A DNA stretch of 64,000 bases from the NCBI GenBank assembly GCA_001828855.1, contig MHZT01000003.1:1-64000 (forward strand), written 5' to 3'. The stretch is from Rhodobacterales bacterium RIFCSPHIGHO2_02_FULL_62_130. GTDB taxonomy: Bacteria > Pseudomonadota > Alphaproteobacteria > Rhodobacterales > Rhodobacteraceae. The notes beneath the pieces are model-generated. The model did no database searches. It was not told where the DNA came from and saw only the letters and a program-made list of their open reading frames with translations. This document shows positions 1-64,000 of this stretch, in pieces (within the stretch, counting starts at the first letter, position 1; every line of letters starts with the position of its first letter). A program made the position numbers and the translations under genes.

Positions 1-442
1 AGACGGAGGGCTTCGGTTTGCTCATGCATCCCAGCTACCACGCTGGATTCACAGAGTGAATCCTCCATCCCATTTGCGCAACAAAGCCCCAGGCTCGTCG
101 TCTTTTCTTCGGACTGCGGCGTACGAAATTCGTGTAAGCAATCCGGCAGGAAGCGAGGTCAACTTGAAAGAGTGTTCTTTCTGCGTGACGGTGATGAAGG
201 GAAACTCGGGCATATGTCCTCACCATTTCTTTCAAGTAGTATGGTAACTTCTGTCGCTCGTCTAGACTCGACGATCGGCACTCTCATGTAAGACCGTTTG
301 AGGGTAAAGCAAAGCGCCGCCGCGTGGCGATGTGACGTATGATGTTGAAAGAAAACAAAAATCGCTAGCGGACCTATCGCTGACCGCCCTACCGTTACCG
401 TAAGCGTAAGTTTTATCCGGCTTTACAGGGGGCAAACGGGAC
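1..442. other. No gene recognised; interior of accessory element
   Basis: I see no convincing gene in this stretch. The open frames on both strands are short, overlap each other and have no recognisable product or ribosome binding site. Base composition is more mixed and AT-richer than the genes that follow. The 3' part carries short related segments (taccgttaccgtaagcgtaag near 391-411) just upstream of the first accessory gene, which may belong to its promoter region, but no clear -35/-10 pair stands out. Confidence 0.5.
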
Positions 443-1195
443 ATGGCAGTCGATCTTGGAATGGGTGTGGACACGCGGATCACCGCTTCGCTCCACCCGC
501 AAAGCGTTGCATCGCTGGACGAATATGACAGCGACACCGAAGGGGAGCTGCAACAGGTCGTGCAGGCTTTCACCTCGGTCTATGAAGGCGTTGGCAAGGT
601 GCTGGACGTGCGCGACATGGCGGTGAAGAACACCGCATGGTCCGAGGACATGCGGACGATCAAGGTGCAGGAAATGGCGGATCGCGCTTTCGCCAAGTTC
701 GCGCCACAGCTCGACAAGGCGTTCCACAACATGCGGGCCGGGGCTGAGTTGATTGAAAAGCAGCTCTCCGCTCCCGTGGAAGCGCGCGCCGCGCACAGCA
801 TTTCCGCAGAGATTCGCGCCCATGTGAAGGGTCTGGCAGAGCGGCAGGGCACCAGCACCTTGGACAAGCGCCCCGGCCAGAGCGCGGTCGGCTTCGTCCA
901 GGCCGCCATCCAGAATGGTGACGCGGCGACCGTTACGGCGGTTCTCGGCGCGCCTGCATATCTCAGCGGCATCGATCCCAAGATGCAGGAAGTGCTTCTG
1001 CGTCAGTGGCACGAGAAAGCAAACCCGGTTGCAGCGAAGCGCCTGCGGGCCATGCGCGCCGTCATGGACCTCATTCAGGACCGTGCGCCGCTGATCCACA
1101 TGGAGCTGGAGCGGGTCGTCGGCAAGTCGCCTGCCTACGCCAAGATGCTGCGCGACAAGCACAACGCCGCTGAAAAAGCGCTCGGGGGCATCTGA
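443..1195 (+). CDS. Hypothetical protein, accessory element
   Basis: A 250-residue soluble protein without signal peptide or membrane segment. I do not recognise a family. It is rich in Ala, Glu, Lys and Gln with long predicted helical stretches (about residues 27-140), as in structural or scaffold-like phage proteins, but no motif proves this. It is the first of six genes in the same direction, the remaining five overlapping or nearly touching, and all end before a strong terminator and a tRNA gene. The setting suggests cargo or late genes of a prophage or similar integrated element. The start is the first ATG in the frame. Confidence 0.7.
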   Translation: MAVDLGMGVDTRITASLHPQSVASLDEYDSDTEGELQQVVQAFTSVYEGVGKVLDVRDMAVKNTAWSEDMRTIKVQEMADRAFAKFAPQLDKAFHNMRAGAELIEKQLSAPVEARAAHSISAEIRAHVKGLAERQGTSTLDKRPGQSAVGFVQAAIQNGDAATVTAVLGAPAYLSGIDPKMQEVLLRQWHEKANPVAAKRLRAMRAVMDLIQDRAPLIHMELERVVGKSPAYAKMLRDKHNAAEKALGGI

Positions 1196-1219
1196 TCGGA
1201 TTGTGATGGATCAGAAACC

Positions 1220-1675
1220 ATGACCGACGCAACTCAACCTGAATGGATGCAAGGGTTCGTGCCCGTGCCCGCGAAATGGATGCCGGGCATGAAAAGCCCG
1301 AACCCCGCAGGTAGGCCTCCCGGTCTGACCCCGCAGGCGAAGCTGACGAAGCGGATGCTTGAGGAAGGGGAGGCGGTGCTGGACGCGGTGCTTGAGAAGG
1401 CAAAGGCGGGAGACCCGACAAGTGCGGGCCTCGTTCTTAGCCGCATCCTTCCTTCTCTCCGCAGTCAGTCGCAGGCCGTTCGGTTCGACTTTGACCCGGA
1501 AGCCCCGATCACGAAACAGATTGAACAGGTGCTGGCCGCTGTCGCGGAGGGCGCTGTGCCGCCTGATGTGGGCCAGCAGATCATCACCGCCATCGGCACC
1601 CTTAGCCAAGCCCGCGTCACCGAGGAACTTGCTGCCGAGGTGGCTGCTCTGAAAGCGAAGGACATCACCCCATGA
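1220..1675 (+). CDS. DUF5681-like protein of prophage type
   Basis: A 151-residue protein. Residues about 24-50 read KSPNPAGRPPG followed by LTPQAKLTKRMLEEGE, the NPAGRPxG...K...LLE pattern of the DUF5681 family, which is common in alphaproteobacterial prophages and mobile elements; its function is unknown and a link to DNA packaging or DNA binding is only an inference. The rest is helical and acidic with no further motif. The gene begins 24 bases after the preceding stop and its stop overlaps the next start, so it is part of one transcription unit. Confidence 0.7.
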   Translation: MTDATQPEWMQGFVPVPAKWMPGMKSPNPAGRPPGLTPQAKLTKRMLEEGEAVLDAVLEKAKAGDPTSAGLVLSRILPSLRSQSQAVRFDFDPEAPITKQIEQVLAAVAEGAVPPDVGQQIITAIGTLSQARVTEELAAEVAALKAKDITP

Positions 1676-2061
1676 CAAATATCTGGACACCCGGAGGCGG
1701 TCGCGTTGCCACCATGGCACCCGGCCCGGACGATCTGTTTGTGGTGACCACAGTTGCAGGTCGCCGCGCCCTGATGCACCCCGTGGGCCTCTACGATCAC
1801 GCGCTCAAGCAGGCCGAGGCCGCTGCGATCCGCATGGCACCCGTGCCCGTCACGATCAAGGTGCTGTGCGTTACGCTGCGCGAGGCGCAGGCATTCGGGT
1901 TCGCGCCCGACGACCTGTTTGAAGGGCAGACGCCCCAAGAGGAAGCAGAGTGGCGGCGGATGATGCTCGCCGCGCTCTATGACGTGCTGCGCAACTGCAA
2001 CGAAGCCAAGCCCCGCGCCGACGCGCTGGCGCTGCTCAAGCAACTGGGGGAATTGACATGA
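1672..2061 (+). CDS. Hypothetical protein, accessory element
   Basis: A 129-residue protein of unknown function. It has a small N-terminal beta-rich part (residues 1-60) and a helical C-terminus containing an acidic stretch near residue 85. No signal peptide, membrane segment or known motif is visible. Its ATG overlaps the stop of the DUF5681-like gene (ATGA) and its stop overlaps the next start, which argues for translational coupling and for a real gene. Confidence 0.65.
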   Translation: MTNIWTPGGGRVATMAPGPDDLFVVTTVAGRRALMHPVGLYDHALKQAEAAAIRMAPVPVTIKVLCVTLREAQAFGFAPDDLFEGQTPQEEAEWRRMMLAALYDVLRNCNEAKPRADALALLKQLGELT

Positions 2062-2270
2062 AGGCTGACGAAGGCGACCTGCGCGGGCAGGCGAAGCGTA
2101 ACCTCGAGGCGGAGGAACACCGCGCCGCGCTGGACGCCATTCAGGCACGCCGCGAAGAACACGCACTGGCGTCCGAGGTGCGCGGCAAGATGGAATTTGC
2201 GCGGTGCATCGCTGGTGCCCCGTCGCTGGTTGCGGCGATGCAAAAGCTGAAAGGCGATGGCCGTGCATAA
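2058..2270 (+). CDS. Small charged hypothetical protein
   Basis: A 70-residue, highly charged, probably all-helical protein (many Glu, Arg, Lys and Ala). No family recognised. The start overlaps the preceding stop as ATGA and the 3' end overlaps the next gene by 14 bases; this packing is the main support for it being translated. Its length and composition fit small accessory proteins of phages. Confidence 0.55.
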   Translation: MKADEGDLRGQAKRNLEAEEHRAALDAIQARREEHALASEVRGKMEFARCIAGAPSLVAAMQKLKGDGRA

Positions 2271-2442
2271 CCACACCGCCCGCCCCAAGCCTCCGCCCAA
2301 CGCCCGCGCTGTCGCCCGTGCCGTGGACCGCGTTTTCGCGGCGCAGGAGCAGCGCGAGGCAGAGGCGCGGCTTCTGGTGCAGATGCAGCGCACCATCAAG
2401 GCCCTGCGCCCCCGCTGGCTCAAGGGCGAGGGGCGCGCCTGA
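2257..2442 (+). CDS. Small basic hypothetical protein
   Basis: A 61-residue basic protein with a Pro/Arg-rich N-terminus (HNHTARPKPPPN) followed by an amphipathic helix rich in Arg, Glu and Gln. Function unknown. It overlaps the genes on both sides: 14 bases with the upstream gene and 1 base with the downstream gene (TGATG). Confidence 0.5.
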   Translation: MAVHNHTARPKPPPNARAVARAVDRVFAAQEQREAEARLLVQMQRTIKALRPRWLKGEGRA

Positions 2443-2693
2443 TGGCAAGCCCGCGCGCTCTCCTGTCACAGTTGAAGCAGCTCAAGGCAGCGCGGCAACC
2501 GCGCCCGTCGCCCATCGTCGCGCTCTACGGGTCGTTCGATGCCTTTGCCGACAAGTGCATGGCAGAGGTCCAGGAGGGCAAGCTGTGCCCGGTTGACATG
2601 CCCGTGGTCATCGCCTGTCTGCGTCGGTGGGAGCGGGATGGCGACTGGCGGGCGCAGCGCCGGGGAAACGGCGTGTGGGAAGCCGCGCGATAG
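2442..2693 (+). CDS. Small hypothetical protein, last gene of the accessory operon
   Basis: An 83-residue protein with no recognised domain. The centre (residues 25-60) has a DAFADKCMAEVQEG stretch and the C-terminus is basic and Trp/Arg-rich (LRRWERDGDWRAQRRGNG), possibly for nucleic-acid contact, which is only a guess. It is the sixth and last gene of the run; about 140 bases downstream lies a strong rho-independent terminator. Confidence 0.6.
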   Translation: MASPRALLSQLKQLKAARQPRPSPIVALYGSFDAFADKCMAEVQEGKLCPVDMPVVIACLRRWERDGDWRAQRRGNGVWEAAR

Positions 2694-2833
2694 CGAAAAC
2701 CTGCTGACTTGGTAAGGGGGGCCAGCGGGGCGCGGTTGATGCCAGCCGCGACGAGGCATAGCGTTCAGTTCCTCGTTAAACACAACGAACGCAGCGGCGG
2801 GGCTGGTCCCTTATCCTGCTGGCCTGACACCGC

Positions 2834-2869
2834 GCGCCCTGCACCCCTCGGTGCGGGGCGCTTTGTTTT
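2834..2869 (+). terminator. Rho-independent terminator of the accessory operon
   Basis: A 12-bp stem (arms 2834-2845 and 2850-2861, one G-T pair) with a 4-base loop is followed by a T-rich run (ctttgtttt). It lies downstream of six same-strand genes and would end their transcript before the oppositely oriented tRNA gene. Confidence 0.85.
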
Positions 2870-2953
2870 GAGGGGCGAGGATTCGGCAGCTTACGAGCGG
2901 CGCAGCGTTTCGCGGGGTCTTATGTAAGTCTTACGCAGCTTTCAGAATGACGA

Positions 2954-2971
2954 AAGCCCCCGAAGGGGCTT
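2954..2971 (-). terminator. Hairpin downstream of tRNA-Ala
   Basis: A 7-bp stem with arms AAGCCCC and GGGGCTT and a CGAA loop lies about 30 bases past the tRNA 3' end. On the minus strand it is followed by TTTCGTCATT, a weak T-run. It probably terminates the tRNA transcript; the CGAA/TTCG tetraloop hairpin is typical of bacterial terminators. Confidence 0.55.
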
Positions 2972-3001
2972 CGCGTAAGCTACTGTATTTATTTGGAATG
3001 T

Positions 3002-3077
<76 letters not shown>

Positions 3078-3181
3078 ATCCTTTTACACAACGTTGGGCG
3101 CGTCGTGTGGGCGCTGTTTAGGGGAGGGCGCGGCGGGGTGCAAGAGGAAATTTGCACCTTTTTCGCGCCCTTCCCAAGTTC

Positions 3182-3520
3182 TTAGACGTCTTCCTCGTCG
3201 CCGGCCACATCGGCCAGATCGTCAAGCGAGACGTTGTCGTCGGTGTCGTCTTCCAGCAGCTCGTCGTCCAGCTCGGTGTCGTCGGCAACGCCGGCCACCA
3301 GCAGTTCGTCATCTGCTTCCAGATCATCGACCAACACGGCGTCGTCGTCTTTTTCAGGTTGCACGCGGCTGATCACGGCCGCTGCCATCTTGCGACGTGC
3401 GGATTCGATATCGACAACCTCGCCCGTGTAGGGGCTGACGATCGGCGTGCGGTTCAGGTCGTAAAAGCGTTTCCCGGTGGTGGGGCAAACACGTTTCGTA
3501 CCCCATTCTGCCTTGGGCAT
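3182..3520 (-). CDS. TIGR02300 family protein (FYDLN acid protein)
   Basis: A 112-residue protein that begins with the family signature: residues 1-37 contain WGTKRVCPTTGKRFYDLNRTP and SPYTGEVV, after which the chain becomes a long, very acidic Asp/Glu-rich tail (about residues 57-112). The N-terminal CP..TGK.FYDLN block resembles half of a zinc ribbon. The family is found across Alphaproteobacteria and its function is not established. The gene stands alone between the tRNA gene and a divergently transcribed protease gene. Confidence 0.9.
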   Translation of the reverse strand: MPKAEWGTKRVCPTTGKRFYDLNRTPIVSPYTGEVVDIESARRKMAAAVISRVQPEKDDDAVLVDDLEADDELLVAGVADDTELDDELLEDDTDDNVSLDDLADVAGDEEDV

Positions 3521-3654
3521 GGTCTTCCCTTTTCAGGCTATATATCCAGAGTGCGTTCGCTTGCCACAAGCCTTGCGCGGTGTCAAAGGCTTTTGCGGCA
3601 GTTGCGGCCACGCTGCGTATGGCTATTCTGCGCGTCCCTGTCCAGAGGCGGTTT

Positions 3655-4344
3655 ATGCCCATCCTTCCCGGCCCACCCCCCGTTGAAATCACCCTGCGCC
3701 GGTCGGCCCGCGCGCGGCGGTTTTCGCTGCGTGTCGCCCAAGCCGATGGAAAGGTGACACTTTCCTTGCCCACACGCGCGCGTGAGGCCGAGGCGCTGGC
3801 CTTTGCGGTCTCGCAGGAGGGGTGGATACGCTCGGCTTTGGCGCGGCTGCCTGCGGCGGAAATGGTGGGCATAGGCTCGGTGATTCCCGTCGAGGGCAGG
3901 CTGTTGCGGCTGGTTTCGGGGCAGGGGCGGTCGGTGCAGGTTGCGGGCGATTCGCTGCATGTGCCGGGTGATCCGGCGCGGGCAGGGCCGCGCGTGGCGG
4001 CCTATCTGAAGGTGATGGCGCGGGATCGGTTGGCCGCGGCCTCGGACCGCTATGCGGCGCAGATCGGGCGCAAAGTGGTGCAGGTGTCCTTGCGCGATAC
4101 CCGTTCGCGCTGGGGGTCTTGCACAGCCGAGGGCGCGCTGATGTATAGCTGGCGGCTGGTGATGGCGCCGCCCTCGGTGCTGGATTACGTCGCGGCGCAT
4201 GAGGTCGCGCATATGGTCGAGATGAACCATTCCGACCGGTTCTGGGCCGTGGTGGCGCGGCTTTACCCCGCGTGGCAGGAAGAGCGCGCGTGGTTGAAGC
4301 GGCAGGGCGGGGCGTTGCAGGCGTTTCGCTTTGATGCGGCTTGA
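3655..4344 (+). CDS. YgjP-like zinc metallopeptidase (DUF45, M48-like)
   Basis: A 229-residue soluble protein. The N-terminal half carries the RRSARARRFSLRV pattern common in the YgjP/SprT-like family. The C-terminal half has a DTRSRWGSC segment and then the zinc site HEVAH at about residue 182 with a second conserved stretch MNHSDRFW that supplies the third ligand, as in YgjP-like proteases. The start chosen is the ATG preceded by AGAGG; an upstream ATG at 3580 lies in poorly fitting sequence. The stop overlaps a TTG that could start the next gene, so the pair may be co-transcribed. The substrate is unknown. Confidence 0.85.
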   Translation: MPILPGPPPVEITLRRSARARRFSLRVAQADGKVTLSLPTRAREAEALAFAVSQEGWIRSALARLPAAEMVGIGSVIPVEGRLLRLVSGQGRSVQVAGDSLHVPGDPARAGPRVAAYLKVMARDRLAAASDRYAAQIGRKVVQVSLRDTRSRWGSCTAEGALMYSWRLVMAPPSVLDYVAAHEVAHMVEMNHSDRFWAVVARLYPAWQEERAWLKRQGGALQAFRFDAA

Positions 4345-4376
4345 CCAAAGCGGTGATTGGGTGCTTGGCTGCGCCC

Positions 4377-5027
4377 ATGCCGATCAAACCCCGCCTTGCA
4401 GATCCCAACGCCGCCGCACATGAGCGGCTTTACCGCACGCTGCGCCAGCAGGTGATGCATGGTGAATTGGCCCCCGGTCAGGCCGTTACTCTGCGTGGTC
4501 TGGCCGAGCAATTCGGCATGTCGATGACGCCCGCCCGCGACGCGGTGCGGCGTCTGGTGGCGGAGGGGGCATTCACGATGTCCTCGTCGGGGCGGATTTC
4601 CACGCCGGAACTGACGCCGGAACGGATCGAGGAACTGGCCGCGATCAGGGCCATGCTGGAACCGGAGATGGCCTCGCGCGCGCTGCCCCGCGCGCATTTC
4701 GCGCTGATCGATAGGTTGGCTGCGATCAACGCGCTGAACCAAGAGGCGGTGATGAATCAGGATGCGGTGGGCTATGTCCGCACCAATCTGGAGTTTCACC
4801 GCACGCTGTATCTGCGTGCCCAGACGCCTGCGATGCTTGCGCTTTGCGAGACGGTTTGGCTACAGCTTGGGCCTACGATGCGGGCGCTCTACCAGAAATT
4901 GCGGCGGCGCGACATGCCGCAGCATCACCGGATGATTCTGGCGGCCCTGCGCGCGGGGGATGAGCCGGGCCTGCGGCTGGCGGTGCGGACGGATGTGACG
5001 CAGGGGCTGCGGCATCTGGCAAGCTAG
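4377..5027 (+). CDS. GntR family transcriptional regulator (FCD domain)
   Basis: A 216-residue regulator. Residues about 10-72 form the winged helix (HERLYRTLRQQVMHGELAPGQAVTL, then LAEQFGMSMTPARDAVRRLVAEG), the hallmark of GntR proteins. Residues about 80-210 are the all-helical FCD ligand domain, with an HRTLY metal-site segment and a second His cluster (QHHRMI). Its ligand cannot be read from the sequence. It lies upstream of and in the same direction as an intradiol dioxygenase gene, so an aromatic acid or ring-cleavage product is a possible effector; this is inference. A TTG at 4341 is an alternative start overlapping the protease stop. Confidence 0.88.
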   Translation: MPIKPRLADPNAAAHERLYRTLRQQVMHGELAPGQAVTLRGLAEQFGMSMTPARDAVRRLVAEGAFTMSSSGRISTPELTPERIEELAAIRAMLEPEMASRALPRAHFALIDRLAAINALNQEAVMNQDAVGYVRTNLEFHRTLYLRAQTPAMLALCETVWLQLGPTMRALYQKLRRRDMPQHHRMILAALRAGDEPGLRLAVRTDVTQGLRHLAS

Positions 5028-5114
5028 GCGCGGGTAGCGGCGATTTTGGTTAACCGCGACGGAAGTGTTACCTGTCAGCGTTATACCGGAAATGCCCGCA
5101 ACCGGAGTCCCCTG

Positions 5115-5855
5115 ATGCCCCCTCTGTCCACGCTTGATCGCCGCACCGTGTTGCAAGCCCTGTCGCTGGCCCCCTTGGCGGCGGCGATCCCGCAAGCTCT
5201 GCGGGCGCAGGTGGATCAGGCCGGTTTGATCTCGACCGATGTGTGCCTTGTGCAGCCGGAACTGACCGAGGGACCGTTCTACATCGATCCCGAACTGGTC
5301 CGCAGCGACATCACCGAAGGGCGGGCGGGTTTGCCAATGACGTTGCGTCTTCAAGTGGTTAGCGCCGATTGCACTCCGATTGCGGGGGCGCGGGTGGATG
5401 TGTGGCATTGCGATGCCCAAGGGGTTTACTCGGGTGTCGAGAACCTTGGCGGCGGGCCGGATGCGCGCGGGGAAAGCTTTCTGCGCGGCACGCAAATGAC
5501 CGATGCGGCAGGGGTTGCCACGTTCCAGACCATCTTTCCGGGCTGGTATCCGGGGCGGACGACCCATGTGCATTACAAGGTGTTTCTGGACGGGGACGCG
5601 GTGCTGACCAGCCAGATCTTCTTTGACGAGGCCGTTAACCAATCGATCTACGACGACCACGACGCCTATGCGCGGGAAGGTGCGCGCGACATGGTGAACG
5701 CCGCTGATGTGATCGCGGGGCGTGCAGGCGACGGGGCCTATGCGCGGGTGCGGATGACAGAACCCGATGGCGCGATGGAGGCGGCTTTGGTTGTGGGAGT
5801 CGCCCCCGAAGGGCGCGCGGGCGGGTTGCTGGACTGGCTGTTCAAAAAAGCCTGA
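5115..5855 (+). CDS. Exported intradiol ring-cleavage dioxygenase
   Basis: A 246-residue protein related to the beta subunit of protocatechuate 3,4-dioxygenase and catechol 1,2-dioxygenase, which cleave catechols between the hydroxyls with non-haem Fe(III). The expected ligands are visible: Tyr in DAQGVYS, Tyr in PGWYPG and the two His of THVHYK. The N-terminus (LDRRTVLQALSLAPLAAA) looks like a twin-arginine or Sec leader with cleavage after about residue 30, so the enzyme is probably periplasmic. Exported intradiol dioxygenases of this kind are widespread but rarely characterised. The start is the ATG 7 bases after GGAG, and the FYIDPELVR stretch is typical of the family. Confidence 0.85.
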   Translation: MPPLSTLDRRTVLQALSLAPLAAAIPQALRAQVDQAGLISTDVCLVQPELTEGPFYIDPELVRSDITEGRAGLPMTLRLQVVSADCTPIAGARVDVWHCDAQGVYSGVENLGGGPDARGESFLRGTQMTDAAGVATFQTIFPGWYPGRTTHVHYKVFLDGDAVLTSQIFFDEAVNQSIYDDHDAYAREGARDMVNAADVIAGRAGDGAYARVRMTEPDGAMEAALVVGVAPEGRAGGLLDWLFKKA

Positions 5856-5877
5856 GGCATATCAGAGATTTGGGTGC

Positions 5878-5907
5878 CTGCCCAAAGCGAGCGGTTGCTT
5901 TGGGCAG
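5878..5907. terminator. Hairpin between convergent genes
   Basis: A perfect 11-bp inverted repeat (CTGCCCAAAGC / GCTTTGGGCAG) with an 8-base loop lies between the ends of the dioxygenase gene and lpdA, which converge. Neither side has a strong T-run, so it may act as a bidirectional transcript 3'-end stabiliser rather than a classical terminator. Confidence 0.5.
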
Positions 5908-5948
5908 AGCAATGGGCAAGCGCGCCAGTTGGGTGCGCGCATCAGTCC

Positions 5949-7337
5949 TTAGGCGTGGATCGCACCGTCCCCGCAGGCAAGGGCGGCTTCACGCACAGCC
6001 TCGCTATAGGTGGGGTGGGCGTGGCAGGTCATCGCAAGGTCTTGGGCAGATGCGCCAAACTCCATCGCCACGCACACCTCATGGATCAGATCGCCAGCGG
6101 CGGGGCCGACGATATGTGCGCCAAGGATGCGGTCGGTGGCCTTGTCGGCCAGAATCTTGACAAAGCCGTCACCCTGAAACACCGCCTTGGCCCGCGCATT
6201 GCCCATGAAGCTGAACTTGCCGACCTTGTAGGCGCGGCCCTGTTCTTTCAACTGTTCCTCGGTCGCCCCCACGCTTGCCACTTCCGGCGTCGTGTATACC
6301 ACACCGGGGATTACCCCATAGTTAACGTGACCGGCCTTGCCCGCCAGAATCTCGGCCAGCGCCATGCCTTCGTCTTCGGCCTTATGCGCCAGCATCGGGC
6401 CGACGATAGCGTCACCGATGGCATACAAGCCCTTGATATTGGTCTGATAATGCGCGTCGGTCTTGACTTGGCCGCGCGGCAGGATTTCCACGCCCAACGC
6501 CTCAAGCCCCAGACCCGCGATATAGGGTTTGCGGCCCGTGGCGACCAGAACCACCTCGGCGTCAAGGCTGGCTTCGGTATCGTTTTTCTTCAGCTTGTAG
6601 GTGATTTTCGCGCCAGAAGCCGAGGTTTCAACCCCCTGCACCGCAGCGCCCAATATGAACTTAAGCCCCTGTTTCGTCAGAATTTTCTGCAAGGCTTTCG
6701 CCACTTCGGCATCCATGCCGGGGGTAATGGCGTCGAGGTATTCCACGACCGTGACCTGCGTTCCAAGGCGGGCATAGACCGACCCCATCTCCAACCCGAT
6801 CACACCTGCACCGATCACCACCATGGATTTCGGGATCGACGGCAGCGTCAAAGCGCCGGTCGAGGTGACGACGATGGTCTCATCCACAGTCACGCCGGGA
6901 AGGCTGGACGGCTCGGAACCCGTTGCAATCACGATATTTTTCGCGTCATGCACCTCGTCGCCGACCTGCACTTTGCCGGGCGCGGGGATGGTGGCCCAGC
7001 CCTTCAGCCATGTCACCTTGTTCTTCTTGAACAGGAATTCGATGCCCTTGGTATTACCGGACACCACATCGGATTTATAGGCTTGCATCTTTAGCCAATC
7101 TACGGTGGGCGCGCCACCCATCAGGCCCATTTTCTCAAAGTTTTCATGGACTTCGTGCAGATGATGCGTGGCGTTCAGCAGCGCCTTGGACGGGATGCAG
7201 CCCACGTTCAGGCAGGTGCCGCCAAGGGTGCCGCGGCCTTCAACCACGGCCACGTTCAGGCCCAGTTGGGCGGCGCGGATGGCGCAGACATAGCCGCCGG
7301 GGCCACCGCCGATGATGATTGCGTCAAAGCTTGCCAT
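5949..7337 (-). CDS. lpdA: Dihydrolipoyl dehydrogenase (E3)
   Basis: A 462-residue FAD-dependent oxidoreductase that reoxidises the dihydrolipoyl groups of 2-oxo acid dehydrogenase complexes with NAD+. The N-terminal FAD site GGGPGG is followed by the redox disulfide in [16 protein letters not shown]; a second Rossmann motif [12 protein letters not shown] and the family's ATGRKP and [17 protein letters not shown] stretches follow, and the C-terminal HAHPTYSE holds the catalytic His-Glu. It follows sucB on the same strand with two unrelated membrane genes between them, so it is most likely the E3 of the 2-oxoglutarate dehydrogenase complex. The start is MASFDA, preceded by GGATG; an ATG nine bases upstream is possible. 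Confidence 0.96.
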
Positions 7338-7400
7338 GGGTCGCATCCTTCGTATTTTGTGCGTGTGGTTTGCGTGGTTTTTCCGTGACCACAGAGATGT

Positions 7401-7796
7401 TCAGATCAGCGCCGCCACGATCATGGTGAGCGTGGCGAAGAACCCTGCCGCCCAGATCGCGGATCGCCACGGCCGCCAGCCATAGGCATAGGCGGGGACG
7501 TAAAGCAGGCGGGCGGCAAGGTAGGTATAGGCGGCGTATTGCGTTAGGGCGGTGGATTGCTGGCCCAGCGTGACCACAACGACCGCAAGGGTGAACAGGA
7601 TCAGCCCTTCGAAATGGTTGTTCATCGCGCGTTGCAGGCGGGCGGTGGTTTTCGACAGTGCGCGCTTTGGCGGCGTGTCGCGCGGGCCAGAGGTATAGCC
7701 GGTGCCAAGCTCGATATTCGCGGGGGTGGCAAACAACAGGAATTGTGCGGCTTGGAGCAGTCCGGCAAGGGCGAGAACGGTGAGTTCGGGGGTCAT
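7401..7796 (-). CDS. MAPEG family membrane protein
   Basis: A 131-residue integral membrane protein with four hydrophobic segments (about residues 4-22, 58-80, 84-104 and 110-131). The central motif RLQRAMNNHFEGLILF matches the ...R..RA..N..E... signature of the MAPEG superfamily (membrane-associated proteins in eicosanoid and glutathione metabolism). Bacterial members of this short type are of unknown substrate. The ATG overlaps the stop of the upstream AT-rich membrane gene (ATGA). The gene sits between sucB and lpdA. Confidence 0.85.
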   Translation of the reverse strand: MTPELTVLALAGLLQAAQFLLFATPANIELGTGYTSGPRDTPPKRALSKTTARLQRAMNNHFEGLILFTLAVVVVTLGQQSTALTQYAAYTYLAARLLYVPAYAYGWRPWRSAIWAAGFFATLTMIVAALI

Positions 7797-8392
7797 GGAG
7801 TACTACTCTCTACTACAAGGTCCGCATTAGAAGGATAGAACTCATCAAGTGCTTTATCTATCGCGGTAAGCTCATAGGTTGCGGCATTCGTAATTGCAAT
7901 TCGCGCAATCAAAGCAGCTACCATCAACACAAATAGATCAGCAAAATGAATCATAAACACTCGCTGAGTGTCGATGCGACTGCCAAGTTTCCACTGAAGT
8001 CCATATAGTATTAGAACAAAAAGTATTAGGATCATTGATCCAGTCATGCCGCTGATCAATTGCAGCTTGCTCATAGCATCGCGGTAACTTTCGATTAAGA
8101 TAAGATTCTGAGTCCTGCCAACACGAACACCACGAAGGGTAAGCCGAGGCTCTCGAAATGGCTCTCTGAAAAGAAAGCCTCCCAAATGTACACAAACATT
8201 GCCGACAATCAACGTGGCCATAAAAACTGCAGCCAGTTGAACGATTTTGTGAAGGTCAAAAGAAGTTGTAGGGGTTTCACCAATAGGAAATTTCCAAATT
8301 CCCGCCGCCAACCAAATCGTGATTGCGCCCATCCCAAAACGATTGAGCGCGCTACTCCAAGATCGAGTTAAGTCAACGACTGAGGCAATCAT
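7793..8392 (-). CDS. AT-rich hypothetical membrane protein
   Basis: A 199-residue protein with four likely membrane segments (about residues 18-36, 48-70, 106-127 and 138-162), a basic loop RGVRVGRTQN and an acidic C-terminus. I recognise no family. The base composition is markedly AT-richer than everything around it, and the codon choice (many ATT, AAT, AGA) does not match the neighbouring TCA genes, which points to acquisition by transfer. Yet its stop overlaps the MAPEG start, so the two may be cotranslated. An upstream in-frame ATG at 8431 would run through the hairpin at 8412-8435 and is less likely. Confidence 0.7.
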   Translation of the reverse strand: MIASVVDLTRSWSSALNRFGMGAITIWLAAGIWKFPIGETPTTSFDLHKIVQLAAVFMATLIVGNVCVHLGGFLFREPFREPRLTLRGVRVGRTQNLILIESYRDAMSKLQLISGMTGSMILILFVLILYGLQWKLGSRIDTQRVFMIHFADLFVLMVAALIARIAITNAATYELTAIDKALDEFYPSNADLVVESSTP

Positions 8393-8411
8393 CGAATGGC
8401 ATCCCCTTAGA

Positions 8412-8435
8412 TTGGGTGGGACTGAGCCCACCCAA
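8412..8435. terminator. Hairpin downstream of sucB
   Basis: A perfect 9-bp inverted repeat TTGGGTGGG / CCCACCCAA with a 6-base loop follows the sucB stop on the minus strand. There is no T-run, so termination is uncertain. It marks the boundary between the suc genes and the AT-rich gene. Confidence 0.45.
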
Positions 8436-8446
8436 CCCCGACTCTG

Positions 8447-9640
8447 TTACAGATCCATCAGCAGCCGGCGCGGGTCTTCCAGCGCGTCTTTGACGCGGAC
8501 GAGGAAGGTCACGGCACCTTTGCCATCCACGATGCGGTGATCGTAGGACAGCGCCAGATACATCATCGGGCGGATGACGATCTGGCCGTTCACCACAACG
8601 GGGCGGTCCTGGATCTTGTGCATGCCAAGGATGCCCGATTGCGGCGGGTTCAGGATCGGCGAGGACATCAGCGAGCCGTAAACCCCGCCGTTCGAGATGG
8701 TGAAGGAGCCGCCCTGCATTTCGGCCATCGACAGCTTGCCGTCGCGGGCGCGGATGCCCAGTTCGGCGATTTTCTTTTCAATCGCGGCAAAGCCCATCTG
8801 GTCGGCATCTCGCAGCACCGGCACGACAAGGCCGTTCGGGGTGCCGACGGCAACGCCCATGTGGACGTAGTTCTTGTAGACCACATCCTGACCGTCGATC
8901 TCGGCGTTGACCTCGGGGATTTCTTTCAGCGCGTGGATACAGGCCTTAACGAAGAAGGACATGAAGCCCAGCTTGGTGCCGTGTTTCTTCTCGAACTGGT
9001 CTTTGTAGGTGTTCCGCAGCTCCATGATGCCGGACATGTCGACCTCGTTATAGGTGGTCAGCATGGCGGCGGTGTTCTGGGCGTCTTTCAGGCGGCGCGC
9101 GATGGTGGCGCGCAGGCGGGTCATCTTGACGCGCTCTTCGCGGGCGGCGTCATCTGCCGGAACCGGTGCGCGCGGGATCGCGGCAGGGGCGGGGGCTGCG
9201 GTGATCGGCGCTGCGGCTGCGGCGCGCGCCACGTCTTCCTTCATCACGCGGCCATCGCGGCCAGTGCCTTGGACTTGGGCGGCGGTCAAACCGGCCTCTT
9301 CCATCGCCTTTTTGGCGGAGGGCGCGTTTTCGATGTCTTTGGCGACCGGAGCGGGGGCCGGAGCGGCTTTGGCGGCCTCAACAGCTTTGGGCGCTGCACC
9401 GACCGCGCCTTCGGTCACGATGGCAAGGCGGGCGTTTGCGGCCACGGTTGTGCCTTCGGGGGCAAGGATTTCGGCCAGCACGCCCGAAACCGGGCTGGGA
9501 ACCTCGACCGAGACTTTGTCGGTTTCAAGTTCGCACAGCATCTCGTCCTGTTTCACAGTGTCGCCCGGCTTTTTGAACCAGGTGGAAACCGTGGCTTCCG
9601 AGACGCTTTCGCCCAAGCTAGGCACCATCACATCAGTCAT
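8447..9640 (-). CDS. sucB: Dihydrolipoyllysine-residue succinyltransferase (E2 of 2-oxoglutarate dehydrogenase)
   Basis: A 397-residue E2 subunit. Residues 1-75 form one lipoyl domain with the lipoylated Lys in [10 protein letters not shown]. An Ala/Pro-rich linker is followed by the E1/E3-binding domain (residues about 108-145, [20 protein letters not shown]). The C-terminal catalytic domain ends with [12 protein letters not shown], which carries the active-site His and Asp. It passes succinyl groups from the lipoyl arm to CoA and builds the complex core. It lies 46 bases downstream of sucA in the same operon, with a suitable ribosome site (GGAG) before the ATG. Confidence 0.97.
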
Positions 9641-9686
9641 TTTTCAATCTCCTGCGCGGTTGCGCGTGTTCTTAGGGGCGGCGGGG

Positions 9687-12641
<2,955 letters not shown>

Positions 12642-12711
12642 GTCTTGCCTCCCTGTGATGCGGCCCGAGGGGCCAAGGCGGCGGGGATAGCCCCCACCGC
12701 CCCAGATCAAA

Positions 12712-12852
12712 CTAGTTAAAGAGTGTTGCCAAGGCCGAGGTCAGCGCCTCGTTCGTCTGGGCATAGCGCAGCGAATTTATGAAACCCGCCACCAGAACGG
12801 CCAGCAGCAGGCTGAAAGACAGGATCGCCCTGTCTTCAGGTGCATCCTGCAC
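12712..12852 (-). CDS. Possible 46-residue membrane protein inside the suc operon
   Basis: With a GTG start this frame encodes about 46 residues: an acidic N-terminus, one hydrophobic segment (ILSFSLLLAVLVAGFINSL) and a short polar tail. The longer version of the frame (from 12939) begins inside sucD and runs through a REP-like hairpin pair, so it is unlikely. No clear ribosome site is seen. Small unknown membrane ORFs between sucD and sucA would be worth comparing across Rhodobacterales; without that the call is tentative. Confidence 0.4.
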   Translation of the reverse strand: MQDAPEDRAILSFSLLLAVLVAGFINSLRYAQTNEALTSALATLFN

Positions 12853-12860
12853 GGTGTCTG

Positions 12861-12922
12861 CATGGCGGGGTGAACCCCGCCCTACAGGTGCTGCGTTGGC
12901 AGGGCGGGGTTCGCCCCGCCAT
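12861..12922. repeat. REP-like inverted pair between sucD and sucA
   Basis: Two copies of a palindromic unit face each other: ATGGCGGGGTGAACCCCGCC followed by CTAC (12861-12885), and AGGGCGGGGTTCGCCCCGCC followed by AT (12900-12922). Each unit is a hairpin of 8 bp or more and the pair resembles a REPIN. The same unit occurs between sucC and sucD. Confidence 0.75.
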
Positions 12923-12935
12923 CCGGGTGCGGTTT

Positions 12936-13820
12936 TCATTTGCCCAAAGCCTTCATCACGGCCTCGCCCAGCGTGGCGGGGCTGTCGGCCACGATGATGC
13001 CGGCCGAGCGCATGGCCTCGATCTTCGATTCTGCGTCACCCTTGCCGCCCGAAACGATGGCACCGGCATGGCCCATGCGGCGGCCAGCGGGGGCGGTGCG
13101 GCCAGCGATGAAGCCTGCGGTCGGCTTCCAGCGGCCACGCGCCTTTTCGTCTTTCAGGAACTGCGCTGCGTCTTCTTCGGCAGCGCCGCCAATTTCACCG
13201 ATCATAATGATCGAGTGGGTTTCCGGATCGGCCAGGAACATCTCAAGGATGTCAATGTGTTCGCTGCCCTTGATCGGGTCGCCGCCGATGCCCACGGCCG
13301 AGGATTGGCCAAGGCCCACATCGGTGGTCTGCTTGACGGCTTCGTAGGTCAGGGTGCCGGAACGGCTGACCACACCGACCGAGCCTTTGGAGAAGATGCT
13401 GCCCGGCATGATACCGATCTTGCATTCGCCGGGGGTCATCACGCCGGGGCAGTTCGGCCCGATCAGGCGGGATTTGGAGCCTTCCAGCGCGCGTTTCACC
13501 CGCATCATGTCCAGCACCGGGATGCCTTCGGTGATGCAGACGATCAGCTCCATCTCGGCGTCGATGGCCTCAAGGATGGAGTCGGCGGCGAAGGGCGGCG
13601 GCACGTAGATCACGGACGCATTGGCGTCGGTTGCGTGCTTTGCCTCGTGGACCGAGTTGAACACCGGCAGGTTCAGGTGCAGCGAACCGCCCTTGCCGGG
13701 GGTGACACCGCCGACCATCTTGGTGCCATAGGCGATGGCCTGTTCCGAGTGGAAGGTGCCTTGCGAGCCGGTGAAGCCTTGGCAGATCACGCGGGTGCTG
13801 GAATTGACGAGAACGGACAT
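12936..13820 (-). CDS. sucD: Succinyl-CoA synthetase alpha subunit
   Basis: A 294-residue CoA-binding subunit of succinate-CoA ligase (ADP or GDP forming). The CoA site is at the N-terminus ([17 protein letters not shown]) and the phosphorylated His lies in the C-terminal [20 protein letters not shown]. The segment RLIGPNCPG is also characteristic. With SucC it converts succinyl-CoA to succinate while making a nucleoside triphosphate. It follows sucC on the same strand, separated only by a 61-base REP-like pair. Confidence 0.97.
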
Positions 13821-13830
13821 TTTTCTCTCC

Positions 13831-13891
13831 GTAGGGCGGGGTTCACCCCGCCATGATTGCGAACGAAAGGCGGGGTTAACCCCGCCCTACG
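13831..13891. repeat. REP-like inverted pair between sucC and sucD
   Basis: Two copies of the GTAGGGCGGGGTTcACCCCGCC unit in opposite orientation (13831-13854 and 13868-13891) fill almost the entire gap between the sucC stop and the sucD start. The heads (GTAGG) point outwards. The transcript would carry two strong hairpins at this point, which can affect relative expression of sucC and sucD. Confidence 0.8.
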
Positions 13892-13892
13892 G

Positions 13893-15086
13893 TTATCCCT
13901 TGACGGCCTTGACGATCTTTTGCGCCGCATCCGACAGGTTGTCGGCGGCGATCACGTTCAGGCCCGAATTGCGGATGATGTCCTTGCCCAGCTCGACGTT
14001 GGTGCCTTCAAGGCGCACCACCAGCGGAACCTTCAGGCCGACTTCTTTCACAGCCGCGATCACGCCTTCGGCGATGATGTCGCAGCGCATGATGCCGCCG
14101 AAGATATTTACAAGGATGCCTTTGACGTTGGGGTCAGAGGTGATGATCTTGAACGCCTCGGTCACTTTTTCCTTGGTGGCACCACCGCCGACGTCAAGGA
14201 AGTTCGCCGGTTCCGCGCCGTAAAGCTTGATGATGTCCATCGTGGCCATCGCAAGGCCCGCGCCGTTCACCATGCAGCCGATCTCGCCATCCAGCGCGAT
14301 GTAGTTCAGATCGAATTTGGAGGCGGCGAGTTCTTTGGGGTCTTCCTCGGTTTCGTCGCGCAGGGCGGCGATGTCGGGGTGGCGGTAGATGGCGTTGCCG
14401 TCAAAGCTCATCTTCGCGTCAAGAAGTTTCAGGTTGCCGTCGGTCATCACCACAAGCGGGTTGATCTCGAGCATCTCCATGTCTTTTTCGATGAAGAGTT
14501 TGTAGAGGTTCTTCACGATGCCGACGCATTGCTTGACCTGATTGCCTTCCAGACCCAGCGCGAAAGCAACGCGGCGGCCGTGGAAATCCGACAGGCCCGA
14601 AGCGGGATCGACGGTGAAGGTCAGGATTTTCTCGGGCGTGTTGTGGGCCACGTCTTCGATCGACATGCCGCCCTCGGTGGACACCACGAAGGACACGCGG
14701 CTGGTGGCGCGGTCGATCAGAATGGCCAGATACAGCTCGCGCGCAATGTCGCTGCCGTCTTCGATGTAGATGCGGTTGACCTGCTTGCCAGCCGGGCCGG
14801 TCTGCACGGTGACAAGGGTGCGGCCCAGCATCTGACGGGCAAATTCGGCAGCCTCACCGACCGAACGGGCAAGGCGGACGCCGCCTTTTTCACCGGCTTC
14901 GGGTTCGACAAAATGGCCTTTGCCACGGCCACCGGCGTGGATCTGCGCCTTGACCACCCAGAGCGGGCCATCGAGTTCACCGGCAGCGGTCTTGGCCTCT
15001 TCGGCCTTGGTCACGGCGCGGCCATCGGACACCGGGATGCCGTAGCTGCGTAGCAGTGCCTTGGCTTGGTATTCGTGGATGTTCAT
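13893..15086 (-). CDS. sucC: Succinyl-CoA synthetase beta subunit
   Basis: A 397-residue ATP-grasp subunit. It opens with [12 protein letters not shown] and the family's [14 protein letters not shown] nucleotide-binding segment; further on come [18 protein letters not shown] and FLDVGGGA, all SucC hallmarks. It pairs with SucD. It is the first gene of the sucC-sucD-sucA-sucB run, and the upstream gap carries a twin GTGATCAC element that also occurs upstream of sdhC. Confidence 0.97.
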
Positions 15087-15179
15087 GGATTTGTCCCATC
15101 AGCTTGGATTTGAGGCGTGATGGCACAGAAAAAGGCAGGGTCAAAACGGGAAGTTGCAGGGATCACAGGAAAAGCGACA

Positions 15180-15213
15180 TTTGTGATCACACGAAAATTT
15201 TCTGTGATCACAA
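15180..15213. promoter_or_regulatory. Twin GTGATCAC palindrome upstream of sucC
   Basis: Two perfect 8-bp palindromes GTGATCAC (15183-15190 and 15204-15211), each flanked by T/A to read TTGTGATCACA and TGTGATCACAA, lie 21 bp apart centre to centre around an AT-rich spacer (ACGAAAATTTTCT). The element sits about 95-125 bases upstream of the sucC start. A degenerate half (GGGATCACA) follows at 15159-15167. The same layout with the same 21-bp spacing occurs at sdhC. It looks like an operator for two dimers on one DNA face; the cognate protein is unknown. Confidence 0.75.
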
Positions 15214-15238
15214 GCGCGATTTTGTTAACGCAAACGGC

Positions 15239-16435
15239 TCAGTTCAGCCAGATCGACAGCAGCATCGGATCGCCACCAACCAGATTTTCAAAGGCTGACC
15301 AACTGTCGGGGGTGACCAGCGGGCCGGTTTCCAGATAGGGCAACGCGGCCCAGCCCTGAAACCATCCCGCCACATCCACCGCGCGCGGATCGGTGAAGAT
15401 GCGGCCCACGTTGACACCGCCCTTGTCACCGATGCGCCAGTAGGGAACCAGCTTTTCGCCCTTCAGGATCGCCTCGCCATCCGCCAGAACGCCTTGCCAT
15501 GTGACGCCGGTGCCGGGGGGCAGGGTGAGGCCAAGCGCCGAGGTCTGGCTGTCATTGGGCAGCCATTCCTGTGTGTTGTCCGTCTCCATGCCCACCAGCG
15601 TCCAGAAGCGGCGGTTCTCGGCGATGCAGGCCAGCAGGTGATCGCGGGCGGTCAACATCAGGGCGGGATCGGGGGCTTGGTTCAGGGTGGCAAGGATCAT
15701 CGCAAAAGTGTCGACGCTGTCGGGGGCTGCCCTGCTGCCAAGGAAGAAATCGGGCGGGGCCTCGCCCCATTTTGCCATCGTCGCCCGCGCGCCCATGACG
15801 CGGGAAATCGGCTCGGTCGGGTCATAGGCCAGCACGATCTGCGAGATGCCGGTCAGCAGATGGGCATAGGCCGAAAGCCATGCCGCATCGGCGGCATCAA
15901 AGCGGATCACCGGAGCGGGTGTAGCGGGATCACGCTCGGCCCATTGCCAGCCCAGAAGGGCGGGGCCTGCGATATCCAGCAAGTTCTCGCCCGTGTCGCG
16001 GGTGGCATTATCGTTCACGTCGAACCACAGATCGCCCAGCGAGACAGTCAGCCCGAAATCATCGCTGGAGGGGGTGGCGGCAAGGCTGGCCTGGGCGATG
16101 GTCAGTTGCGCCTCGGCGTCGCGGAAGATTTGCGCGATGGTGGCGGGATCAAACGGAGGCGGGTTCGGGTTGTCGGTCAGCGGCAGGCGCAGCAGCGGCA
16201 GCATGCCGGTGCGATCGGTCAGGCCGGCCTTCCAGCGGGTCTGGAAACTGCCTTCGATGGCGCGCAGGAATTGCACGCTGCCAAGCGCAAGCTGATCTTC
16301 GGGCTTGCGCTCGGTCAGGGCGGCAAGGCGGGTTTCGGTGGCGGCAAGGCCGGTGCGGGCGATCTCTTGGGAAATCGTCTCGGCGGATGCGGCAAAGGGT
16401 GTGGCCGCAAGAAACAGCAGGGGGAGCAGGCGCAT
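15239..16435 (-). CDS. Exported hypothetical protein
   Basis: A 398-residue protein with a clear Sec signal peptide (MRLLPLLFLAATPFAASA, cleavage near residue 18), so it is probably periplasmic. The mature part is Ala/Leu-rich and helical, with an aspartate-rich DVNDNATRDTGENLLD segment that resembles a calcium-binding loop. I do not recognise the family. It stands between the methyltransferase gene and sucC on the same strand; the sucC promoter region with its palindromes lies just past its 3' end. Confidence 0.75.
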   Translation of the reverse strand: MRLLPLLFLAATPFAASAETISQEIARTGLAATETRLAALTERKPEDQLALGSVQFLRAIEGSFQTRWKAGLTDRTGMLPLLRLPLTDNPNPPPFDPATIAQIFRDAEAQLTIAQASLAATPSSDDFGLTVSLGDLWFDVNDNATRDTGENLLDIAGPALLGWQWAERDPATPAPVIRFDAADAAWLSAYAHLLTGISQIVLAYDPTEPISRVMGARATMAKWGEAPPDFFLGSRAAPDSVDTFAMILATLNQAPDPALMLTARDHLLACIAENRRFWTLVGMETDNTQEWLPNDSQTSALGLTLPPGTGVTWQGVLADGEAILKGEKLVPYWRIGDKGGVNVGRIFTDPRAVDVAGWFQGWAALPYLETGPLVTPDSWSAFENLVGGDPMLLSIWLN

Positions 16436-16513
16436 CGCAATCTCCGGTTATTTTGGCGGCAGGGTGCGCTTTTGTCGGCGATAACGCAACCGGCGGCAGG
16501 GGTATGGAATCCC

Positions 16514-17185
16514 TCAGTTCGGGGTGGCAACCAGCAAGATCTGGCCACGCGGCAGGCGGTTCGGGCGCAGATCGGCCGAAAAGCCCGAAGCGGTGGTCAG
16601 GTGCAGCACGTCGGCGGCCAGCATGTGATAGGGCGCGCGGGTGTCATGCGTCACCACGCCGTCGGGTTGTTTGACGGGGTGCAGGCTGCTTGCGGCATCG
16701 GGGGCAAGGAACACTGTGAACAGCAGCTTTTGCAACGCCGGAAAGCGGGTGCGGATCTGCAGCAGCGCGCGGCGCAGGTGGTTGGCGGGCAGATGGGTAA
16801 AGACCGCAAAGGCGATGGCGTGGGTGATGGTGTCGGGAATGCGGGGGAAATCGAAACTGGCGTCTTCGATCAGGTGATCGGCGGGCAGGCGGGTCGGGTC
16901 TGCCAGTTCCACCGCGTGACCCTGCCGCATCAGCGCGCCCGACAGGTCGGTGGCCCAGTAATGGCCGGGGTCAAGATAGGGAACCGCCTTGCAGCCCAGC
17001 CGCAGCGATCCGGCCCCGATATCGAGGAGGTGATGGTCGGGCAGCAGCCCTTCGTCCAGCAAGAGCGCCATTTGCGCGCGCCCCGTCTCGTCCCAGCGCC
17101 CGCCCACGATGTCGCGGTGACGGCCTTTGGCAAGGCTGTCTGCGTAGAAGTTCGGCGCGTGATAGGGAGAGATATGTTGGGCCAT
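16514..17185 (-). CDS. SAM-dependent methyltransferase
   Basis: A 223-residue class I methyltransferase-like protein. Motif I is LLDIGAGSLRLG (about residues 53-64) and the acidic end of the second strand is in WATDLSGALM. Later motifs (FAVFTHLPANHL) match the post-I region of small-molecule or glycan methyltransferases. The substrate cannot be inferred. It lies between mdh and an exported protein on the minus strand. Confidence 0.8.
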   Translation of the reverse strand: MAQHISPYHAPNFYADSLAKGRHRDIVGGRWDETGRAQMALLLDEGLLPDHHLLDIGAGSLRLGCKAVPYLDPGHYWATDLSGALMRQGHAVELADPTRLPADHLIEDASFDFPRIPDTITHAIAFAVFTHLPANHLRRALLQIRTRFPALQKLLFTVFLAPDAASSLHPVKQPDGVVTHDTRAPYHMLAADVLHLTTASGFSADLRPNRLPRGQILLVATPN

Positions 17186-17211
17186 GCCGCTTTATGCAGG
17201 CAGATAGGGGC

Positions 17212-17242
17212 GCCCATCAAGCCCGCGCGGGGCTTGATGGGC
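17212..17242. terminator. Hairpin downstream of mdh
   Basis: A perfect 13-bp inverted repeat (GCCCATCAAGCCC / GGGCTTGATGGGC) with a 5-base loop lies after the mdh stop and before the methyltransferase start. No T-run follows, so it may protect the mdh mRNA 3' end or end transcription with help from Rho. Confidence 0.5.
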
Positions 17243-17266
17243 AGATCAGATTACGCCAGCGCCGAC

Positions 17267-18331
<1,065 letters not shown>

Positions 18332-18391
18332 TTAGGGGCCATGTTTGCGCTAAAGCGGGCGCAAAGTAGGGCGACGGGGCAGAGGTTCGGC

Positions 18392-19147
18392 ATGGACGGC
18401 GCGTTTTTCTGGTCGCTGGCGGTCATCGCGGCGATTCTCGTCGGCATGGGCAAGGGCGGTTTGCCGGTGGTGGGGATGCTGTCGGTGCCAGTGCTGGCGC
18501 TGGTGATGTCACCTGTTGCGGCGGCGGGGCTGCTGCTGCCGGTCTATGTGGTGTCGGATATGTTCGGCCTTTATGCCTATCGCCACGCCTTTGACCGCCG
18601 CGTGCTGGCGATCATGGTGCCGTCGATGACCATCGGGGTGGTCTTGGGTTATTTCACCGCATCGGTGGTGTCCGAGGATTGGGTGACGGTGCTGATCGGG
18701 GTGATCGGGGTGGTTTTTGCCCTGAACCTGCTGATCCGGCACAAGGTGCAGACCGCGCCACGCCGCGCCGAGGTGCCTGCCGGGTTGTTCTGGGGCAGCG
18801 TTACCGGCTTTGTCAGCTTTGTCAGCCATTCGGGCGGCCCGCCCTATCAGGTCTATACCCTGCCTTTGGGGATGAAGAAGGCGGCTTACGCGGGAACCTC
18901 GACCATCGCCTTTACCTATTGCAACGCGATCAAGCTGATTCCCTACACCATGCTGGGGCAGATCAATCTGCATTCGCTGGAAAAGGTGCTGGTGTTGATG
19001 CCGGTGGCGGCGGTGTCGGTCTTTGCAGGTGTGCGGCTGGTGAAATGGCTGCCCGAGCGGCTGTTCTTTCAGCTTGTCACATGGGCGCTGCTGCTGGTGT
19101 CGATCAAGCTGGTATATGATGGCGCGGCAGGTGTGATCGCGGGTTGA
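18392..19147 (+). CDS. TauE/SafE family anion permease
   Basis: A 251-residue membrane protein with about eight hydrophobic segments and the TauE/SafE hallmarks (GMGKGGLPVVGMLSVPVLAL near the N-terminus; GSVTGFVSFVSHSGGPPYQVY in the middle). The family exports sulfite, sulfonates or other organic anions; the substrate here is unknown. The chosen start follows AGAGG; an upstream ATG at 18341 gives a hydrophilic extension and is less likely. It is divergent from mdh and precedes the mcl2 gene. Confidence 0.88.
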   Translation: MDGAFFWSLAVIAAILVGMGKGGLPVVGMLSVPVLALVMSPVAAAGLLLPVYVVSDMFGLYAYRHAFDRRVLAIMVPSMTIGVVLGYFTASVVSEDWVTVLIGVIGVVFALNLLIRHKVQTAPRRAEVPAGLFWGSVTGFVSFVSHSGGPPYQVYTLPLGMKKAAYAGTSTIAFTYCNAIKLIPYTMLGQINLHSLEKVLVLMPVAAVSVFAGVRLVKWLPERLFFQLVTWALLLVSIKLVYDGAAGVIAG

Positions 19148-19224
19148 GGGGCGGCAAATCCGGCTTGGGTTGCCAGAATCACGCCTGCAAAGCCAAGCGA
19201 CAGCGCGAAAAGCATCTTTTCCAT
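19069..19224 (-). CDS. Possible small exported protein, maybe a truncated remnant
   Basis: A 51-residue frame with a clean signal peptide (MEKMLFALSLGFAGVILAT, likely cleavage after GFA) and a good ribosome site (GGAG, 6 bases before the ATG). The mature part is only about 27 residues and overlaps the 3' end of the permease gene in antisense. The strong leader with so little behind it suggests a remnant of a longer exported protein whose 3' part was lost, or a chance frame. The overlap lowers confidence. Confidence 0.35.
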   Translation of the reverse strand: MEKMLFALSLGFAGVILATQAGFAAPQPAITPAAPSYTSLIDTSSSAHVTS

Positions 19225-19381
19225 CGGGGACTCCGGTGCGGGGTTCAGAGGCAGCCTGCACGGGGGATGCAACAAATCCGTTAACGGCGCGCGCGGGTTT
19301 TTCTGCGATGCGGCATTTTTGGCCTTGCCGAATATGCCGAAATGTTGCCTCTGGACGCAAGATTATTGCTTGGAGAGAATC

Positions 19382-20230
19382 ATGGCTCTGCGTCCCTACC
19401 GCTCGGTTCTGTATATTCCCGGATCAAAAGAGCGCGCGCTTGAGAAAGCGCGGGAGCTGGCGGCGGATGCGATCATCTTCGATCTGGAAGACGCGGTGGC
19501 CCCCGAAGAAAAGGACCGCGCCCGCGATCTGCTGGCGGAAACGCTGCGGACCACCGATTACGGACGCCGCGCGCGGATCGTGCGGATCAACGGGCTGGAT
19601 ACGGTGTGGGGGCGCAAGGATGCGCTGGCCTTTGGCGCGCATGAGGGCGCGGATGCGCTGCTGCTGCCCAAGGTGAACCGCGCTGCCGATCTGGACGATC
19701 TGGCGGGGCGCGCGCCGGGCAAGCCGCTTTGGGCGATGATGGAAACCGCGCTGGGCATGCTCAACGCCGCCGAGATTGCGGCGCATCCGGCCTTGCAGGG
19801 CATGGTGATGGGGACGAATGATCTGGCCAAGGAATTGGGCAGCCGCTTTCGCCCCGACCGGATGGCGCTGCAAACGGGGTTGGGCCTGTGCCTGCTGGCC
19901 GCCCGCGCGCATGGCCGTGTGATCGTTGATGGTGTCTATAACGCCTTCAAGGACGACGAGGGCTTGCGCGCCGAATGTGAACAGGGCCGCGATATGGGCT
20001 TTGACGGCAAGACCCTGATCCATCCGCTGCAACTGGACATCACCAACGCCGCCTTTGCGCCCTCGGATGCCGAGATCGATCTGGCGCGTCGGCAGATCGA
20101 GGCCTTTAGCGCCGCGCAGGCCGCAGGGCAGGGCGTGGCCGTTGTGGATGGAAAGATCGTCGAAAACCTGCATATCGTCACCGCAGAGGCAACGCTGGCC
20201 AAGGCCCGCGCGATTGCCGAAGGGGTTTGA
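19382..20230 (+). CDS. mcl2: CitE-like lyase/thioesterase, probably (3S)-malyl-CoA thioesterase
   Basis: A 282-residue HpcH/HpaI aldolase/CitE family protein with SVLYIPGSKERALEKA at the N-terminus, the metal-site segment FDLEDAVAPEEKDRAR, and MMETALGMLNAAEIA. In R. sphaeroides a protein of this size encoded next to mdh and mch hydrolyses (3S)-malyl-CoA to malate and CoA at the end of the ethylmalonyl-CoA pathway. The same neighbourhood (mdh, this gene, mch, sdh) supports Mcl2 over citrate lyase beta or malyl-CoA lyase Mcl1. The ATG follows GGAGAG. An assay would be needed to settle thioesterase against lyase activity. Confidence 0.82.
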   Translation: MALRPYRSVLYIPGSKERALEKARELAADAIIFDLEDAVAPEEKDRARDLLAETLRTTDYGRRARIVRINGLDTVWGRKDALAFGAHEGADALLLPKVNRAADLDDLAGRAPGKPLWAMMETALGMLNAAEIAAHPALQGMVMGTNDLAKELGSRFRPDRMALQTGLGLCLLAARAHGRVIVDGVYNAFKDDEGLRAECEQGRDMGFDGKTLIHPLQLDITNAAFAPSDAEIDLARRQIEAFSAAQAAGQGVAVVDGKIVENLHIVTAEATLAKARAIAEGV

Positions 20231-20242
20231 CAGGGGTTTCCT

Positions 20243-20800
20243 ATGACGTTGATTGCGATTGGCTTGGCGCTTTGGGCGCTGCCGCACTGGTTCAAGCGGC
20301 TGGCACCCGAGATGCGCGCCGGGATAGGCGACAAGGCCAAGGGCGTGGTCGCGGTGGCCACGCTGGCGGGTCTGGTGCTGATGGTGCTGGGCTATCGCGG
20401 GTCCGAGTTCGTGCCGGTCTACACGCCGATGCCGGGCATGGGCCATGCCAATAACACCTTGATGCTGATCTCGGTTTTCCTGTTTGGCGTGGGCGGCACC
20501 AAGGGCGTGCTTTACACGCGGCTGCGGCATCCGATGCTACTGGGAACCGTGATCTGGGCTGTGGCGCATTTGCTGGTGAATGGCGATCAGGCCTCGATCC
20601 TGCTGTTCGGCGGGATGGGGCTGTGGGCGCTGATCTCGATGGGGCTGATCAACCGCGCGGGGGCTTGGGTGGTTCCGGCCAACGGGCGCGGCTTCAAGGG
20701 CGATCTGATGAACGTTGCAGGCACGCTGCTGTTGTTCGGCGTCATTGCGATGGTTCACAAATGGCTGGGCCATCCGGTTTTCGCGGGGACATATTACTGA
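20243..20800 (+). CDS. NnrU family membrane protein
   Basis: A 185-residue membrane protein with five to six hydrophobic segments, matching the NnrU family (HP..LLG motif in LRHPMLLGTVIWAVAHLLVNGD). NnrU was named for a gene in nitrite/nitric oxide reduction clusters and a relative acts in carotenoid or chlorophyll isomerisation in plants, but no denitrification genes lie nearby. It starts 12 bases after mcl2 and overlaps the next start (TGATG), so it is probably cotranscribed with both. Confidence 0.87.
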   Translation: MTLIAIGLALWALPHWFKRLAPEMRAGIGDKAKGVVAVATLAGLVLMVLGYRGSEFVPVYTPMPGMGHANNTLMLISVFLFGVGGTKGVLYTRLRHPMLLGTVIWAVAHLLVNGDQASILLFGGMGLWALISMGLINRAGAWVVPANGRGFKGDLMNVAGTLLLFGVIAMVHKWLGHPVFAGTYY

Positions 20801-21003
20801 TGAAGCTCTATCGGTTTCTGTCGGATGATGACACTTCGGCCTTTTGCCACAAGGTTTCGGCGGCTCTTTCAAAGGGGTGGTCGCTGCACGGCGATCCGCA
20901 ATATGCCTTTGACGCCAGCCGTGGCGTGATGCGCTGCGGGCAGGCGGTGGTGAAAGAGGTTCCGGGAACTTACGACCCCGAGATGAAGCTGGGCGAGGCC
21001 TAG
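20800..21003 (+). CDS. DUF1737 domain protein
   Basis: A 67-residue protein (MKLYRFLSDDDTSAFCHKV at the start, then LSKGWSLHGDPQYAFDA) that matches the DUF1737 pattern: a small alpha/beta domain with a conserved GW.L.G.P...F core. Function unknown. The ATG overlaps the NnrU-like stop, so it is translationally coupled. Its stop codon falls inside the first copy of a repeat cluster. Confidence 0.8.
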   Translation: MKLYRFLSDDDTSAFCHKVSAALSKGWSLHGDPQYAFDASRGVMRCGQAVVKEVPGTYDPEMKLGEA

Positions 21004-21201
21004 GTCGGGGTGAACCCCGACGCCCCTGCCAGTGGAGGCATGTCGGGGTGAACCCCGACCTACGGGCGGCTGGTTTTGCGGTGACGTTTGGGATGTCGGG
21101 GTTTGCGTCGGGGTGACACCCGAGCGACGGGTAAAGGAAATGGTGTAGGTCGGGGTTCACCCCGACTCCCGCGCCGCAATGTCGGGGTAAACCCGGGTTA
21201 C
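21001..21201. repeat. Cluster of GTCGGGGTGAACCCCGAC palindromes
   Basis: Within 200 bases there are four clear copies of a unit with head TAGG and hairpin GTCGGGGTGAACCCCGAC (21001-21021, 21040-21063, 21145-21166 and a diverged 21180-21201) plus a degenerate fifth near 21094-21125. Copies occur in both orientations. The unit is a sequence variant of the GGCGGGGTGAACCCCGCC repeats in the suc operon. The cluster fills the whole gap upstream of mch, ending 10 bases before its start. Confidence 0.8.
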
Positions 21202-21210
21202 GAGGGCAAG

Positions 21211-22242
21211 ATGAAAACCAACGCAGGGCGTTTCTTTGAGGATTACCGTCTGGGCGAGACCATCGTCCATGCCGTGCCGCGCACGGTTTCGGGCGGGGAA
21301 CGGGCGCTTTATCACGCGCTCTATCCGGCGCGGGGCGCGCTTTACTCCTCGGACGAATTCGCGCGTGCCTGCGGCCTGCCTGCCGCGCCCTTGGATGATC
21401 TGATTGCCTTCCACACGGTCTTTGGCAAGACCGTGCCGGACATCAGCCTGAACGCCATTGCCAATCTGGGCTATGCCGAGGGGCGCTGGCTGCATCCTGT
21501 TCATGCGGGTGACAGCTTGCGGTCGGAATCGACGGTGATCGGGTTGAAGGAAAACTCGAACGGGCAATCGGGCGTGGTTTACGTGCGGACGGTTGGCTTT
21601 AACCAGCACGGGGTTGCAGTGCTGGAATATGTCCGCTGGGTGATGGTGCGAAAGCGCCGCATGGATGCGCCTGCGCCCGAAGCGGTGGTGCCGGATCTGG
21701 CAAAGGTGGTGGAGCCGCAGCGGTTGGTCATCCCGCAAGGGCTTGATTTCACGCGCTATGATTTCACGCTGGCCGGAGAGCCGCACCGCTGGGGTGACTA
21801 TGCGATTGGCGAGCAGATCGACCATGTGGATGGTGTAACGGTGGAAGAGGCCGAGCATATGCTGGCCACGCGCCTGTGGCAGAACACCGCCAAGGTGCAT
21901 TTCGACGCCACCAACCGTGCTGACGGGCGGCGGCTGATCTATGGCGGGCATGTGATCAGCCTTGCGCGGGCGCTGTCCTTCAACGGGCTGGCCAATGCCC
22001 AGATGATCGTGGCGCTGAATGCGGGCGCCCATGCCAATCCCTGCTTTGCGGGCGATACCGTGCGGGCGTGGTCGCAGGTGCTGGACCGCGCCGATACGGC
22101 AGCGCCCGGAGTGGGGGCGATCCGGTTGCGACTGGTCGCGGTGAAACACGGGGCCGCGCCCTTTGCGTTGCGGGGCGAGGACGGCAAATACGCGCCCGAG
22201 GTGCTGCTGGATCTGGATTACTGGGCCTTGATGCCGAAATGA
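21211..22242 (+). CDS. mch: Mesaconyl-CoA hydratase (beta-methylmalyl-CoA dehydratase)
   Basis: A 343-residue protein of the MaoC-like double hot-dog type. It hydrates mesaconyl-C1-CoA to beta-methylmalyl-CoA in the ethylmalonyl-CoA pathway, upstream of the malyl-CoA lyase and thioesterase steps. The opening NAGRFFEDYRLGETIVHAVPR and the second-half FDYD/HAxxN-like elements (NPCFAGDTVRAWSQVLDR) are typical, and the length equals that of the R. sphaeroides enzyme. The start is the ATG after GAGGGCAAG; the frame stays open into the repeat cluster upstream. Linkage to mcl2 and sdh supports the call. Confidence 0.92.
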   Translation: MKTNAGRFFEDYRLGETIVHAVPRTVSGGERALYHALYPARGALYSSDEFARACGLPAAPLDDLIAFHTVFGKTVPDISLNAIANLGYAEGRWLHPVHAGDSLRSESTVIGLKENSNGQSGVVYVRTVGFNQHGVAVLEYVRWVMVRKRRMDAPAPEAVVPDLAKVVEPQRLVIPQGLDFTRYDFTLAGEPHRWGDYAIGEQIDHVDGVTVEEAEHMLATRLWQNTAKVHFDATNRADGRRLIYGGHVISLARALSFNGLANAQMIVALNAGAHANPCFAGDTVRAWSQVLDRADTAAPGVGAIRLRLVAVKHGAAPFALRGEDGKYAPEVLLDLDYWALMPK

Positions 22243-22247
22243 CAGAC

Positions 22248-22279
22248 GCCCGCCCTTGGGACAGGGCGGGCGGTTTTTC
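22248..22279 (+). terminator. Rho-independent terminator of mch
   Basis: A 10-bp stem CGCCCGCCCT / AGGGCGGGCG with a 6-base loop is followed by GTTTTT, starting six bases after the mch stop codon. Confidence 0.92.
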
Positions 22280-22336
22280 AACCTTGCAGGGGCCAGGGAT
22301 GCGGTTTTCGACCCGTCCTGACCGATGACAGAGTTG

Positions 22337-22540
22337 CTATTCGGTGGTGTTGCCCAACGTGGCCTGCAAAACGAAGATCAGTTGACCGCCCGCGTCAGGT
22401 ACGAAGATTGTAAGGCCTGAGCCAGACACGACAGAGGTCATCGGCCCCGCGACCTGCGTGACCGTCACAGCGGTCTGGCCCGCCCAAAGCGGGGCGGCGA
22501 AAGTTGCGGTGGCAAGCGCCAGAATGGACAGTGCTTTCAT
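22337..22540 (-). CDS. Small exported protein
   Basis: A 67-residue frame with a standard signal peptide (MKALSILALATATFAAPLWA, cleavage near residue 20), leaving a mature part of about 47 residues rich in Thr, Val and Gly. No family recognised. It starts one base after the stop of the upstream exported protein, on the same strand, which favours a two-gene unit. Confidence 0.6.
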   Translation of the reverse strand: MKALSILALATATFAAPLWAGQTAVTVTQVAGPMTSVVSGSGLTIFVPDAGGQLIFVLQATLGNTTE

Positions 22541-22541
22541 C

Positions 22542-23264
22542 TTAGTTCCCCGTCAGGCTGAAGGTACGACCGATGTCGATGGACAGTTTGCGCTGGGCGT
22601 CGTCGTCGATATCGCTGATCGACACCGAAATCGGCGTGCCTTGCAGGAAGTCCGGCTGCCATGTTGCGCCGATGACCGGCGTGTCACCGGCAAAGCCGAT
22701 GCTGACGGCCCAATCGGAGTTCAGGCTATAGCCGAAAGACCCGATCGCCTCGACGTCGTTGTTGGCGTTCAGCGCCGTGGTGGCCCCCAACGTTACAATC
22801 GCCGGATGCGGGCCGATCCCGAACATGTAAGACCCGATCAGCGAGGCGTTTTCCGGCAGCGCCTCGGCATCGCCCCAAGCGCCAAGGTTGCCTGCCGCCA
22901 GCATCACCGAATAAATGCCCTTGGTGTTGACCTGAAACGCCTTGTGGATACTGGCCGAGACATTGCCCGAGGCCCCAAAGCTGCGGAACGAGGTCAGGTT
23001 CACGTCAAATTGCAGGCCCACGCCGGAAACAGGGTCGCCAAGCCCGAGGCTAAGGGCGGTCGAGGCGTCAAGCCTTTCGCCGCCGGGACCACGCACGGGA
23101 CCGTAGCTGCCTGAAAAAGACAGGCCAACGGTCTGGCCCGACAAGCCGAATGCGGTGGAGAGGCCGGCTGTCCCAAGCGTCAGTTTCCCGAGTGGTGTGC
23201 CGGTTTGCGCGGTTGCGCCCGTTGCGGCCAAGGCCATTGCCCCAGCGAAAAGGATAGTCTTCAT
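22542..23264 (-). CDS. Exported, possibly outer-membrane, hypothetical protein
   Basis: A 240-residue protein with a signal peptide (MKTILFAGAMALAATGATAQ, cleavage after TAQ). The mature part alternates small and hydrophobic residues with Gly, Ser and Asn in short strands and ends in the aromatic-containing IDIGRTFSLTGN, a pattern seen in beta-barrel or beta-rich envelope proteins. No family recognised. The chosen start is the ATG at the signal peptide; the longer upstream frame adds a hydrophilic segment. Confidence 0.65.
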   Translation of the reverse strand: MKTILFAGAMALAATGATAQTGTPLGKLTLGTAGLSTAFGLSGQTVGLSFSGSYGPVRGPGGERLDASTALSLGLGDPVSGVGLQFDVNLTSFRSFGASGNVSASIHKAFQVNTKGIYSVMLAAGNLGAWGDAEALPENASLIGSYMFGIGPHPAIVTLGATTALNANNDVEAIGSFGYSLNSDWAVSIGFAGDTPVIGATWQPDFLQGTPISVSISDIDDDAQRKLSIDIGRTFSLTGN

Positions 23265-23547
23265 CAATCTGCCTCTGTCGGGATACGTCCGACTATACAT
23301 ACGGTTTGTTTTCATTATCATGGCGTTGCAGGTCTGGCACGGCACCCGCTTTGTCCCGTTCGATCTTCAATATATCCTTTAGCCTGTCAACAAAGCCCGC
23401 GCAGGTTGAGTGAGTATCGCGGGGAAATGTTGCCAAATTGTATACCGCTTTGCGCGGGGGGATCAGGTCTTGCGGACAAGTGGCTTGCGCCGGGCCTGTG
23501 TTCCGTCGGATCATCGCAGCTATGCCCGCACTCGCCCCGGAGGAATG

Positions 23548-24291
23548 ATGCGCCGCCTTTTCTTGCTTGCCCTGCTTGCCTTTGCTGCGCCCGCCGCCGC
23601 CTTCGAGATGCCCGAAGATCAGGATGCGGCGGATTTCGTCACCGCCAATGTGATCTCGACCTTTTATCACGAGCTTGGCCACGGGCTGATCGATGTGCTG
23701 CAACTGGCGGTGCTGGGGCGCGAGGAAGACGCCGCCGACACGCTGTCGGCCGTGCTGATGCATCAGGTCTGGGATGAGGAATCGGCCACCACGCTGGTTT
23801 ACGGCACCGCAAACGCCTTCTGGCTTTATGCAAACGAGGCAGAACAGCAGGGCTATGAGACTGCCTATTGGGACGAACACAGTCTTGATATGCAGCGCTA
23901 TTACAATCTGGTGTGTCTGTTCTACGGGGCCGATCCTGATCTGCGCGAAGATGATGCGGTCGAGTTGGAACTGCCAGAGGGGCGGGCCGAACGCTGTCCC
24001 GAAGAATATGCCTTGGCCGAAGAGTCCTGGGGGGCAATGCTGGCGGGGCTTGAACCGGGCAAAGATGCCAAGGGACTGGTGATGCAAGGCGACACATCCG
24101 ACCCGCTGGTAGCGCTGCTGGCAGAGGAGGTAAGCACCATGAATGCAAGCTATGCGCTGCCCGAAGAGATCACCGTGCAGGTGGCCGAATGTGGCGAAGC
24201 CAATGCGTTTTATGATCCGTCCGAGAAATCCATCACCTTTTGCTGCGAATATGCCGATGACCTTTTGCGGTTGTGGCAGGCGCAACAATAG
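23548..24291 (+). CDS. Exported DUF4344 putative metallopeptidase
   Basis: A 247-residue protein with a signal peptide (RRLFLLALLAFAAPAAAF). The segment FYHELGHGLIDVLQLAVLGREEDAADTL, split across residues about 35-63, contains the zinc motif HELGH and the downstream EEDAAD stretch of DUF4344. Five Cys in the C-terminal half may form disulfides. It probably acts in the periplasm; the substrate is unknown. Of two adjacent ATGs the second is better spaced from GGAGG. It is upstream of and in the same direction as the sdh operon. Confidence 0.85.
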   Translation: MRRLFLLALLAFAAPAAAFEMPEDQDAADFVTANVISTFYHELGHGLIDVLQLAVLGREEDAADTLSAVLMHQVWDEESATTLVYGTANAFWLYANEAEQQGYETAYWDEHSLDMQRYYNLVCLFYGADPDLREDDAVELELPEGRAERCPEEYALAEESWGAMLAGLEPGKDAKGLVMQGDTSDPLVALLAEEVSTMNASYALPEEITVQVAECGEANAFYDPSEKSITFCCEYADDLLRLWQAQQ

Positions 24292-24297
24292 GTAAAT

Positions 24298-24332
24298 TTT
24301 GTGATCACGCCAATTTTGCGCGTGATCACAAA
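24298..24332. promoter_or_regulatory. Twin GTGATCAC palindrome upstream of sdhC
   Basis: A perfect 13-bp inverted repeat TTTGTGATCACGC / GCGTGATCACAAA with a 9-base spacer. Each arm contains the self-complementary GTGATCAC (24301-24308 and 24322-24329), centre to centre 21 bp. It begins 6 bases after the upstream stop codon and lies about 150-185 bases before the sdhC start, in the only long gap of the region. The layout equals the one upstream of sucC. Confidence 0.78.
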
Positions 24333-24481
24333 GTGGAAAATATGCCGATGATAGCGGCAACATCATGCCGCAGATGCACAGACGCGCGTGACAGGCGCGA
24401 ATTACGCGCTATTGAAGTAAGTAGAACAGACTGCGCGCGCCGACCCATGGCATGCCGTCAGCGACAAAAGAGGGAACCGAT

Positions 24482-24865
24482 ATGGCCGAAGTGAAGCGGG
24501 TCGAACGACCCCTGTCCCCGCACCTGCAAATCTATCGTCCGCAACTGACCTCGATCACCTCGATCCTGACGCGGATCACCGGCAATGCGCTGATCGTGGG
24601 CGTGGCGCTTGCGGTATGGTGGCTGCTGGCGGCGGCGGTGTCGGATGAATATTTCGCCACGGCGAACTGGGTGGCCACAAGCTGGCTTGGCGATCTGGTG
24701 TTTGCCGGATCGGCCTGGGCGGTGTGGTATCACTATCTGGCGGGGCTGCGGCACCTGTATTTCGACGCGGGTCACGGGCTTGACATCGCCACCGCAGAAA
24801 AGCTGGGCTGGGCCTGCATCATCGGTTCGGTCGTGCTGACCGTTGCCACCATCGTGATCGTGTAA
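24482..24865 (+). CDS. sdhC: Succinate dehydrogenase cytochrome b556 subunit
   Basis: A 127-residue membrane anchor with three hydrophobic helices. The N-terminus RPLSPHLQIYRPQLTSITSI is the SdhC signature, including Ser and Arg near the quinone site, and HYLAGLRHLYFDAGHGL holds the His that ligates haem b. It anchors SdhAB and passes electrons to ubiquinone. The ATG follows GAGGGAACCGAT, and sdhD starts 10 bases downstream. Confidence 0.96.
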   Translation: MAEVKRVERPLSPHLQIYRPQLTSITSILTRITGNALIVGVALAVWWLLAAAVSDEYFATANWVATSWLGDLVFAGSAWAVWYHYLAGLRHLYFDAGHGLDIATAEKLGWACIIGSVVLTVATIVIV

Positions 24866-24875
24866 GGGGGCGGAC

Positions 24876-25247
24876 ATGCGCTATCTGACAGACCGCAAGC
24901 GCGCCGTGGGCAAGGGTGCCTCGCACACCGGCACCGCGCATCACTGGTCGATGACCGTTTCCGCCGTGGCACTGGCCTTCATGGTGCCGACGTGGGTTTA
25001 CATCTTTGGCCATGCGCTGGGCCAATCCCGCGCCGAAGTTGTGGAAACCTTCTCGCACCCGTTCCCTGCGATCCTGACCGCGATGGTTCTGGTGGTGGGG
25101 ATGCGGCATTTTGCCAAGGGTGCCACCATGATGATCGAGGATTATGCCCACGGCACCGCCCGTAAAATCGGCATCCTGACCATCTATTCGCTGTCTTCCG
25201 TGATTGCCGCGACGGGGCTTTACGCCCTGATCCGCATCGCGCTTTAA
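24876..25247 (+). CDS. sdhD: Succinate dehydrogenase membrane anchor subunit
   Basis: A 123-residue protein with three membrane helices (about residues 24-46, 60-80 and 95-118), basic N-terminus [15 protein letters not shown], the family's [19 protein letters not shown], and a central [19 protein letters not shown] in which the His and Asp-Tyr are the haem and quinone site residues. It forms the b-type anchor with SdhC. Confidence 0.95.
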
Positions 25248-25257
25248 GGTGTCTGAC

Positions 25258-27060
25258 ATGACCGCTTATCCGTATGAAGTGCATGACTATGATGTGGTTG
25301 TGGTGGGGGCTGGCGGCGCTGGCCTGCGCGCCACGCTGGGCATGGCCGAGCAAGGGCTTCGCACCGCCTGCGTGACCAAGGTTTTTCCGACCCGTTCGCA
25401 TACCGTGGCCGCACAGGGGGGCATTGCCGCGTCTTTGGGCAACATGGGGCCGGACTCGTGGCAATGGCACATGTATGACACCGTGAAGGGGTCGGACTGG
25501 CTGGGCGATACCGACGCGATGGAATACCTTGCGCGTGAAGCCCCCAAAGCTGTGTATGAGCTGGAGCATTACGGTGTGCCGTTCTCGCGCACCGAGGAAG
25601 GCAAGATCTACCAGCGCCCCTTCGGTGGCCACACCACCGAATTCGGTGAAGGCCCGCCGGTGCAGCGCACCTGTGCAGCGGCCGACCGCACCGGCCATGC
25701 CATCCTGCACACGCTTTACGGCCAATCGCTGAAGAACAACGCCGAATTCTTCATCGAATATTTCGCCATTGACCTGATCATGACCGACGGCGTTTGCACG
25801 GGCGTGGTGGCGTGGAAGCTGGACGATGGCACGATCCATGTGTTCAACGCCAAGATGACCGTGCTGGCGACGGGCGGCTATGGCCGTGCCTATTTCAGCG
25901 CGACTTCGGCCCATACCTGCACCGGTGACGGTGGCGGCATGGTGGCGCGGGCTGGCCTGCCCTTGCAGGATATGGAGTTCGTGCAGTTCCACCCGACCGG
26001 CATCTACGGCTCTGGCTGCCTGATCACCGAAGGCGCGCGGGGCGAGGGCGGCTATCTGACCAACTCGAACGGCGAACGCTTTATGGAGCGTTATGCGCCC
26101 CATTACAAAGACCTGGCGCCGCGCGATTACGTCAGCCGCTGCATGACGATGGAAATCCGCGAAGGTCGCGGCGTGGGCGCGCATGGCGACCATATCCACC
26201 TGAACCTGAGCCACCTGCCCAAGGCCACGCTGGATCTGCGCCTACCCGGCATTTCGGAATCGGCCAAGATTTTCGCCGGTGTCGATCTGCAAAAAGAGCC
26301 GATCCCCGTGCTGCCGACGGTTCACTACAACATGGGCGGTATTCCCACCAACTACTGGGGCGAGGTGCTGAACCCGACGGCGGAAAATCAGGACGCCACC
26401 GTTCCGGGCCTGATGGCTGTGGGCGAGGCGGGCTGTGCCTCGGTGCATGGTGCGAACCGTCTGGGGTCAAACTCGCTGATCGACCTTGTGGTGTTTGGCC
26501 GTGCCGCCGCCATCCGCGCGGGCGAAATCGTGAACCCCAAGGAACGCGCTGGTGACGTGAACCGCGCCGAGGTGGACAAGGCGCTGTCGCGCTTTGACGC
26601 CACCCGCCATGCCAATGGCGCGATCCCGACTGCCGATCTGCGGCTTGAAATGCAGCGCACCATGCAATCGGATGCCGCTGTGTTCCGGACAGAAAAGACG
26701 CTGGCCGAGGGTGAGGTCAAGATGACCGCAATCGCCGGAAAGATGGGCGATCTGAAGGTGACCGACCGCAGCCTTGTCTGGAACAGCGACCTGATGGAAA
26801 CGCTGGAGTTGCAAAACCTGATGCCGAACGCGCTGGCCACGATCTATGGCGCGCATGCCCGCACCGAAAGCCGCGGCGCGCATGCCCATGAAGATCACCC
26901 GACGCGGGACGATGCGAACTGGCGCAAACACTCGTTGGCGCATGTCGATGGCAACAAGGTCGCGCTGTCCTATCGCGCGGTGCATACCGATCCGCTGACC
27001 ACCGAAGCCAATGGCGGGATTTCGCTGAAGAAAATCGCGCCAGCCGAGCGGAAATTCTGA
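25258..27060 (+). CDS. sdhA: Succinate dehydrogenase flavoprotein subunit
   Basis: A 600-residue FAD subunit that oxidises succinate to fumarate. The FAD Rossmann motif [12 protein letters not shown] is at the N-terminus, the covalent FAD site is SHTVAAQGG, and further catalytic elements are [21 protein letters not shown] and the C-terminal [10 protein letters not shown]. The ATG is placed after AAGGTG; a GTG nine bases upstream is possible. The stop overlaps the start of a lipoprotein gene, so sdhA and sdhB are separated by three other genes in the same operon. Confidence 0.97.
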
Positions 27061-27374
27061 TGCGTGCGCTGGTCATCCCTGCGCTGATGCTGCTGGCGGC
27101 CTGCGATACGCAGGCGCTGACGGACAAGGCGTTGCGGCGTGCGGCGGAATCGGTGGTGACACCCGTGGTCAACCGCGACATGCCGGCGGCGGTGGCCGAA
27201 ACCGCCACGCGCTGCATCCTTGATGCCGCGTCCAAATCGGAAATCGAAGGTCTGGCGCGGGATGTCGGGGTTGAGGCGGGAACGCTGACTGTCGCCAATA
27301 TCCGCGCCATAGCCAGCCGTCCTGCCGCCGCCGCCTGCTTTGCAGCGGGCGGTGTGCCGCCACTTCGGGGATGA
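27060..27374 (+). CDS. Small lipoprotein between sdhA and sdhB
   Basis: A 104-residue protein with a lipoprotein signal (LVIPALMLLAAC, lipobox LAAC at about residue 15). The mature part is helical with two further Cys. No function known. The ATG overlaps the sdhA stop (TGATG), implying translational coupling, and the 3' end overlaps the next lipoprotein start. Confidence 0.75.
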   Translation: MRALVIPALMLLAACDTQALTDKALRRAAESVVTPVVNRDMPAAVAETATRCILDAASKSEIEGLARDVGVEAGTLTVANIRAIASRPAAAACFAAGGVPPLRG

Positions 27375-27676
27375 AGATGAAGCATTGGACCCTTGCGCTT
27401 GTTTGCCTTGTGCCGCTTTTGGCTTGCGGCCCTGTGCCTGTGGCGCAGGCCGAAAGATCCTGCCTTGAGCGGGCGCGTCTGGCGCAGCAACCGCGCGGCA
27501 CCATCACGGTCGGCGGGACCTCTGAAGGCAAGCTGGCCGGTGGGCTGGAATTGACGGTTTCGTCAGATTATCTGACGGGCCGCGATCCGTCTGAGGTGTT
27601 CAATAGCTGCGTGAAGGCGCAATCGGGTGAGTTCCCGACGCGCCCGCTCTATGATCAACCGGGTTGGGTGCGCTAG
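27371..27676 (+). CDS. Second small lipoprotein between sdhA and sdhB
   Basis: A 101-residue protein with a lipobox (LVCLVPLLAC) near residue 19, followed by a short mature domain with two Cys (SCLERARL and NSCVKAQ). Its length and gene position suggest a small periplasmic lipoprotein; function unknown. Start and upstream stop overlap as ATGA. An in-frame ATG at 27377 is an alternative start. Confidence 0.72.
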   Translation: MKMKHWTLALVCLVPLLACGPVPVAQAERSCLERARLAQQPRGTITVGGTSEGKLAGGLELTVSSDYLTGRDPSEVFNSCVKAQSGEFPTRPLYDQPGWVR

Positions 27677-27679
27677 GCG

Positions 27680-28849
27680 ATGTCCGACATCCTGTTGCAA
27701 TTTGACGAGGTTGACGTGGTTCCGACCACGGGCTTTGCCAAGCATATTGCAACGGGCGGACCGGTCTGGCCGGAGTTCGAGCATCAGGTCGATGCGCGGC
27801 ATTGTCGGGGAGAGGTTCCGGTGGATAGCCTCCCCGCGCGGCGCGATGCGGTTGCGCGGATCACGACTCCGGCGGTTTGGGGTGGCATTCTGGACCGGCA
27901 TTTCGGGCATCTGGTGGCCGAGCATCTGCCGCGCCTGCCCCATTCGCTGCGCGAACGCCCTGACGATCTTTATCTGTTCACCATCGAGCCGGGTCTGACC
28001 GAGGCCGATTTGCCAAGCCATATCTGGGACTTGCTGGCGTGGTATGGGGTCGCGCGCGCGCAGGTGCGGATCGTGACCGAACCGCTGCGCGTGGCCTGTC
28101 TGCGTGTGGCGCCTCAGGCTGAGATGTTGCCCTTGGTCGCGCCCTCGCACAGCTATCTGGCGCTTCTGGAGGCGCGGGCGCAGGCCAATGCCCTGACCTC
28201 CGATCTGAACGAGGTGCTTTACGTCACGCGCAGCGGTCTTGTGGCCGAAGGGCAGGGCGGCCATGCCGGTGAAGGCTATCTGGTGGAGCGGTTGCGCGAT
28301 CAGGGCGTGGCGGTGATGGACCCGTCCTGCCTGCCGTTGCGGGCGCAGTTGGCGGGCTATGCCGGTGCGGCCAATCTGGTCTTTGCCGAAGGCTCGGCGG
28401 TGCATGGGCGACAGATTCTGGGGCGTTTGCCGCAAGAGATCCATGTCCTGCGCCGCAGGCCGGGGCGGTCGGTCGCGCGTGCGATGTTGCGACCGCGCTG
28501 CACGCGCCTGACCTATCATTCCACCAGTGCGGCGCTGTTGACGGATACGTTCCCCAATGGTCGCCCGCGCCCCGGATCGGCCGCCGCGATCTATGACCGC
28601 CATGTGCTGTTTTCCGCCTTTGCAGCACTTGGTGTCGATCTTTCCGAAGGTTGGGACGAGGGTGATTTTCACGCCGCCCAAATCGACGATCTGCGGGGCT
28701 GGATTGCCCATCACGCCCCTTCACCTGCGCAACTTGACGCCCATCGCAGCCTTCTGGCCGGCCTTGGGCTTGATCTTGATGCCCTTACCGCATTGCCCGC
28801 CCCCATTGCTTTGCCCGGTTCCGCCCCCGTGGCCTCCGGCGCTGTCTGA
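27680..28849 (+). CDS. Glycosyltransferase family 61 protein
   Basis: A 389-residue protein of the GT61 (DUF563) type. [20 protein letters not shown] is the family's conserved block, followed by LYVTRSG and a C-terminal [20 protein letters not shown], typical of the acceptor/donor domain. Members transfer sugars to surface polysaccharides or lipids. It begins 3 bases after the second lipoprotein stop and ends 11 bases before sdhB, so it is embedded in the sdh operon. Acceptor and sugar are unknown. Confidence 0.82.
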
Positions 28850-28860
28850 AAGGAAGACCC

Positions 28861-29637
28861 ATGGTCCAGTTTACCCTTCCCAAGAATTCCAAAGTCCGCA
28901 CCGGCAAGACCTGGCCCAAGCCGGATGGCAAGAATGTGCGGAAGTTCCAGATCTACCGCTGGTCGCCCGATGATGGCGAAAACCCGCGTGTCGATACCTA
29001 TTTCGTCGATATGGACAAATGCGGCCCGATGGTTCTGGACGCGCTGATCAAGATCAAGAACGAGATCGACCCGACGCTGACCTTCCGCCGGTCCTGCCGT
29101 GAAGGGATTTGCGGGTCTTGTGCGATGAACATCGGCGGCATCAATACGCTGGCCTGTATTTACGGGCTGGACGAGGTGCGGGGCGATGTCAAAATCTATC
29201 CGCTGCCGCATATGCCGGTGATCAAGGACCTGATCCCCGACCTGACGCATTTCTACGCCCAGCACGCCAGCATCATGCCGTGGCTGGAAACCAAGACCAA
29301 CCGTCCGGCCAAGGAATGGCGTCAGTCGATTGATGATCGCAAGAAACTGGACGGGCTTTATGAATGTGTGATGTGCGCGTCTTGCAGCACGTCCTGCCCG
29401 TCCTACTGGTGGAACGGCGATAAATATCTGGGACCGGCGGCCTTGCTGCACGCCTATCGCTGGATCATCGACAGCCGCGACGAAGCGACGGGCGAGCGTC
29501 TGGATGCGCTGGAAGATCCGTTCAAGCTGTATCGCTGCCACACCATCATGAACTGCACCAAAACCTGCCCCAAGGGGTTGAACCCCGCCAAGGCGATTGC
29601 GGCGATCAAGCAGATGATGGTTGAACGGGTGGTCTGA
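28861..29637 (+). CDS. sdhB: Succinate dehydrogenase iron-sulfur subunit
   Basis: A 258-residue subunit carrying three iron-sulfur clusters: the 2Fe-2S ligands in [14 protein letters not shown] and NTLACI, then [16 protein letters not shown] and [17 protein letters not shown] for the 4Fe-4S and 3Fe-4S clusters. It links FAD in SdhA with the quinone at SdhCD. It has its own ribosome site (AAGGAAGACCC) although it is cotranscribed with the three genes inserted after sdhA. Confidence 0.97.
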
Positions 29638-29644
29638 GGCCTGT

Positions 29645-29671
29645 GCAGCCCCTCTGGATCAGGGGGGCTGC
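29645..29671. terminator. Hairpin between sdhB and the convergent LuxR-like gene
   Basis: GCAGCCCC / GGGGCTGC arms (with one extra G on the right side) and a short loop form an 8-bp stem directly after the sdhB stop. The next gene converges, so it may serve both. No T-run on either strand. Confidence 0.5.
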
Positions 29672-29687
29672 GATGCCAAGGCTTCGG

Positions 29688-30164
29688 CTATTTCAGCGCC
29701 CGGAAGTCCTCTTGAACAGCGGCGGGCAAATGTTCGAACCCGTCGGTCAGATCGTGGATGCGGTCGATTATGCCGCAAATTTCGGCGCGCTGGTCTGTCG
29801 AGAAGGGCTGGCTGCGTGTCATGCTGGCAAGGCTGCGCGACGTGGCCGGACCGACAGCATAGGTCCAGCCATTGGTCAGCCCGTAGTCGCGCGCGGCCTT
29901 CAGAACGCCCGCCTCATCCTGCGGCTCAAGCTCGGCCCAATCCATCGCGCCGGTATGGGCCAATCCCCAATGCACCGTCGGATCAGCCAGCATATAGCCG
30001 TTTTCGCTGTATTGATCGATCCAGTCGGCGGCATAGGTCTGGAACAACAGGGTCGGGCGCGTGTAGCGGATATGCGCCGCCAAAGCGAAACCGGAGTCGC
30101 AAATACCTGCAAGCTTTGACAGCAAGGCAGAGACTTCGTTCACCTTTTGCGTGTTCTCTAGCAT
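29688..30164 (-). CDS. Autoinducer-binding-domain protein without DNA-binding domain
   Basis: A 158-residue protein made only of the LuxR-type autoinducer-binding domain. The conserved residues are present with the spacing seen in TraR: Trp48 and Tyr52 (WIDQY), Asp61-Pro62 (ADPTVHW), Trp76, and Gly95. The chain stops at ..DFRALK where LuxR proteins continue with a linker and helix-turn-helix; the 50 bases after the stop contain no such domain. It is divergent from a full-length luxR gene. It may bind an acyl-homoserine lactone and either sequester it or form inactive heterodimers, as the truncated TraR homologue TrlR does in Agrobacterium; that is inference. A GTG at 30173 is an alternative start. 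Confidence 0.85.
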   Translation of the reverse strand: MLENTQKVNEVSALLSKLAGICDSGFALAAHIRYTRPTLLFQTYAADWIDQYSENGYMLADPTVHWGLAHTGAMDWAELEPQDEAGVLKAARDYGLTNGWTYAVGPATSRSLASMTRSQPFSTDQRAEICGIIDRIHDLTDGFEHLPAAVQEDFRALK

Positions 30165-30269
30165 TCTTTTCACTTATAGTGCTTAGTGTTGCGGGGAACA
30201 CGTAAAACGGGCAAACCACAACACCAGACCCTAAGCCCAATGGGCGTTTTCGGCAACTGTTTTGAGTAA

Positions 30270-30881
30270 ATGACGCAGTTACAGGCCATGACCAATCAGA
30301 TCGCCTTGATTGCCCCCGCAGGCTTTTACGTTGCCTTGCGGGTCGGCTTTTCATTCCCGGAAGAAGAACTGAATTGTTTGCCCGAAACTTGGGTGGAATT
30401 CTATACCACGCAGGGTTTGGTCGTGCATGATCCGGCGATGAAATGGGTTTACGGCCATATCGGCGCAGTGCGGTTTTCCGAAATGGGCTTGCCCGATCCG
30501 CAACAGGTGCGCGCCCATGCCGCTGTCTTCGGTTTGGGCCACGGGCTTGCCATCAGCCATATGACCAAGGCCGACAAGGGGCGGCGCAGCTATGGTCTGT
30601 TCTTCCGCGACGACCGCGATTTCGAATCGGTCGAGGTCGGGGTTTTGCAGGGCATGCTGGAAAAGTTGCATGCGGGCAGGGAGGAAGAACCGACCCTGAC
30701 CGCTGCCGAAGTCGAAGCGCTGAAAATGCAGTCCGAAGGCCTGCGCCTGAAGCAGATTGCCGCGCGACTCGGCATTTCGGAAAGCGCCGTCAAGGCGCGC
30801 CTAAACAACGTGAAACGCAAATTGGGGGCCAAGACCCAGTCTCAGGCGGCATCTATTGCTGCATCTCGTCGTATTCTCTGA
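30270..30881 (+). CDS. LuxR family quorum-sensing regulator
   Basis: A 203-residue regulator. Residues 1-120 form the autoinducer-binding domain with Trp41, Tyr45 and Asp54-Pro55; the position of TraR Trp85 is Phe69 here. Residues about 137-200 hold the LuxR helix-turn-helix (LTAAEVEALKMQSEGLRLKQ, then LGISESAVKARLNNVKRKLG). It lies 131 bases upstream of a LuxI-type synthase in the same direction, so it is most likely the cognate receptor. ATG at 30288 is an alternative start. Confidence 0.92.
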   Translation: MTQLQAMTNQIALIAPAGFYVALRVGFSFPEEELNCLPETWVEFYTTQGLVVHDPAMKWVYGHIGAVRFSEMGLPDPQQVRAHAAVFGLGHGLAISHMTKADKGRRSYGLFFRDDRDFESVEVGVLQGMLEKLHAGREEEPTLTAAEVEALKMQSEGLRLKQIAARLGISESAVKARLNNVKRKLGAKTQSQAASIAASRRIL

Positions 30882-31012
30882 CAGGGCACTGACTTTTGGA
30901 TAGGGAATCCTAGGGGTTTTCTACCTAAAGGGTGTTTTTTCTAAGGCAAATCAACTTTCGGGGCATTACCTTGAAAGAACGCTGCCGCAGAACCTGCATT
31001 GGGGAGATAATC

Positions 31013-31690
31013 ATGCACGGAATTACCTTCGATTTTTGTGACCTTCACCGCCATGGAAGTGCCTTTGTGGACTTTCTGGCCCTTCGCAAGAAGATGTTCG
31101 TCGACACCCTTGGCTGGGATGTGCCGCATAATGAACGGCTGGAGATGGACCAGTATGACACGCCGCTGGCCCATTATTCTGTCGCGGTGATGGACGGGCA
31201 GGTGGTGGGGGGCGCGCGCGCCATGGCCACAACCGCCACATGGGGCGAGCATACCTATATGCTGCGCGACGCCCATTCGGGCAAGCTGCCGCATATCCCG
31301 CCGCAGGTGATGTCGGTGGAAATCGCATCGCCCTTGGTGTGGGAATGCACGCGGTTGGTGATCTCGGACGATCTGACCACGGCGGCCGAGCGCACCGAAT
31401 GTCTGACGCTGATCGTTGACGGTCTGGTGGAAATGGCGCGGAACAACGGGGCGGATACGCTGATCAGCCTGTCTCCACTGCCCTTCATGCGGGCGATGCG
31501 TCAAGTCGGCTATGATGTCGAACGCTTGGGCGAGGCCTATCGCAACGACGAGGACGGGCGGCTTTACGGCGTGCTGAAGATGCCGGCCGAATTCTCGCGC
31601 GCCCGGCGTGAGCGTATGCGGCCAATCCCGTTTCCGGCTTGGGCTGTGGCACGGCCTGCGGTTCCGGCCTTGGTCGAGGCCTTTGGCTAA
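31013..31690 (+). CDS. Acyl-homoserine-lactone synthase (LuxI family)
   Basis: A 225-residue autoinducer synthase that joins an acyl group from acyl-ACP to SAM and releases an N-acyl-homoserine lactone. The invariant residues of LuxI proteins are present: Arg25, Phe29, Trp35, Asp46 and Asp49 (MDQYD), Arg69, Glu111 and Arg114 (WECTRLV). Acyl chain length cannot be read from the sequence. The ATG follows GGGGAG; an ATG at 30932 gives an unlikely N-terminal extension. The upstream 131-base gap should hold its promoter, but I find no convincing lux box by eye. Confidence 0.93.
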   Translation: MHGITFDFCDLHRHGSAFVDFLALRKKMFVDTLGWDVPHNERLEMDQYDTPLAHYSVAVMDGQVVGGARAMATTATWGEHTYMLRDAHSGKLPHIPPQVMSVEIASPLVWECTRLVISDDLTTAAERTECLTLIVDGLVEMARNNGADTLISLSPLPFMRAMRQVGYDVERLGEAYRNDEDGRLYGVLKMPAEFSRARRERMRPIPFPAWAVARPAVPALVEAFG

Positions 31691-31706
31691 GGGCGTTCCG
31701 GCAAAG

Positions 31707-31740
31707 GTCGCAGGGCGTCGCCCCGCGACGTGACAGGGTT
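31707..31740 (+). terminator. Probable terminator of the luxI-type gene
   Basis: A stem with nine pairs and one mismatch (GTCGCaGGGC / GCCCcGCGAC, arms 31707-31716 and 31720-31729, loop 3 bases) begins 17 bases after the stop and is followed a few bases later by GGTTTTC. Confidence 0.5.
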
Positions 31741-31781
31741 TTCGGCTTTCACTGTGGCTGTGGTCATGGCATGGTTCGGTG

Positions 31782-31982
31782 ATGCCTATCCTGTTGCTGT
31801 TGTTGGGCCTTTCGGTCTTTGGCTATCTTTGGTTGGCCCGTCGCGGGTCAAGCCTGACCCGTGCTTGTCGCTGGCGGCTTGACCGTAGCCTTGGGCCAAG
31901 CACCTATCGCTGTGCCAGTTGTGGCGCGCTGTGTGATCCGGGGCTGGCGCACGAACCGCGCCAGTGTTTGCGCGGGCGTTGA
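31782..31982 (+). CDS. Small membrane protein with Cys-rich tail
   Basis: A 66-residue protein: one N-terminal hydrophobic helix (PILLLLLGLSVFGYLWL), a basic stretch, and a tail with RCASCGALCD and a further Cys (four Cys in all) that resembles a degenerate zinc ribbon. Function unknown. It lies in a gap between the quorum-sensing locus and a DUF1989 gene with no close coupling to either. Start is the ATG of a GTG-ATG pair. Confidence 0.55.
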   Translation: MPILLLLLGLSVFGYLWLARRGSSLTRACRWRLDRSLGPSTYRCASCGALCDPGLAHEPRQCLRGR

Positions 31983-32029
31983 CCTTGCGCCTTTGCCCCG
32001 TCACAAAAGCCTGAAGAACGGAGACGCAG

Positions 32030-32890
32030 ATGAAACCAGACCACCCCGCCCATGCCGCCCCCGAGGATGCTGCTGCCCGCAAGGCCATCCGTCCGGTGAT
32101 CTGCTATCCGGTCGAAGGCCTGCCGCGCCCCGATCTTGCGCCCTATCTGGCGGCCCGCGCGGGCTGGACCCGCGTGGCCGAAGTGCTGGTCCCCGCACGC
32201 GATGCCCGCTGTTTTGATGTGCCGGCGGGGCATTTCTTTCGCATCAGCAGCGTGGACGGGCCGCAGGTGGGCGATCTGAACCTGTGGAACGCCGATGATC
32301 TGTCCGAGCGGTTCTTCTCGGGCAAGACCCGCGCGCTGCATGGCACGCATCTGTCGGCGGGGGATCGGATGTGGTCGAACCTGCCGCATCTGCGGTCGAT
32401 GGCGCTGATCACCGAAGATACACTGGACTGGTATGGGTTCGATAGCTTTGGCGGATCGGTGCATGACGTGATCGGCACGCGCTGCGATCCTTACACGCAT
32501 AATCTGCTGTCGGGCGGGCAGTATCACCACTGCTGCCATTCGAACCTGACGCGGGCGCTGGCCGACCGCACGGGCCTGCCCTTGGCGCAGGCGGAATGGC
32601 ATGTGCATGATGTGCTGAACGTGTTCATGTGTACCGGTTTCACCCGTGATACGGGGCAGTATTTCATGAAGGCAAGTCCGGTGCGGGTGGGGGATTACCT
32701 TGAATTCTTTGCCGAGATCGATCTGATCGGCGGCTTGTCCGCCTGCCCGGGTGGCGATTGTTCGTCCGAGCATTCCTCGGACACAGCCGCCTGCCATCCG
32801 CTGCTGGTCGAGGTGTTCAGGCCGCTGGCGGCACCGGCTGGTTGGCACGGGCCTGCAGCAAGCGGCTATGACCGCAGCCACGGGCGGTAG
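32030..32890 (+). CDS. DUF1989 / urea carboxylase-associated family protein
   Basis: A 286-residue protein of the DUF1989 family, whose members are encoded with urea carboxylase/allophanate hydrolase or with aminomethyltransferases. Typical segments are VPAGHFFRISSVDGPQVGDLN, HLSAGDRMWSNL, the Cys/His-rich HHCCHSNL and VGDYLEFFAEIDL. The His and Cys residues suggest a metal site. No urea carboxylase gene is near, so its role here is open. Confidence 0.85.
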   Translation: MKPDHPAHAAPEDAAARKAIRPVICYPVEGLPRPDLAPYLAARAGWTRVAEVLVPARDARCFDVPAGHFFRISSVDGPQVGDLNLWNADDLSERFFSGKTRALHGTHLSAGDRMWSNLPHLRSMALITEDTLDWYGFDSFGGSVHDVIGTRCDPYTHNLLSGGQYHHCCHSNLTRALADRTGLPLAQAEWHVHDVLNVFMCTGFTRDTGQYFMKASPVRVGDYLEFFAEIDLIGGLSACPGGDCSSEHSSDTAACHPLLVEVFRPLAAPAGWHGPAASGYDRSHGR

Positions 32891-32905
32891 GTTTTGCGGA
32901 AAGAA

Positions 32906-32930
32906 AGGGGGGCCGTCTGCCCCCCTCTTG
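32906..32930 (+). terminator. Probable terminator of the DUF1989 gene
   Basis: An 8-bp stem AGGGGGGC / GCCCCCCT with a 5-base loop followed by CTTG lies 16 bases after the stop. The T-run is short. Confidence 0.6.
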
Positions 32931-32945
32931 GCTGCGCCAATTCAC

Positions 32946-32979
32946 CCCCCGAGGATATTTGAGCGAAGAGGATCGGGGG
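32946..32979. repeat. Dispersed repeat, GGATATTT type
   Basis: The segment CCCCCGAGGATATTTGAGCG followed by AAGAGGATC is one of seven related copies in the window (others near 42763, 43183, 48248, 51186, 51231 and 56842). It fills the gap up to the stop codon of the convergent aldo/keto reductase gene. Confidence 0.75.
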
Positions 32980-33963
32980 TCAGCAGTAGCGTTCGACGGT
33001 GCTGGCTTGGGTCAGGTTGTAGCGGTCGCCATAGGCCCAGCCTGCGGGCAGGACTTTGGCAAGCCCTGCGCGGAGTTCGGCGGATAGGGGCGTGTCGGCG
33101 GCGGTGATCCAGTCTGACAGGTGATCGGCGCTGCGGGTGCCGGGGATCGGGATCAGGTGCGGACCTTGATCCAGAATCCAGGCCAGTGCCAGCGCAGAAG
33201 GGGTCATCCCTGCGTCTTGGGCGAAGCTGCGGAAGGCGTTCAGTCTAGTCAGGTTCAGCGACCAGTCGGGGTCTTGGAACCTTGGGATTTGCAGACGGAA
33301 ATCGGTGCTGGGCAGGGTGGCGGGATCGATGATCTCGCGCCCGAACACGCCGCGACCCAAGGGCGAGAACGGAACGAAAGCCACGCCCAATTCGGCACAG
33401 GTCTGGATCAGGCCCAGTTCGGGTTGGCGGCTCCACAGCGAATATTCGTTCTGCACCGCGCGGCAGGGATACACCGCATGGGCGCGGCGCAAGGTGCCGG
33501 GGGAAATCTCGGAAAGCCCATAGCCGCCGATCAAGCCATCGTCGATCAGGCGGGTCATGGTCAGGACGACCTCTTCGATCGGGCGGGTCTCTTCACGGCG
33601 ATGAATGTAGAATAAATCTACATGATCGACGCCAAGTCGTTTCAGGGAAGACTCAAGTTCTGTCCGCAAGTGGTTTTCAGAATTATCAAATCGGCGCGGG
33701 GGGCCGTTGATGATACTGGCTTTCGTGGCAATCGAAATGTTCGATTTGTGCAAGCCGGGCCATTCCCCCAAAGTCGTTTCCGACAGGCCCATGCCATAGA
33801 TATTGGCAGTATCCAGAAAAGTCAGCCCATGGTCATAGGCGGCGTCTAGGCAGCGGAAGCTGGCCTCTTTGGTGGTCGGGCCGAAGGCACCGCCAAAGCT
33901 CATGCAGCCCAGACCGATGGCGGAAACCATCGGTCCGCCGGTGCCAAGAGGGCGGTATTTCAT
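32980..33963 (-). CDS. Aldo/keto reductase
   Basis: A 327-residue NADPH-dependent reductase with the (beta/alpha)8 family signatures: LGCMSFGGAFGP near the N-terminus, catalytic Tyr in DTANIYGMGLSE, Lys in ATKAS, His in FYIHRREE, and the C-terminal cofactor segment IPIPGTRSADHL. Such proteins reduce a range of aldehydes or ketones; the substrate is unknown. The ATG follows AGGAG. It lies downstream of deoD on the same strand with a 43-base gap. Confidence 0.9.
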   Translation of the reverse strand: MKYRPLGTGGPMVSAIGLGCMSFGGAFGPTTKEASFRCLDAAYDHGLTFLDTANIYGMGLSETTLGEWPGLHKSNISIATKASIINGPPRRFDNSENHLRTELESSLKRLGVDHVDLFYIHRREETRPIEEVVLTMTRLIDDGLIGGYGLSEISPGTLRRAHAVYPCRAVQNEYSLWSRQPELGLIQTCAELGVAFVPFSPLGRGVFGREIIDPATLPSTDFRLQIPRFQDPDWSLNLTRLNAFRSFAQDAGMTPSALALAWILDQGPHLIPIPGTRSADHLSDWITAADTPLSAELRAGLAKVLPAGWAYGDRYNLTQASTVERYC

Positions 33964-34006
33964 TGCGACTCCTATGGGTTGGGGGGCGTTCTTTATACCG
34001 TCGGCG

Positions 34007-34711
34007 TCAGGCGAAGGCCGCCTCGAGCGCCACTTCGACCATAGCGCCAAAGCTGGTTTCGCGTTGGTCTGCGGGCAGCGCCTCGTGGGTCAGGATGTGG
34101 TCCGAGATCGTCAGCACCGCCAAGGCGCGGCGGCCATAGCGGGCGGCAAGGTGATAGAGTTCCGCTGCCTCCATTTCGACGCAAAGGGTGCCGTGGCGCT
34201 GAAGCTGATCGGACAGATCCTGCCGTTCGTCATAGAACGTATCCGAGGAATAGATGCCGCCGACATGCACCGGAACGCCGATGCCAAGTGCGGCCTTGTG
34301 CGCCGCCACCAGCAGGCCGAAGTCGGCGCAGGGGGCAAAGTTCAGTTCCTTGAAGATCGACCGCGAGGGGCTGCCGTTGGTGCTAGCCGTCTGCGCCAGA
34401 ACCACGTCGCGCACATTGACATGCGGTTGCAACGCGCCTGCCGAGCCGATGCGGATCAGGGTTTGCGCGCCATAGTCGCGGATCAGTTCGTTGGCATAGA
34501 TCGACAGCGACGGCATGCCCATGCCCGAGCCGTGGATGGTCACGCGGTTGCCCTTGTAGGTGCCGGTATAGCCGAGCATCCCGCGCACTTCGTTTACAAG
34601 CACCGGATTTTCCAGAAATTTCTGCGCGGCCCAGCGGGCGCGGTAGGGGTCTCCGGGCAGCAATACGGTTTCGGCAATGTCGCCGGCTTTGGCACCGATG
34701 TGGAAGGTCAT
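34007..34711 (-). CDS. deoD: Purine-nucleoside phosphorylase
   Basis: A 234-residue hexameric-type phosphorylase that splits purine (deoxy)nucleosides to base and pentose-1-phosphate. The start [25 protein letters not shown] is split here for length but is the DeoD signature; [34 protein letters not shown] and the catalytic Asp in TISDHIL follow. No other nucleoside-salvage gene is adjacent; an aldo/keto reductase follows on the same strand. Confidence 0.95.
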
Positions 34712-34928
34712 GGCTTGCTCTCCGATCCTGAATATCGGCGCAGGCTAGACCAAGGCAGGCGCAGGGGGAAGCGGTGTCAGGCCGTCCCCCCCGTTGGATA
34801 AGTCCTGAAATAGCCTTCGGGCAAGAGCCGCTCTTGCAGGAGCACCGCCGCAGAAGATCGCGTTGCAGGGCATCCGGAGTGCCACGGATTCCGGATACTT
34901 GGCAGAGAGACTGTCGCTGAACTTGAAA

Positions 34929-34959
34929 CCGGCCCTGCATGCCGGAACATGCGGGCCGG
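34929..34959 (-). terminator. Probable terminator of the DUF6455 gene
   Basis: CCGGCCC-t-GCATG pairs with CATGC-GGGCCGG (12 bp with one bulged T, 6-base loop), 30 bases past the DUF6455 stop on the minus strand, followed by TTTC. The rest of the 278-base gap to deoD holds nothing I can name. Confidence 0.55.
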
Positions 34960-34989
34960 ATATGATTTTACCGCAGGGGCGCAGGCAGG

Positions 34990-35343
34990 TCAGGCGACGG
35001 CATGTCCGGCGAAGTTATGCTTGTTCATGCAGAAATCGGCATCCGAGGGCCGCGAGAGTTCGCCACGCTCCAGAACCAGCGCACAGGCTCCGCGCTCTTT
35101 GCAATTGCCGCAGGTGTAAAGCAGATCGACATAGGCCTCATGGTCGGCTTTGATCTGCTTTTCAGACAGCCCGAAGATATGGGCCATGGCGGCAACGCGG
35201 TCCGGAACGTCATGCGGCATCCGCACGAAAGCCAGAACCTGATCGCGCGTCATGCCCAGATCATCCAGATCACGCGCGGTCAGGGATTCAACTTCATTCA
35301 TCTGGTGCCAGTGGTCCACCAGCGCCTTGATCCGTTCGAACAT
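34990..35343 (-). CDS. DUF6455 family protein
   Basis: A 117-residue soluble protein with an N-terminal helix region, a LTARDLDDLGMTRDQVLAFV segment resembling the DUF1127-like motif, and a C-terminal Cys cluster (TCGNCKERGACAL, then DFCMNKHNF) that is typical of DUF6455 and could bind a metal. Function unknown; common in Rhodobacterales. The ATG is preceded by GGAG; a TTG at 35358 is less likely. It is downstream of ecm on the same strand. Confidence 0.85.
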   Translation of the reverse strand: MFERIKALVDHWHQMNEVESLTARDLDDLGMTRDQVLAFVRMPHDVPDRVAAMAHIFGLSEKQIKADHEAYVDLLYTCGNCKERGACALVLERGELSRPSDADFCMNKHNFAGHAVA

Positions 35344-35453
35344 GCTTGTCTCCAACAAATGCTGTTGCAGACAGATTGCCCCAATGGGGTGCCAAAACTT
35401 TGATCTAGCGCAAGCGATTGGCGGTCTTGACGAGAAATCGTCAGGAAATCGGG

Positions 35454-37418
35454 CTATTCGGCTGCCATATCGGCGCGGTCCACAAGGCCCACGATATCCA
35501 GCATGATGCGGTTCAGCTCGAAATCCTTGGGCGTATAGACAGCGGAGACCCCCATGGCGCGAAGGGAGGCCGCGTCGTCTTCGGGGATAATCCCGCCCAC
35601 AACCAAGGGCGTGTCGGCAAGACCCGCCGCGCGCATCCGCTCCAGCACTTCGGTGATCAGCGGGATATGGCTGCCCGACAGGATCGACAGGCCGACCACA
35701 TGGGCCTCCTGCTCGACGGCGGCATTCACGATTTCAGCAGGGGTCAGGCGGATGCCTTCGTAGTGGATGTCCATGCCGCAATCGCGGGCGCGGGCGGCGA
35801 TCTGTTCGGCCCCGTTGGAATGGCCATCAAGCCCCGGCTTGCCCACAAGGAATTTCAGCGGGCGCCCCAGTTTGGCAGAAACCGCCTGCACGGCTTCGCG
35901 GATCGGTTCCAGCCCTTCGGTGCGGTTCGATGGATTGCGCGACACGCCGGTAGGAGCGCGGTATTCGCCAAAGGCCGCGCGCACCATCGTTCCCCATTCG
36001 CCCGTCGTGGCCCCCGCCTTGGCGGCGGCAATCGAGGCGGGCATGACATTTGCGCCACTGGCCGCCGCCGCGCGCAGGGCGTTCAGGGCGGCCTGAACCT
36101 TTGCCTCGTCGCGGCTGGCCCGCCATGCGGTCAGGCGTTCGATCTGGTCACGCTCGGCATCCGCGTCGGCCACCATGATCGCGCCGTCGCCTGCGGTCAG
36201 CGGGCTTTCCGTGGTCTGGGTCCAGCGGTTCACGCCGACAACGGTGGTTTCCTTGGTTTCAATCTTGGCGATACGTTCGGCATTTGCCTCGACCAGACGG
36301 CCCTTCATGTAGTCGATGGCCGCCACGGCCCCGCCCATCGCATCAATCTGCGCCAGTTCCGCCCGCGCACCGTCTTTCAGCGCTTCGACCTTGCGGTCGA
36401 TGGCAGGGTTGCCGTCGAACAGGTCGTCATATTCCAGAAGGTCGGTTTCATAGGCGAGGATTTGCTGCATCCGCAGCGACCATTGCTGATCCCACGGGCG
36501 TGGCAGGCCCAAAGCCTCGTTCCATGCGGGCAGTTGCACGGCGCGCGCGCGGGCCTTTTTCGACAGCGTGACCGCCAGCATTTCGATCAGGATGCGGTAG
36601 ACGTTGTTTTCCGGTTGCTGTTCGGTCAGGCCCAGCGAGTTCACCTGCACACCATAGCGGAAGCGGCGATATTTGGCATCCGCCACGCCATAGCGGGTCA
36701 GGCAGATTTCATCCCACAGATCGACAAAGGCGCGCATCTTGCACAGCTCGGTCACGAAACGGATGCCCGCGTTCACGAAGAACGAGATCCGCCCCACCAT
36801 ATTCGGGAAGTCGGCGTCCGAGACCTTGCCCTTCAGATCGTCCAGCACGGCGCAGGCGGTCGCCAGCGCGAAGGCCAGTTCCTGTTCCGGCGTCGCCCCT
36901 GCCTCTTGCAGATGGTAGGAACACACGTTCATCGGGTTCCATTTCGGTAGATGTTTCTGCGTATAGGCCGCGACATCGGTGATCATCCGCAAGCTGGCCT
37001 TGGGCGGCGCGATATAGGTGCCGCGCGACAGGTATTCCTTGATGATGTCGTTCTGCACCGTGCCTTGCAGGGCGGACACATCCACGCCCTGTTCCTCGGC
37101 CACCGCGATATACAGCGCCAGCAGCCAAGGGGCGGTGGCGTTGATCGTCATCGAGGTGTTCATCTGCTCCAGCGGAATATCGCGGAACAGGGCGCGCATG
37201 TCGCCCAGATGGTTGACCGGCACACCGACCTTGCCGACTTCGCCGCGCGCCAGTTCGTGATCCGAGTCATAGCCGGTTTGGGTTGGCAGATCGAAGGCTA
37301 CGGACAGACCCGTTTGCCCCTTGGCCAGATTGGTGCGGTAAAGCGCGTTCGAGGCCGCAGCGGTGGAATGGCCCGCATAGGTGCGGAAAAGCCAGGGTTG
37401 ATCCTTCTGCGTCTGCAT
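35454..37418 (-). CDS. ecm: (2R)-ethylmalonyl-CoA mutase
   Basis: A 654-residue adenosylcobalamin enzyme of the methylmalonyl-CoA mutase superfamily. The large N-terminal domain (residues 1-510) binds the CoA ester (FDLPTQTGYDSDHELARGEV is a landmark, split here), and the C-terminal domain has the B12 motif in KPGLDGHSNGAEQ (Asp-x-His-x-x-Gly) and SILSGSH. It turns ethylmalonyl-CoA into methylsuccinyl-CoA. I call Ecm rather than methylmalonyl-CoA mutase because of the single-chain size, its sequence type and the nearby ccr gene, the partner in R. sphaeroides. It has its own promoter-like sequence upstream; the ATG follows GGGAG. Confidence 0.93.
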   Translation of the reverse strand: MQTQKDQPWLFRTYAGHSTAAASNALYRTNLAKGQTGLSVAFDLPTQTGYDSDHELARGEVGKVGVPVNHLGDMRALFRDIPLEQMNTSMTINATAPWLLALYIAVAEEQGVDVSALQGTVQNDIIKEYLSRGTYIAPPKASLRMITDVAAYTQKHLPKWNPMNVCSYHLQEAGATPEQELAFALATACAVLDDLKGKVSDADFPNMVGRISFFVNAGIRFVTELCKMRAFVDLWDEICLTRYGVADAKYRRFRYGVQVNSLGLTEQQPENNVYRILIEMLAVTLSKKARARAVQLPAWNEALGLPRPWDQQWSLRMQQILAYETDLLEYDDLFDGNPAIDRKVEALKDGARAELAQIDAMGGAVAAIDYMKGRLVEANAERIAKIETKETTVVGVNRWTQTTESPLTAGDGAIMVADADAERDQIERLTAWRASRDEAKVQAALNALRAAAASGANVMPASIAAAKAGATTGEWGTMVRAAFGEYRAPTGVSRNPSNRTEGLEPIREAVQAVSAKLGRPLKFLVGKPGLDGHSNGAEQIAARARDCGMDIHYEGIRLTPAEIVNAAVEQEAHVVGLSILSGSHIPLITEVLERMRAAGLADTPLVVGGIIPEDDAASLRAMGVSAVYTPKDFELNRIMLDIVGLVDRADMAAE

Positions 37419-37466
37419 CTTACGGCTCCCGAGTCGTAGCTTCGCAATAATATTTCGTTACGCAGC

Positions 37467-37495
37467 AGATAGGCGACATTTTCAACCCTTGTCAA
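37467..37495 (-). promoter_or_regulatory. Putative promoter of ecm
   Basis: On the minus strand TTGACA (37495-37490) and CTATCT (37472-37467) are separated by 17 bases, about 50 bases upstream of the ecm start. This is a good sigma-70-type match for a high-G+C alphaproteobacterium; no experimental support. Confidence 0.5.
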
Positions 37496-37620
37496 TCGCC
37501 GCAGTGCAGCGTGACAAATCTCGTCATGCGGATTTGCCGTCTTGATCGGAAATGAGGGAAAGGATTTGCTGTTCTTATCGGGTCCAAGCAACCGTGACCC
37601 GCCGTATTTATGAGGAAATC

Positions 37621-37953
37621 ATGTCTTTTCACCACTCGCTTCGCCTTTTCGCAACGGCCATTGCCCTGCTGTCCGCCGGTCAGGCGATGGCGCTGGATCG
37701 CACTGTGCGTATCCACAATGACACCGGTCTGACGCTGTATCGCTTTTACTCCACCAACACGGGCGCAAGCCGTTGGGGGCGCGATGTGATGGGCGCGACC
37801 ACACTGGCGCCGGGGGCTTCGATGAAGCTGAACTTCGACAATGCCGACGGCTATTGCCAGTTCGACTTTCGCGCGATCTTTGAAGATGGCACCGAGTTGA
37901 CGCGTCAGGGTGTCAACGTCTGCGAAACCTCGGACTACTATTACCAACCCTGA
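37621..37953 (+). CDS. Small exported protein
   Basis: A 110-residue protein with a signal peptide (LRLFATAIALLSAGQAMA, cleavage near residue 24). The mature part is a beta-rich domain with TVRIHNDTGLTLYRFYS, two Cys (GYCQFDF and NVCETS) probably in a disulfide, and an aromatic tail SDYYYQP. Function unknown. The ATG follows GAGGAA. It is divergent from ecm and upstream of an acyltransferase gene. Confidence 0.75.
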   Translation: MSFHHSLRLFATAIALLSAGQAMALDRTVRIHNDTGLTLYRFYSTNTGASRWGRDVMGATTLAPGASMKLNFDNADGYCQFDFRAIFEDGTELTRQGVNVCETSDYYYQP

Positions 37954-38013
37954 TCCGGCCTGCGGCGCGCGACTCATTTGCGCGCGCCGCCGCTTCCGTG
38001 CCAGTCTGCGCCG

Positions 38014-39396
38014 ATGTTTCGCACGGTTGAATTGCCGCTATGGGTGCTGGTGCTGGTCCTTGGCTTTGCCGCTGTGACCTTTGCCTCGCATTTCCTGTTC
38101 CCGTCGGTGCGCTGGTTCTTTCGCGCGCGGGTCGAACGCGCGGTTGCCCGCCTGAACGCCCGCCTTGACCGTCCGATCGAGTTGTTCAAGCTGGCCCGCC
38201 GTCAGGATATGATCGTGCGGCTGTCCTATGATCCGGCGGTGCTGGAGGCAGTTACTGATCATGCAACCGAAACCGGCGTGCCGGGATCGGTCGCCTTTGA
38301 AGAGGCGAAACGCTATGCCCGCGAGATCGTTCCGGCCTTTTCCACCACAGTTTATTTCGGGGTGGCGATCCGTCTGGCGCGCTGGTTAAGCCGGATGTTG
38401 TATCGGGTTAGGATCGGCAAGGTGGATGCGGCCTTGGCGCATCTGGACCCGAAATCGACGGTGATTTTCGTGATGAACCACCGGTCGAACATGGATTATG
38501 TGCTGATTACGTGGCTGGTGGCGAACCGTTCGGCCCTGTCTTACGCGGTGGGGGAATGGGCGCGGGTCTGGCCCCTGAGCCGGTTGATCCGTGCGATGGG
38601 GGCGTATTTCATCCGCCGCAATTCGCGCAATGCGCTGTATCGGCGGGTGCTGGCGCGCTATGTGCAGATGACCACGGCAGAAGGCACCACGCAGGCGATC
38701 TTTCCCGAAGGCGGGCTAAGTCTGGACGGGCGGGTGGGCGCGGCGCGGATGGGGCTGCTGTCCTATATCGTCGCGGGGTTCGATCCGGCAGGGCGCGATG
38801 TGCTGTTTGTGCCGGTTGGGCTGGCCTATGACCGCGTGCTGGAGGACCGGATTCTGACGGATGCCGATCAGGCCGGATCACGGCGGTTCCGCGCCAAACC
38901 GCTGGCGATTGCGGCCTTTTCATTGCGGTTGCTGTGGCGGCATATGCGGGGGCGGTTCCACGGCTTTGGCACGGCGGCGGCGGCTTTTGGTCCGCCTGTG
39001 TCATTGCGTGCCTTTCTGGCGGGGTTGCATGGGCCTGCCACCGAGGCCCTTGGCGCGCATCTGATGGCCGAGATTGAAAAGGTCGTGCCGATTCTGTCTG
39101 TGCCTTTGGCGGCGGCGGCGCTGGCCTGTCAGCCCGCGAACCGCGAGGCGTTGCTGGCCGAGGCCATGCGGCTGGCTCAGGCTTTGGAGGCCAAGGGTGC
39201 GGTGCTGAAACTGCCACCGCAGGGGATCGAGGCCGCGCTGGCCGAAGGTCTTGCCCCCTTGATCGCGCGCGGCATCGTGACCGAGGGCCTGTGCGTCGCG
39301 GAAAACGGGCAGGCCTTGCTGCGTTTTTACGCAAACCCGCTTTGGCAGCGGCTTGGGCAGGATGTGCCGGATATTGCCGCAACGCGGCGGACATAA
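38014..39396 (+). CDS. Large PlsC-type glycerophosphate/lysophosphatidate acyltransferase
   Basis: A 460-residue membrane-bound acyltransferase. After an N-terminal hydrophobic helix, the acyltransferase motif NHRSNMDYV (the HX4D catalytic motif with N/H-R-S-N-M-D) is near residue 162, and FPEGGLS is motif III. Unlike short PlsC (about 240 residues) it has a C-terminal extension of about 200 residues, as in GPAT-like PlsB-type enzymes. It probably acylates glycerol-3-phosphate or a lysophospholipid at the inner membrane. It lies just upstream of ccr. Confidence 0.85.
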   Translation: MFRTVELPLWVLVLVLGFAAVTFASHFLFPSVRWFFRARVERAVARLNARLDRPIELFKLARRQDMIVRLSYDPAVLEAVTDHATETGVPGSVAFEEAKRYAREIVPAFSTTVYFGVAIRLARWLSRMLYRVRIGKVDAALAHLDPKSTVIFVMNHRSNMDYVLITWLVANRSALSYAVGEWARVWPLSRLIRAMGAYFIRRNSRNALYRRVLARYVQMTTAEGTTQAIFPEGGLSLDGRVGAARMGLLSYIVAGFDPAGRDVLFVPVGLAYDRVLEDRILTDADQAGSRRFRAKPLAIAAFSLRLLWRHMRGRFHGFGTAAAAFGPPVSLRAFLAGLHGPATEALGAHLMAEIEKVVPILSVPLAAAALACQPANREALLAEAMRLAQALEAKGAVLKLPPQGIEAALAEGLAPLIARGIVTEGLCVAENGQALLRFYANPLWQRLGQDVPDIAATRRT

Positions 39397-39421
39397 AATT
39401 ACAAAATACACGCCAAGACTA

Positions 39422-39451
39422 TTGCAAAGTTGCGCGAACCTCCGTTATCAA
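39422..39451 (+). promoter_or_regulatory. Possible RamB/ScfR-like site and promoter of ccr
   Basis: TTGCAAAGT at 39422-39430 reads ACTTTGCAA on the other strand, close to the ACTTTGCAAA core described for the RamB regulator of acetate genes in Corynebacterium; the related ScfR-type regulators act on ethylmalonyl-CoA genes in Alphaproteobacteria. TTGCAA and TATCAA (39446-39451), 18 bases apart, could be -35 and -10 elements. Only one site is seen; suggestive, not proof. Confidence 0.35.
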
Positions 39452-39506
39452 TCCCCAGACCCGCGTTGATTCTGCAATGCGGCATGATCGAATGAAGGAG
39501 GCCCAG

Positions 39507-40799
39507 ATGGCTTTGGACACCGCAAACCAGATCGTCCCCTATGACGCCCCGGTGAAGGATCTTTATGAGGTCGGTGAAATGCCGCCCTTGGGCCATGTGC
39601 CGGCGAATATGTATGCTTGGGCGATCCGCCGCGAGCGTCACGGCGAACCCGACACCGCCATGCAGGTGGAAGTCGTGCCGACATGGAAAATCGACAGCCA
39701 TGAAGTGCTGGTATTGGTCATGGCGGCGGGCGTGAACTACAACGGTGTATGGGCCGCGCTTGGCGTGCCGATCAGCCCGTTTGACGGCCACAAGCAGCCC
39801 TTCCACATCGCAGGCTCCGATGCGGCGGGCATCGTCTGGGCGGTGGGCGACAAGGTCAAACGCTGGAAAGTCGGCGACGAGGTGGTGATCCACTGCAACC
39901 AGGACGACGGCGACGACGAGGAATGTAACGGCGGCGATCCGATGTTTTCGCCCTCGCAGCGGATCTGGGGCTATGAAACCCCCGACGGTTCTTTCGCGCA
40001 GTTCACCCGCGTGCAGGCGCAGCAATTGATGCCCCGCCCCAAGCACCTGTCCTGGGAAGAGGCCGCTTGCTATACGCTGACGCTGGCCACTGCCTATCGC
40101 ATGCTGTTCGGCCATGCGCCGCATGATCTGCAACCAGGCCAGAACGTGCTGGTCTGGGGTGCCTCGGGCGGCTTGGGGTCGTTTGCGATCCAGTTGATCA
40201 ACACTGCAGGCGCCAATGCCATCGGGGTGATCTCGGAAGAGGACAAGCGCGAGTTTGTCATGGGTCTGGGCGCCAAAGGCGTGATCAACCGCAAGGATTT
40301 CTCGTGCTGGGGGCAACTCCCGACCGTGAACACGCCGGAATACAACGACTGGCTGAAAGAGGCCCGCCGCTTTGGCAAGGCGATCTGGGACATCACCGGC
40401 AAGGGTGTGAACGTCGACATGGTGTTCGAACATCCGGGCGAGGCGACCTTTCCGGTCTCGTCGCTGGTGTGCAAAAAGGGCGGCATGGTGGTGATCTGCG
40501 CTGGCACCTCCGGCTTCAACTGCACCTTCGACGTGCGCTATATGTGGATGCACCAGAAGCGTTTGCAGGGCAGCCACTTCGCCCACCTGAAGCAGGCGAT
40601 GGCCGCAAACAAGCTGATGATGGAGCGCCGGATTGATCCGTCGATGTCGGAAGTGTTCGAGTGGGCCGATATCCCCGCCGCCCATGTCAAAATGCGGAAG
40701 AACCAGCACAAGCCGGGCAATATGGCCGTTCTGGTCCAAGCCCCGCGCACCGGTCTTCGCACCTTCGAGGACACGCTTGAGGCCAGCCTGAACCGCTGA
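39507..40799 (+). CDS. ccr: Crotonyl-CoA carboxylase/reductase
   Basis: A 430-residue medium-chain reductase that reductively carboxylates crotonyl-CoA with NADPH and CO2 to (2S)-ethylmalonyl-CoA, the committing step of the ethylmalonyl-CoA pathway. Typical features are EVGEMPPLGHVP at the N-terminus, the catalytic loop HIAGSDAAGIVWAVGD, the cofactor motif VWGASGGLGSFAIQL, and the long insertion FSCWGQLPTVNTPEYNDWLK that distinguishes Ccr from ordinary alcohol dehydrogenases. The ATG is preceded by AAGGAGG. It is followed by a strong terminator and is close to ecm, its metabolic partner. Confidence 0.96.
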   Translation: MALDTANQIVPYDAPVKDLYEVGEMPPLGHVPANMYAWAIRRERHGEPDTAMQVEVVPTWKIDSHEVLVLVMAAGVNYNGVWAALGVPISPFDGHKQPFHIAGSDAAGIVWAVGDKVKRWKVGDEVVIHCNQDDGDDEECNGGDPMFSPSQRIWGYETPDGSFAQFTRVQAQQLMPRPKHLSWEEAACYTLTLATAYRMLFGHAPHDLQPGQNVLVWGASGGLGSFAIQLINTAGANAIGVISEEDKREFVMGLGAKGVINRKDFSCWGQLPTVNTPEYNDWLKEARRFGKAIWDITGKGVNVDMVFEHPGEATFPVSSLVCKKGGMVVICAGTSGFNCTFDVRYMWMHQKRLQGSHFAHLKQAMAANKLMMERRIDPSMSEVFEWADIPAAHVKMRKNQHKPGNMAVLVQAPRTGLRTFEDTLEASLNR

Positions 40800-40817
40800 A
40801 CCTGCGCCAGAAACCAG

Positions 40818-40846
40818 CCGCCGCATCCCCGATGCGGCGGTTTTTT
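40818..40846 (+). terminator. Rho-independent terminator of ccr
   Basis: Perfect 10-bp stem CCGCCGCATC / GATGCGGCGG, 3-base loop, followed by six T residues. Confidence 0.96.
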
Positions 40847-40956
40847 GCTGCATTGGTCGTGGTTAAGGCGACGGACTGTTGCCGATTGAGGGGGTACTGT
40901 CACCCTTGGGTGGAGTGTTAAGGTTACTTATGCAGTAACCGGAACGGCCCAAGACG

Positions 40957-41145
40957 ATGACGCGCCATGACTGGATCTTCGATGTGCTGAAAGATCTGCG
41001 TTCTTATGCGCAGGCCAACGGCTTGCCCGGACTTGCGGCCAAGGCGGATGAAACCCTGCGCGTGGCGCGCGCCGAGATTTCCGCCCACGATCCGCAGGCC
41101 GACACCGGATCGGGCGGCGGCCCTCCGGCGGGCAGGGCGCATTAA
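40957..41145 (+). CDS. Small hypothetical protein
   Basis: A 62-residue soluble protein (MTRHDWIFDVLKDLRSYAQ at the start) with an N-terminal helical region and a disordered, Gly/Pro-rich tail. Short proteins with the TRHDWIFDVL opening are common in Rhodobacterales; function unknown. The next gene on this strand begins 38 bases downstream. Confidence 0.7.
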   Translation: MTRHDWIFDVLKDLRSYAQANGLPGLAAKADETLRVARAEISAHDPQADTGSGGGPPAGRAH

Positions 41146-41183
41146 GGTGGCGGCACATCTGGTCAGCGCCCGCAGCCTCGCCT

Positions 41184-42722
41184 ATGGTCGCGCCGATGTT
41201 GCCCGCCCTTACCTTTTCCGATGATCAGGCCGAAGCCTATGACCGCGTTTCGGCGGAACTTCTGGGCATGGGCATCGATCTGCAAAACGCCGAACTGACG
41301 CCCCGCGCCGAAGGCAAATCCTCGGTTCTGGCGGTGGTGGGCAAGGCGGGGTCTGGCAAGACCATGCTTTTGGCCAGTCTTTACAAGGCACTGGTGGCTG
41401 CGGGCGTCGATCTGGTTTCCGGCGATTATGAAGGGCGCAAGCGCAAGGACCGCCGCACGCTGGCGATTCTTGCGCCGACCAACAAGGCGGCCTCGGTGCT
41501 GCGCCTGCGCGGCGTGCCGGCCACCACGATCCACCGCATCCTGTATACGCCGGTTTACGACCCGCAATACGAACGCATCGCCGAATGGCTGACAGGGCAG
41601 GGAACGCGCCCTGCCGTCGAAGGGCTGACCGATCTGGCACTGGATCGGGCTTGGGCGTTTTACCAGACTGTCGCCTCGATTCCCGGTGCGCTGGCGGCGG
41701 CGGGCCTGCGTGGCAGCGATTTCATCAAGGGCTGGAAGCGCCGCGAAGAGCCGCTGGATGTGGGCTTTATCGACGAATCCTCGATGCTGGACGAGCGCCA
41801 ACTTGATGACCTGCGCGAGATTTTTCCGACGCTGGTGATGTTCGGCGATCCGGCGCAGTTGGCCCCCGTCGGCCTGTCGGGCGAGATGGTCTTCGACCGT
41901 CTGGGTGACACCCGCAAACTGGTGCTGCACCGTATCCACCGCCAGACGCAGGATAACCCGATCCTTGATCTCGCCCATGCGCTGGGCGATCCCGCGCTGG
42001 GGTTCGAGGAATTCGAACGCATGGTCCACGCGGCCGCACAGAAAGATGACCGTGTGGTCTGGGCCGAACGGGTGGACAGCGACCTGATGGCGCGCAGCCC
42101 CGTGCTGGTCTGGCGCAACGCCACCCGCATCCGCCTGATCACCGCCTTCCGTGCCGCTCATGGCGCACCGGATACCGATCTTCTGCCGGGCGAGACGCTG
42201 ATCTGCGACGGGATCGAGCTGCCGCTGAAACACCGCAAGAAACGGATCGATCTTGAGGCCCGCGGGCTGATCAAGGGTGCGCAGGTGATCTATCTTGGCC
42301 CCGGAAACCGCACCGGCTTTGCCAAACTGCATGTCATGGGTGCCGAAGACCCGCAGCTTTCTGCCGCCTCGATCATCAAGATCGAAAAGCCGGACGAGGA
42401 AGAACCCTTCATCCCCCATGCCGCCACCATGGGGGCCGCTTTCCTGCACGGCGCGGCGGTGACGATCCACAAGGCGCAAGGCTCGCAATGGGAAACCGTG
42501 CAGGTCTTTGCCCCGGACCTTTACGCGGCAGCAGCGGCAGGACGTACCGAGGCAGGGGTGCCGCTGTGGAAACGCCTTGCCTATGTGGCCATCACCCGCG
42601 CCGAACGGCGCCTGATGTGGGTGGTCCGCAACCGCCTTGCCCGTCCGCTGTCACCGCTGACCGTGGCTGACCTGAAATTGCCTGCAGCGCCCCTTACCCT
42701 GCGCGCAGGCGATGACGAGTAA
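41184..42722 (+). CDS. RecD-like ATP-dependent DNA helicase
   Basis: A 512-residue superfamily 1B helicase. Walker A is VVGKAGSGKTMLL, motif Ia is LAPTNKAASVL, Walker B is VGFIDESSMLDERQ, motif III is VMFGDPAQLAPVG, and the C-terminal UvrD/RecD motifs HKAQGSQWETV and LAYVAITRAERRL are present. It lacks RecBC partners nearby, so it belongs to the stand-alone RecD2-like group rather than RecBCD. The role would be DNA repair or replication-fork processing. An ATG at 41196 is an alternative start. Confidence 0.88.
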   Translation: MVAPMLPALTFSDDQAEAYDRVSAELLGMGIDLQNAELTPRAEGKSSVLAVVGKAGSGKTMLLASLYKALVAAGVDLVSGDYEGRKRKDRRTLAILAPTNKAASVLRLRGVPATTIHRILYTPVYDPQYERIAEWLTGQGTRPAVEGLTDLALDRAWAFYQTVASIPGALAAAGLRGSDFIKGWKRREEPLDVGFIDESSMLDERQLDDLREIFPTLVMFGDPAQLAPVGLSGEMVFDRLGDTRKLVLHRIHRQTQDNPILDLAHALGDPALGFEEFERMVHAAAQKDDRVVWAERVDSDLMARSPVLVWRNATRIRLITAFRAAHGAPDTDLLPGETLICDGIELPLKHRKKRIDLEARGLIKGAQVIYLGPGNRTGFAKLHVMGAEDPQLSAASIIKIEKPDEEEPFIPHAATMGAAFLHGAAVTIHKAQGSQWETVQVFAPDLYAAAAAGRTEAGVPLWKRLAYVAITRAERRLMWVVRNRLARPLSPLTVADLKLPAAPLTLRAGDDE

Positions 42723-42762
42723 GGCTTTTCCTGCCCGCCATCCCCCGTTACTCTGCCTCCAA

Positions 42763-42795
42763 CCTTTTCACCTTGGCCCAAATACTCCACGGGGG
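42763..42795. repeat. Dispersed repeat, GGATATTT-related copy
   Basis: On the minus strand this reads CCCCCGTGGAGTATTTGGGC followed by CAAGGTG, a diverged copy of the repeat that also occurs near 32946, 43183, 48248, 51186, 51231 and 56842. It lies between the helicase stop and the Lrp-like gene. Confidence 0.6.
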
Positions 42796-42854
42796 TTCGG
42801 GGGTGTGAAACCCCCGACCGCTGCCGCAATGCGGGCCGCCACAGGAGCCGACCG

Positions 42855-43091
42855 ATGAAATGCGTCTTCGTCCAATTCCGCTGCACACCCGGCAAAACCT
42901 ACGCCGTTGCCACCGCCATCTATGATCGTGAGGTGGTCAGCGAGCTCTATTCGACCTCCGGCGAATATGACCTGATCGCCAAGGTCTATATCCCCGATGA
43001 AGAAGACGTCGGCCACTACCTGTCTGAACGCCTGTTCGACATCCCCGACATCGTCCGCACCCTGACCACAATGACCTTCAAAGCCTTCTAG
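42855..43091 (+). CDS. Lrp/AsnC ligand-binding-domain protein
   Basis: A 78-residue stand-alone RAM (Lrp/AsnC ligand-binding) domain: FVQFRCTPGKTYAVATAIY, SGEYDLIAKVYI and PDIVRTLTTMTFKAF match the family's beta-alpha-beta-beta-alpha-beta fold. There is no DNA-binding half. Such short proteins bind amino acids or other small ligands or modulate full-length Lrp proteins; role unknown. The ATG follows AGGAG. Confidence 0.88.
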   Translation: MKCVFVQFRCTPGKTYAVATAIYDREVVSELYSTSGEYDLIAKVYIPDEEDVGHYLSERLFDIPDIVRTLTTMTFKAF

Positions 43092-43096
43092 GCATC

Positions 43097-43264
43097 GGTG
43101 CGTGGCAAGCACGCACCCTACACCCGGGATTTCCTATGGTCCTGAATATTCGCGCCGGAGGCTCCTTCCACTAGCCACAGGTGCCTCCGGCGGGGATATT
43201 TATGCAAAGGGGATGTAAACGAAACCTTGCCGGATCGGGGTAGGGTGCGTGCTTGCCACGCACC
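43097..43264. repeat. Inverted pair of GTAGGGTGCGTGCTTGCCAC elements
   Basis: Two copies of a 25-base hairpin unit, GTAGGGTGCGTG-CTTGC-CACGCACC, one reversed (43097-43122) and one direct (43240-43264), enclose about 117 bases. The unit has the same GTAGG head as the GGCGGGGT repeats. Inside the interval at 43183-43215 is a copy of the GGATATTT repeat (GCCTCCGGCGGGGATATTTA followed by TGCAAAGGGGATG). The gap between the Lrp-like gene and trpF is almost entirely repeats. Confidence 0.8.
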
Positions 43265-43269
43265 TTGGC

Positions 43270-43932
43270 TCAGCGCAGGATCGGGGGGCCGTCCGTGGTG
43301 GCGGCTTTGACGAAAGCCATGATACGGGCATGGTCTTTGATGCCTGCCGCGGATTCAACGCCCGAGGATACATCCACTTGCCGGGCGTTGGTCAGGCGGA
43401 TTGCCTCGGACACATTCTCGGGGGTCAGTCCGCCCGCCAGCATCCACGGGCGCAGCCAGCGGCGTTGCGCGACAAGGCGCCAGTCGAAGGACAGTCCGTT
43501 GCCGCCGGGAAGCACTGCGTCCTTCGGGGGTTTGGCGTCGATCAGGATCTGATCGGCCACCAGCGAGTAATCGAACACTGCGGCAAGATCGCTTTCATCT
43601 GCCACACCCACCGCTTTCATCACCGGCAGGCCATAGCGGGTGCGGATTTCAGCGACGCGGTCGGGCGTCTCATGTCCGTGAAGTTGCAGCATATCCAAGG
43701 GCATCGCCTCGGTGATCGCGTCCAGCGTCGCATCATCGGCATTGACGACAAGCGCCACTTTGGCAAGGCCAAGCGGAGCAGCGAGGGCCAGTTCGCGGGC
43801 TTGCGCGATGGTCAGGTGGCGTGGGCTTTTGGCGAAAAACACGAAGCCTGCATAGGCAGCCCCCGCAGCTGCCACGGCCTCGACATCGGCCACACTCCGC
43901 AGGCCGCAGATCTTGATGCGGATATCAGGCAT
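43270..43932 (-). CDS. trpF: Phosphoribosylanthranilate isomerase
   Basis: A 220-residue (beta/alpha)8 enzyme of tryptophan synthesis that converts N-(5-phosphoribosyl)anthranilate to the corresponding ribulosyl isomer. The catalytic Cys is in IKICGLRS at the N-terminus, and the catalytic Asp plus phosphate-binding segments appear in [16 protein letters not shown] and [23 protein letters not shown] is the end signature. It begins one base after the LapA-domain gene. A longer upstream frame lies inside that gene and is rejected. Confidence 0.95.
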
Positions 43933-43933
43933 G

Positions 43934-44293
43934 TCAGCGGGCTTTCGGTTTGTCCAAGAGAGCCAGCACATCGTCTTGCGGCAGGGAGGTGGCATCGCGC
44001 ATCGTAGCCAGTTCTCGTTCCAGCCGAGTGACCTCGCGGGTTTTGGTGCTTGCCACGGCGCGGTGGCGGTGTTCGCGCAGCCATTCCCAGACAAAACCGA
44101 TCAGCAGACCGGCAATGATGCCGCCAAAGATTACCACGAACAGGGGCAGGTCGATGCTGCCGCCATAGCCAACAAGTGCCGCTATATCATCGGGTAGCGC
44201 CTTGACCGTGACCGTGGCGCGGTTGGCCATGGCTACAGTCAGCAATCCCAGCGCCAGCACTGCCAGCAAGACCAGTCGCAGATATCGTATCAT
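43934..44293 (-). CDS. LapA-domain (DUF1049) membrane protein
   Basis: A 119-residue protein with two membrane helices (about residues 4-22 and 50-72), a short cytoplasmic basic segment and a C-terminal coiled-coil-like tail. This two-helix arrangement matches the LapA domain of lipopolysaccharide assembly protein A. Alphaproteobacteria commonly carry it between ihfB and trpF, as here. Function in this group is unproven. Confidence 0.82.
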
Positions 44294-44358
44294 TGCTTGC
44301 CCCTTGGCCTGTTCCTGCCCTTATATCGGGGCATCGACCCGACTGTGCAAGCGCGGGA

Positions 44359-44640
44359 TTACTTGGCGTTCAGGCGGTCGCGCAGAAGTTTGCCGGTTTT
44401 GAAGAACGGCACCTTCTTGTCTTCGACCTTCACAGCCTCGCCGGTGCGGGGGTTGCGGCCGACGCGGGCATCGCGCGCCTTGACCGAGAAGGCCCCGAAG
44501 CCGCGCAGTTCCACCCGGTCGCCCTTGGCCAGCGCATCGATGATTTCTTCAAAGACCGTGTTCACGATCCGCTCGACATGGCGTTGTGTCAGGTGCGGAT
44601 TTTCGTCCGCGATTTTCTGGATCAGTTCCGAACGGATCAT
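44359..44640 (-). CDS. ihfB: Integration host factor subunit beta
   Basis: A 93-residue DNA-bending protein of the HU/IHF family: [17 protein letters not shown], the DNA-binding arm [19 protein letters not shown] (with the intercalating Pro) and KTGKLLRD. As heterodimer with IhfA it bends DNA at promoters and att sites. It lies downstream of rpsA in the order usual for Alphaproteobacteria. Confidence 0.96.
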
Positions 44641-44770
44641 CCGCTATATCCCCCCTCGTGGTCGGCCCCGGTCCTGTCTCGGCCCGTTTGGTCGCCACCG
44701 TGTCTGTCTTGCAATGGACTATAGGCAAATATTATCGCGTCACACAAACGAAAATGCAGGCTAACCCCCC

Positions 44771-44803
44771 CAAAGCAAAGGGCCTCGCAGTGCTGCGAGG
44801 CCC
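44771..44803 (-). terminator. Rho-independent terminator of rpsA
   Basis: Perfect 10-bp stem GGGCCTCGCA / TGCGAGGCCC, 4-base loop, then TTTGCTTTG on the minus strand, 24 bases after the rpsA stop. Confidence 0.9.
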
Positions 44804-44827
44804 AAAGCGTCACCGCTTGCGGTGAGA

Positions 44828-46510
44828 TCAGTTCCGGTCGCCCTTCAGAGCAGCGCCGAGGATGTCGCCCAAGCTGGCGCCCGAATCGGACGAGCCATAC
44901 TGTTCGACAGCTTCTTTCTCTTCCGCAATCTCGCGGGCCTTGATCGACAGGCCCAGACGGCGGGTTTTCGGGTCGATGTTGGTGACGCGAACGTCAACCT
45001 TGTCACCAACCTGGAAACGCTCGGGACGCTGGTCGGCGCGGTCGCGCGACAGGTCCGAACGGCGGATGAACGACTTGGCGCCGTTGTATTCCACTTCCAC
45101 GCCGCCTTCTTCGATGGCGGTCACTTCCACGGTGATGATGCCGCCACGCTTCACGCCATCAACGGCGTCGGTGAAGGTGTCATCGCCAAGGGCTTTGATC
45201 GACAGCGAGATACGCTCTTTCTCGACGTCAACTTCGGTAACAGCCGCTTTGACGGTGTCGCCCTTGCGATAGTTCGCAATGGCGTCTTCGCCGCGCTGAT
45301 CCCAAGACAGGTCGGACAGGTGAACCATGCCGTCGATGTCGTTGTCGAGGCCGACGAACAGACCGAATTCGGTGATGTTCTTGACTTCGCCTTCGATGGT
45401 CGAGCCAACCGGATGGGTTTCGGCAAAGACTTCCCACGGGTTGCGCTGGGTCTGCTTGAGGCCCAAGGAAACGCGACGCTTGGCGCTGTCGATTTCCAGA
45501 ACCATGACTTCCACTTCCTGCGAGGTCGAAACGATCTTGCCGGGGTGGACGTTCTTCTTGGTCCAGGACATTTCCGAAACGTGAACCAGACCTTCGACAC
45601 CGGCTTCCAGCTCCACGAAGGCGCCGTAATCGGTGATGTTGGTGACACGGCCCTTATGCACGGTGCCGATGGCATACTGCTTTTCAACAGCATCCCACGG
45701 GTCCGACTGCAACTGCTTCATGCCGAGGCTGATGCGGTGGGTGTCTTTGTTGATCTTGATAACCTGAACTTTGACAGTCTCACCGATGGCAAGGATTTCC
45801 GACGGGTGGTTGACGCGACGCCAAGCCATGTCGGTGACGTGCAGCAGGCCGTCAACGCCGCCGAGATCCACAAACGCACCGTATTCGGTGATGTTCTTGA
45901 CCACGCCGTCAACGGTCTGGCCTTCGGTCAGGTTGCCGATAACTTCGGCGCGCTGTTCCGCACGCGATTCTTCAAGGATCGCACGACGCGAGACAACGAT
46001 GTTGCCGCGACGACGATCCATCTTCAGGATCTGGAACGGCTGCTTCATACCCATCAGCGGGCCAGCATCACGCACCGGACGGACGTCAACCTGCGAACCC
46101 GGAAGGAACGCAACAGCGCCACCCAGATCAACCGTGAAGCCGCCTTTGACACGACCGAAGATCGCGCCATCGACGCGGGTTTCGGAGGCGTAGGCTTTTT
46201 CCAGACGGTCCCAGGCTTCTTCGCGGCGAGCTTTCTCGCGCGAGATCTGGGCTTCGCCGCGCGAGTTCTCAACGCGGTCCAGATACACTTCAACAGTGTC
46301 GCCGACGTTGATATTCGGGGCTTCGCCGGGATTTGCGAATTCTTTCAGATCGATGCGGCCTTCCATCTTGTAGCCGACGTCGATGATGGCTTGGCCAGCC
46401 TCGATTGCAATGACCTTGCCTTTGACAACCGTTCCCTCTTCGGGGGTGTCAATTTCGAAGCTTTCCTTCAACAGGGCTTCGAAGTCTTCCATCGTGTTTT
46501 TAGCGCACAT
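44828..46510 (-). CDS. rpsA: 30S ribosomal protein S1
   Basis: A 560-residue protein with about six S1 RNA-binding repeats; recurring blocks such as NITEYGAFVDLGGVDGLLHV, VTNITDYGAFVELEAGVEGL and VKNITEFGLFVGLDNDIDGM mark repeats three to five. It recruits mRNA to the small subunit. Start chosen at MCAKNTMEDFE, as in related S1 proteins, with AAAGGAAAC upstream; an ATG 21 bases earlier would overlap that site. A strong terminator follows. Confidence 0.97.
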   Translation of the reverse strand: MCAKNTMEDFEALLKESFEIDTPEEGTVVKGKVIAIEAGQAIIDVGYKMEGRIDLKEFANPGEAPNINVGDTVEVYLDRVENSRGEAQISREKARREEAWDRLEKAYASETRVDGAIFGRVKGGFTVDLGGAVAFLPGSQVDVRPVRDAGPLMGMKQPFQILKMDRRRGNIVVSRRAILEESRAEQRAEVIGNLTEGQTVDGVVKNITEYGAFVDLGGVDGLLHVTDMAWRRVNHPSEILAIGETVKVQVIKINKDTHRISLGMKQLQSDPWDAVEKQYAIGTVHKGRVTNITDYGAFVELEAGVEGLVHVSEMSWTKKNVHPGKIVSTSQEVEVMVLEIDSAKRRVSLGLKQTQRNPWEVFAETHPVGSTIEGEVKNITEFGLFVGLDNDIDGMVHLSDLSWDQRGEDAIANYRKGDTVKAAVTEVDVEKERISLSIKALGDDTFTDAVDGVKRGGIITVEVTAIEEGGVEVEYNGAKSFIRRSDLSRDRADQRPERFQVGDKVDVRVTNIDPKTRRLGLSIKAREIAEEKEAVEQYGSSDSGASLGDILGAALKGDRN

Positions 46511-46700
46511 GTAGTTCAGTTTCCTTTTCATCTATGTCACTGGCCATGCGGTTGGCTCCGCCGGTCTTGCTCGAATGAAAGACAGGGCCGTGGCTGCGCC
46601 CGACCCGTTCCGAGCGCGTCCTTAGTCCTATGCGACCTGTTTTGCAAGGTGGAGTTGGCAGGGCAGGGCGGTTTGCAGGCTTTATTTGCTAGGCCAATGC

Positions 46701-47663
46701 TTACTGGCGCAGCCCCAGCCTGTCTGCGTCAAATCCCATGGCGGCAAAGCGCGACCAAAGCTGCGCGTCAAAGTCGGGCGCATCCAGATGCAGGCAGTGC
46801 TGGCCGAAATACCAACAGAGCGCGCGGGCATAGTCGCGCGGTGTGGTCAGGGCGGCTGCAAGTGCGGCCGGAAAATCATCGGGATGCAGCACGGTTTCGC
46901 AAAACTGCTGGAAATCGGCTTGACCGAACAGGATTGCGGGGGTGGCATGCAGGAACCCCTCCAATGCCGCCGCCGAGTTGACCGAAACCGTCACCGCCGC
47001 CCGCGCCAGAATGTCATGCACATTTGCCCCCGTTTCGATCAGATCGAACCCCATCGCCCGCACTTCGGCAATCTGCGCCGCCCCCATCTCGGGCTTTAGC
47101 GGATGCGCCTTGACCACCACGGGGCGGCCATCCGCGCCCATGGCCACCACCCGCAGCATCGCTGTATAGCTGGCATAGGCGTGCTTGCGGCGCTGCGGGG
47201 CAGGGCCTTGCAGAAAGACTGCGATGCAGCCTTCAGGCACCTCTGCCACTTCGCGCGCCTGTCCGTAGCGTGACCGCCGCGCTGTCGCAAAGCGCTGTTG
47301 CAGTGAGTCAAAATACTTCTGCGCGACCGCGCCATCGACCTGCGCCGGATCGAACACCTTGTCGCGGTTCGAGCTTTCCGCCAGCACGCCTGCCGGGTCC
47401 AGATGCCAGTAACCCTCAAGATAGGCCAGCGTCGCGTTCAGCCAGCCCGCGCCAATCGCCCGCCCGTTTTCCACGATATGCAGATCGCCATCGGCAGGCA
47501 GAATTTTGCCGGAGAACAGCGCAGGCGGGCGGCCCTCAACCGCCACCACGCCGCCCCGCGCCAGCACCGCCGTCTCGATCCGCGGATAAAGCGCCAGATG
47601 TTTCTTGGCGCGGAATGTGTCGTGATACTGCTCGGGCAGATGCAGCACCACGCGCGCAGTCAT
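46701..47663 (-). CDS. Capsular-polysaccharide-export-like protein
   Basis: A 320-residue protein that looks like a GT-B-type glycosyltransferase domain. [17 protein letters not shown] and, in the second half, [13 protein letters not shown] followed by [33 protein letters not shown] resemble the KpsS/KpsC (capsule polysaccharide export) domain with its H-P and S-S...E...G.P signature; the fit is partial and the substrate is unknown. Its start overlaps the cmk stop (ATGA), so it is translationally coupled to cmk and lies upstream of rpsA. Confidence 0.6.
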
Positions 47664-48244
47664 GCCCGCGCCCGTTCGATCACCGCAACCGCCGCCGCAA
47701 TCGCCGCGTCGATGGACAGAACCGAGGTATCAATCACCACCGCATCCGCCGCAGGTTTCAGCGGCGCCTCGACCCGCCCCATATCTCGCGCGTCACGCTC
47801 GATCACTTCGGCCAGCACCTGTGCGGCATCGCCGCCGACCTCAAGCCAGCGACGATGCGCGCGCACTTCGGCGCTGGCGGTGACGTAAAGCTTTACCTCG
47901 GCCTCGGGGCAGATCACCGTGCCAATATCCCGCCCGTCCAATACCGCCCCGCCCTCGGCCCGCGCAAAGCGGCGCTGGAAATCGACCAAGGCCGCCCGAA
48001 CCTGCGGGATCACCGCCACGCGGCTGGCCGCCTGTCCCGCCGCCAGACTGCGCAAATCCTCCCGCGCCAGATCCTCGGCACACAGCGACAGCGCCGCCAC
48101 CACCGGATCGCCGCCCTTGGCCCCCACCGCGCGATAGAGCAGCCCCGTATCCAGATGCGCAAAGCCGAACCGTGCCGCCACCGCGCGGCTGATCGTGCCC
48201 TTGCCCGCTGCCGCAGGTCCGTCGATGGCCACGGTAAAGATCAT
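47660..48244 (-). CDS. cmk: (d)CMP kinase (cytidylate kinase)
   Basis: A 194-residue nucleotide kinase that phosphorylates CMP and dCMP. The P-loop is [46 protein letters not shown] and the R-RWLEVGGD region follow, all Cmk signatures. It is slightly shorter than the usual 205-230. Its stop overlaps the start of the downstream polysaccharide-export-like gene. aroA-cmk-rpsA is a conserved alphaproteobacterial order; here an acidic-protein gene and a divergent VOC gene are in between. Confidence 0.95.
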
Positions 48245-48247
48245 TCC

Positions 48248-48278
48248 CCATCCTCTTCGCACAAATATTCTCGGGGGT
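48248..48278. repeat. Dispersed repeat, GGATATTT-related copy
   Basis: The minus strand reads CACCCCCGAGAATATTTGTG followed by CGAAGAGGATGG, a copy of the seven-member repeat. It lies immediately upstream of the cmk start codon, so it would form part of the cmk leader. Confidence 0.7.
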
Positions 48279-48368
48279 GAGCCCGGAACGGGCGAGGGGG
48301 GCGAGCCCCCCTATCCGCGCCGCCTTTTCTCGCCTAGCCTGCCGGCATAGTCAAACACGAGGCAGACC

Positions 48369-48806
48369 ATGGTCACCGGCTCCCCTCCCGCCCGCTGGGC
48401 CAACCTGATGGCCGAGATGATGGTGCAAGACTATGCACGCAGCTTTGCCTTCTGGACGGGGCCGATGGGCTTTGCCGTGGCCTTCACCCGCCCCGCGCAG
48501 AAACTGGCCTGCCTGATCCACCCCGATGGCGCGCAGATCATGATCTATGAGCGGGACGGCGATTGGGAGACCGGCGCGATGGAGCCACCCTTTAGCCGAG
48601 GTGCGGTGATACAGGTCTATGTCTCGGATGTGAACCGCATCGCGCAGGCGGTGCAGGCGGCAGACCTCCCTTTCTACGTCGCCTTGCGGGAAAAGTGGCG
48701 CGATTGGGGGGATCGTCTTGGCGGGCAACGTGAATTTCTGGTGCAGGACCCTGACGGCTATCTGATCATGGTCGCCCAGCGGATCGGAGAGCGGCCCTTC
48801 CCCTGA
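48369..48806 (+). CDS. VOC family protein (glyoxalase/bleomycin-resistance-like)
   Basis: A 145-residue protein of the vicinal oxygen chelate fold. The first half has the metal-site region AEMMVQDYARSFAFWTGPMGF and the second half ends with EFLVQDPDGYLIMVAQRIGE, the family's closing strand with Asp-Pro-Asp-Gly-Tyr. Possible roles are lyase, isomerase or drug-binding; not decided by sequence. It stands alone, divergent from cmk. Confidence 0.85.
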   Translation: MVTGSPPARWANLMAEMMVQDYARSFAFWTGPMGFAVAFTRPAQKLACLIHPDGAQIMIYERDGDWETGAMEPPFSRGAVIQVYVSDVNRIAQAVQAADLPFYVALREKWRDWGDRLGGQREFLVQDPDGYLIMVAQRIGERPFP

Positions 48807-48979
48807 TCCGCCGCTGCAACGGCCAGCGCCGCTTGCCGTTGCCAGAGGCGGTTCGCCCGAACAGCAAAGACCGCTGCCTGCCCCGCCCTGATCAAACCGG
48901 CAGACGCGGCGTTTCCCGCCGGATCACCGCAACCGGGGCCAAAGGGATGCCGCCACAGTGCATCCGTGGTCTGCAGGGC

Positions 48980-49627
48980 CTAGGCTTCGGCGTCGTCCAG
49001 TCCGTAGGCATAGGCATTCGACAGGATCACGCCGCCTGTCTCCAGCACCTCGGCCACCGGATTTTCGTCTTCAAAGGCAAAGTCATAGGCATCGAACGGA
49101 AAGCTGGCGGCATCCGTCAGACCTTCCAGCAGCAGCAGATGCACCTCGTCCGCCTCCAGCGCGCCGACCAGTTCGACCAAGGCTTCGGTGGCGCTATCGG
49201 CGCGGATCACCACCAGCTGGTAATGCCCCGCATAGCGGCCCTCGTCCTCATCCGCCCATTCGGGATCAAAGGCGTCGATGCAGCAGGCATAGACGCCCGA
49301 GGCGGCGGGTTCTTCGGCAGGCTCGAAGATTTGCGCCTCTGACACGCAAACCTCGCCCGACTCGGATGCCGCAACGATCATCCCCGCCAGATCGATGTCA
49401 TAGGGCAGCAGGTCTTCCTCGAAACGGTCGGTGTCGGCAGCGTGGATCACGCGGGTCAGTTGTAGCCCGTTGGCCGCAATCGTATCGGCCAGCACGACCA
49501 GCGTTTGCGCCAGATCTTCCGCCTGCACGACAAAAAACCGCGCCTCGCCGCCATATTCGGCATCTTCGGGCAGCAAATCCTGCCCTGCGGGATCAAAGGC
49601 TTCTACTGCGGCGTAATAGGTAGCCAT
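48980..49627 (-). CDS. Acidic protein with a tandem-duplicated domain
   Basis: A 215-residue, strongly acidic soluble protein of unknown function. Residues 4-102 and 112-210 are two copies of one domain: YYAAVEAFDP / VYACCIDAFDP, then VVQAEDLAQTLVVLADTIAA / VVIRADSATEALVELVGALE, then DTDRFEEDLLPYDID / TDAASFPFDAYDFAF, and a closing AQIFEP / NAYAYG strand. A bilobed or dimer-like fold is likely. It lies downstream of aroA on the same strand. Confidence 0.75.
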   Translation of the reverse strand: MATYYAAVEAFDPAGQDLLPEDAEYGGEARFFVVQAEDLAQTLVVLADTIAANGLQLTRVIHAADTDRFEEDLLPYDIDLAGMIVAASESGEVCVSEAQIFEPAEEPAASGVYACCIDAFDPEWADEDEGRYAGHYQLVVIRADSATEALVELVGALEADEVHLLLLEGLTDAASFPFDAYDFAFEDENPVAEVLETGGVILSNAYAYGLDDAEA

Positions 49628-49666
49628 GATCGGCCCTTTCGTTGCGATTGCGGCGATTTTGGCAGC

Positions 49667-51013
49667 TTAGCCGTGGGTCAGCGTGGCACCAAGCCCCGTC
49701 ATCAATCCTTCGAAAATCGGGAAAGACGTGACGATGGGTGAGGCGTCATCCACCGACACCGGCTTTTTCGACGCCATACCCAGCACAAGGAAGGACATGG
49801 CGATGCGGTGGTCGATATGGGTCTGGCAGGTGGCCCCGCCCGGCACATTGCCCGCGCCCAGACCGTGAACGATCAGCGTATCCTCATCTTCCTCGATCTT
49901 GACGCCGCAAGCCTCCAGCCCGCGCGCCATCGCGTCGATGCGGTCGGATTCCTTGACACGCAATTCCTTGACGCCGCGCATCACCGTCTTGCCTGTGGCG
50001 CAGGCGGCGACCACGGACAGGATCGGATATTCGTCAATCATCGACGGCGCACGTTCGGGCGGCACCTCGATGCCCTTCATGTTGTCGGAAAAGCGGACGC
50101 GCAGATCGGCCACAGGCTCGCCGCCTTCGGTGCGCGGGTTCTGGAACTCGATCTCGGCCCCCATTTCCACCAAGGTCAGGTAAAGCCCGTTGCGGGTCAG
50201 GTTCTGGCTGACGCCGGGGACGAAAATATCCGAGCCTTCCACGATCAGCGCCGCACAGACCGGAAAGGCAGCACTGGAAGGATCGCGCGGCACCGCCACA
50301 GTTTGCGGGCGCAATTCTGGCTGGCCGGTCAGGGTGATGACATTGCCTTCGGAGGTTTTCTCCACCGTCAACTGCGCGCCGAAGCCCAGCAACATCCGCT
50401 CGGAATGGTCACGGGTGGGTTCTTTTTCGATCACAACGGTTTGGCCGGGGGCGTTCAATCCCGCCAGCAGAACGGCGGATTTCACCTGCGCCGAAGCCAC
50501 CGGCAGGGCGTAACGCACCGGCACGGGGTTCGCCGCGCCGACCACCGTCATCGGCAAGCGCCCGCCCTTGCGGCCATAGGCCTGAGTGCCGAACAGTGAC
50601 AGCGGATCGGTCACCCGCCCCATCGGGCGCTTGCGAAGGCTGGCATCTCCGGTGAAGGTCGCAGTCATCGGCGTGGTGGCCATCGTGCCCATGATCAACC
50701 GCACACCGGTGCCGGAATTGCCGCAATCGATCACATCGGCAGGCTCCTGAAACCCGCCGACACCCACGCCATGCACGGACCACGCACCCGCGCCATGCTG
50801 TGTCACCGTCGCGCCAAAGGCCCGCATCGCCTTGGCGGTATCCAGCACATCTTGCCCTTCCAGCAGGCCGGTGATCCTGGTCTCGCCCACCGCCATCGCG
50901 CCAAAGATGATCGCGCGATGCGAGATCGACTTGTCCCCCGGCACCGAAGCGGTCCCCTTCAGCGGCCCGGATTTGTGGGCGGTCATCGGTTGAGCGGTGC
51001 CATGGCCAGACAT
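49667..51013 (-). CDS. aroA: 3-phosphoshikimate 1-carboxyvinyltransferase (EPSP synthase)
   Basis: A 448-residue shikimate-pathway enzyme that joins shikimate-3-phosphate and phosphoenolpyruvate. [18 protein letters not shown] is the N-terminal signature, [14 protein letters not shown] and the C-terminal [19 protein letters not shown] carry active-site residues, and [12 protein letters not shown] follows. The residues at the glyphosate-site loop ([10 protein letters not shown]) suggest a class II-like enzyme, but this was not tested. The start follows a ribosome site (GGAG). Confidence 0.96.
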
Positions 51014-51182
51014 GCGGATCTCCTGCGCGGTGTTCGCACGCCTGATAGCGCAAGCAGGCGCGGGGGTCTACGGGGGGAAATCGGTTTGACCGTAACGGTG
51101 GCGCGGCCGCAGGGGCCATCGAGGCCCCCGCGCCCGCCGCTGTCGCGGGGCAGGTCTGATGCGGCGGGATGGTGGCGCTGCC

Positions 51183-51261
51183 GGAGCCTCCGGCGGGGAT
51201 ATTTGTGCAAAGAGGATGGAACCGGCGTTTCATCTTGGCCCAAATACTCCCGCCGGAGGCT
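51183..51261. repeat. Facing copies of the GGATATTT repeat forming a long inverted repeat
   Basis: GCCTCCGGCGGGGATATTTG (51187-51206) and CAAATACTCCCGCCGGAGGC (51241-51260) are near-perfect inverted copies of the dispersed repeat, separated by 34 bases. A transcript would fold into a stem of about 20 bp with two mismatches. It lies between trmB and aroA on the same strand, 12 bases past the trmB stop, and may serve as a transcript end. Confidence 0.75.
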
Positions 51262-51273
51262 TCTGGCGTCGGG

Positions 51274-51960
51274 TCAGGTGTTGCGCTTGAAGGTCAGGTA
51301 ATGCGGCGGGCGGTCTTCGCGCAGGGCTTTTTGTTCGTAGCGGGTGGAAAGCCAGTCGGACCACGGCTGATCGCCTTGGTTGATCAGTTCGAAGCCTGCT
51401 TGGGGGACTTCTTCCAGAGTTTGGCGGACGTAATCGGGAATGTCGGTTGCCACGCGGAACTCGGCACCCGGTTGCAGGGTGCGGGCGAGGGCGGTCAGGT
51501 AGCCTTGTGTGACAAAGCGGCGGCGGTGGTGGCGGGCTTTGGGCCAGGGGTCGGGGTAGTTCAGGAAAGCCTTGGCGATCGCGGCGGTGGGCAGCACATC
51601 GAACAGGTCGCGCACATCGCCGGGGTGGATTGCAAGGTTGGTGACATTCGCTGCGCGGATCTTGCCTAGCAGCATCGCGATGCCGTTCACGAAGGGCTCG
51701 CAGCCGATTATGCCGATCTCGGGGTAGGTGGCGGCCATATGCACCAGATGTTCACCACCGCCGAAACCGATTTCCAGCCAGAGTGGTTTGCCGTCAAAGC
51801 GCGACAGGTCGATGGGGGTGCGGTCGGGGTTATCCTCGCGCGTCACACCCGGCAGGCTCAAGGTCTCCAGATCTTCTTCCAGATAGGTTTTCTGGCTTTG
51901 GCGCAGGGTTTTGCCATGCACCCGCCCGTAGAAATTGCGCCGTTCGACTGGATCATACAT
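51274..51960 (-). CDS. trmB: tRNA (guanine-N7)-methyltransferase
   Basis: A 228-residue SAM-dependent enzyme that methylates G46 of tRNA. SAM motif I is LEIGFGGGEHLVHMA, and NYPDPWPKARHHRRRFV contains the TrmB-specific YPDPWPK..HHKRR signature. The end ...PPHYLTFKRN is typical. The usual neighbour metK lies further upstream with queF in between. Confidence 0.95.
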   Translation of the reverse strand: MYDPVERRNFYGRVHGKTLRQSQKTYLEEDLETLSLPGVTREDNPDRTPIDLSRFDGKPLWLEIGFGGGEHLVHMAATYPEIGIIGCEPFVNGIAMLLGKIRAANVTNLAIHPGDVRDLFDVLPTAAIAKAFLNYPDPWPKARHHRRRFVTQGYLTALARTLQPGAEFRVATDIPDYVRQTLEEVPQAGFELINQGDQPWSDWLSTRYEQKALREDRPPHYLTFKRNT

Positions 51961-52011
51961 GGCTTGGCCCCGCAGTTGGAGCCCGCCTGATGCCCCGCAA
52001 AGCCCCGAGCG

Positions 52012-52476
52012 TCAACCCCGGCCCCGATAGGGGGCAACGCCCTGATCGGGAATCCACACGCCTTCGGGTGCGGCCCCGGTCTGCCAGAACACATCTATCG
52101 GGATGCCGCCGCGCGGGAACCAATAGGCTCCGATCCGCAGCCAGACCGGATCGAGCAGCGCCACCAGTTTCTTGCCGATATCGAGCGTGCAATCCTCGTG
52201 GAAGGCACCGTGGTTGCGGAAGGAATGCAGGTAAAGCTTCAGCGATTTGCTTTCCACCAGCCAATCCTGCGGCACATAATCGATCACGATATGGGCGAAA
52301 TCCGGCTGCCCCGTCATCGGGCAAAGCGAGGTGAACTCGGGCGCCGTAAAGCGCACCACATAAAGCGTGCCGGCATGGCCCGCCGGAACCCGTTCCAGCA
52401 CCGCATTTTCCGGCCCGTCCGGCAGGGTGGTGGACTGGCCAAGCTGGGTCAGGCCGGAGACATCGGTTTTGGTCAT
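52012..52476 (-). CDS. queF: 7-cyano-7-deazaguanine (preQ0) reductase
   Basis: A 154-residue short-type QueF that reduces preQ0 to preQ1 with NADPH in queuosine synthesis. The catalytic Cys is in [21 protein letters not shown], written in parts: the PEFTSLCP core, then Asp in [10 protein letters not shown]; the second motif is [10 protein letters not shown] with Glu and His. The length matches the unimodular (YkvM-like) family. It follows metK, separated by a terminator. Confidence 0.93.
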
Positions 52477-52490
52477 GGCGCTCTCCTGTC

Positions 52491-52519
52491 AAAAAACGGC
52501 GGCGCAGTGCACCGCCGTT
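52491..52519 (-). terminator. Rho-independent terminator of metK
   Basis: Ten base pairs (arms AACGGCGGtGC and GCgCCGCCGTT with one mismatch) around a 3-base loop are followed by TTTTTTG on the minus strand, between metK and queF. Confidence 0.88.
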
Positions 52520-52588
52520 CATCGTTGTGACGCGTCAGCAGCGGCTGGAGGTGGCTCGATGCCACCTTCGGCCGCCCCTGCGTTCGGA

Positions 52589-53755
52589 TCATACCGCTTT
52601 CTTCAGCGCCTCGACCAGATCGGTCTTTTCCCACGAGAAGCCGCCATCGGCCTCGGGCGCGCGGCCAAAGTGGCCGTAGGCGCTGGTGCGGGCATAGATC
52701 GGCCGCGTCAATTGCAGCGCCTCGCGGATGCCGCGCGGGGTCAGATCCATCACCTGCGCCACGGCGCGTTCGATCTGTGCGGCCTCGACTTGCCCCGTGC
52801 CATGCGTATCGACATAGATCGACAGCGGCTTGGCCACGCCAATGGCATAGGACACCTGCAGCGTGCAACGCTCGGCCAGACCAGCGGCCACCACGTTCTT
52901 GGCCAGATAGCGGGCGGCATAGGCAGCCGAGCGGTCAACCTTGGTCGGGTCTTTGCCCGAGAACGCGCCGCCGCCATGCGGGGCCGCGCCGCCGTAGGTG
53001 TCCACGATGATCTTGCGGCCCGTCAGGCCCGCATCGCCATCCGGCCCGCCGATCACGAAGGTCCCCGTCGGGTTCACCCACCATTCGGTCTTTTCGGTGA
53101 TCCACCCCGAGGGCAGCACTTCGCGGATATAGGGCTCCACAATCGCGCGAATCGCATCCGAGCCTTGGCTTTCCAGCGCATGCTGGTGCGACAGCACGAT
53201 GGATGTCACCTCGACCGGCTTGCCATCCTCATAGCGCAGTGTCAGTTGCGATTTGGCATCGGGGCGCAGCGTGGGTTCGGCACCCGATTTGCGTGCCTCG
53301 GCAAGACGGCGCAGGATCGCATGGGCATACTGGATCGGGGCAGGCATTAGTTCCGGCGTCTCGCGGCAGGCATAGCCGAACATAATGCCCTGATCGCCCG
53401 CGCCGTCGCGGTCAACGCCTTGGGCGATATGGGCCGATTGCTTGTGCAGATAGTTCTGCACCTGCAAGGTGTTCCAGTGAAATTCGTCCTGCTCGTAGCC
53501 GATGTCGCGCACGCAGTCGCGCACGATGCCATCGACCCGCTCCATCATGTCGTTCACCGCCTCGGGCGTGGACAGGCCGACTTCGCCACCAACCACAACG
53601 CGGTTGGTGGTGGCAAAGGTTTCGCAGGCGACACGGGCGTTCGGCTCGACGGTCAGGAAGGCGTCAAGGATGGCATCGGACACGCGGTCACACAGCTTGT
53701 CGGGATGCCCCTCGGACACGGATTCCGAGGTAAATACATAGTTCTTGCGGCTCAT
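52589..53755 (-). CDS. metK: S-adenosylmethionine synthetase
   Basis: A 388-residue enzyme that makes SAM from methionine and [23 protein letters not shown] is the N-terminal ATP/methionine site, [16 protein letters not shown] and the triphosphatase-site [20 protein letters not shown] follow. The ATG is spaced 9 bases from GGAG, which is part of a SAM/SAH-type riboswitch in the leader. Its expression is thus likely to be repressed when SAM or SAH is high. A strong terminator follows. Confidence 0.97.
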
Positions 53756-53762
53756 GGGGACG

Positions 53763-53811
53763 TGCTCCGTTGGGTTAACCCTGCCACGCCAGGAAGCCGT
53801 TGTGGCAGGGG
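53763..53811 (-). ncRNA. SAM/SAH riboswitch in the metK leader
   Basis: On the minus strand the leader reads CCCTGCCACAACGGCTTCCT then GGCGTGGCAGGG, and, after GTTAACCCAAC, GGAGCA. The stem CCTGCCA/TGGCAGG encloses the ACAACGGCTTCCTGGCG loop that is nearly identical to the conserved core of the SAM/SAH riboswitch, a family described mainly from metK leaders of Rhodobacterales. GCTTCC in the loop can pair with GGAGC to form the H-type pseudoknot. That GGAG is the metK ribosome binding site, so ligand binding would block translation initiation. Confidence 0.92.
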
Positions 53812-53844
53812 AATGCGCCTGCCTAGGCAGGTGGCGAGGGGGCG

Positions 53845-55314
53845 TCAAGCACTGTTGGCATTTCTGCGCCGCATCAGCGCAAGTGCCGCGCCGCATAGCA
53901 ACACCAGAACCGGCCCCTCGCCCCAGCGCGCATAGGGCGTGGGCGGCAGCGCCCCCGGCAGGGCAGTATCCAGATAGGCCGCTATCCCGAAATCAAGCGC
54001 CGCCGTGATCCGCCCGCGTGCATCATAGACCGCCGTCACACCGGTATTGGCCACTCGCACCAAAGGCAGTCCGGTTTCAATCGCACGCAGCCGCGCTTGG
54101 GCCGCATGCTGGAATGGTCCCGATTGCGTGCCGAACCACGCGTCATTGGTGATCTGCAACAGCCAGTCGGGCCGCTCTGTGCCGCGCAAATCCTGCGGAA
54201 ACACCGCCTCATAGCAGATCAGCGGCAAGACATGGCCCAGCTTTGGCCCCAGATCCAGCAGTTGCGGCCCGATCCCCGCGCTATAGCCATTGCCTGCCGA
54301 GGGCGCGAAGGCGGAAATATCCAGCCAGTCAAACAGCGCCTCGCCAAAGGGGATATATTCGCCAAACGGCACCAGATGGTGCTTGTCATAGCTGGCCACG
54401 ATCTGCCCATCTGCCGCAATCACCGACAGGTTGTTCCAGCCCTGCACGCCCAGAACCCGCTGCATCCCCAGCGCCACCGGCGCGCCATTGCCCGCCGTGG
54501 CGATCATGTCCGCCAATTCGGGATGGCGCTCCAGCAGATAGGGCAGGGCGGTTTCGGGCCAGATCACCAGATCGGGCGCGGGTTTCACAGCCGTGAAGGC
54601 CAAAAGCCGGTCCAGAAATTGCTGCGCCAGTTCAGGGTCCCATTTGGTGCGCTGTTCCGCCGCGGGCTGCACCAGCCGCAGCGTGATGCCCTTCGCCGCA
54701 GGCAAAGGCTGCGACAGCGCCCAAAGCCCGTAGCCCCAAGCCGCCGCAACCCCTGCCAGCGCCGCCGCCGCAGGCACCGCGCGCAGACGTGCCAGCCCCG
54801 CCGCCGCCAGCAGCGTGATCAGCGTCAGCCCCACCGGCCCCAGCAGCGCCGCCGCCTGCGCCACGGGCGTATCAATCCAGATATGCCCGATAAGCGCCCA
54901 GGGAAATCCGGTAAGCACATAGCTCCGCGCCAGTTCCGCCGCGCACAGCGCCACCGCAAAGCCGGTCGCGCCGCGCAAAACCCGCGTGGCATAGCCCGCC
55001 GCCGCCCAGAACAGCGCAAGGCCAAAGGCCATAAACAGCAGCGCAAACGGGGCCATCCAGCCATCTGACGCCGCGTCGATCAGGAAGGGCTGCACCAGCC
55101 AGCTTAACGCCAGCCCGAAATACCCCGCCCCCGCGAACAGCGCCACCAGCGCCGCCCGCCACGGCGTCTGCCGCCCCACCAGCCCGATCACCACGGCAAA
55201 GGCGGGCAGGGCCAGCGCCCACAGCCCCCAAGGTGCCTGCCCCAAAGCCGCCAGCGCGCCAAACCCCGCCGCAGCCAGCGCCCGTAACCATAACGCCCTT
55301 GGCCACAGCCTCAC
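53845..55314 (-). CDS. lnt: Apolipoprotein N-acyltransferase
   Basis: A 489-residue inner-membrane enzyme that adds the third acyl chain to lipoproteins. The N-terminal half has six to seven membrane helices; the periplasmic nitrilase domain carries the Glu-Lys-Cys triad in [23 protein letters not shown] and ICYEAVFPQ. Its start overlaps the corC-like stop (ATGA), so the two genes are coupled. lnt-metK order is common in the group. Confidence 0.94.
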
Positions 55315-56225
55315 GATGCGTCTGCAGCCGCGATATGGGCCGTGCCCGCACCCGGCAAGCGCACCCGCAAGCGCTTGATTCTGCGGGCATCCGCGTCGAT
55401 CACCTCGAACTCGACCCCGCTTTCATGCGGCACGATCTCGCCCCGCGCGGGCACGCGGCCTGTGCGCAGGAACACCAGCCCGCCCACGGTGTCGATGTCG
55501 CTGTCATCATCGCCCGTGCGCAGGGTCATGCCGATCGCCGCCTCGAACTCGTCCAGCGGCGCGGTGGATTGCGCCACAAACACGCCGGGCTTTTCTTCGG
55601 TCCACAGCGGGCCTTCCACCTCGTCATGCTCGTCCTCGATCTCGCCAATCACGGTCTCGATCAGGTCCTCGATGGTCACAAGCCCGTCCACACCGCCATA
55701 TTCGTCGATCACCAAAGCCATATGCACACGGTCGCGCTGCATCTTCTGCAACAGCGTCGCCGCAGGCATCGACGGCGGCGCAAACAGCACCGGCCGCAGC
55801 AGCTTTTTCAACGAAAACCGCCCTGCCGCGCCAAAGCCATGCTGCAAGGCCAGATCCTTCAGCAGCACCAGACCCTGCGGATGATCCAGCGTGCCTTTAT
55901 AGACCGGCAGGCGGCTAAACCCGTGCTGGCGAAACGCCTCGACCAGATCATCCTTGCCGATATCCAGCGGCACCGCCGCAATCTCGACCTTGGGAATGGC
56001 GACATCATCCACCCGCAGCCGCCGCAGATTGCCCAGACCGGGCAAGGATTGCCCGCCCGACGGCGCTCCGGCCTTGCCATCTCCGGCATCACCGGAACTA
56101 TCCTGAGAATTGAAGGCGCTTAACAAACGCCCGAAAAATCCGCGCGGCGCGGCTTCCGCCTCCGCTTCGCTGGTCCCGTCCTGCGCGCGTGGCGCAGGCG
56201 TTGGCCCGTCATGACTACTGCCCAT
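55311..56225 (-). CDS. CBS-domain hemolysin-like protein (CorC/TlyC family)
   Basis: A 304-residue soluble CorC-type protein: an acidic N-terminal region, GFFGRLLSAF, two CBS motifs (about residues 75-195, DVAIPKVEIAAVPLDIGKDD and VIDEYGGVDGLVTIEDLIET) and a C-terminal transporter-associated domain. The family acts in magnesium/cobalt efflux or is linked to envelope stress; the ligand is probably an adenine nucleotide. It follows ybeY and is coupled to lnt. The start is the ATG after CAAAGGACC; an upstream frame to 56330 overlaps ybeY. Confidence 0.9.
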   Translation of the reverse strand: MGSSHDGPTPAPRAQDGTSEAEAEAAPRGFFGRLLSAFNSQDSSGDAGDGKAGAPSGGQSLPGLGNLRRLRVDDVAIPKVEIAAVPLDIGKDDLVEAFRQHGFSRLPVYKGTLDHPQGLVLLKDLALQHGFGAAGRFSLKKLLRPVLFAPPSMPAATLLQKMQRDRVHMALVIDEYGGVDGLVTIEDLIETVIGEIEDEHDEVEGPLWTEEKPGVFVAQSTAPLDEFEAAIGMTLRTGDDDSDIDTVGGLVFLRTGRVPARGEIVPHESGVEFEVIDADARRIKRLRVRLPGAGTAHIAAADAS

Positions 56226-56292
56226 TGGTCCTTTGTCCAAAATCACCCGCTCTACGGGCTTACAGAGTTCTGGTTTCCGAACGAAACCCGCT

Positions 56293-56802
56293 TCAGTCCG
56301 AATATGGGTCAGAAAGCCCAAGCCGCGCAAGTATCCGCACCTCGGTTGCTTCCATCAGATCGCCATCCGCATCGCGCACATGGTCATAGCCCAGCAAATG
56401 CAGCAGCCCATGCACCACCAGATGCGTGACATGATCTTCCAACGGCTTCCCCGCTGCCACAGCTTCGGCAGCACAGGTGTCATAGGAAATCGCAATGTCA
56501 CCAAGGCTTTCGGGATCATCTGCCTCGCCCGGCTCGGGCGCATCCGGCACATCCCCCGCCACCTCCGCCCCGCGTTCTTCCGAAGGCCAGCTCAACACAT
56601 TCGTCGGCTTGGCCTTACCCCTGAAATCGCCGTTAAGCTCCAGAATGCGCGCGTCATCACAGCCCATCACGCAAAAGCTGAAGCCCTCGGCCCCGAACCC
56701 CAGTTCTTCCAAAGCAGCAAGCGCTGCCCGCTCGGCCAAAGCCTCCAGCCCGAAGGCCTCCCAGCGCGCGTCCTCAAGAACGATATCAACCAAAGGTTCC
56801 AT
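56293..56802 (-). CDS. ybeY: Endoribonuclease YbeY (rRNA maturation)
   Basis: A 169-residue metalloenzyme for 16S rRNA 3'-end processing and ribosome quality control. The zinc motif H-x3-H-x5-H is in THLVVHGLLHLLGYDH, and LNGDFRGKAKPTNVLSWP is the conserved N-terminal segment. It lies between phoH and the corC-like gene, the usual order. An ATG 21 bases upstream is possible. Confidence 0.94.
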   Translation of the reverse strand: MEPLVDIVLEDARWEAFGLEALAERAALAALEELGFGAEGFSFCVMGCDDARILELNGDFRGKAKPTNVLSWPSEERGAEVAGDVPDAPEPGEADDPESLGDIAISYDTCAAEAVAAGKPLEDHVTHLVVHGLLHLLGYDHVRDADGDLMEATEVRILARLGLSDPYSD

Positions 56803-56841
56803 GCCGCCCCATAGCCCGATCAAAGCCGCCCCTCAACCCCC

Positions 56842-56895
56842 GATCCCCTTTGCACAAATATCCTCAGGGGGGGCCGCTTTGGCCTGCCAAAGCGG
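56842..56895. repeat. Dispersed GGATATTT repeat plus perfect hairpin
   Basis: The first part (56842-56871) is a reversed copy of the dispersed repeat (minus strand: CCCCTGAGGATATTTGTGCA then AAGGGGATC). It is followed by a perfect 10-bp inverted repeat CCGCTTTGGC / GCCAAAGCGG (56874-56895) with almost no loop, and then by a GGGGGCAgaatGCCCCC hairpin. All lie in the phoH-ybeY gap. No T-run is present. Confidence 0.65.
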
Positions 56896-56965
56896 TCGGG
56901 GGGCAGAATGCCCCCCTCACGCGCGCAAGCGCTCAGGGGTCTTGCGCGGCACGCGCGCCGCGGGA

Positions 56966-57985
56966 TCACCCCGATTGCGCTTCGTCCCGTTCGTAGGCTT
57001 CGATCACCCGCGCCACCAAGGGATGCCGCACGACATCTTTCGAGGTGAAATAGTTGAAGGAGACCCCCTTCACCCCTGCCAGAATCCGCTCGGCATCGGC
57101 CAGACCGCTGGCCGTGCCGCGTGGCAGATCGACCTGCGTGCGGTCGCCAGTGATCACCATGCGCGATCCCTCGCCCAGACGGGTCAGAAACATCTTCATC
57201 TGCATGGTGGTGGCATTCTGCGCCTCGTCCAGCACCACAAACGCATTCGACAGGGTGCGCCCGCGCATGAAGGCCAGCGGCGCAATTTCGATCCGCTTTT
57301 CTTCCATCAGCTTTTGCACCTGCTTTGCGGGCAGGAAATCGTTCAGCGCGTCGTAAAGCGGCTGCATATAGGGGTCGATCTTTTCCTTCATGTCACCGGG
57401 CAGGAAGCCCAAACGCTCGCCTGCCTCGACCGCAGGGCGGGACAGCACGATCCGCTCGACCGCGCCCGAGATGAACATCGTCACGCCCACCGCCACCGCC
57501 AGATAGGTTTTGCCGGTGCCGGCAGGGCCGATGCCAAAGCCCAGTTCATTGGCGAACAGATTGGCGACATAGGCCTTTTGCGCCTCGGTGCGCGGCTCGA
57601 TCGGCTTTTTGCGGGTGCGGAGTTCAACCCGTCCGCCTGTGAACATCTCAATCTGTTCGGCACCGCCGCTTCGCATCACATCGGGCATGGCAACACCCAA
57701 GCGCATCGCGCCGTCAATATCGCCCGCAACCACGCCGCGGCCCGATTCCAACCGCGCGTAAAGCGCGCGCAGCACCGCTGCCGCCTGCTCGCGTGCGCCC
57801 TTGTCCCCGATCACCGACAGCCGGTTGCCACGGCGCAGCACATGCACGCCCATCTGATGCTCGATCTGCGCGAGATTGCGGTCAAACTCGCCGCAAAGAT
57901 CGATCAGAAGGCGATTATCCGGAAATTCGAGAACGGTTTCCACCATATCCTCACGGGTCGGGGGGGTCAGCGCGCTGATGCCCAA
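56966..57985 (-). CDS. phoH: PhoH-like ATPase
   Basis: A 339-residue protein with an N-terminal KH-like region (residues 1-110) and a PhoH-type P-loop ATPase domain. Walker A is IGPAGTGKTYLAVAVG, the Walker B/motif region is FVVLDEAQNATTMQMK, and ITGDRTQVDLP follows. PhoH proteins act in RNA metabolism, often with YbeY, which is the next gene here. A phosphate-starvation link is only historic. Confidence 0.92.
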   Translation of the reverse strand: MGISALTPPTREDMVETVLEFPDNRLLIDLCGEFDRNLAQIEHQMGVHVLRRGNRLSVIGDKGAREQAAAVLRALYARLESGRGVVAGDIDGAMRLGVAMPDVMRSGGAEQIEMFTGGRVELRTRKKPIEPRTEAQKAYVANLFANELGFGIGPAGTGKTYLAVAVGVTMFISGAVERIVLSRPAVEAGERLGFLPGDMKEKIDPYMQPLYDALNDFLPAKQVQKLMEEKRIEIAPLAFMRGRTLSNAFVVLDEAQNATTMQMKMFLTRLGEGSRMVITGDRTQVDLPRGTASGLADAERILAGVKGVSFNYFTSKDVVRHPLVARVIEAYERDEAQSG

Positions 57986-58120
57986 AAGCAGTCTCCTTGC
58001 GGTTCAGGTGACGTCATACCTTCAGTTTGATCCGATCCAAAACGTCTGGCAAGCACAACCTGATGTGGTGGCATGACAAGCGTATGACAAGTGCTATGCT
58101 GCCCTGAATTTCAGCGGCAA

Positions 58121-58152
58121 ATGAAAACGGGCCAAGGAAATCCCTTGGCCCG
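58121..58152 (-). terminator. Rho-independent terminator of the ompA-like/lipoprotein pair
   Basis: Perfect 10-bp stem CGGGCCAAGG / CCTTGGCCCG with a 5-base loop (58128-58152), followed by TTTTCATTTG on the minus strand, 34 bases after the lipoprotein stop. Confidence 0.9.
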
Positions 58153-58185
58153 TCCGCAATGTTCACTGCAAAACGATCCGGCGTG

Positions 58186-58539
58186 CTAGTTGCCCGCGCG
58201 CGGCACGTAATCATTCAGGCCCGGTGATTGGGTCTGATAATTCTTCACCACCGTGCCGGGCGGATATTGGTCGTTGCAGACCGGCAGGCCCGAAACCGGA
58301 TCAAAGCGCCGCCCCGAATAGCCTTCGACGCCGTCATCCATCAACCAGCCCTGGCATCCGTCCGGATCATAGGCAATGGCCGCGTCGCCATCCTGCAGCC
58401 CGATCTTGTCACGCCCCGAGTCCCGCGCCACGGCGATCACCGTGTCGGGGCTTTGCGAATAGGGCTGCAATCCATCCACGCAGGCCGACAGCAGGGATGC
58501 CGCAGCAAGGCACGCCGCAATAAGGGAAAACTTTGCCAT
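58186..58539 (-). CDS. Lipoprotein sharing a Cys motif with its OmpA-like neighbour
   Basis: A 117-residue lipoprotein: lipobox LLSAC with Cys20, then a mature domain in which GCQGWLMDDGVEGY (Cys62) and RFDPVSGLPVC (Cys88) stand out. The same arrangement, with two Cys 26 residues apart, occurs in the OmpA-like protein just upstream (Cys50 and Cys76). Function unknown. The upstream gene's stop overlaps the in-frame ATG at 58545, and the downstream MAKF start used here is better spaced from AGGTGG. Confidence 0.75.
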   Translation of the reverse strand: MAKFSLIAACLAAASLLSACVDGLQPYSQSPDTVIAVARDSGRDKIGLQDGDAAIAYDPDGCQGWLMDDGVEGYSGRRFDPVSGLPVCNDQYPPGTVVKNYQTQSPGLNDYVPRAGN

Positions 58540-58544
58540 GTTCA

Positions 58545-59114
58545 TTACCACCTGTAGCAAACGACTTCGACGCGACGGTTTTTCTGCATGCCAGCAGCGC
58601 TGCTGTTGGTTGCGATCGGCTGACGCTCGCCATAGCCGATTTCACGCTCCACCACGGCCCCGACCGAGCGGGCAACATCCGCCACCGACTTGGCGCGCCG
58701 TTCGGACAGGCGCATGTTGTATTCATCCGAGGCGCGGGCATCGGTGTGACCATAAACGGCATAGCCGAACGCGCCCGAGTTCTTGAAGAAATCGGTCAGA
58801 TATTTGCGGCCATGTGCGGTCAGCTTGTGGCTGTCTGTCGTAAACAGCGTGTCGGTGTTTTCCACCAGACAGGTTTCTTTCTTGACGCAAACCGGCTTGC
58901 CGGTCTTGGGATGCACGCGGTCCAGCATATAGCCTTCCGCACCGCCATCCGCCCACCAATGCTGACAACCGTCATCATCGATCCAGATGCCCCATTCGAT
59001 CTTGCCAGCAATCTCGGGCTTGCCTTGGGCCGCTGCCCCGCTTGCCCCCAAAAGACCCAGCGACAGCGCCGCGCCCCCGACCATCATACGCACTGCTCTG
59101 GAAAAACGTTCCAC
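58545..59114 (-). CDS. OmpA-family exported protein
   Basis: A 189-residue protein with a signal peptide (about residues 1-30, ending SGAAAQ). Residues 45-80 form a Cys-containing segment (DDGCQHWWADGGAEGYM ... GKPVC) also found in the adjacent lipoprotein; residues 85-189 form an OmpA-like peptidoglycan-binding domain with GHTDARASDEYNMRLSERRA and the final Cys pair region NRRVEVVCYRW. It probably tethers the envelope to peptidoglycan. It is the first gene of a two-gene unit. Confidence 0.88.
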   Translation of the reverse strand: MERFSRAVRMMVGGAALSLGLLGASGAAAQGKPEIAGKIEWGIWIDDDGCQHWWADGGAEGYMLDRVHPKTGKPVCVKKETCLVENTDTLFTTDSHKLTAHGRKYLTDFFKNSGAFGYAVYGHTDARASDEYNMRLSERRAKSVADVARSVGAVVEREIGYGERQPIATNSSAAGMQKNRRVEVVCYRW

Positions 59115-59312
59115 TGCGGCAGCTCCCCCTTAAATCATCTGTTCAACAAGATGTATCTTACGAGATTTGCCGCTAGAGCCTTCGGAAGTAAAGCAAAATC
59201 TATGGCAAAACTGTGGCAGCCAACGCAACCTGTTGCGTCTGACGCATCGATCCGGCGAAGGTCGGGGGAATTGTTTCCGCCCCCGCGCCAATGCGCCAGC
59301 CGCCACTGGGGC

Positions 59313-60629
59313 CTAAATCCGCGCACCCGCCAAAGAGTTGGAGGTCGAAGCTAAGATTCTGACCCGAACCAGCTCGCCCACCTGTCCGGTCGGGTCATTG
59401 ACATGCACGGCATGCAGGTGATCGGACTTGCCCACCATCTGCCCCGGCATCCGGCCCGGCTTTTCATAAAGCACCGAAACCTCGCGCCCCACCATCGACT
59501 CTTGCGTGGCCTTTTGCTGAGCGGTGATCAGGGCTTGCAAGGCGGCAAGACGGGAATCGGCCAGTTCCGCCGCAACGGGGGGCTTTTCTGCCGCAGGCGT
59601 GCCGGGACGGGCCGAATATTTGAAGCTGAACGCCGCCCCGAACCCCACTGCGCGGATCAGGTCCAGCGTGTCCTCGAAATCGCGGTCGGTCTCGCCGGGA
59701 AAGCCCACGATGAAATCCGAACTCAGCACGATGTCGGGGCGCGCGGCGCGGATACGTTCGATCAGGCGCAGATAATCCTGCGCCGTATGCTTGCGGTTCA
59801 TCGCCTTGAGGATACGGTCAGACCCCGACTGCACCGGCAGATGCAGATAGGGCATCAGTTGCGGCAGATCGCCATGGGCGGCAACAAGATCGTCGTCCAT
59901 GTCATTGGGGTGGCTGGTGGTATAGCGCAGCCGCTCCAGTCCATCCACTTTTGCCAGTTCGCGCAACAGCCGCGCCAAAGTCCAGCCGCCACCGTCGCCC
60001 ACCCCGTGATAGCCGTTCACGTTCTGGCCCAGCAGGGTGATCTCGCGCACGCCCTTGGCCACCAACCCGCGCGCCTCGGTCAGAATCCGCGCGACGGGGC
60101 GCGAGACTTCGGCCCCGCGCGTGTAAGGCACCACGCAAAAAGCACAGAACTTGTCGCAGCCTTCCTGCACGGTCAGAAACGCGGTCGGCCCACGGGTGGC
60201 CTTGCGTTCGGGCAGAAGGTCGAACTTGTCCTCGAGCGGGAAATCGGTATCGACCTGCTGGCCCGTGCCGCGCGCCATTTCCGGCAGGCGGTGATAGGCC
60301 TGCGGGCCGACGACCAGATCGACCAAGGGCATCCGCCGCAAAATCTCGGCCCCTTCCGCCTGCGCCACGCAGCCCGCCACGCCGATCTTCAGATCGGGAT
60401 TGGCCGCCTTGAGCGGACGCAACCGGCCCAGATCGGAATAGAGCTTTTCACTGGCTTTTTCCCGGATGTGGCAGGTGTTCAACAACACCATATCCGCATC
60501 CTCGGCGGTTTCGGTCATGACATAGCCATCCGCACCCATCGCCTCGGCCATGCGTTCGCTGTCATAGACGTTCATCTGACAGCCATAGGTCTTGATGAAC
60601 AGCTTCTTCGGATTCTGCGGTTCAGTCAT
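59313..60629 (-). CDS. miaB: tRNA-2-methylthio-N6-dimethylallyladenosine synthase
   Basis: A 438-residue radical-SAM methylthiotransferase that thiomethylates i6A37 of tRNA. The N-terminal UPF0004 domain starts [19 protein letters not shown] and holds three cluster Cys ([18 protein letters not shown]). The radical-SAM motif is [15 protein letters not shown] (Cys-x3-Cys-x2-Cys), and a TRAM domain closes the chain. The ATG is preceded by a weak AGGGGTGCC site; the upstream frame to 60821 is not supported. Confidence 0.96.
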
Positions 60630-60751
60630 GTGGCACCCCTGTTCCTGCCCGCCCTCTAAGCCAAACCGCGCCTTGGTGCAACGCGGGGGTTGCATTGGCG
60701 CAAGGCTTGGCGGAATCTGGGGACGGGCTGGCGAAAGGCAATGGTCAGGGC

Positions 60752-61621
60752 ATGAAATACGCGTCTCTCGACAGCTTTCTGGCCGAGGCCGGATCGGTGC
60801 TGGCCAAAGGCCCGCTTGCACTGGTGTTTGCCGAAGATCTGGTCGAGGTGGATACCAGCCTGCGCCACCACCTGACCGCAGGCTTTCCGCATGTGGCCCT
60901 GCTTGCCCCCGATGTCGTGATCCTCCCGCCCGACCTTGAAGCGCAAATCCACCGCATCCGCTATGATGTCCATGCCGATGATGCGCTGGTGAATGCGGTC
61001 AATGCGGTCAATGCCGCCGCGCCGGGCATCTGGCTGTATTACTGCTACAATGCCGAGTACCTGTTCCACCCCTTCTGCGAGACGCGCAACATCCGCGAGA
61101 TGCTGGCCTTTCACACCGAAGAGCGCCGTGATGCGCTGTTGTCCTACGTCATCGACCTTTACGCCGATGATCTGGACAGCTTTCCGAATGCGGTGTCGCT
61201 GGAACGGGCGCATCTGGATCGGTCGGGCTATTACGCGCTGGCCCGCCCCGATCCGGCCAACAACAATTACCCCAAGGAACGCCAGCTTGATTTCTTTGGC
61301 GGGTTGCGCTGGCGGTTTGAAGAACACGTCCCCGCGCCGCGCCGCAAGATCGACCGCATCGCGCTGTTCCGCACCAAGCCGGGGCTGACCCTGCGCCCCG
61401 ATTTCACCCTCTCGGACGAGGAATACAATACCTATGCCTGTCCGTGGCACCACAACATCACCACCGCCATCGCGTCCTTCCGCACCGCCAAGGCGCTACG
61501 GTCAAACGCCGGATCACGGTTCGACATCCACACCTTCCGCTGGCACAACTCGACCCCGTTCGAATGGCACAGCCAGCAGTTGATGGATCTGGGCCTGATG
61601 GAACCGGGGCAGTGGTTCTAG
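60752..61621 (+). CDS. Conserved hypothetical protein, possibly a family 2-type glycosyltransferase
   Basis: A 289-residue soluble protein. The N-terminal part (residues 15-60, [21 protein letters not shown] and ALLAPDVVI) resembles the nucleotide-sugar-binding strands of GT2-like domains, but the DxD and other hallmarks are not clear, so the assignment is weak. The remainder is rich in aromatic and charged residues ([30 protein letters not shown]). It is divergent from miaB and 64 bases upstream of the amidase gene. Confidence 0.6.
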
Positions 61622-61685
61622 CGGCCCGATCCGGGGCCGATGTGGCTTGCCCGCCGGCCCCATCCTCCAACCCTGTGAGACAAAC

Positions 61686-63383
61686 ATGAATGTCGTCGAA
61701 GCCTCGATCCCCGATCTGCGCGCTGCGTTGCAGGCGGGGCGCGTCACCAGCGAGGCGCTTGTGGCCGCCTATCTGGACCGGATCGCGGCCTATGATCACA
61801 GCGGTATCTGCCTGAATGCTGTGCCGGTGTTGAACCCCGCCGCCTTGGACGAGGCGCGGGCCTCGGACCTGCGGCGGGCGCGGGGTCAAAGTCTGGGGCC
61901 GCTGGAGGGCATCCCCTATACCGCCAAGGACAGCTACAAGGTGCGCGGACTGACGGTGGCGGCAGGCTCGCCTGCCTTTGCCGATCTGGTGGCAACCGAT
62001 GACGCCTTTGCGATTGCCCGCCTGCGCGCGGCGGGGGCGGTGCTGATCGGGCTGACCAATATGCCGCCGATGGCCAATGGCGGCATGCAGCGCGGGGTCT
62101 ATGGTCGCGCCGAAAGCCCCTATAATGCCGACTGGCTGACAGCGGCTTTCGCCTCAGGCTCGTCCAACGGTTCGGGAACGGCGACGGCGGCCAGTTTCGC
62201 GGCCTTTGGTCTGGGCGAGGAAACATGGTCCTCGGGCCGCGCCCCTGCCGCCAATAACGGGCTTTGCGCCTATACGCCCAGCCGCGGGGTGATCTCGGTG
62301 CGGGGCAACTGGCCTTTGGTGCCGACGATGGATGTGGTGGTGCCACATACGCGCAGCATGGCCGATATGCTGGAGATTCTGGACGTGATCGTGGCGGATG
62401 ACCCCGATACGCGCGGCGATCTGTGGCGGCGCCAGCCTTGGATTCCCATTCCCAAAGCCTCCGAGATCCGGCCCGCCTCTTATCCGGCGCTGGCCGAAGC
62501 GGCCAGTCTGAAGGGCAAACGCCTTGGGGTTCCGGCGATGTATATCAACGCCGATCCCTTGGCGGGCAGCGCGCCGGGCGGCGGCATCGGCGGGCCGACA
62601 GGGCAAAGGATCGAAACCCGCGCCTCGGTGCTTGCATTGTGGAAGGCCGCGCGGCAGGCAATGGTGGAAGCGGGGGCCGAGGTGGTGGTGGTCGATTTTC
62701 CTGTCGTGTCGAACTATGAGGGCGACCGCACCGGCTGCCCCACGATCAGGACGCGCGGTCTGGTCAGCCCCGACTATCTGCAGCGCGAGATTGTGGACCT
62801 GTCGGTCTGGGCTTGGGACGATTTCCTGCAGGCCAATGCCGACCCCAAACTGAGCCGTCTGGCGCAGGTCGATGGTGCGCGCATCAGCCCCGCCCCTTCG
62901 GGCAGCCTGCCCGACCGTTACACCGGCTTTGGCGATGACATTGCCGACTACCCCGCCCATGCCCGCGCCCATCCTGTCGCTGATTTCCGCGAGATTCCGC
63001 ATCTTGAGGCGGGGTTAAGGGGGCTGGAGGCCACACGCCGCCTAGATCTTGAGGCTTGGATGGACCATTTGGGTCTGGATGCGGTGGTGTTTCCTGCCGT
63101 GGCCGATATTGGCCCTGCGGATGCCGATGTGAACCCTGCTTCGGCCGATCTGGCATGGCGCAATGGCACTTGGGTGGCCAATGGCAATCTTGTCATCCGT
63201 CACCTTGGCATTCCCACCGTGACCGTGCCGATGGGGATCATGGCCGACACCCATATGCCCGCAGGTCTGACGATTGCGGGCCGCGCTTGGGATGACACGG
63301 CCCTGTTAAGCCTTGCCATTGCCTTCGAGGCGATGGGCCGCTACCGCCAAGCCCCACAGCGCACGCCGGAACTGCCCGCCTGA
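61686..63383 (+). CDS. Amidase-signature hydrolase
   Basis: A 565-residue enzyme of the amidase signature family. The Ser-cisSer-Lys triad is readable: Lys81 in IPYTAKDSY, a Ser in GSSNGSG (159/160), and the nucleophile Ser183 in EETWSSGRAPA, which replaces the common DTGGSIRxPA. The family hydrolyses amides or carbamates; the substrate is unknown. The start is the ATG at MNVVEAS; an upstream ATG gives 13 additional residues. It is cotranscribed at most with the preceding gene. Confidence 0.9.
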   Translation: MNVVEASIPDLRAALQAGRVTSEALVAAYLDRIAAYDHSGICLNAVPVLNPAALDEARASDLRRARGQSLGPLEGIPYTAKDSYKVRGLTVAAGSPAFADLVATDDAFAIARLRAAGAVLIGLTNMPPMANGGMQRGVYGRAESPYNADWLTAAFASGSSNGSGTATAASFAAFGLGEETWSSGRAPAANNGLCAYTPSRGVISVRGNWPLVPTMDVVVPHTRSMADMLEILDVIVADDPDTRGDLWRRQPWIPIPKASEIRPASYPALAEAASLKGKRLGVPAMYINADPLAGSAPGGGIGGPTGQRIETRASVLALWKAARQAMVEAGAEVVVVDFPVVSNYEGDRTGCPTIRTRGLVSPDYLQREIVDLSVWAWDDFLQANADPKLSRLAQVDGARISPAPSGSLPDRYTGFGDDIADYPAHARAHPVADFREIPHLEAGLRGLEATRRLDLEAWMDHLGLDAVVFPAVADIGPADADVNPASADLAWRNGTWVANGNLVIRHLGIPTVTVPMGIMADTHMPAGLTIAGRAWDDTALLSLAIAFEAMGRYRQAPQRTPELPA

Positions 63384-63387
63384 TGCG

Positions 63388-63999
63388 TCAGACGGGTCGC
63401 GGTGTGGCTTCTGAAATCTCGTGCTGCAATCGTGCGCGGAACACATCCGGCATTGCCCAATTCGGTTGATGACCCAGCAGAAGTTGCAGGAAGCCCACGG
63501 AAAAGCCGTTGTCCTGCCGGATATTCTCGCGGAAGGACCACCATTGCCGCAGGTCGTCAAAGGCAGGGGCGACATCGGGGTGGTCGTGGAATTCCTGCTC
63601 GGCGGCGGCGGCATGCACCGTCAGGCAGAACAAGGTGCAGACATAGCCCTCGGGCCAGAAGGCGGCTGCCGAGTCTGCGGCAACATTGCGGGGGGCTGAC
63701 AGCGCCTTTAGCGGCAGATCGGCGGTGAATTCGCGCAGCATCAGACCGGCGGCAAATTCGAAATAATCCTTGCGTGCGGATTTATCGGCCGGCTTTTGCC
63801 GTTCAATGGCGCGCAGCCAGCGCACAAATATCTCGGCCAGCTTTGGCTCATCAAGGTGAAACACGCAGCCGATTTCCGCGCCCAGATCCTGCGTGAATTT
63901 CTGAAAGGCCGCGCGGAACCAGCGCAGGCGGCGCACCGAAATCCGCAGCGGTTCATTGGTGGGGGGCAGATGATATTCGGGATGCGACAGATCAGACAT
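63388..63999 (-). CDS. Hypothetical protein at the window edge
   Basis: A 203-residue soluble protein with predicted helices, several Trp (RWFRAAFQKF, RWLRAIERQ, AAFWPEGYV, QWWSFRENI) and a metal-like EFHDHPD segment. The family is not recognised. The ATG is at the end of the window, so the frame could in principle extend further upstream beyond it; it converges on the amidase gene with a 4-base gap. Confidence 0.65.
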   Translation of the reverse strand: MSDLSHPEYHLPPTNEPLRISVRRLRWFRAAFQKFTQDLGAEIGCVFHLDEPKLAEIFVRWLRAIERQKPADKSARKDYFEFAAGLMLREFTADLPLKALSAPRNVAADSAAAFWPEGYVCTLFCLTVHAAAAEQEFHDHPDVAPAFDDLRQWWSFRENIRQDNGFSVGFLQLLLGHQPNWAMPDVFRARLQHEISEATPRPV

Positions 64000-64000
64000 G

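Follow-up and report, generated by a model that had tools for sequence, protein, structure and literature searches.

Proteins of the GntR family act as dimers on short palindromes. AkgR, an activator of Rhodobacter sphaeroides, is reported in one source to bind sites that include GTGATCAC, and the same source presents PS417_07240 of Pseudomonas simiae, a GntR-like protein 32% identical to AkgR, as the proposed binder of the GTGATCAC palindrome (PMC6365646). In a second source, the GntR-family protein RSP_0981 is predicted to regulate sucCD (RSP_0967-6), sdh (RSP_0974-6) and the 2-oxoglutarate dehydrogenase (RSP_0965-62), and the predicted motif of the LacI-family regulator CceR (RSP_1663) is the inverted repeat [AGT]GTT-N6-8-AAC[ACT] (PMC4344238). 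The present work deals with a window of 64 kb, by which we mean the whole stretch of DNA that was analysed, where GTGATCAC occurs in pairs upstream of sdhC and sucC. Throughout, we take RSP_0981 to be AkgR.

Two exact palindrome pairs in front of sdhC and sucC

The twin sites and the genes of the two operons lie in the window as follows:

24301..24329, no strand: twin operator-like site at sdhC, GTGATCAC-N13-GTGATCAC; 24298-24332 with its outer flanks TTT/AAA
15183..15211, no strand: twin operator-like site upstream of sucC, GTGATCAC-N13-GTGATCAC
24482..24865, + strand: sdhC, at the head of the sdh operon (Pfam Sdh_cyt; start at 24452 in the ORF list)
24876..25247, + strand: sdhD (ORF and translation; its relatives adjoin sdhC in other genomes, and the name follows from position and sequence)
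25249..27060, + strand: sdhA (Pfam FAD_binding_2, Succ_DH_flav_C)
28861..29637, + strand: sdhB (Pfam Fer2_3 and 4Fe-4S models)
13893..15086, - strand: sucC, at the head of the suc/odh operon (Pfam ATP-grasp_2, Ligase_CoA)
9687..12710, - strand: sucA, 2-oxoglutarate dehydrogenase E1 (Pfam 2-oxogl_dehyd_N, E1_dh, Transket_pyr, OxoGdeHyase_C)

A lactate/malate dehydrogenase of the window is also supported by Pfam. The gene before the sdhC gap encodes a DUF4344 protein and ends at 24291, and the ATG at 24482 is most likely the start of sdhC, with 24452 as in-frame alternative. Between sdhA and sdhB (27060-28849) there are non-sdh ORFs, including a small one that by eye is lipoprotein-like, together with a glycosyltransferase-61 match that is weak and under its cut-off. 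Just 3' of sdhB (30270-31690) come a LuxR-type regulator-like ORF (by eye) and, after it, an autoinducer synthase (Pfam Autoind_synth).

The first-pass annotation had described two perfect palindromes, 21 bp apart from centre to centre, upstream of each operon, and this is what both sites contain. The copies of GTGATCAC, a self-complementary sequence that includes GATC, occupy 24301-24308 and 24322-24329 at sdhC, and 15183-15190 and 15204-15211 at sucC; in both pairs the centres are 21 bp apart and the spacer is 13 bp. The TTTG/CAAA flanks that had been attributed to both sites are present on the outer sides at sdhC, but the outer flanks at sucC read TTTG/CAAG on the + strand and the inner flanks deviate. 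The sdhC pair ends ∼153 bp upstream of the likely ATG at 24482; at sucC, the distance from the start of the proximal palindrome to the ATG at 15086 is 104 bp. Neither the sdhC gap nor the sucC gap showed a consensus sigma-70 promoter in a simple scan. A GTGACA-N16-TATTGA-like pair is conserved downstream of the sdhC twin, and we mention it as a promoter only as a suggestion from the sequence.

GTGATCAC is found five times in the window, whereas 100 shuffles give 0.86 copies on average and never more than 4; the fifth is a single copy at 57150-57157. In the assembly (4.97 Mb, 53 contigs), the motif is found 181 times, and 177 of these copies are outside the two pairs. From 181 copies, ∼0.2 pairs would be expected by chance at spacers of 0-30 and 0.007 at a spacer of exactly 13. 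Against these values, the whole assembly holds two exact pairs with a spacer of 0-30 and no others, both with a spacer of 13 and located at sdhC and sucC. At mdh and ccr, where a scan for further twins had also been proposed, there is no exact twin in the assembly.

Conservation of spacing and position among relatives

The pair is widespread in the Rhodobacteraceae. In a draw of 295 genomes from 294 genera, a GTGATCAC pair with a spacer of 0-30 was detected in 267, versus a single genome for the reversed pattern. In a class-wide draw, the exact twin with the 13-bp spacer was found in six of 385 genomes, namely in four of the five family members and in two of the 380 others (G440 and G495). Among the 75 pairs listed (37 genomes), the centre-to-centre spacing is 21 bp in 65 and 20 bp in five, the last five being at 13, 18 (twice), 27 and 31 bp. 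Thirty pair loci were fetched: all 27 with a spacing of 20-21 bp adjoin a match to SdhC, SucC or, in one case, SucA, and the three with other spacings showed no match to any of the six proteins tried.

Six genomes with extra pairs (G265, G135, G263, G069, G125 and G159) were considered as cases of regulon growth, a reading that was abandoned since each has only two places at 20-21 bp and its remaining pairs are off-spacing. The two places share a contig in four of these genomes and are on separate contigs in the other two; in G135, one of them is a 21-bp triple. In the 2.6-Mb genome G265, eight of the ten close GTGATCAC pairs depart from the 20-21 bp spacing, and contigs C6 and C9 hold six of these eight. 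A search of the twin-negative genomes with three mismatches allowed was discarded as too permissive, with 3 to 119 matches per genome.

A closer comparison was made with the best 80 of 497 confirmed sdhC matches, a choice that makes the set lean to close relatives. At least two exact copies of GTGATCAC lie within 400 bp upstream of sdhC in 77 of these best 80 loci, forming a 21-bp pair in 67 and a 20-bp pair in ten. Two of the other loci (L006 and L048) have one exact copy and a one-mismatch partner at 21 bp; the twin is absent from one locus of the 80 (L018), whose best pair at 20-21 bp matches 10 of 16 bases. A 20-bp spacing at sdhC goes with a third GTGATCAC located 101-111 bp further upstream in nine loci (L052, L061, L064, L066, L070, L071, L075, L076 and L078), eight of which are titled Roseovarius.

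At sucC, all 34 loci with a readable sucC start among the 80 have at least one 21-bp pair, and 45 of the 46 successive spacings between copies of GTGATCAC are 21 bp. Arrays of three or four copies are present in 11 of the 34 loci, with even 21-bp steps in ten of them. The array loci are L017, L022, L033, L040, L041, L044, L046, L050, L054, L063 and L065; L017 has one step of 26 bp. Over the 1.37 Mb of the 80 loci, the 125 pairs at 20-21 bp are distributed as 77 at sdhC, 45 at sucC and three others, which begin less than 200 bp from the edge of their locus, where a neighbour gene would be cut off. The element is thus neither missing from these relatives nor placed at random, since 122 of the 125 pairs are at these operons. 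Altogether, the sequence comparison supports the sdhC/sucC twin as a conserved, phased and operon-specific operator-like site common to both operons.

A GntR/FCD protein that co-occurs with the twin

A candidate for the protein that reads the twin is encoded beyond the suc/odh operon:

4377..5027, + strand: candidate AkgR orthologue, 216 aa encoded by 4377-5024 (GntR-type winged helix and FCD domain, Pfam)

Its matches to PF00392 (GntR; 46.7 bits for a cut-off of 27) and PF07729 (FCD; 67.2 bits for a cut-off of 24.3) show the architecture of a GntR/FadR (FCD) regulator, with an N-terminal GntR winged helix and a C-terminal FCD domain. Its own genome has 19 FCD matches, of which it is the one in the window.

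Relatives of the protein at E ≤ 1e-40 were detected in 271 of the 295 family genomes. Both the twin and the protein are present in 262 genomes, the twin only in five, the protein only in nine and neither in 19 (Fisher p = 6.5e-19, a value that takes genomes as independent and ignores shared ancestry, with 294 genera among the 295 genomes). When six weak matches are counted as absent, the corresponding numbers are 260, 7, 5 and 23 (p = 1.7e-23). In three named relatives (L026, L043 and L058), the orthologue is located 1.4-4.3 kb beyond sdhB, a position that fits the small locus-tag distance from RSP_0981 to sdh (PMC4344238). Based on synteny and co-occurrence, the 4377-5027 protein is likely the orthologue of AkgR.

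A link between the motif and the gene itself is visible in some relatives. In five of 30 orthologue loci, a GTGATCAC copy starts 13-17 bp ahead of where the first Met of the window protein aligns. In G187, two copies separated by 5 bp are found 64 bp upstream of the stretch of the orthologue covered by the alignment, which starts at residue 11. Copies at such places are what one would expect if the orthologues read this motif and control their own gene in some species. Near the 4377-5027 gene of the window, no GTGATCAC was found.

The exceptions to co-occurrence are of several kinds. Among the protein-only genomes, G040 and G291 have at sucC a 21-bp-spaced twin that agrees with the motif in 15 of 16 bases, and none of 100 shuffles was as good; in G147, G155 and G166, a close sucC was looked for and none was found; in G054, G122, G195 and G281, the protein matches are weak (E from 6e-60 to 1e-42), and the twin is absent at sucC in the three of them that have a close sucC. 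The region upstream of sucC could be read in 17 of the 19 genomes with neither: in 15, the best match was equalled by 10-98 of 100 shuffles, and G017 (13/16 bases) and G157 (12/16) carry partial twins better than all 100. The twin without a detected orthologue is found in G019, G096, G114, G256 and G264.

DISCUSSION

Our preferred reading, which we hold with high confidence, is that the twin is the operator of the AkgR orthologue, a GntR/FadR-type protein with an FCD domain that would bind as one homodimer per palindrome, with dimers on the same face of the DNA activating sdhCDAB and sucCD-odh together. That another GntR/FCD paralogue of the same genome reads the twin, for instance of the L124 or L122 type, is improbable in our view, even though the genome offers 19 FCD matches to choose from. 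Upstream of the L122 gene (contig C35, ∼29184-29950), GTGATCAC lies 71 bp from the predicted start, with a near copy, TTGATCAC, 15 bp on, and the L124 type does correlate with the twin (p = 4e-5), more weakly than the 4377-5027 protein. However, at E ≤ 1e-40 the L122 type is present in only nine of the 295 genomes and the L124 type in 149, with 122 of the 267 genomes that have the twin lacking the latter, whereas the 4377-5027 protein is missing from only five of these. Both types, the two FCD paralogues that were profiled as controls, therefore fit the phyletic pattern of the twin less well and were rejected as its regulator. Since L122 has its own upstream GTGATCAC, more than one protein may nevertheless read the motif. 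By eye, an ORF divergent from the L122 gene resembles an ABC transporter ATPase.

A regulator of another family, either CRP/FNR-like or undescribed, is a still more doubtful candidate. With its inverted TGTGA/TCACA letters, the palindrome has a superficial likeness to CRP half sites, but here the half sites abut and the central spacer is absent; moreover, the twin closely co-occurs with a GntR gene and GTGATCAC is already reported for AkgR (PMC6365646). We give almost no weight to the idea that the pair forms an RNA hairpin, with the distal and proximal palindromes around a 13-nt loop, or is a repeat of the methylation/restriction type. The self-complementarity of GTGATCAC and its GATC would suit either. 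However, 70 of the 75 listed pairs have a spacer of 12-13 nt, and in some species arrays of three or four copies advance by 21 bp; this spacing and the arrays are better explained by helix phase than by a loop. Pairs at 20-21 bp are, besides, confined to two operons.

Under the operator reading, each GTGATCAC palindrome would be occupied by one homodimer of the AkgR orthologue. A step of 20-21 bp corresponds to two helical turns, which would place both dimers on the same side of the DNA ahead of the promoter; the spacing fits same-face binding, and the dimers may bind cooperatively. The dimers would then activate sdhCDAB and sucCD-odh jointly, activation from upstream being the likeliest reading given the activator role reported for AkgR. 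In this way, the lower TCA cycle (from 2-oxoglutarate to fumarate) would be tied to a single regulator. Binding of the 4377-5027 protein to the twin, as well as effector, cooperativity and direction of control in the source species, is what we infer.

A broader proposal, on which we are evenly divided, is that one helix-phased switch of two dimers sets the lower TCA cycle in most Rhodobacteraceae. This switch would have arisen in the family, been kept or lost with its regulator and, in some genera, expanded at sucC to three or four dimers arrayed at 21 bp, with phasing, and hence cooperative contact between dimers, serving as specificity code. If this is true, phasing distinguishes the two real targets from the numerous single GTGATCAC sites. 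The system offers a simple test case of target choice, in which two places among ∼180 identical palindromes might be selected by their 20-21 bp phasing. Besides, it connects a feature that can be read from the DNA with a regulator that already has a name.

Comparison with known systems

A near match to the CceR repeat, TTTTGTTAACGCAAAC, adjoins the sucC twin at 15220-15235. A CceR site as conserved partner element at sucC was rejected, the motif being present in the upstream stretches of only three of the 34 relatives, with one copy each at scattered positions. Escherichia coli McbR differs from the window regulator in its operator and biology. By sequence, McbR is the closest solved chain (PDB 4p9f; E = 1.1e-21 over residues 20-205 of the 4377-5027 protein) and is a sequence relative only. 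The PS417_07240 system of P. simiae resembles that of the window in its GntR-like regulator and in the GTGATCAC palindrome that this regulator is proposed to bind; there, however, the palindrome is single and precedes a deoxyribonate catabolic cluster, in place of a phased pair at TCA operons.

The first-pass annotation had ascribed the twin to an unnamed regulator. This view does not stand, since PMC6365646 already names AkgR of R. sphaeroides with GTGATCAC, and PMC4344238 predicts RSP_0981 on the same targets. With the motif already reported for AkgR and the targets predicted for RSP_0981, the twin most likely adds one more case to a regulon already known and is not a new switch. In the secondary literature consulted on AkgR, CceR, RSP_0981 and the motif, we found no account of the strict 20-21 bp phasing or of the 21-bp arrays.

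Very probably, the regulator is not new and the twin site belongs to an AkgR regulon of a further Rhodobacteraceae member. Indeed, the GTGATCAC palindrome is found in the promoter regions of sdhC and sucC, and the operons concerned (sucCD, 2-oxoglutarate dehydrogenase and sdh) are those of the list predicted for RSP_0981. The regulon known from one laboratory species would extend to ∼90% of the 295 family genomes (267). The window system has in common with the AkgR regulon of Rhodobacter (Cereibacter) sphaeroides the motif GTGATCAC, the GntR family of the candidate regulator, the targets predicted for RSP_0981 and a regulator gene close to suc/sdh (as judged for RSP_0981 from locus-tag numbers), and it differs in that the DNA of the window probably comes from a different species.
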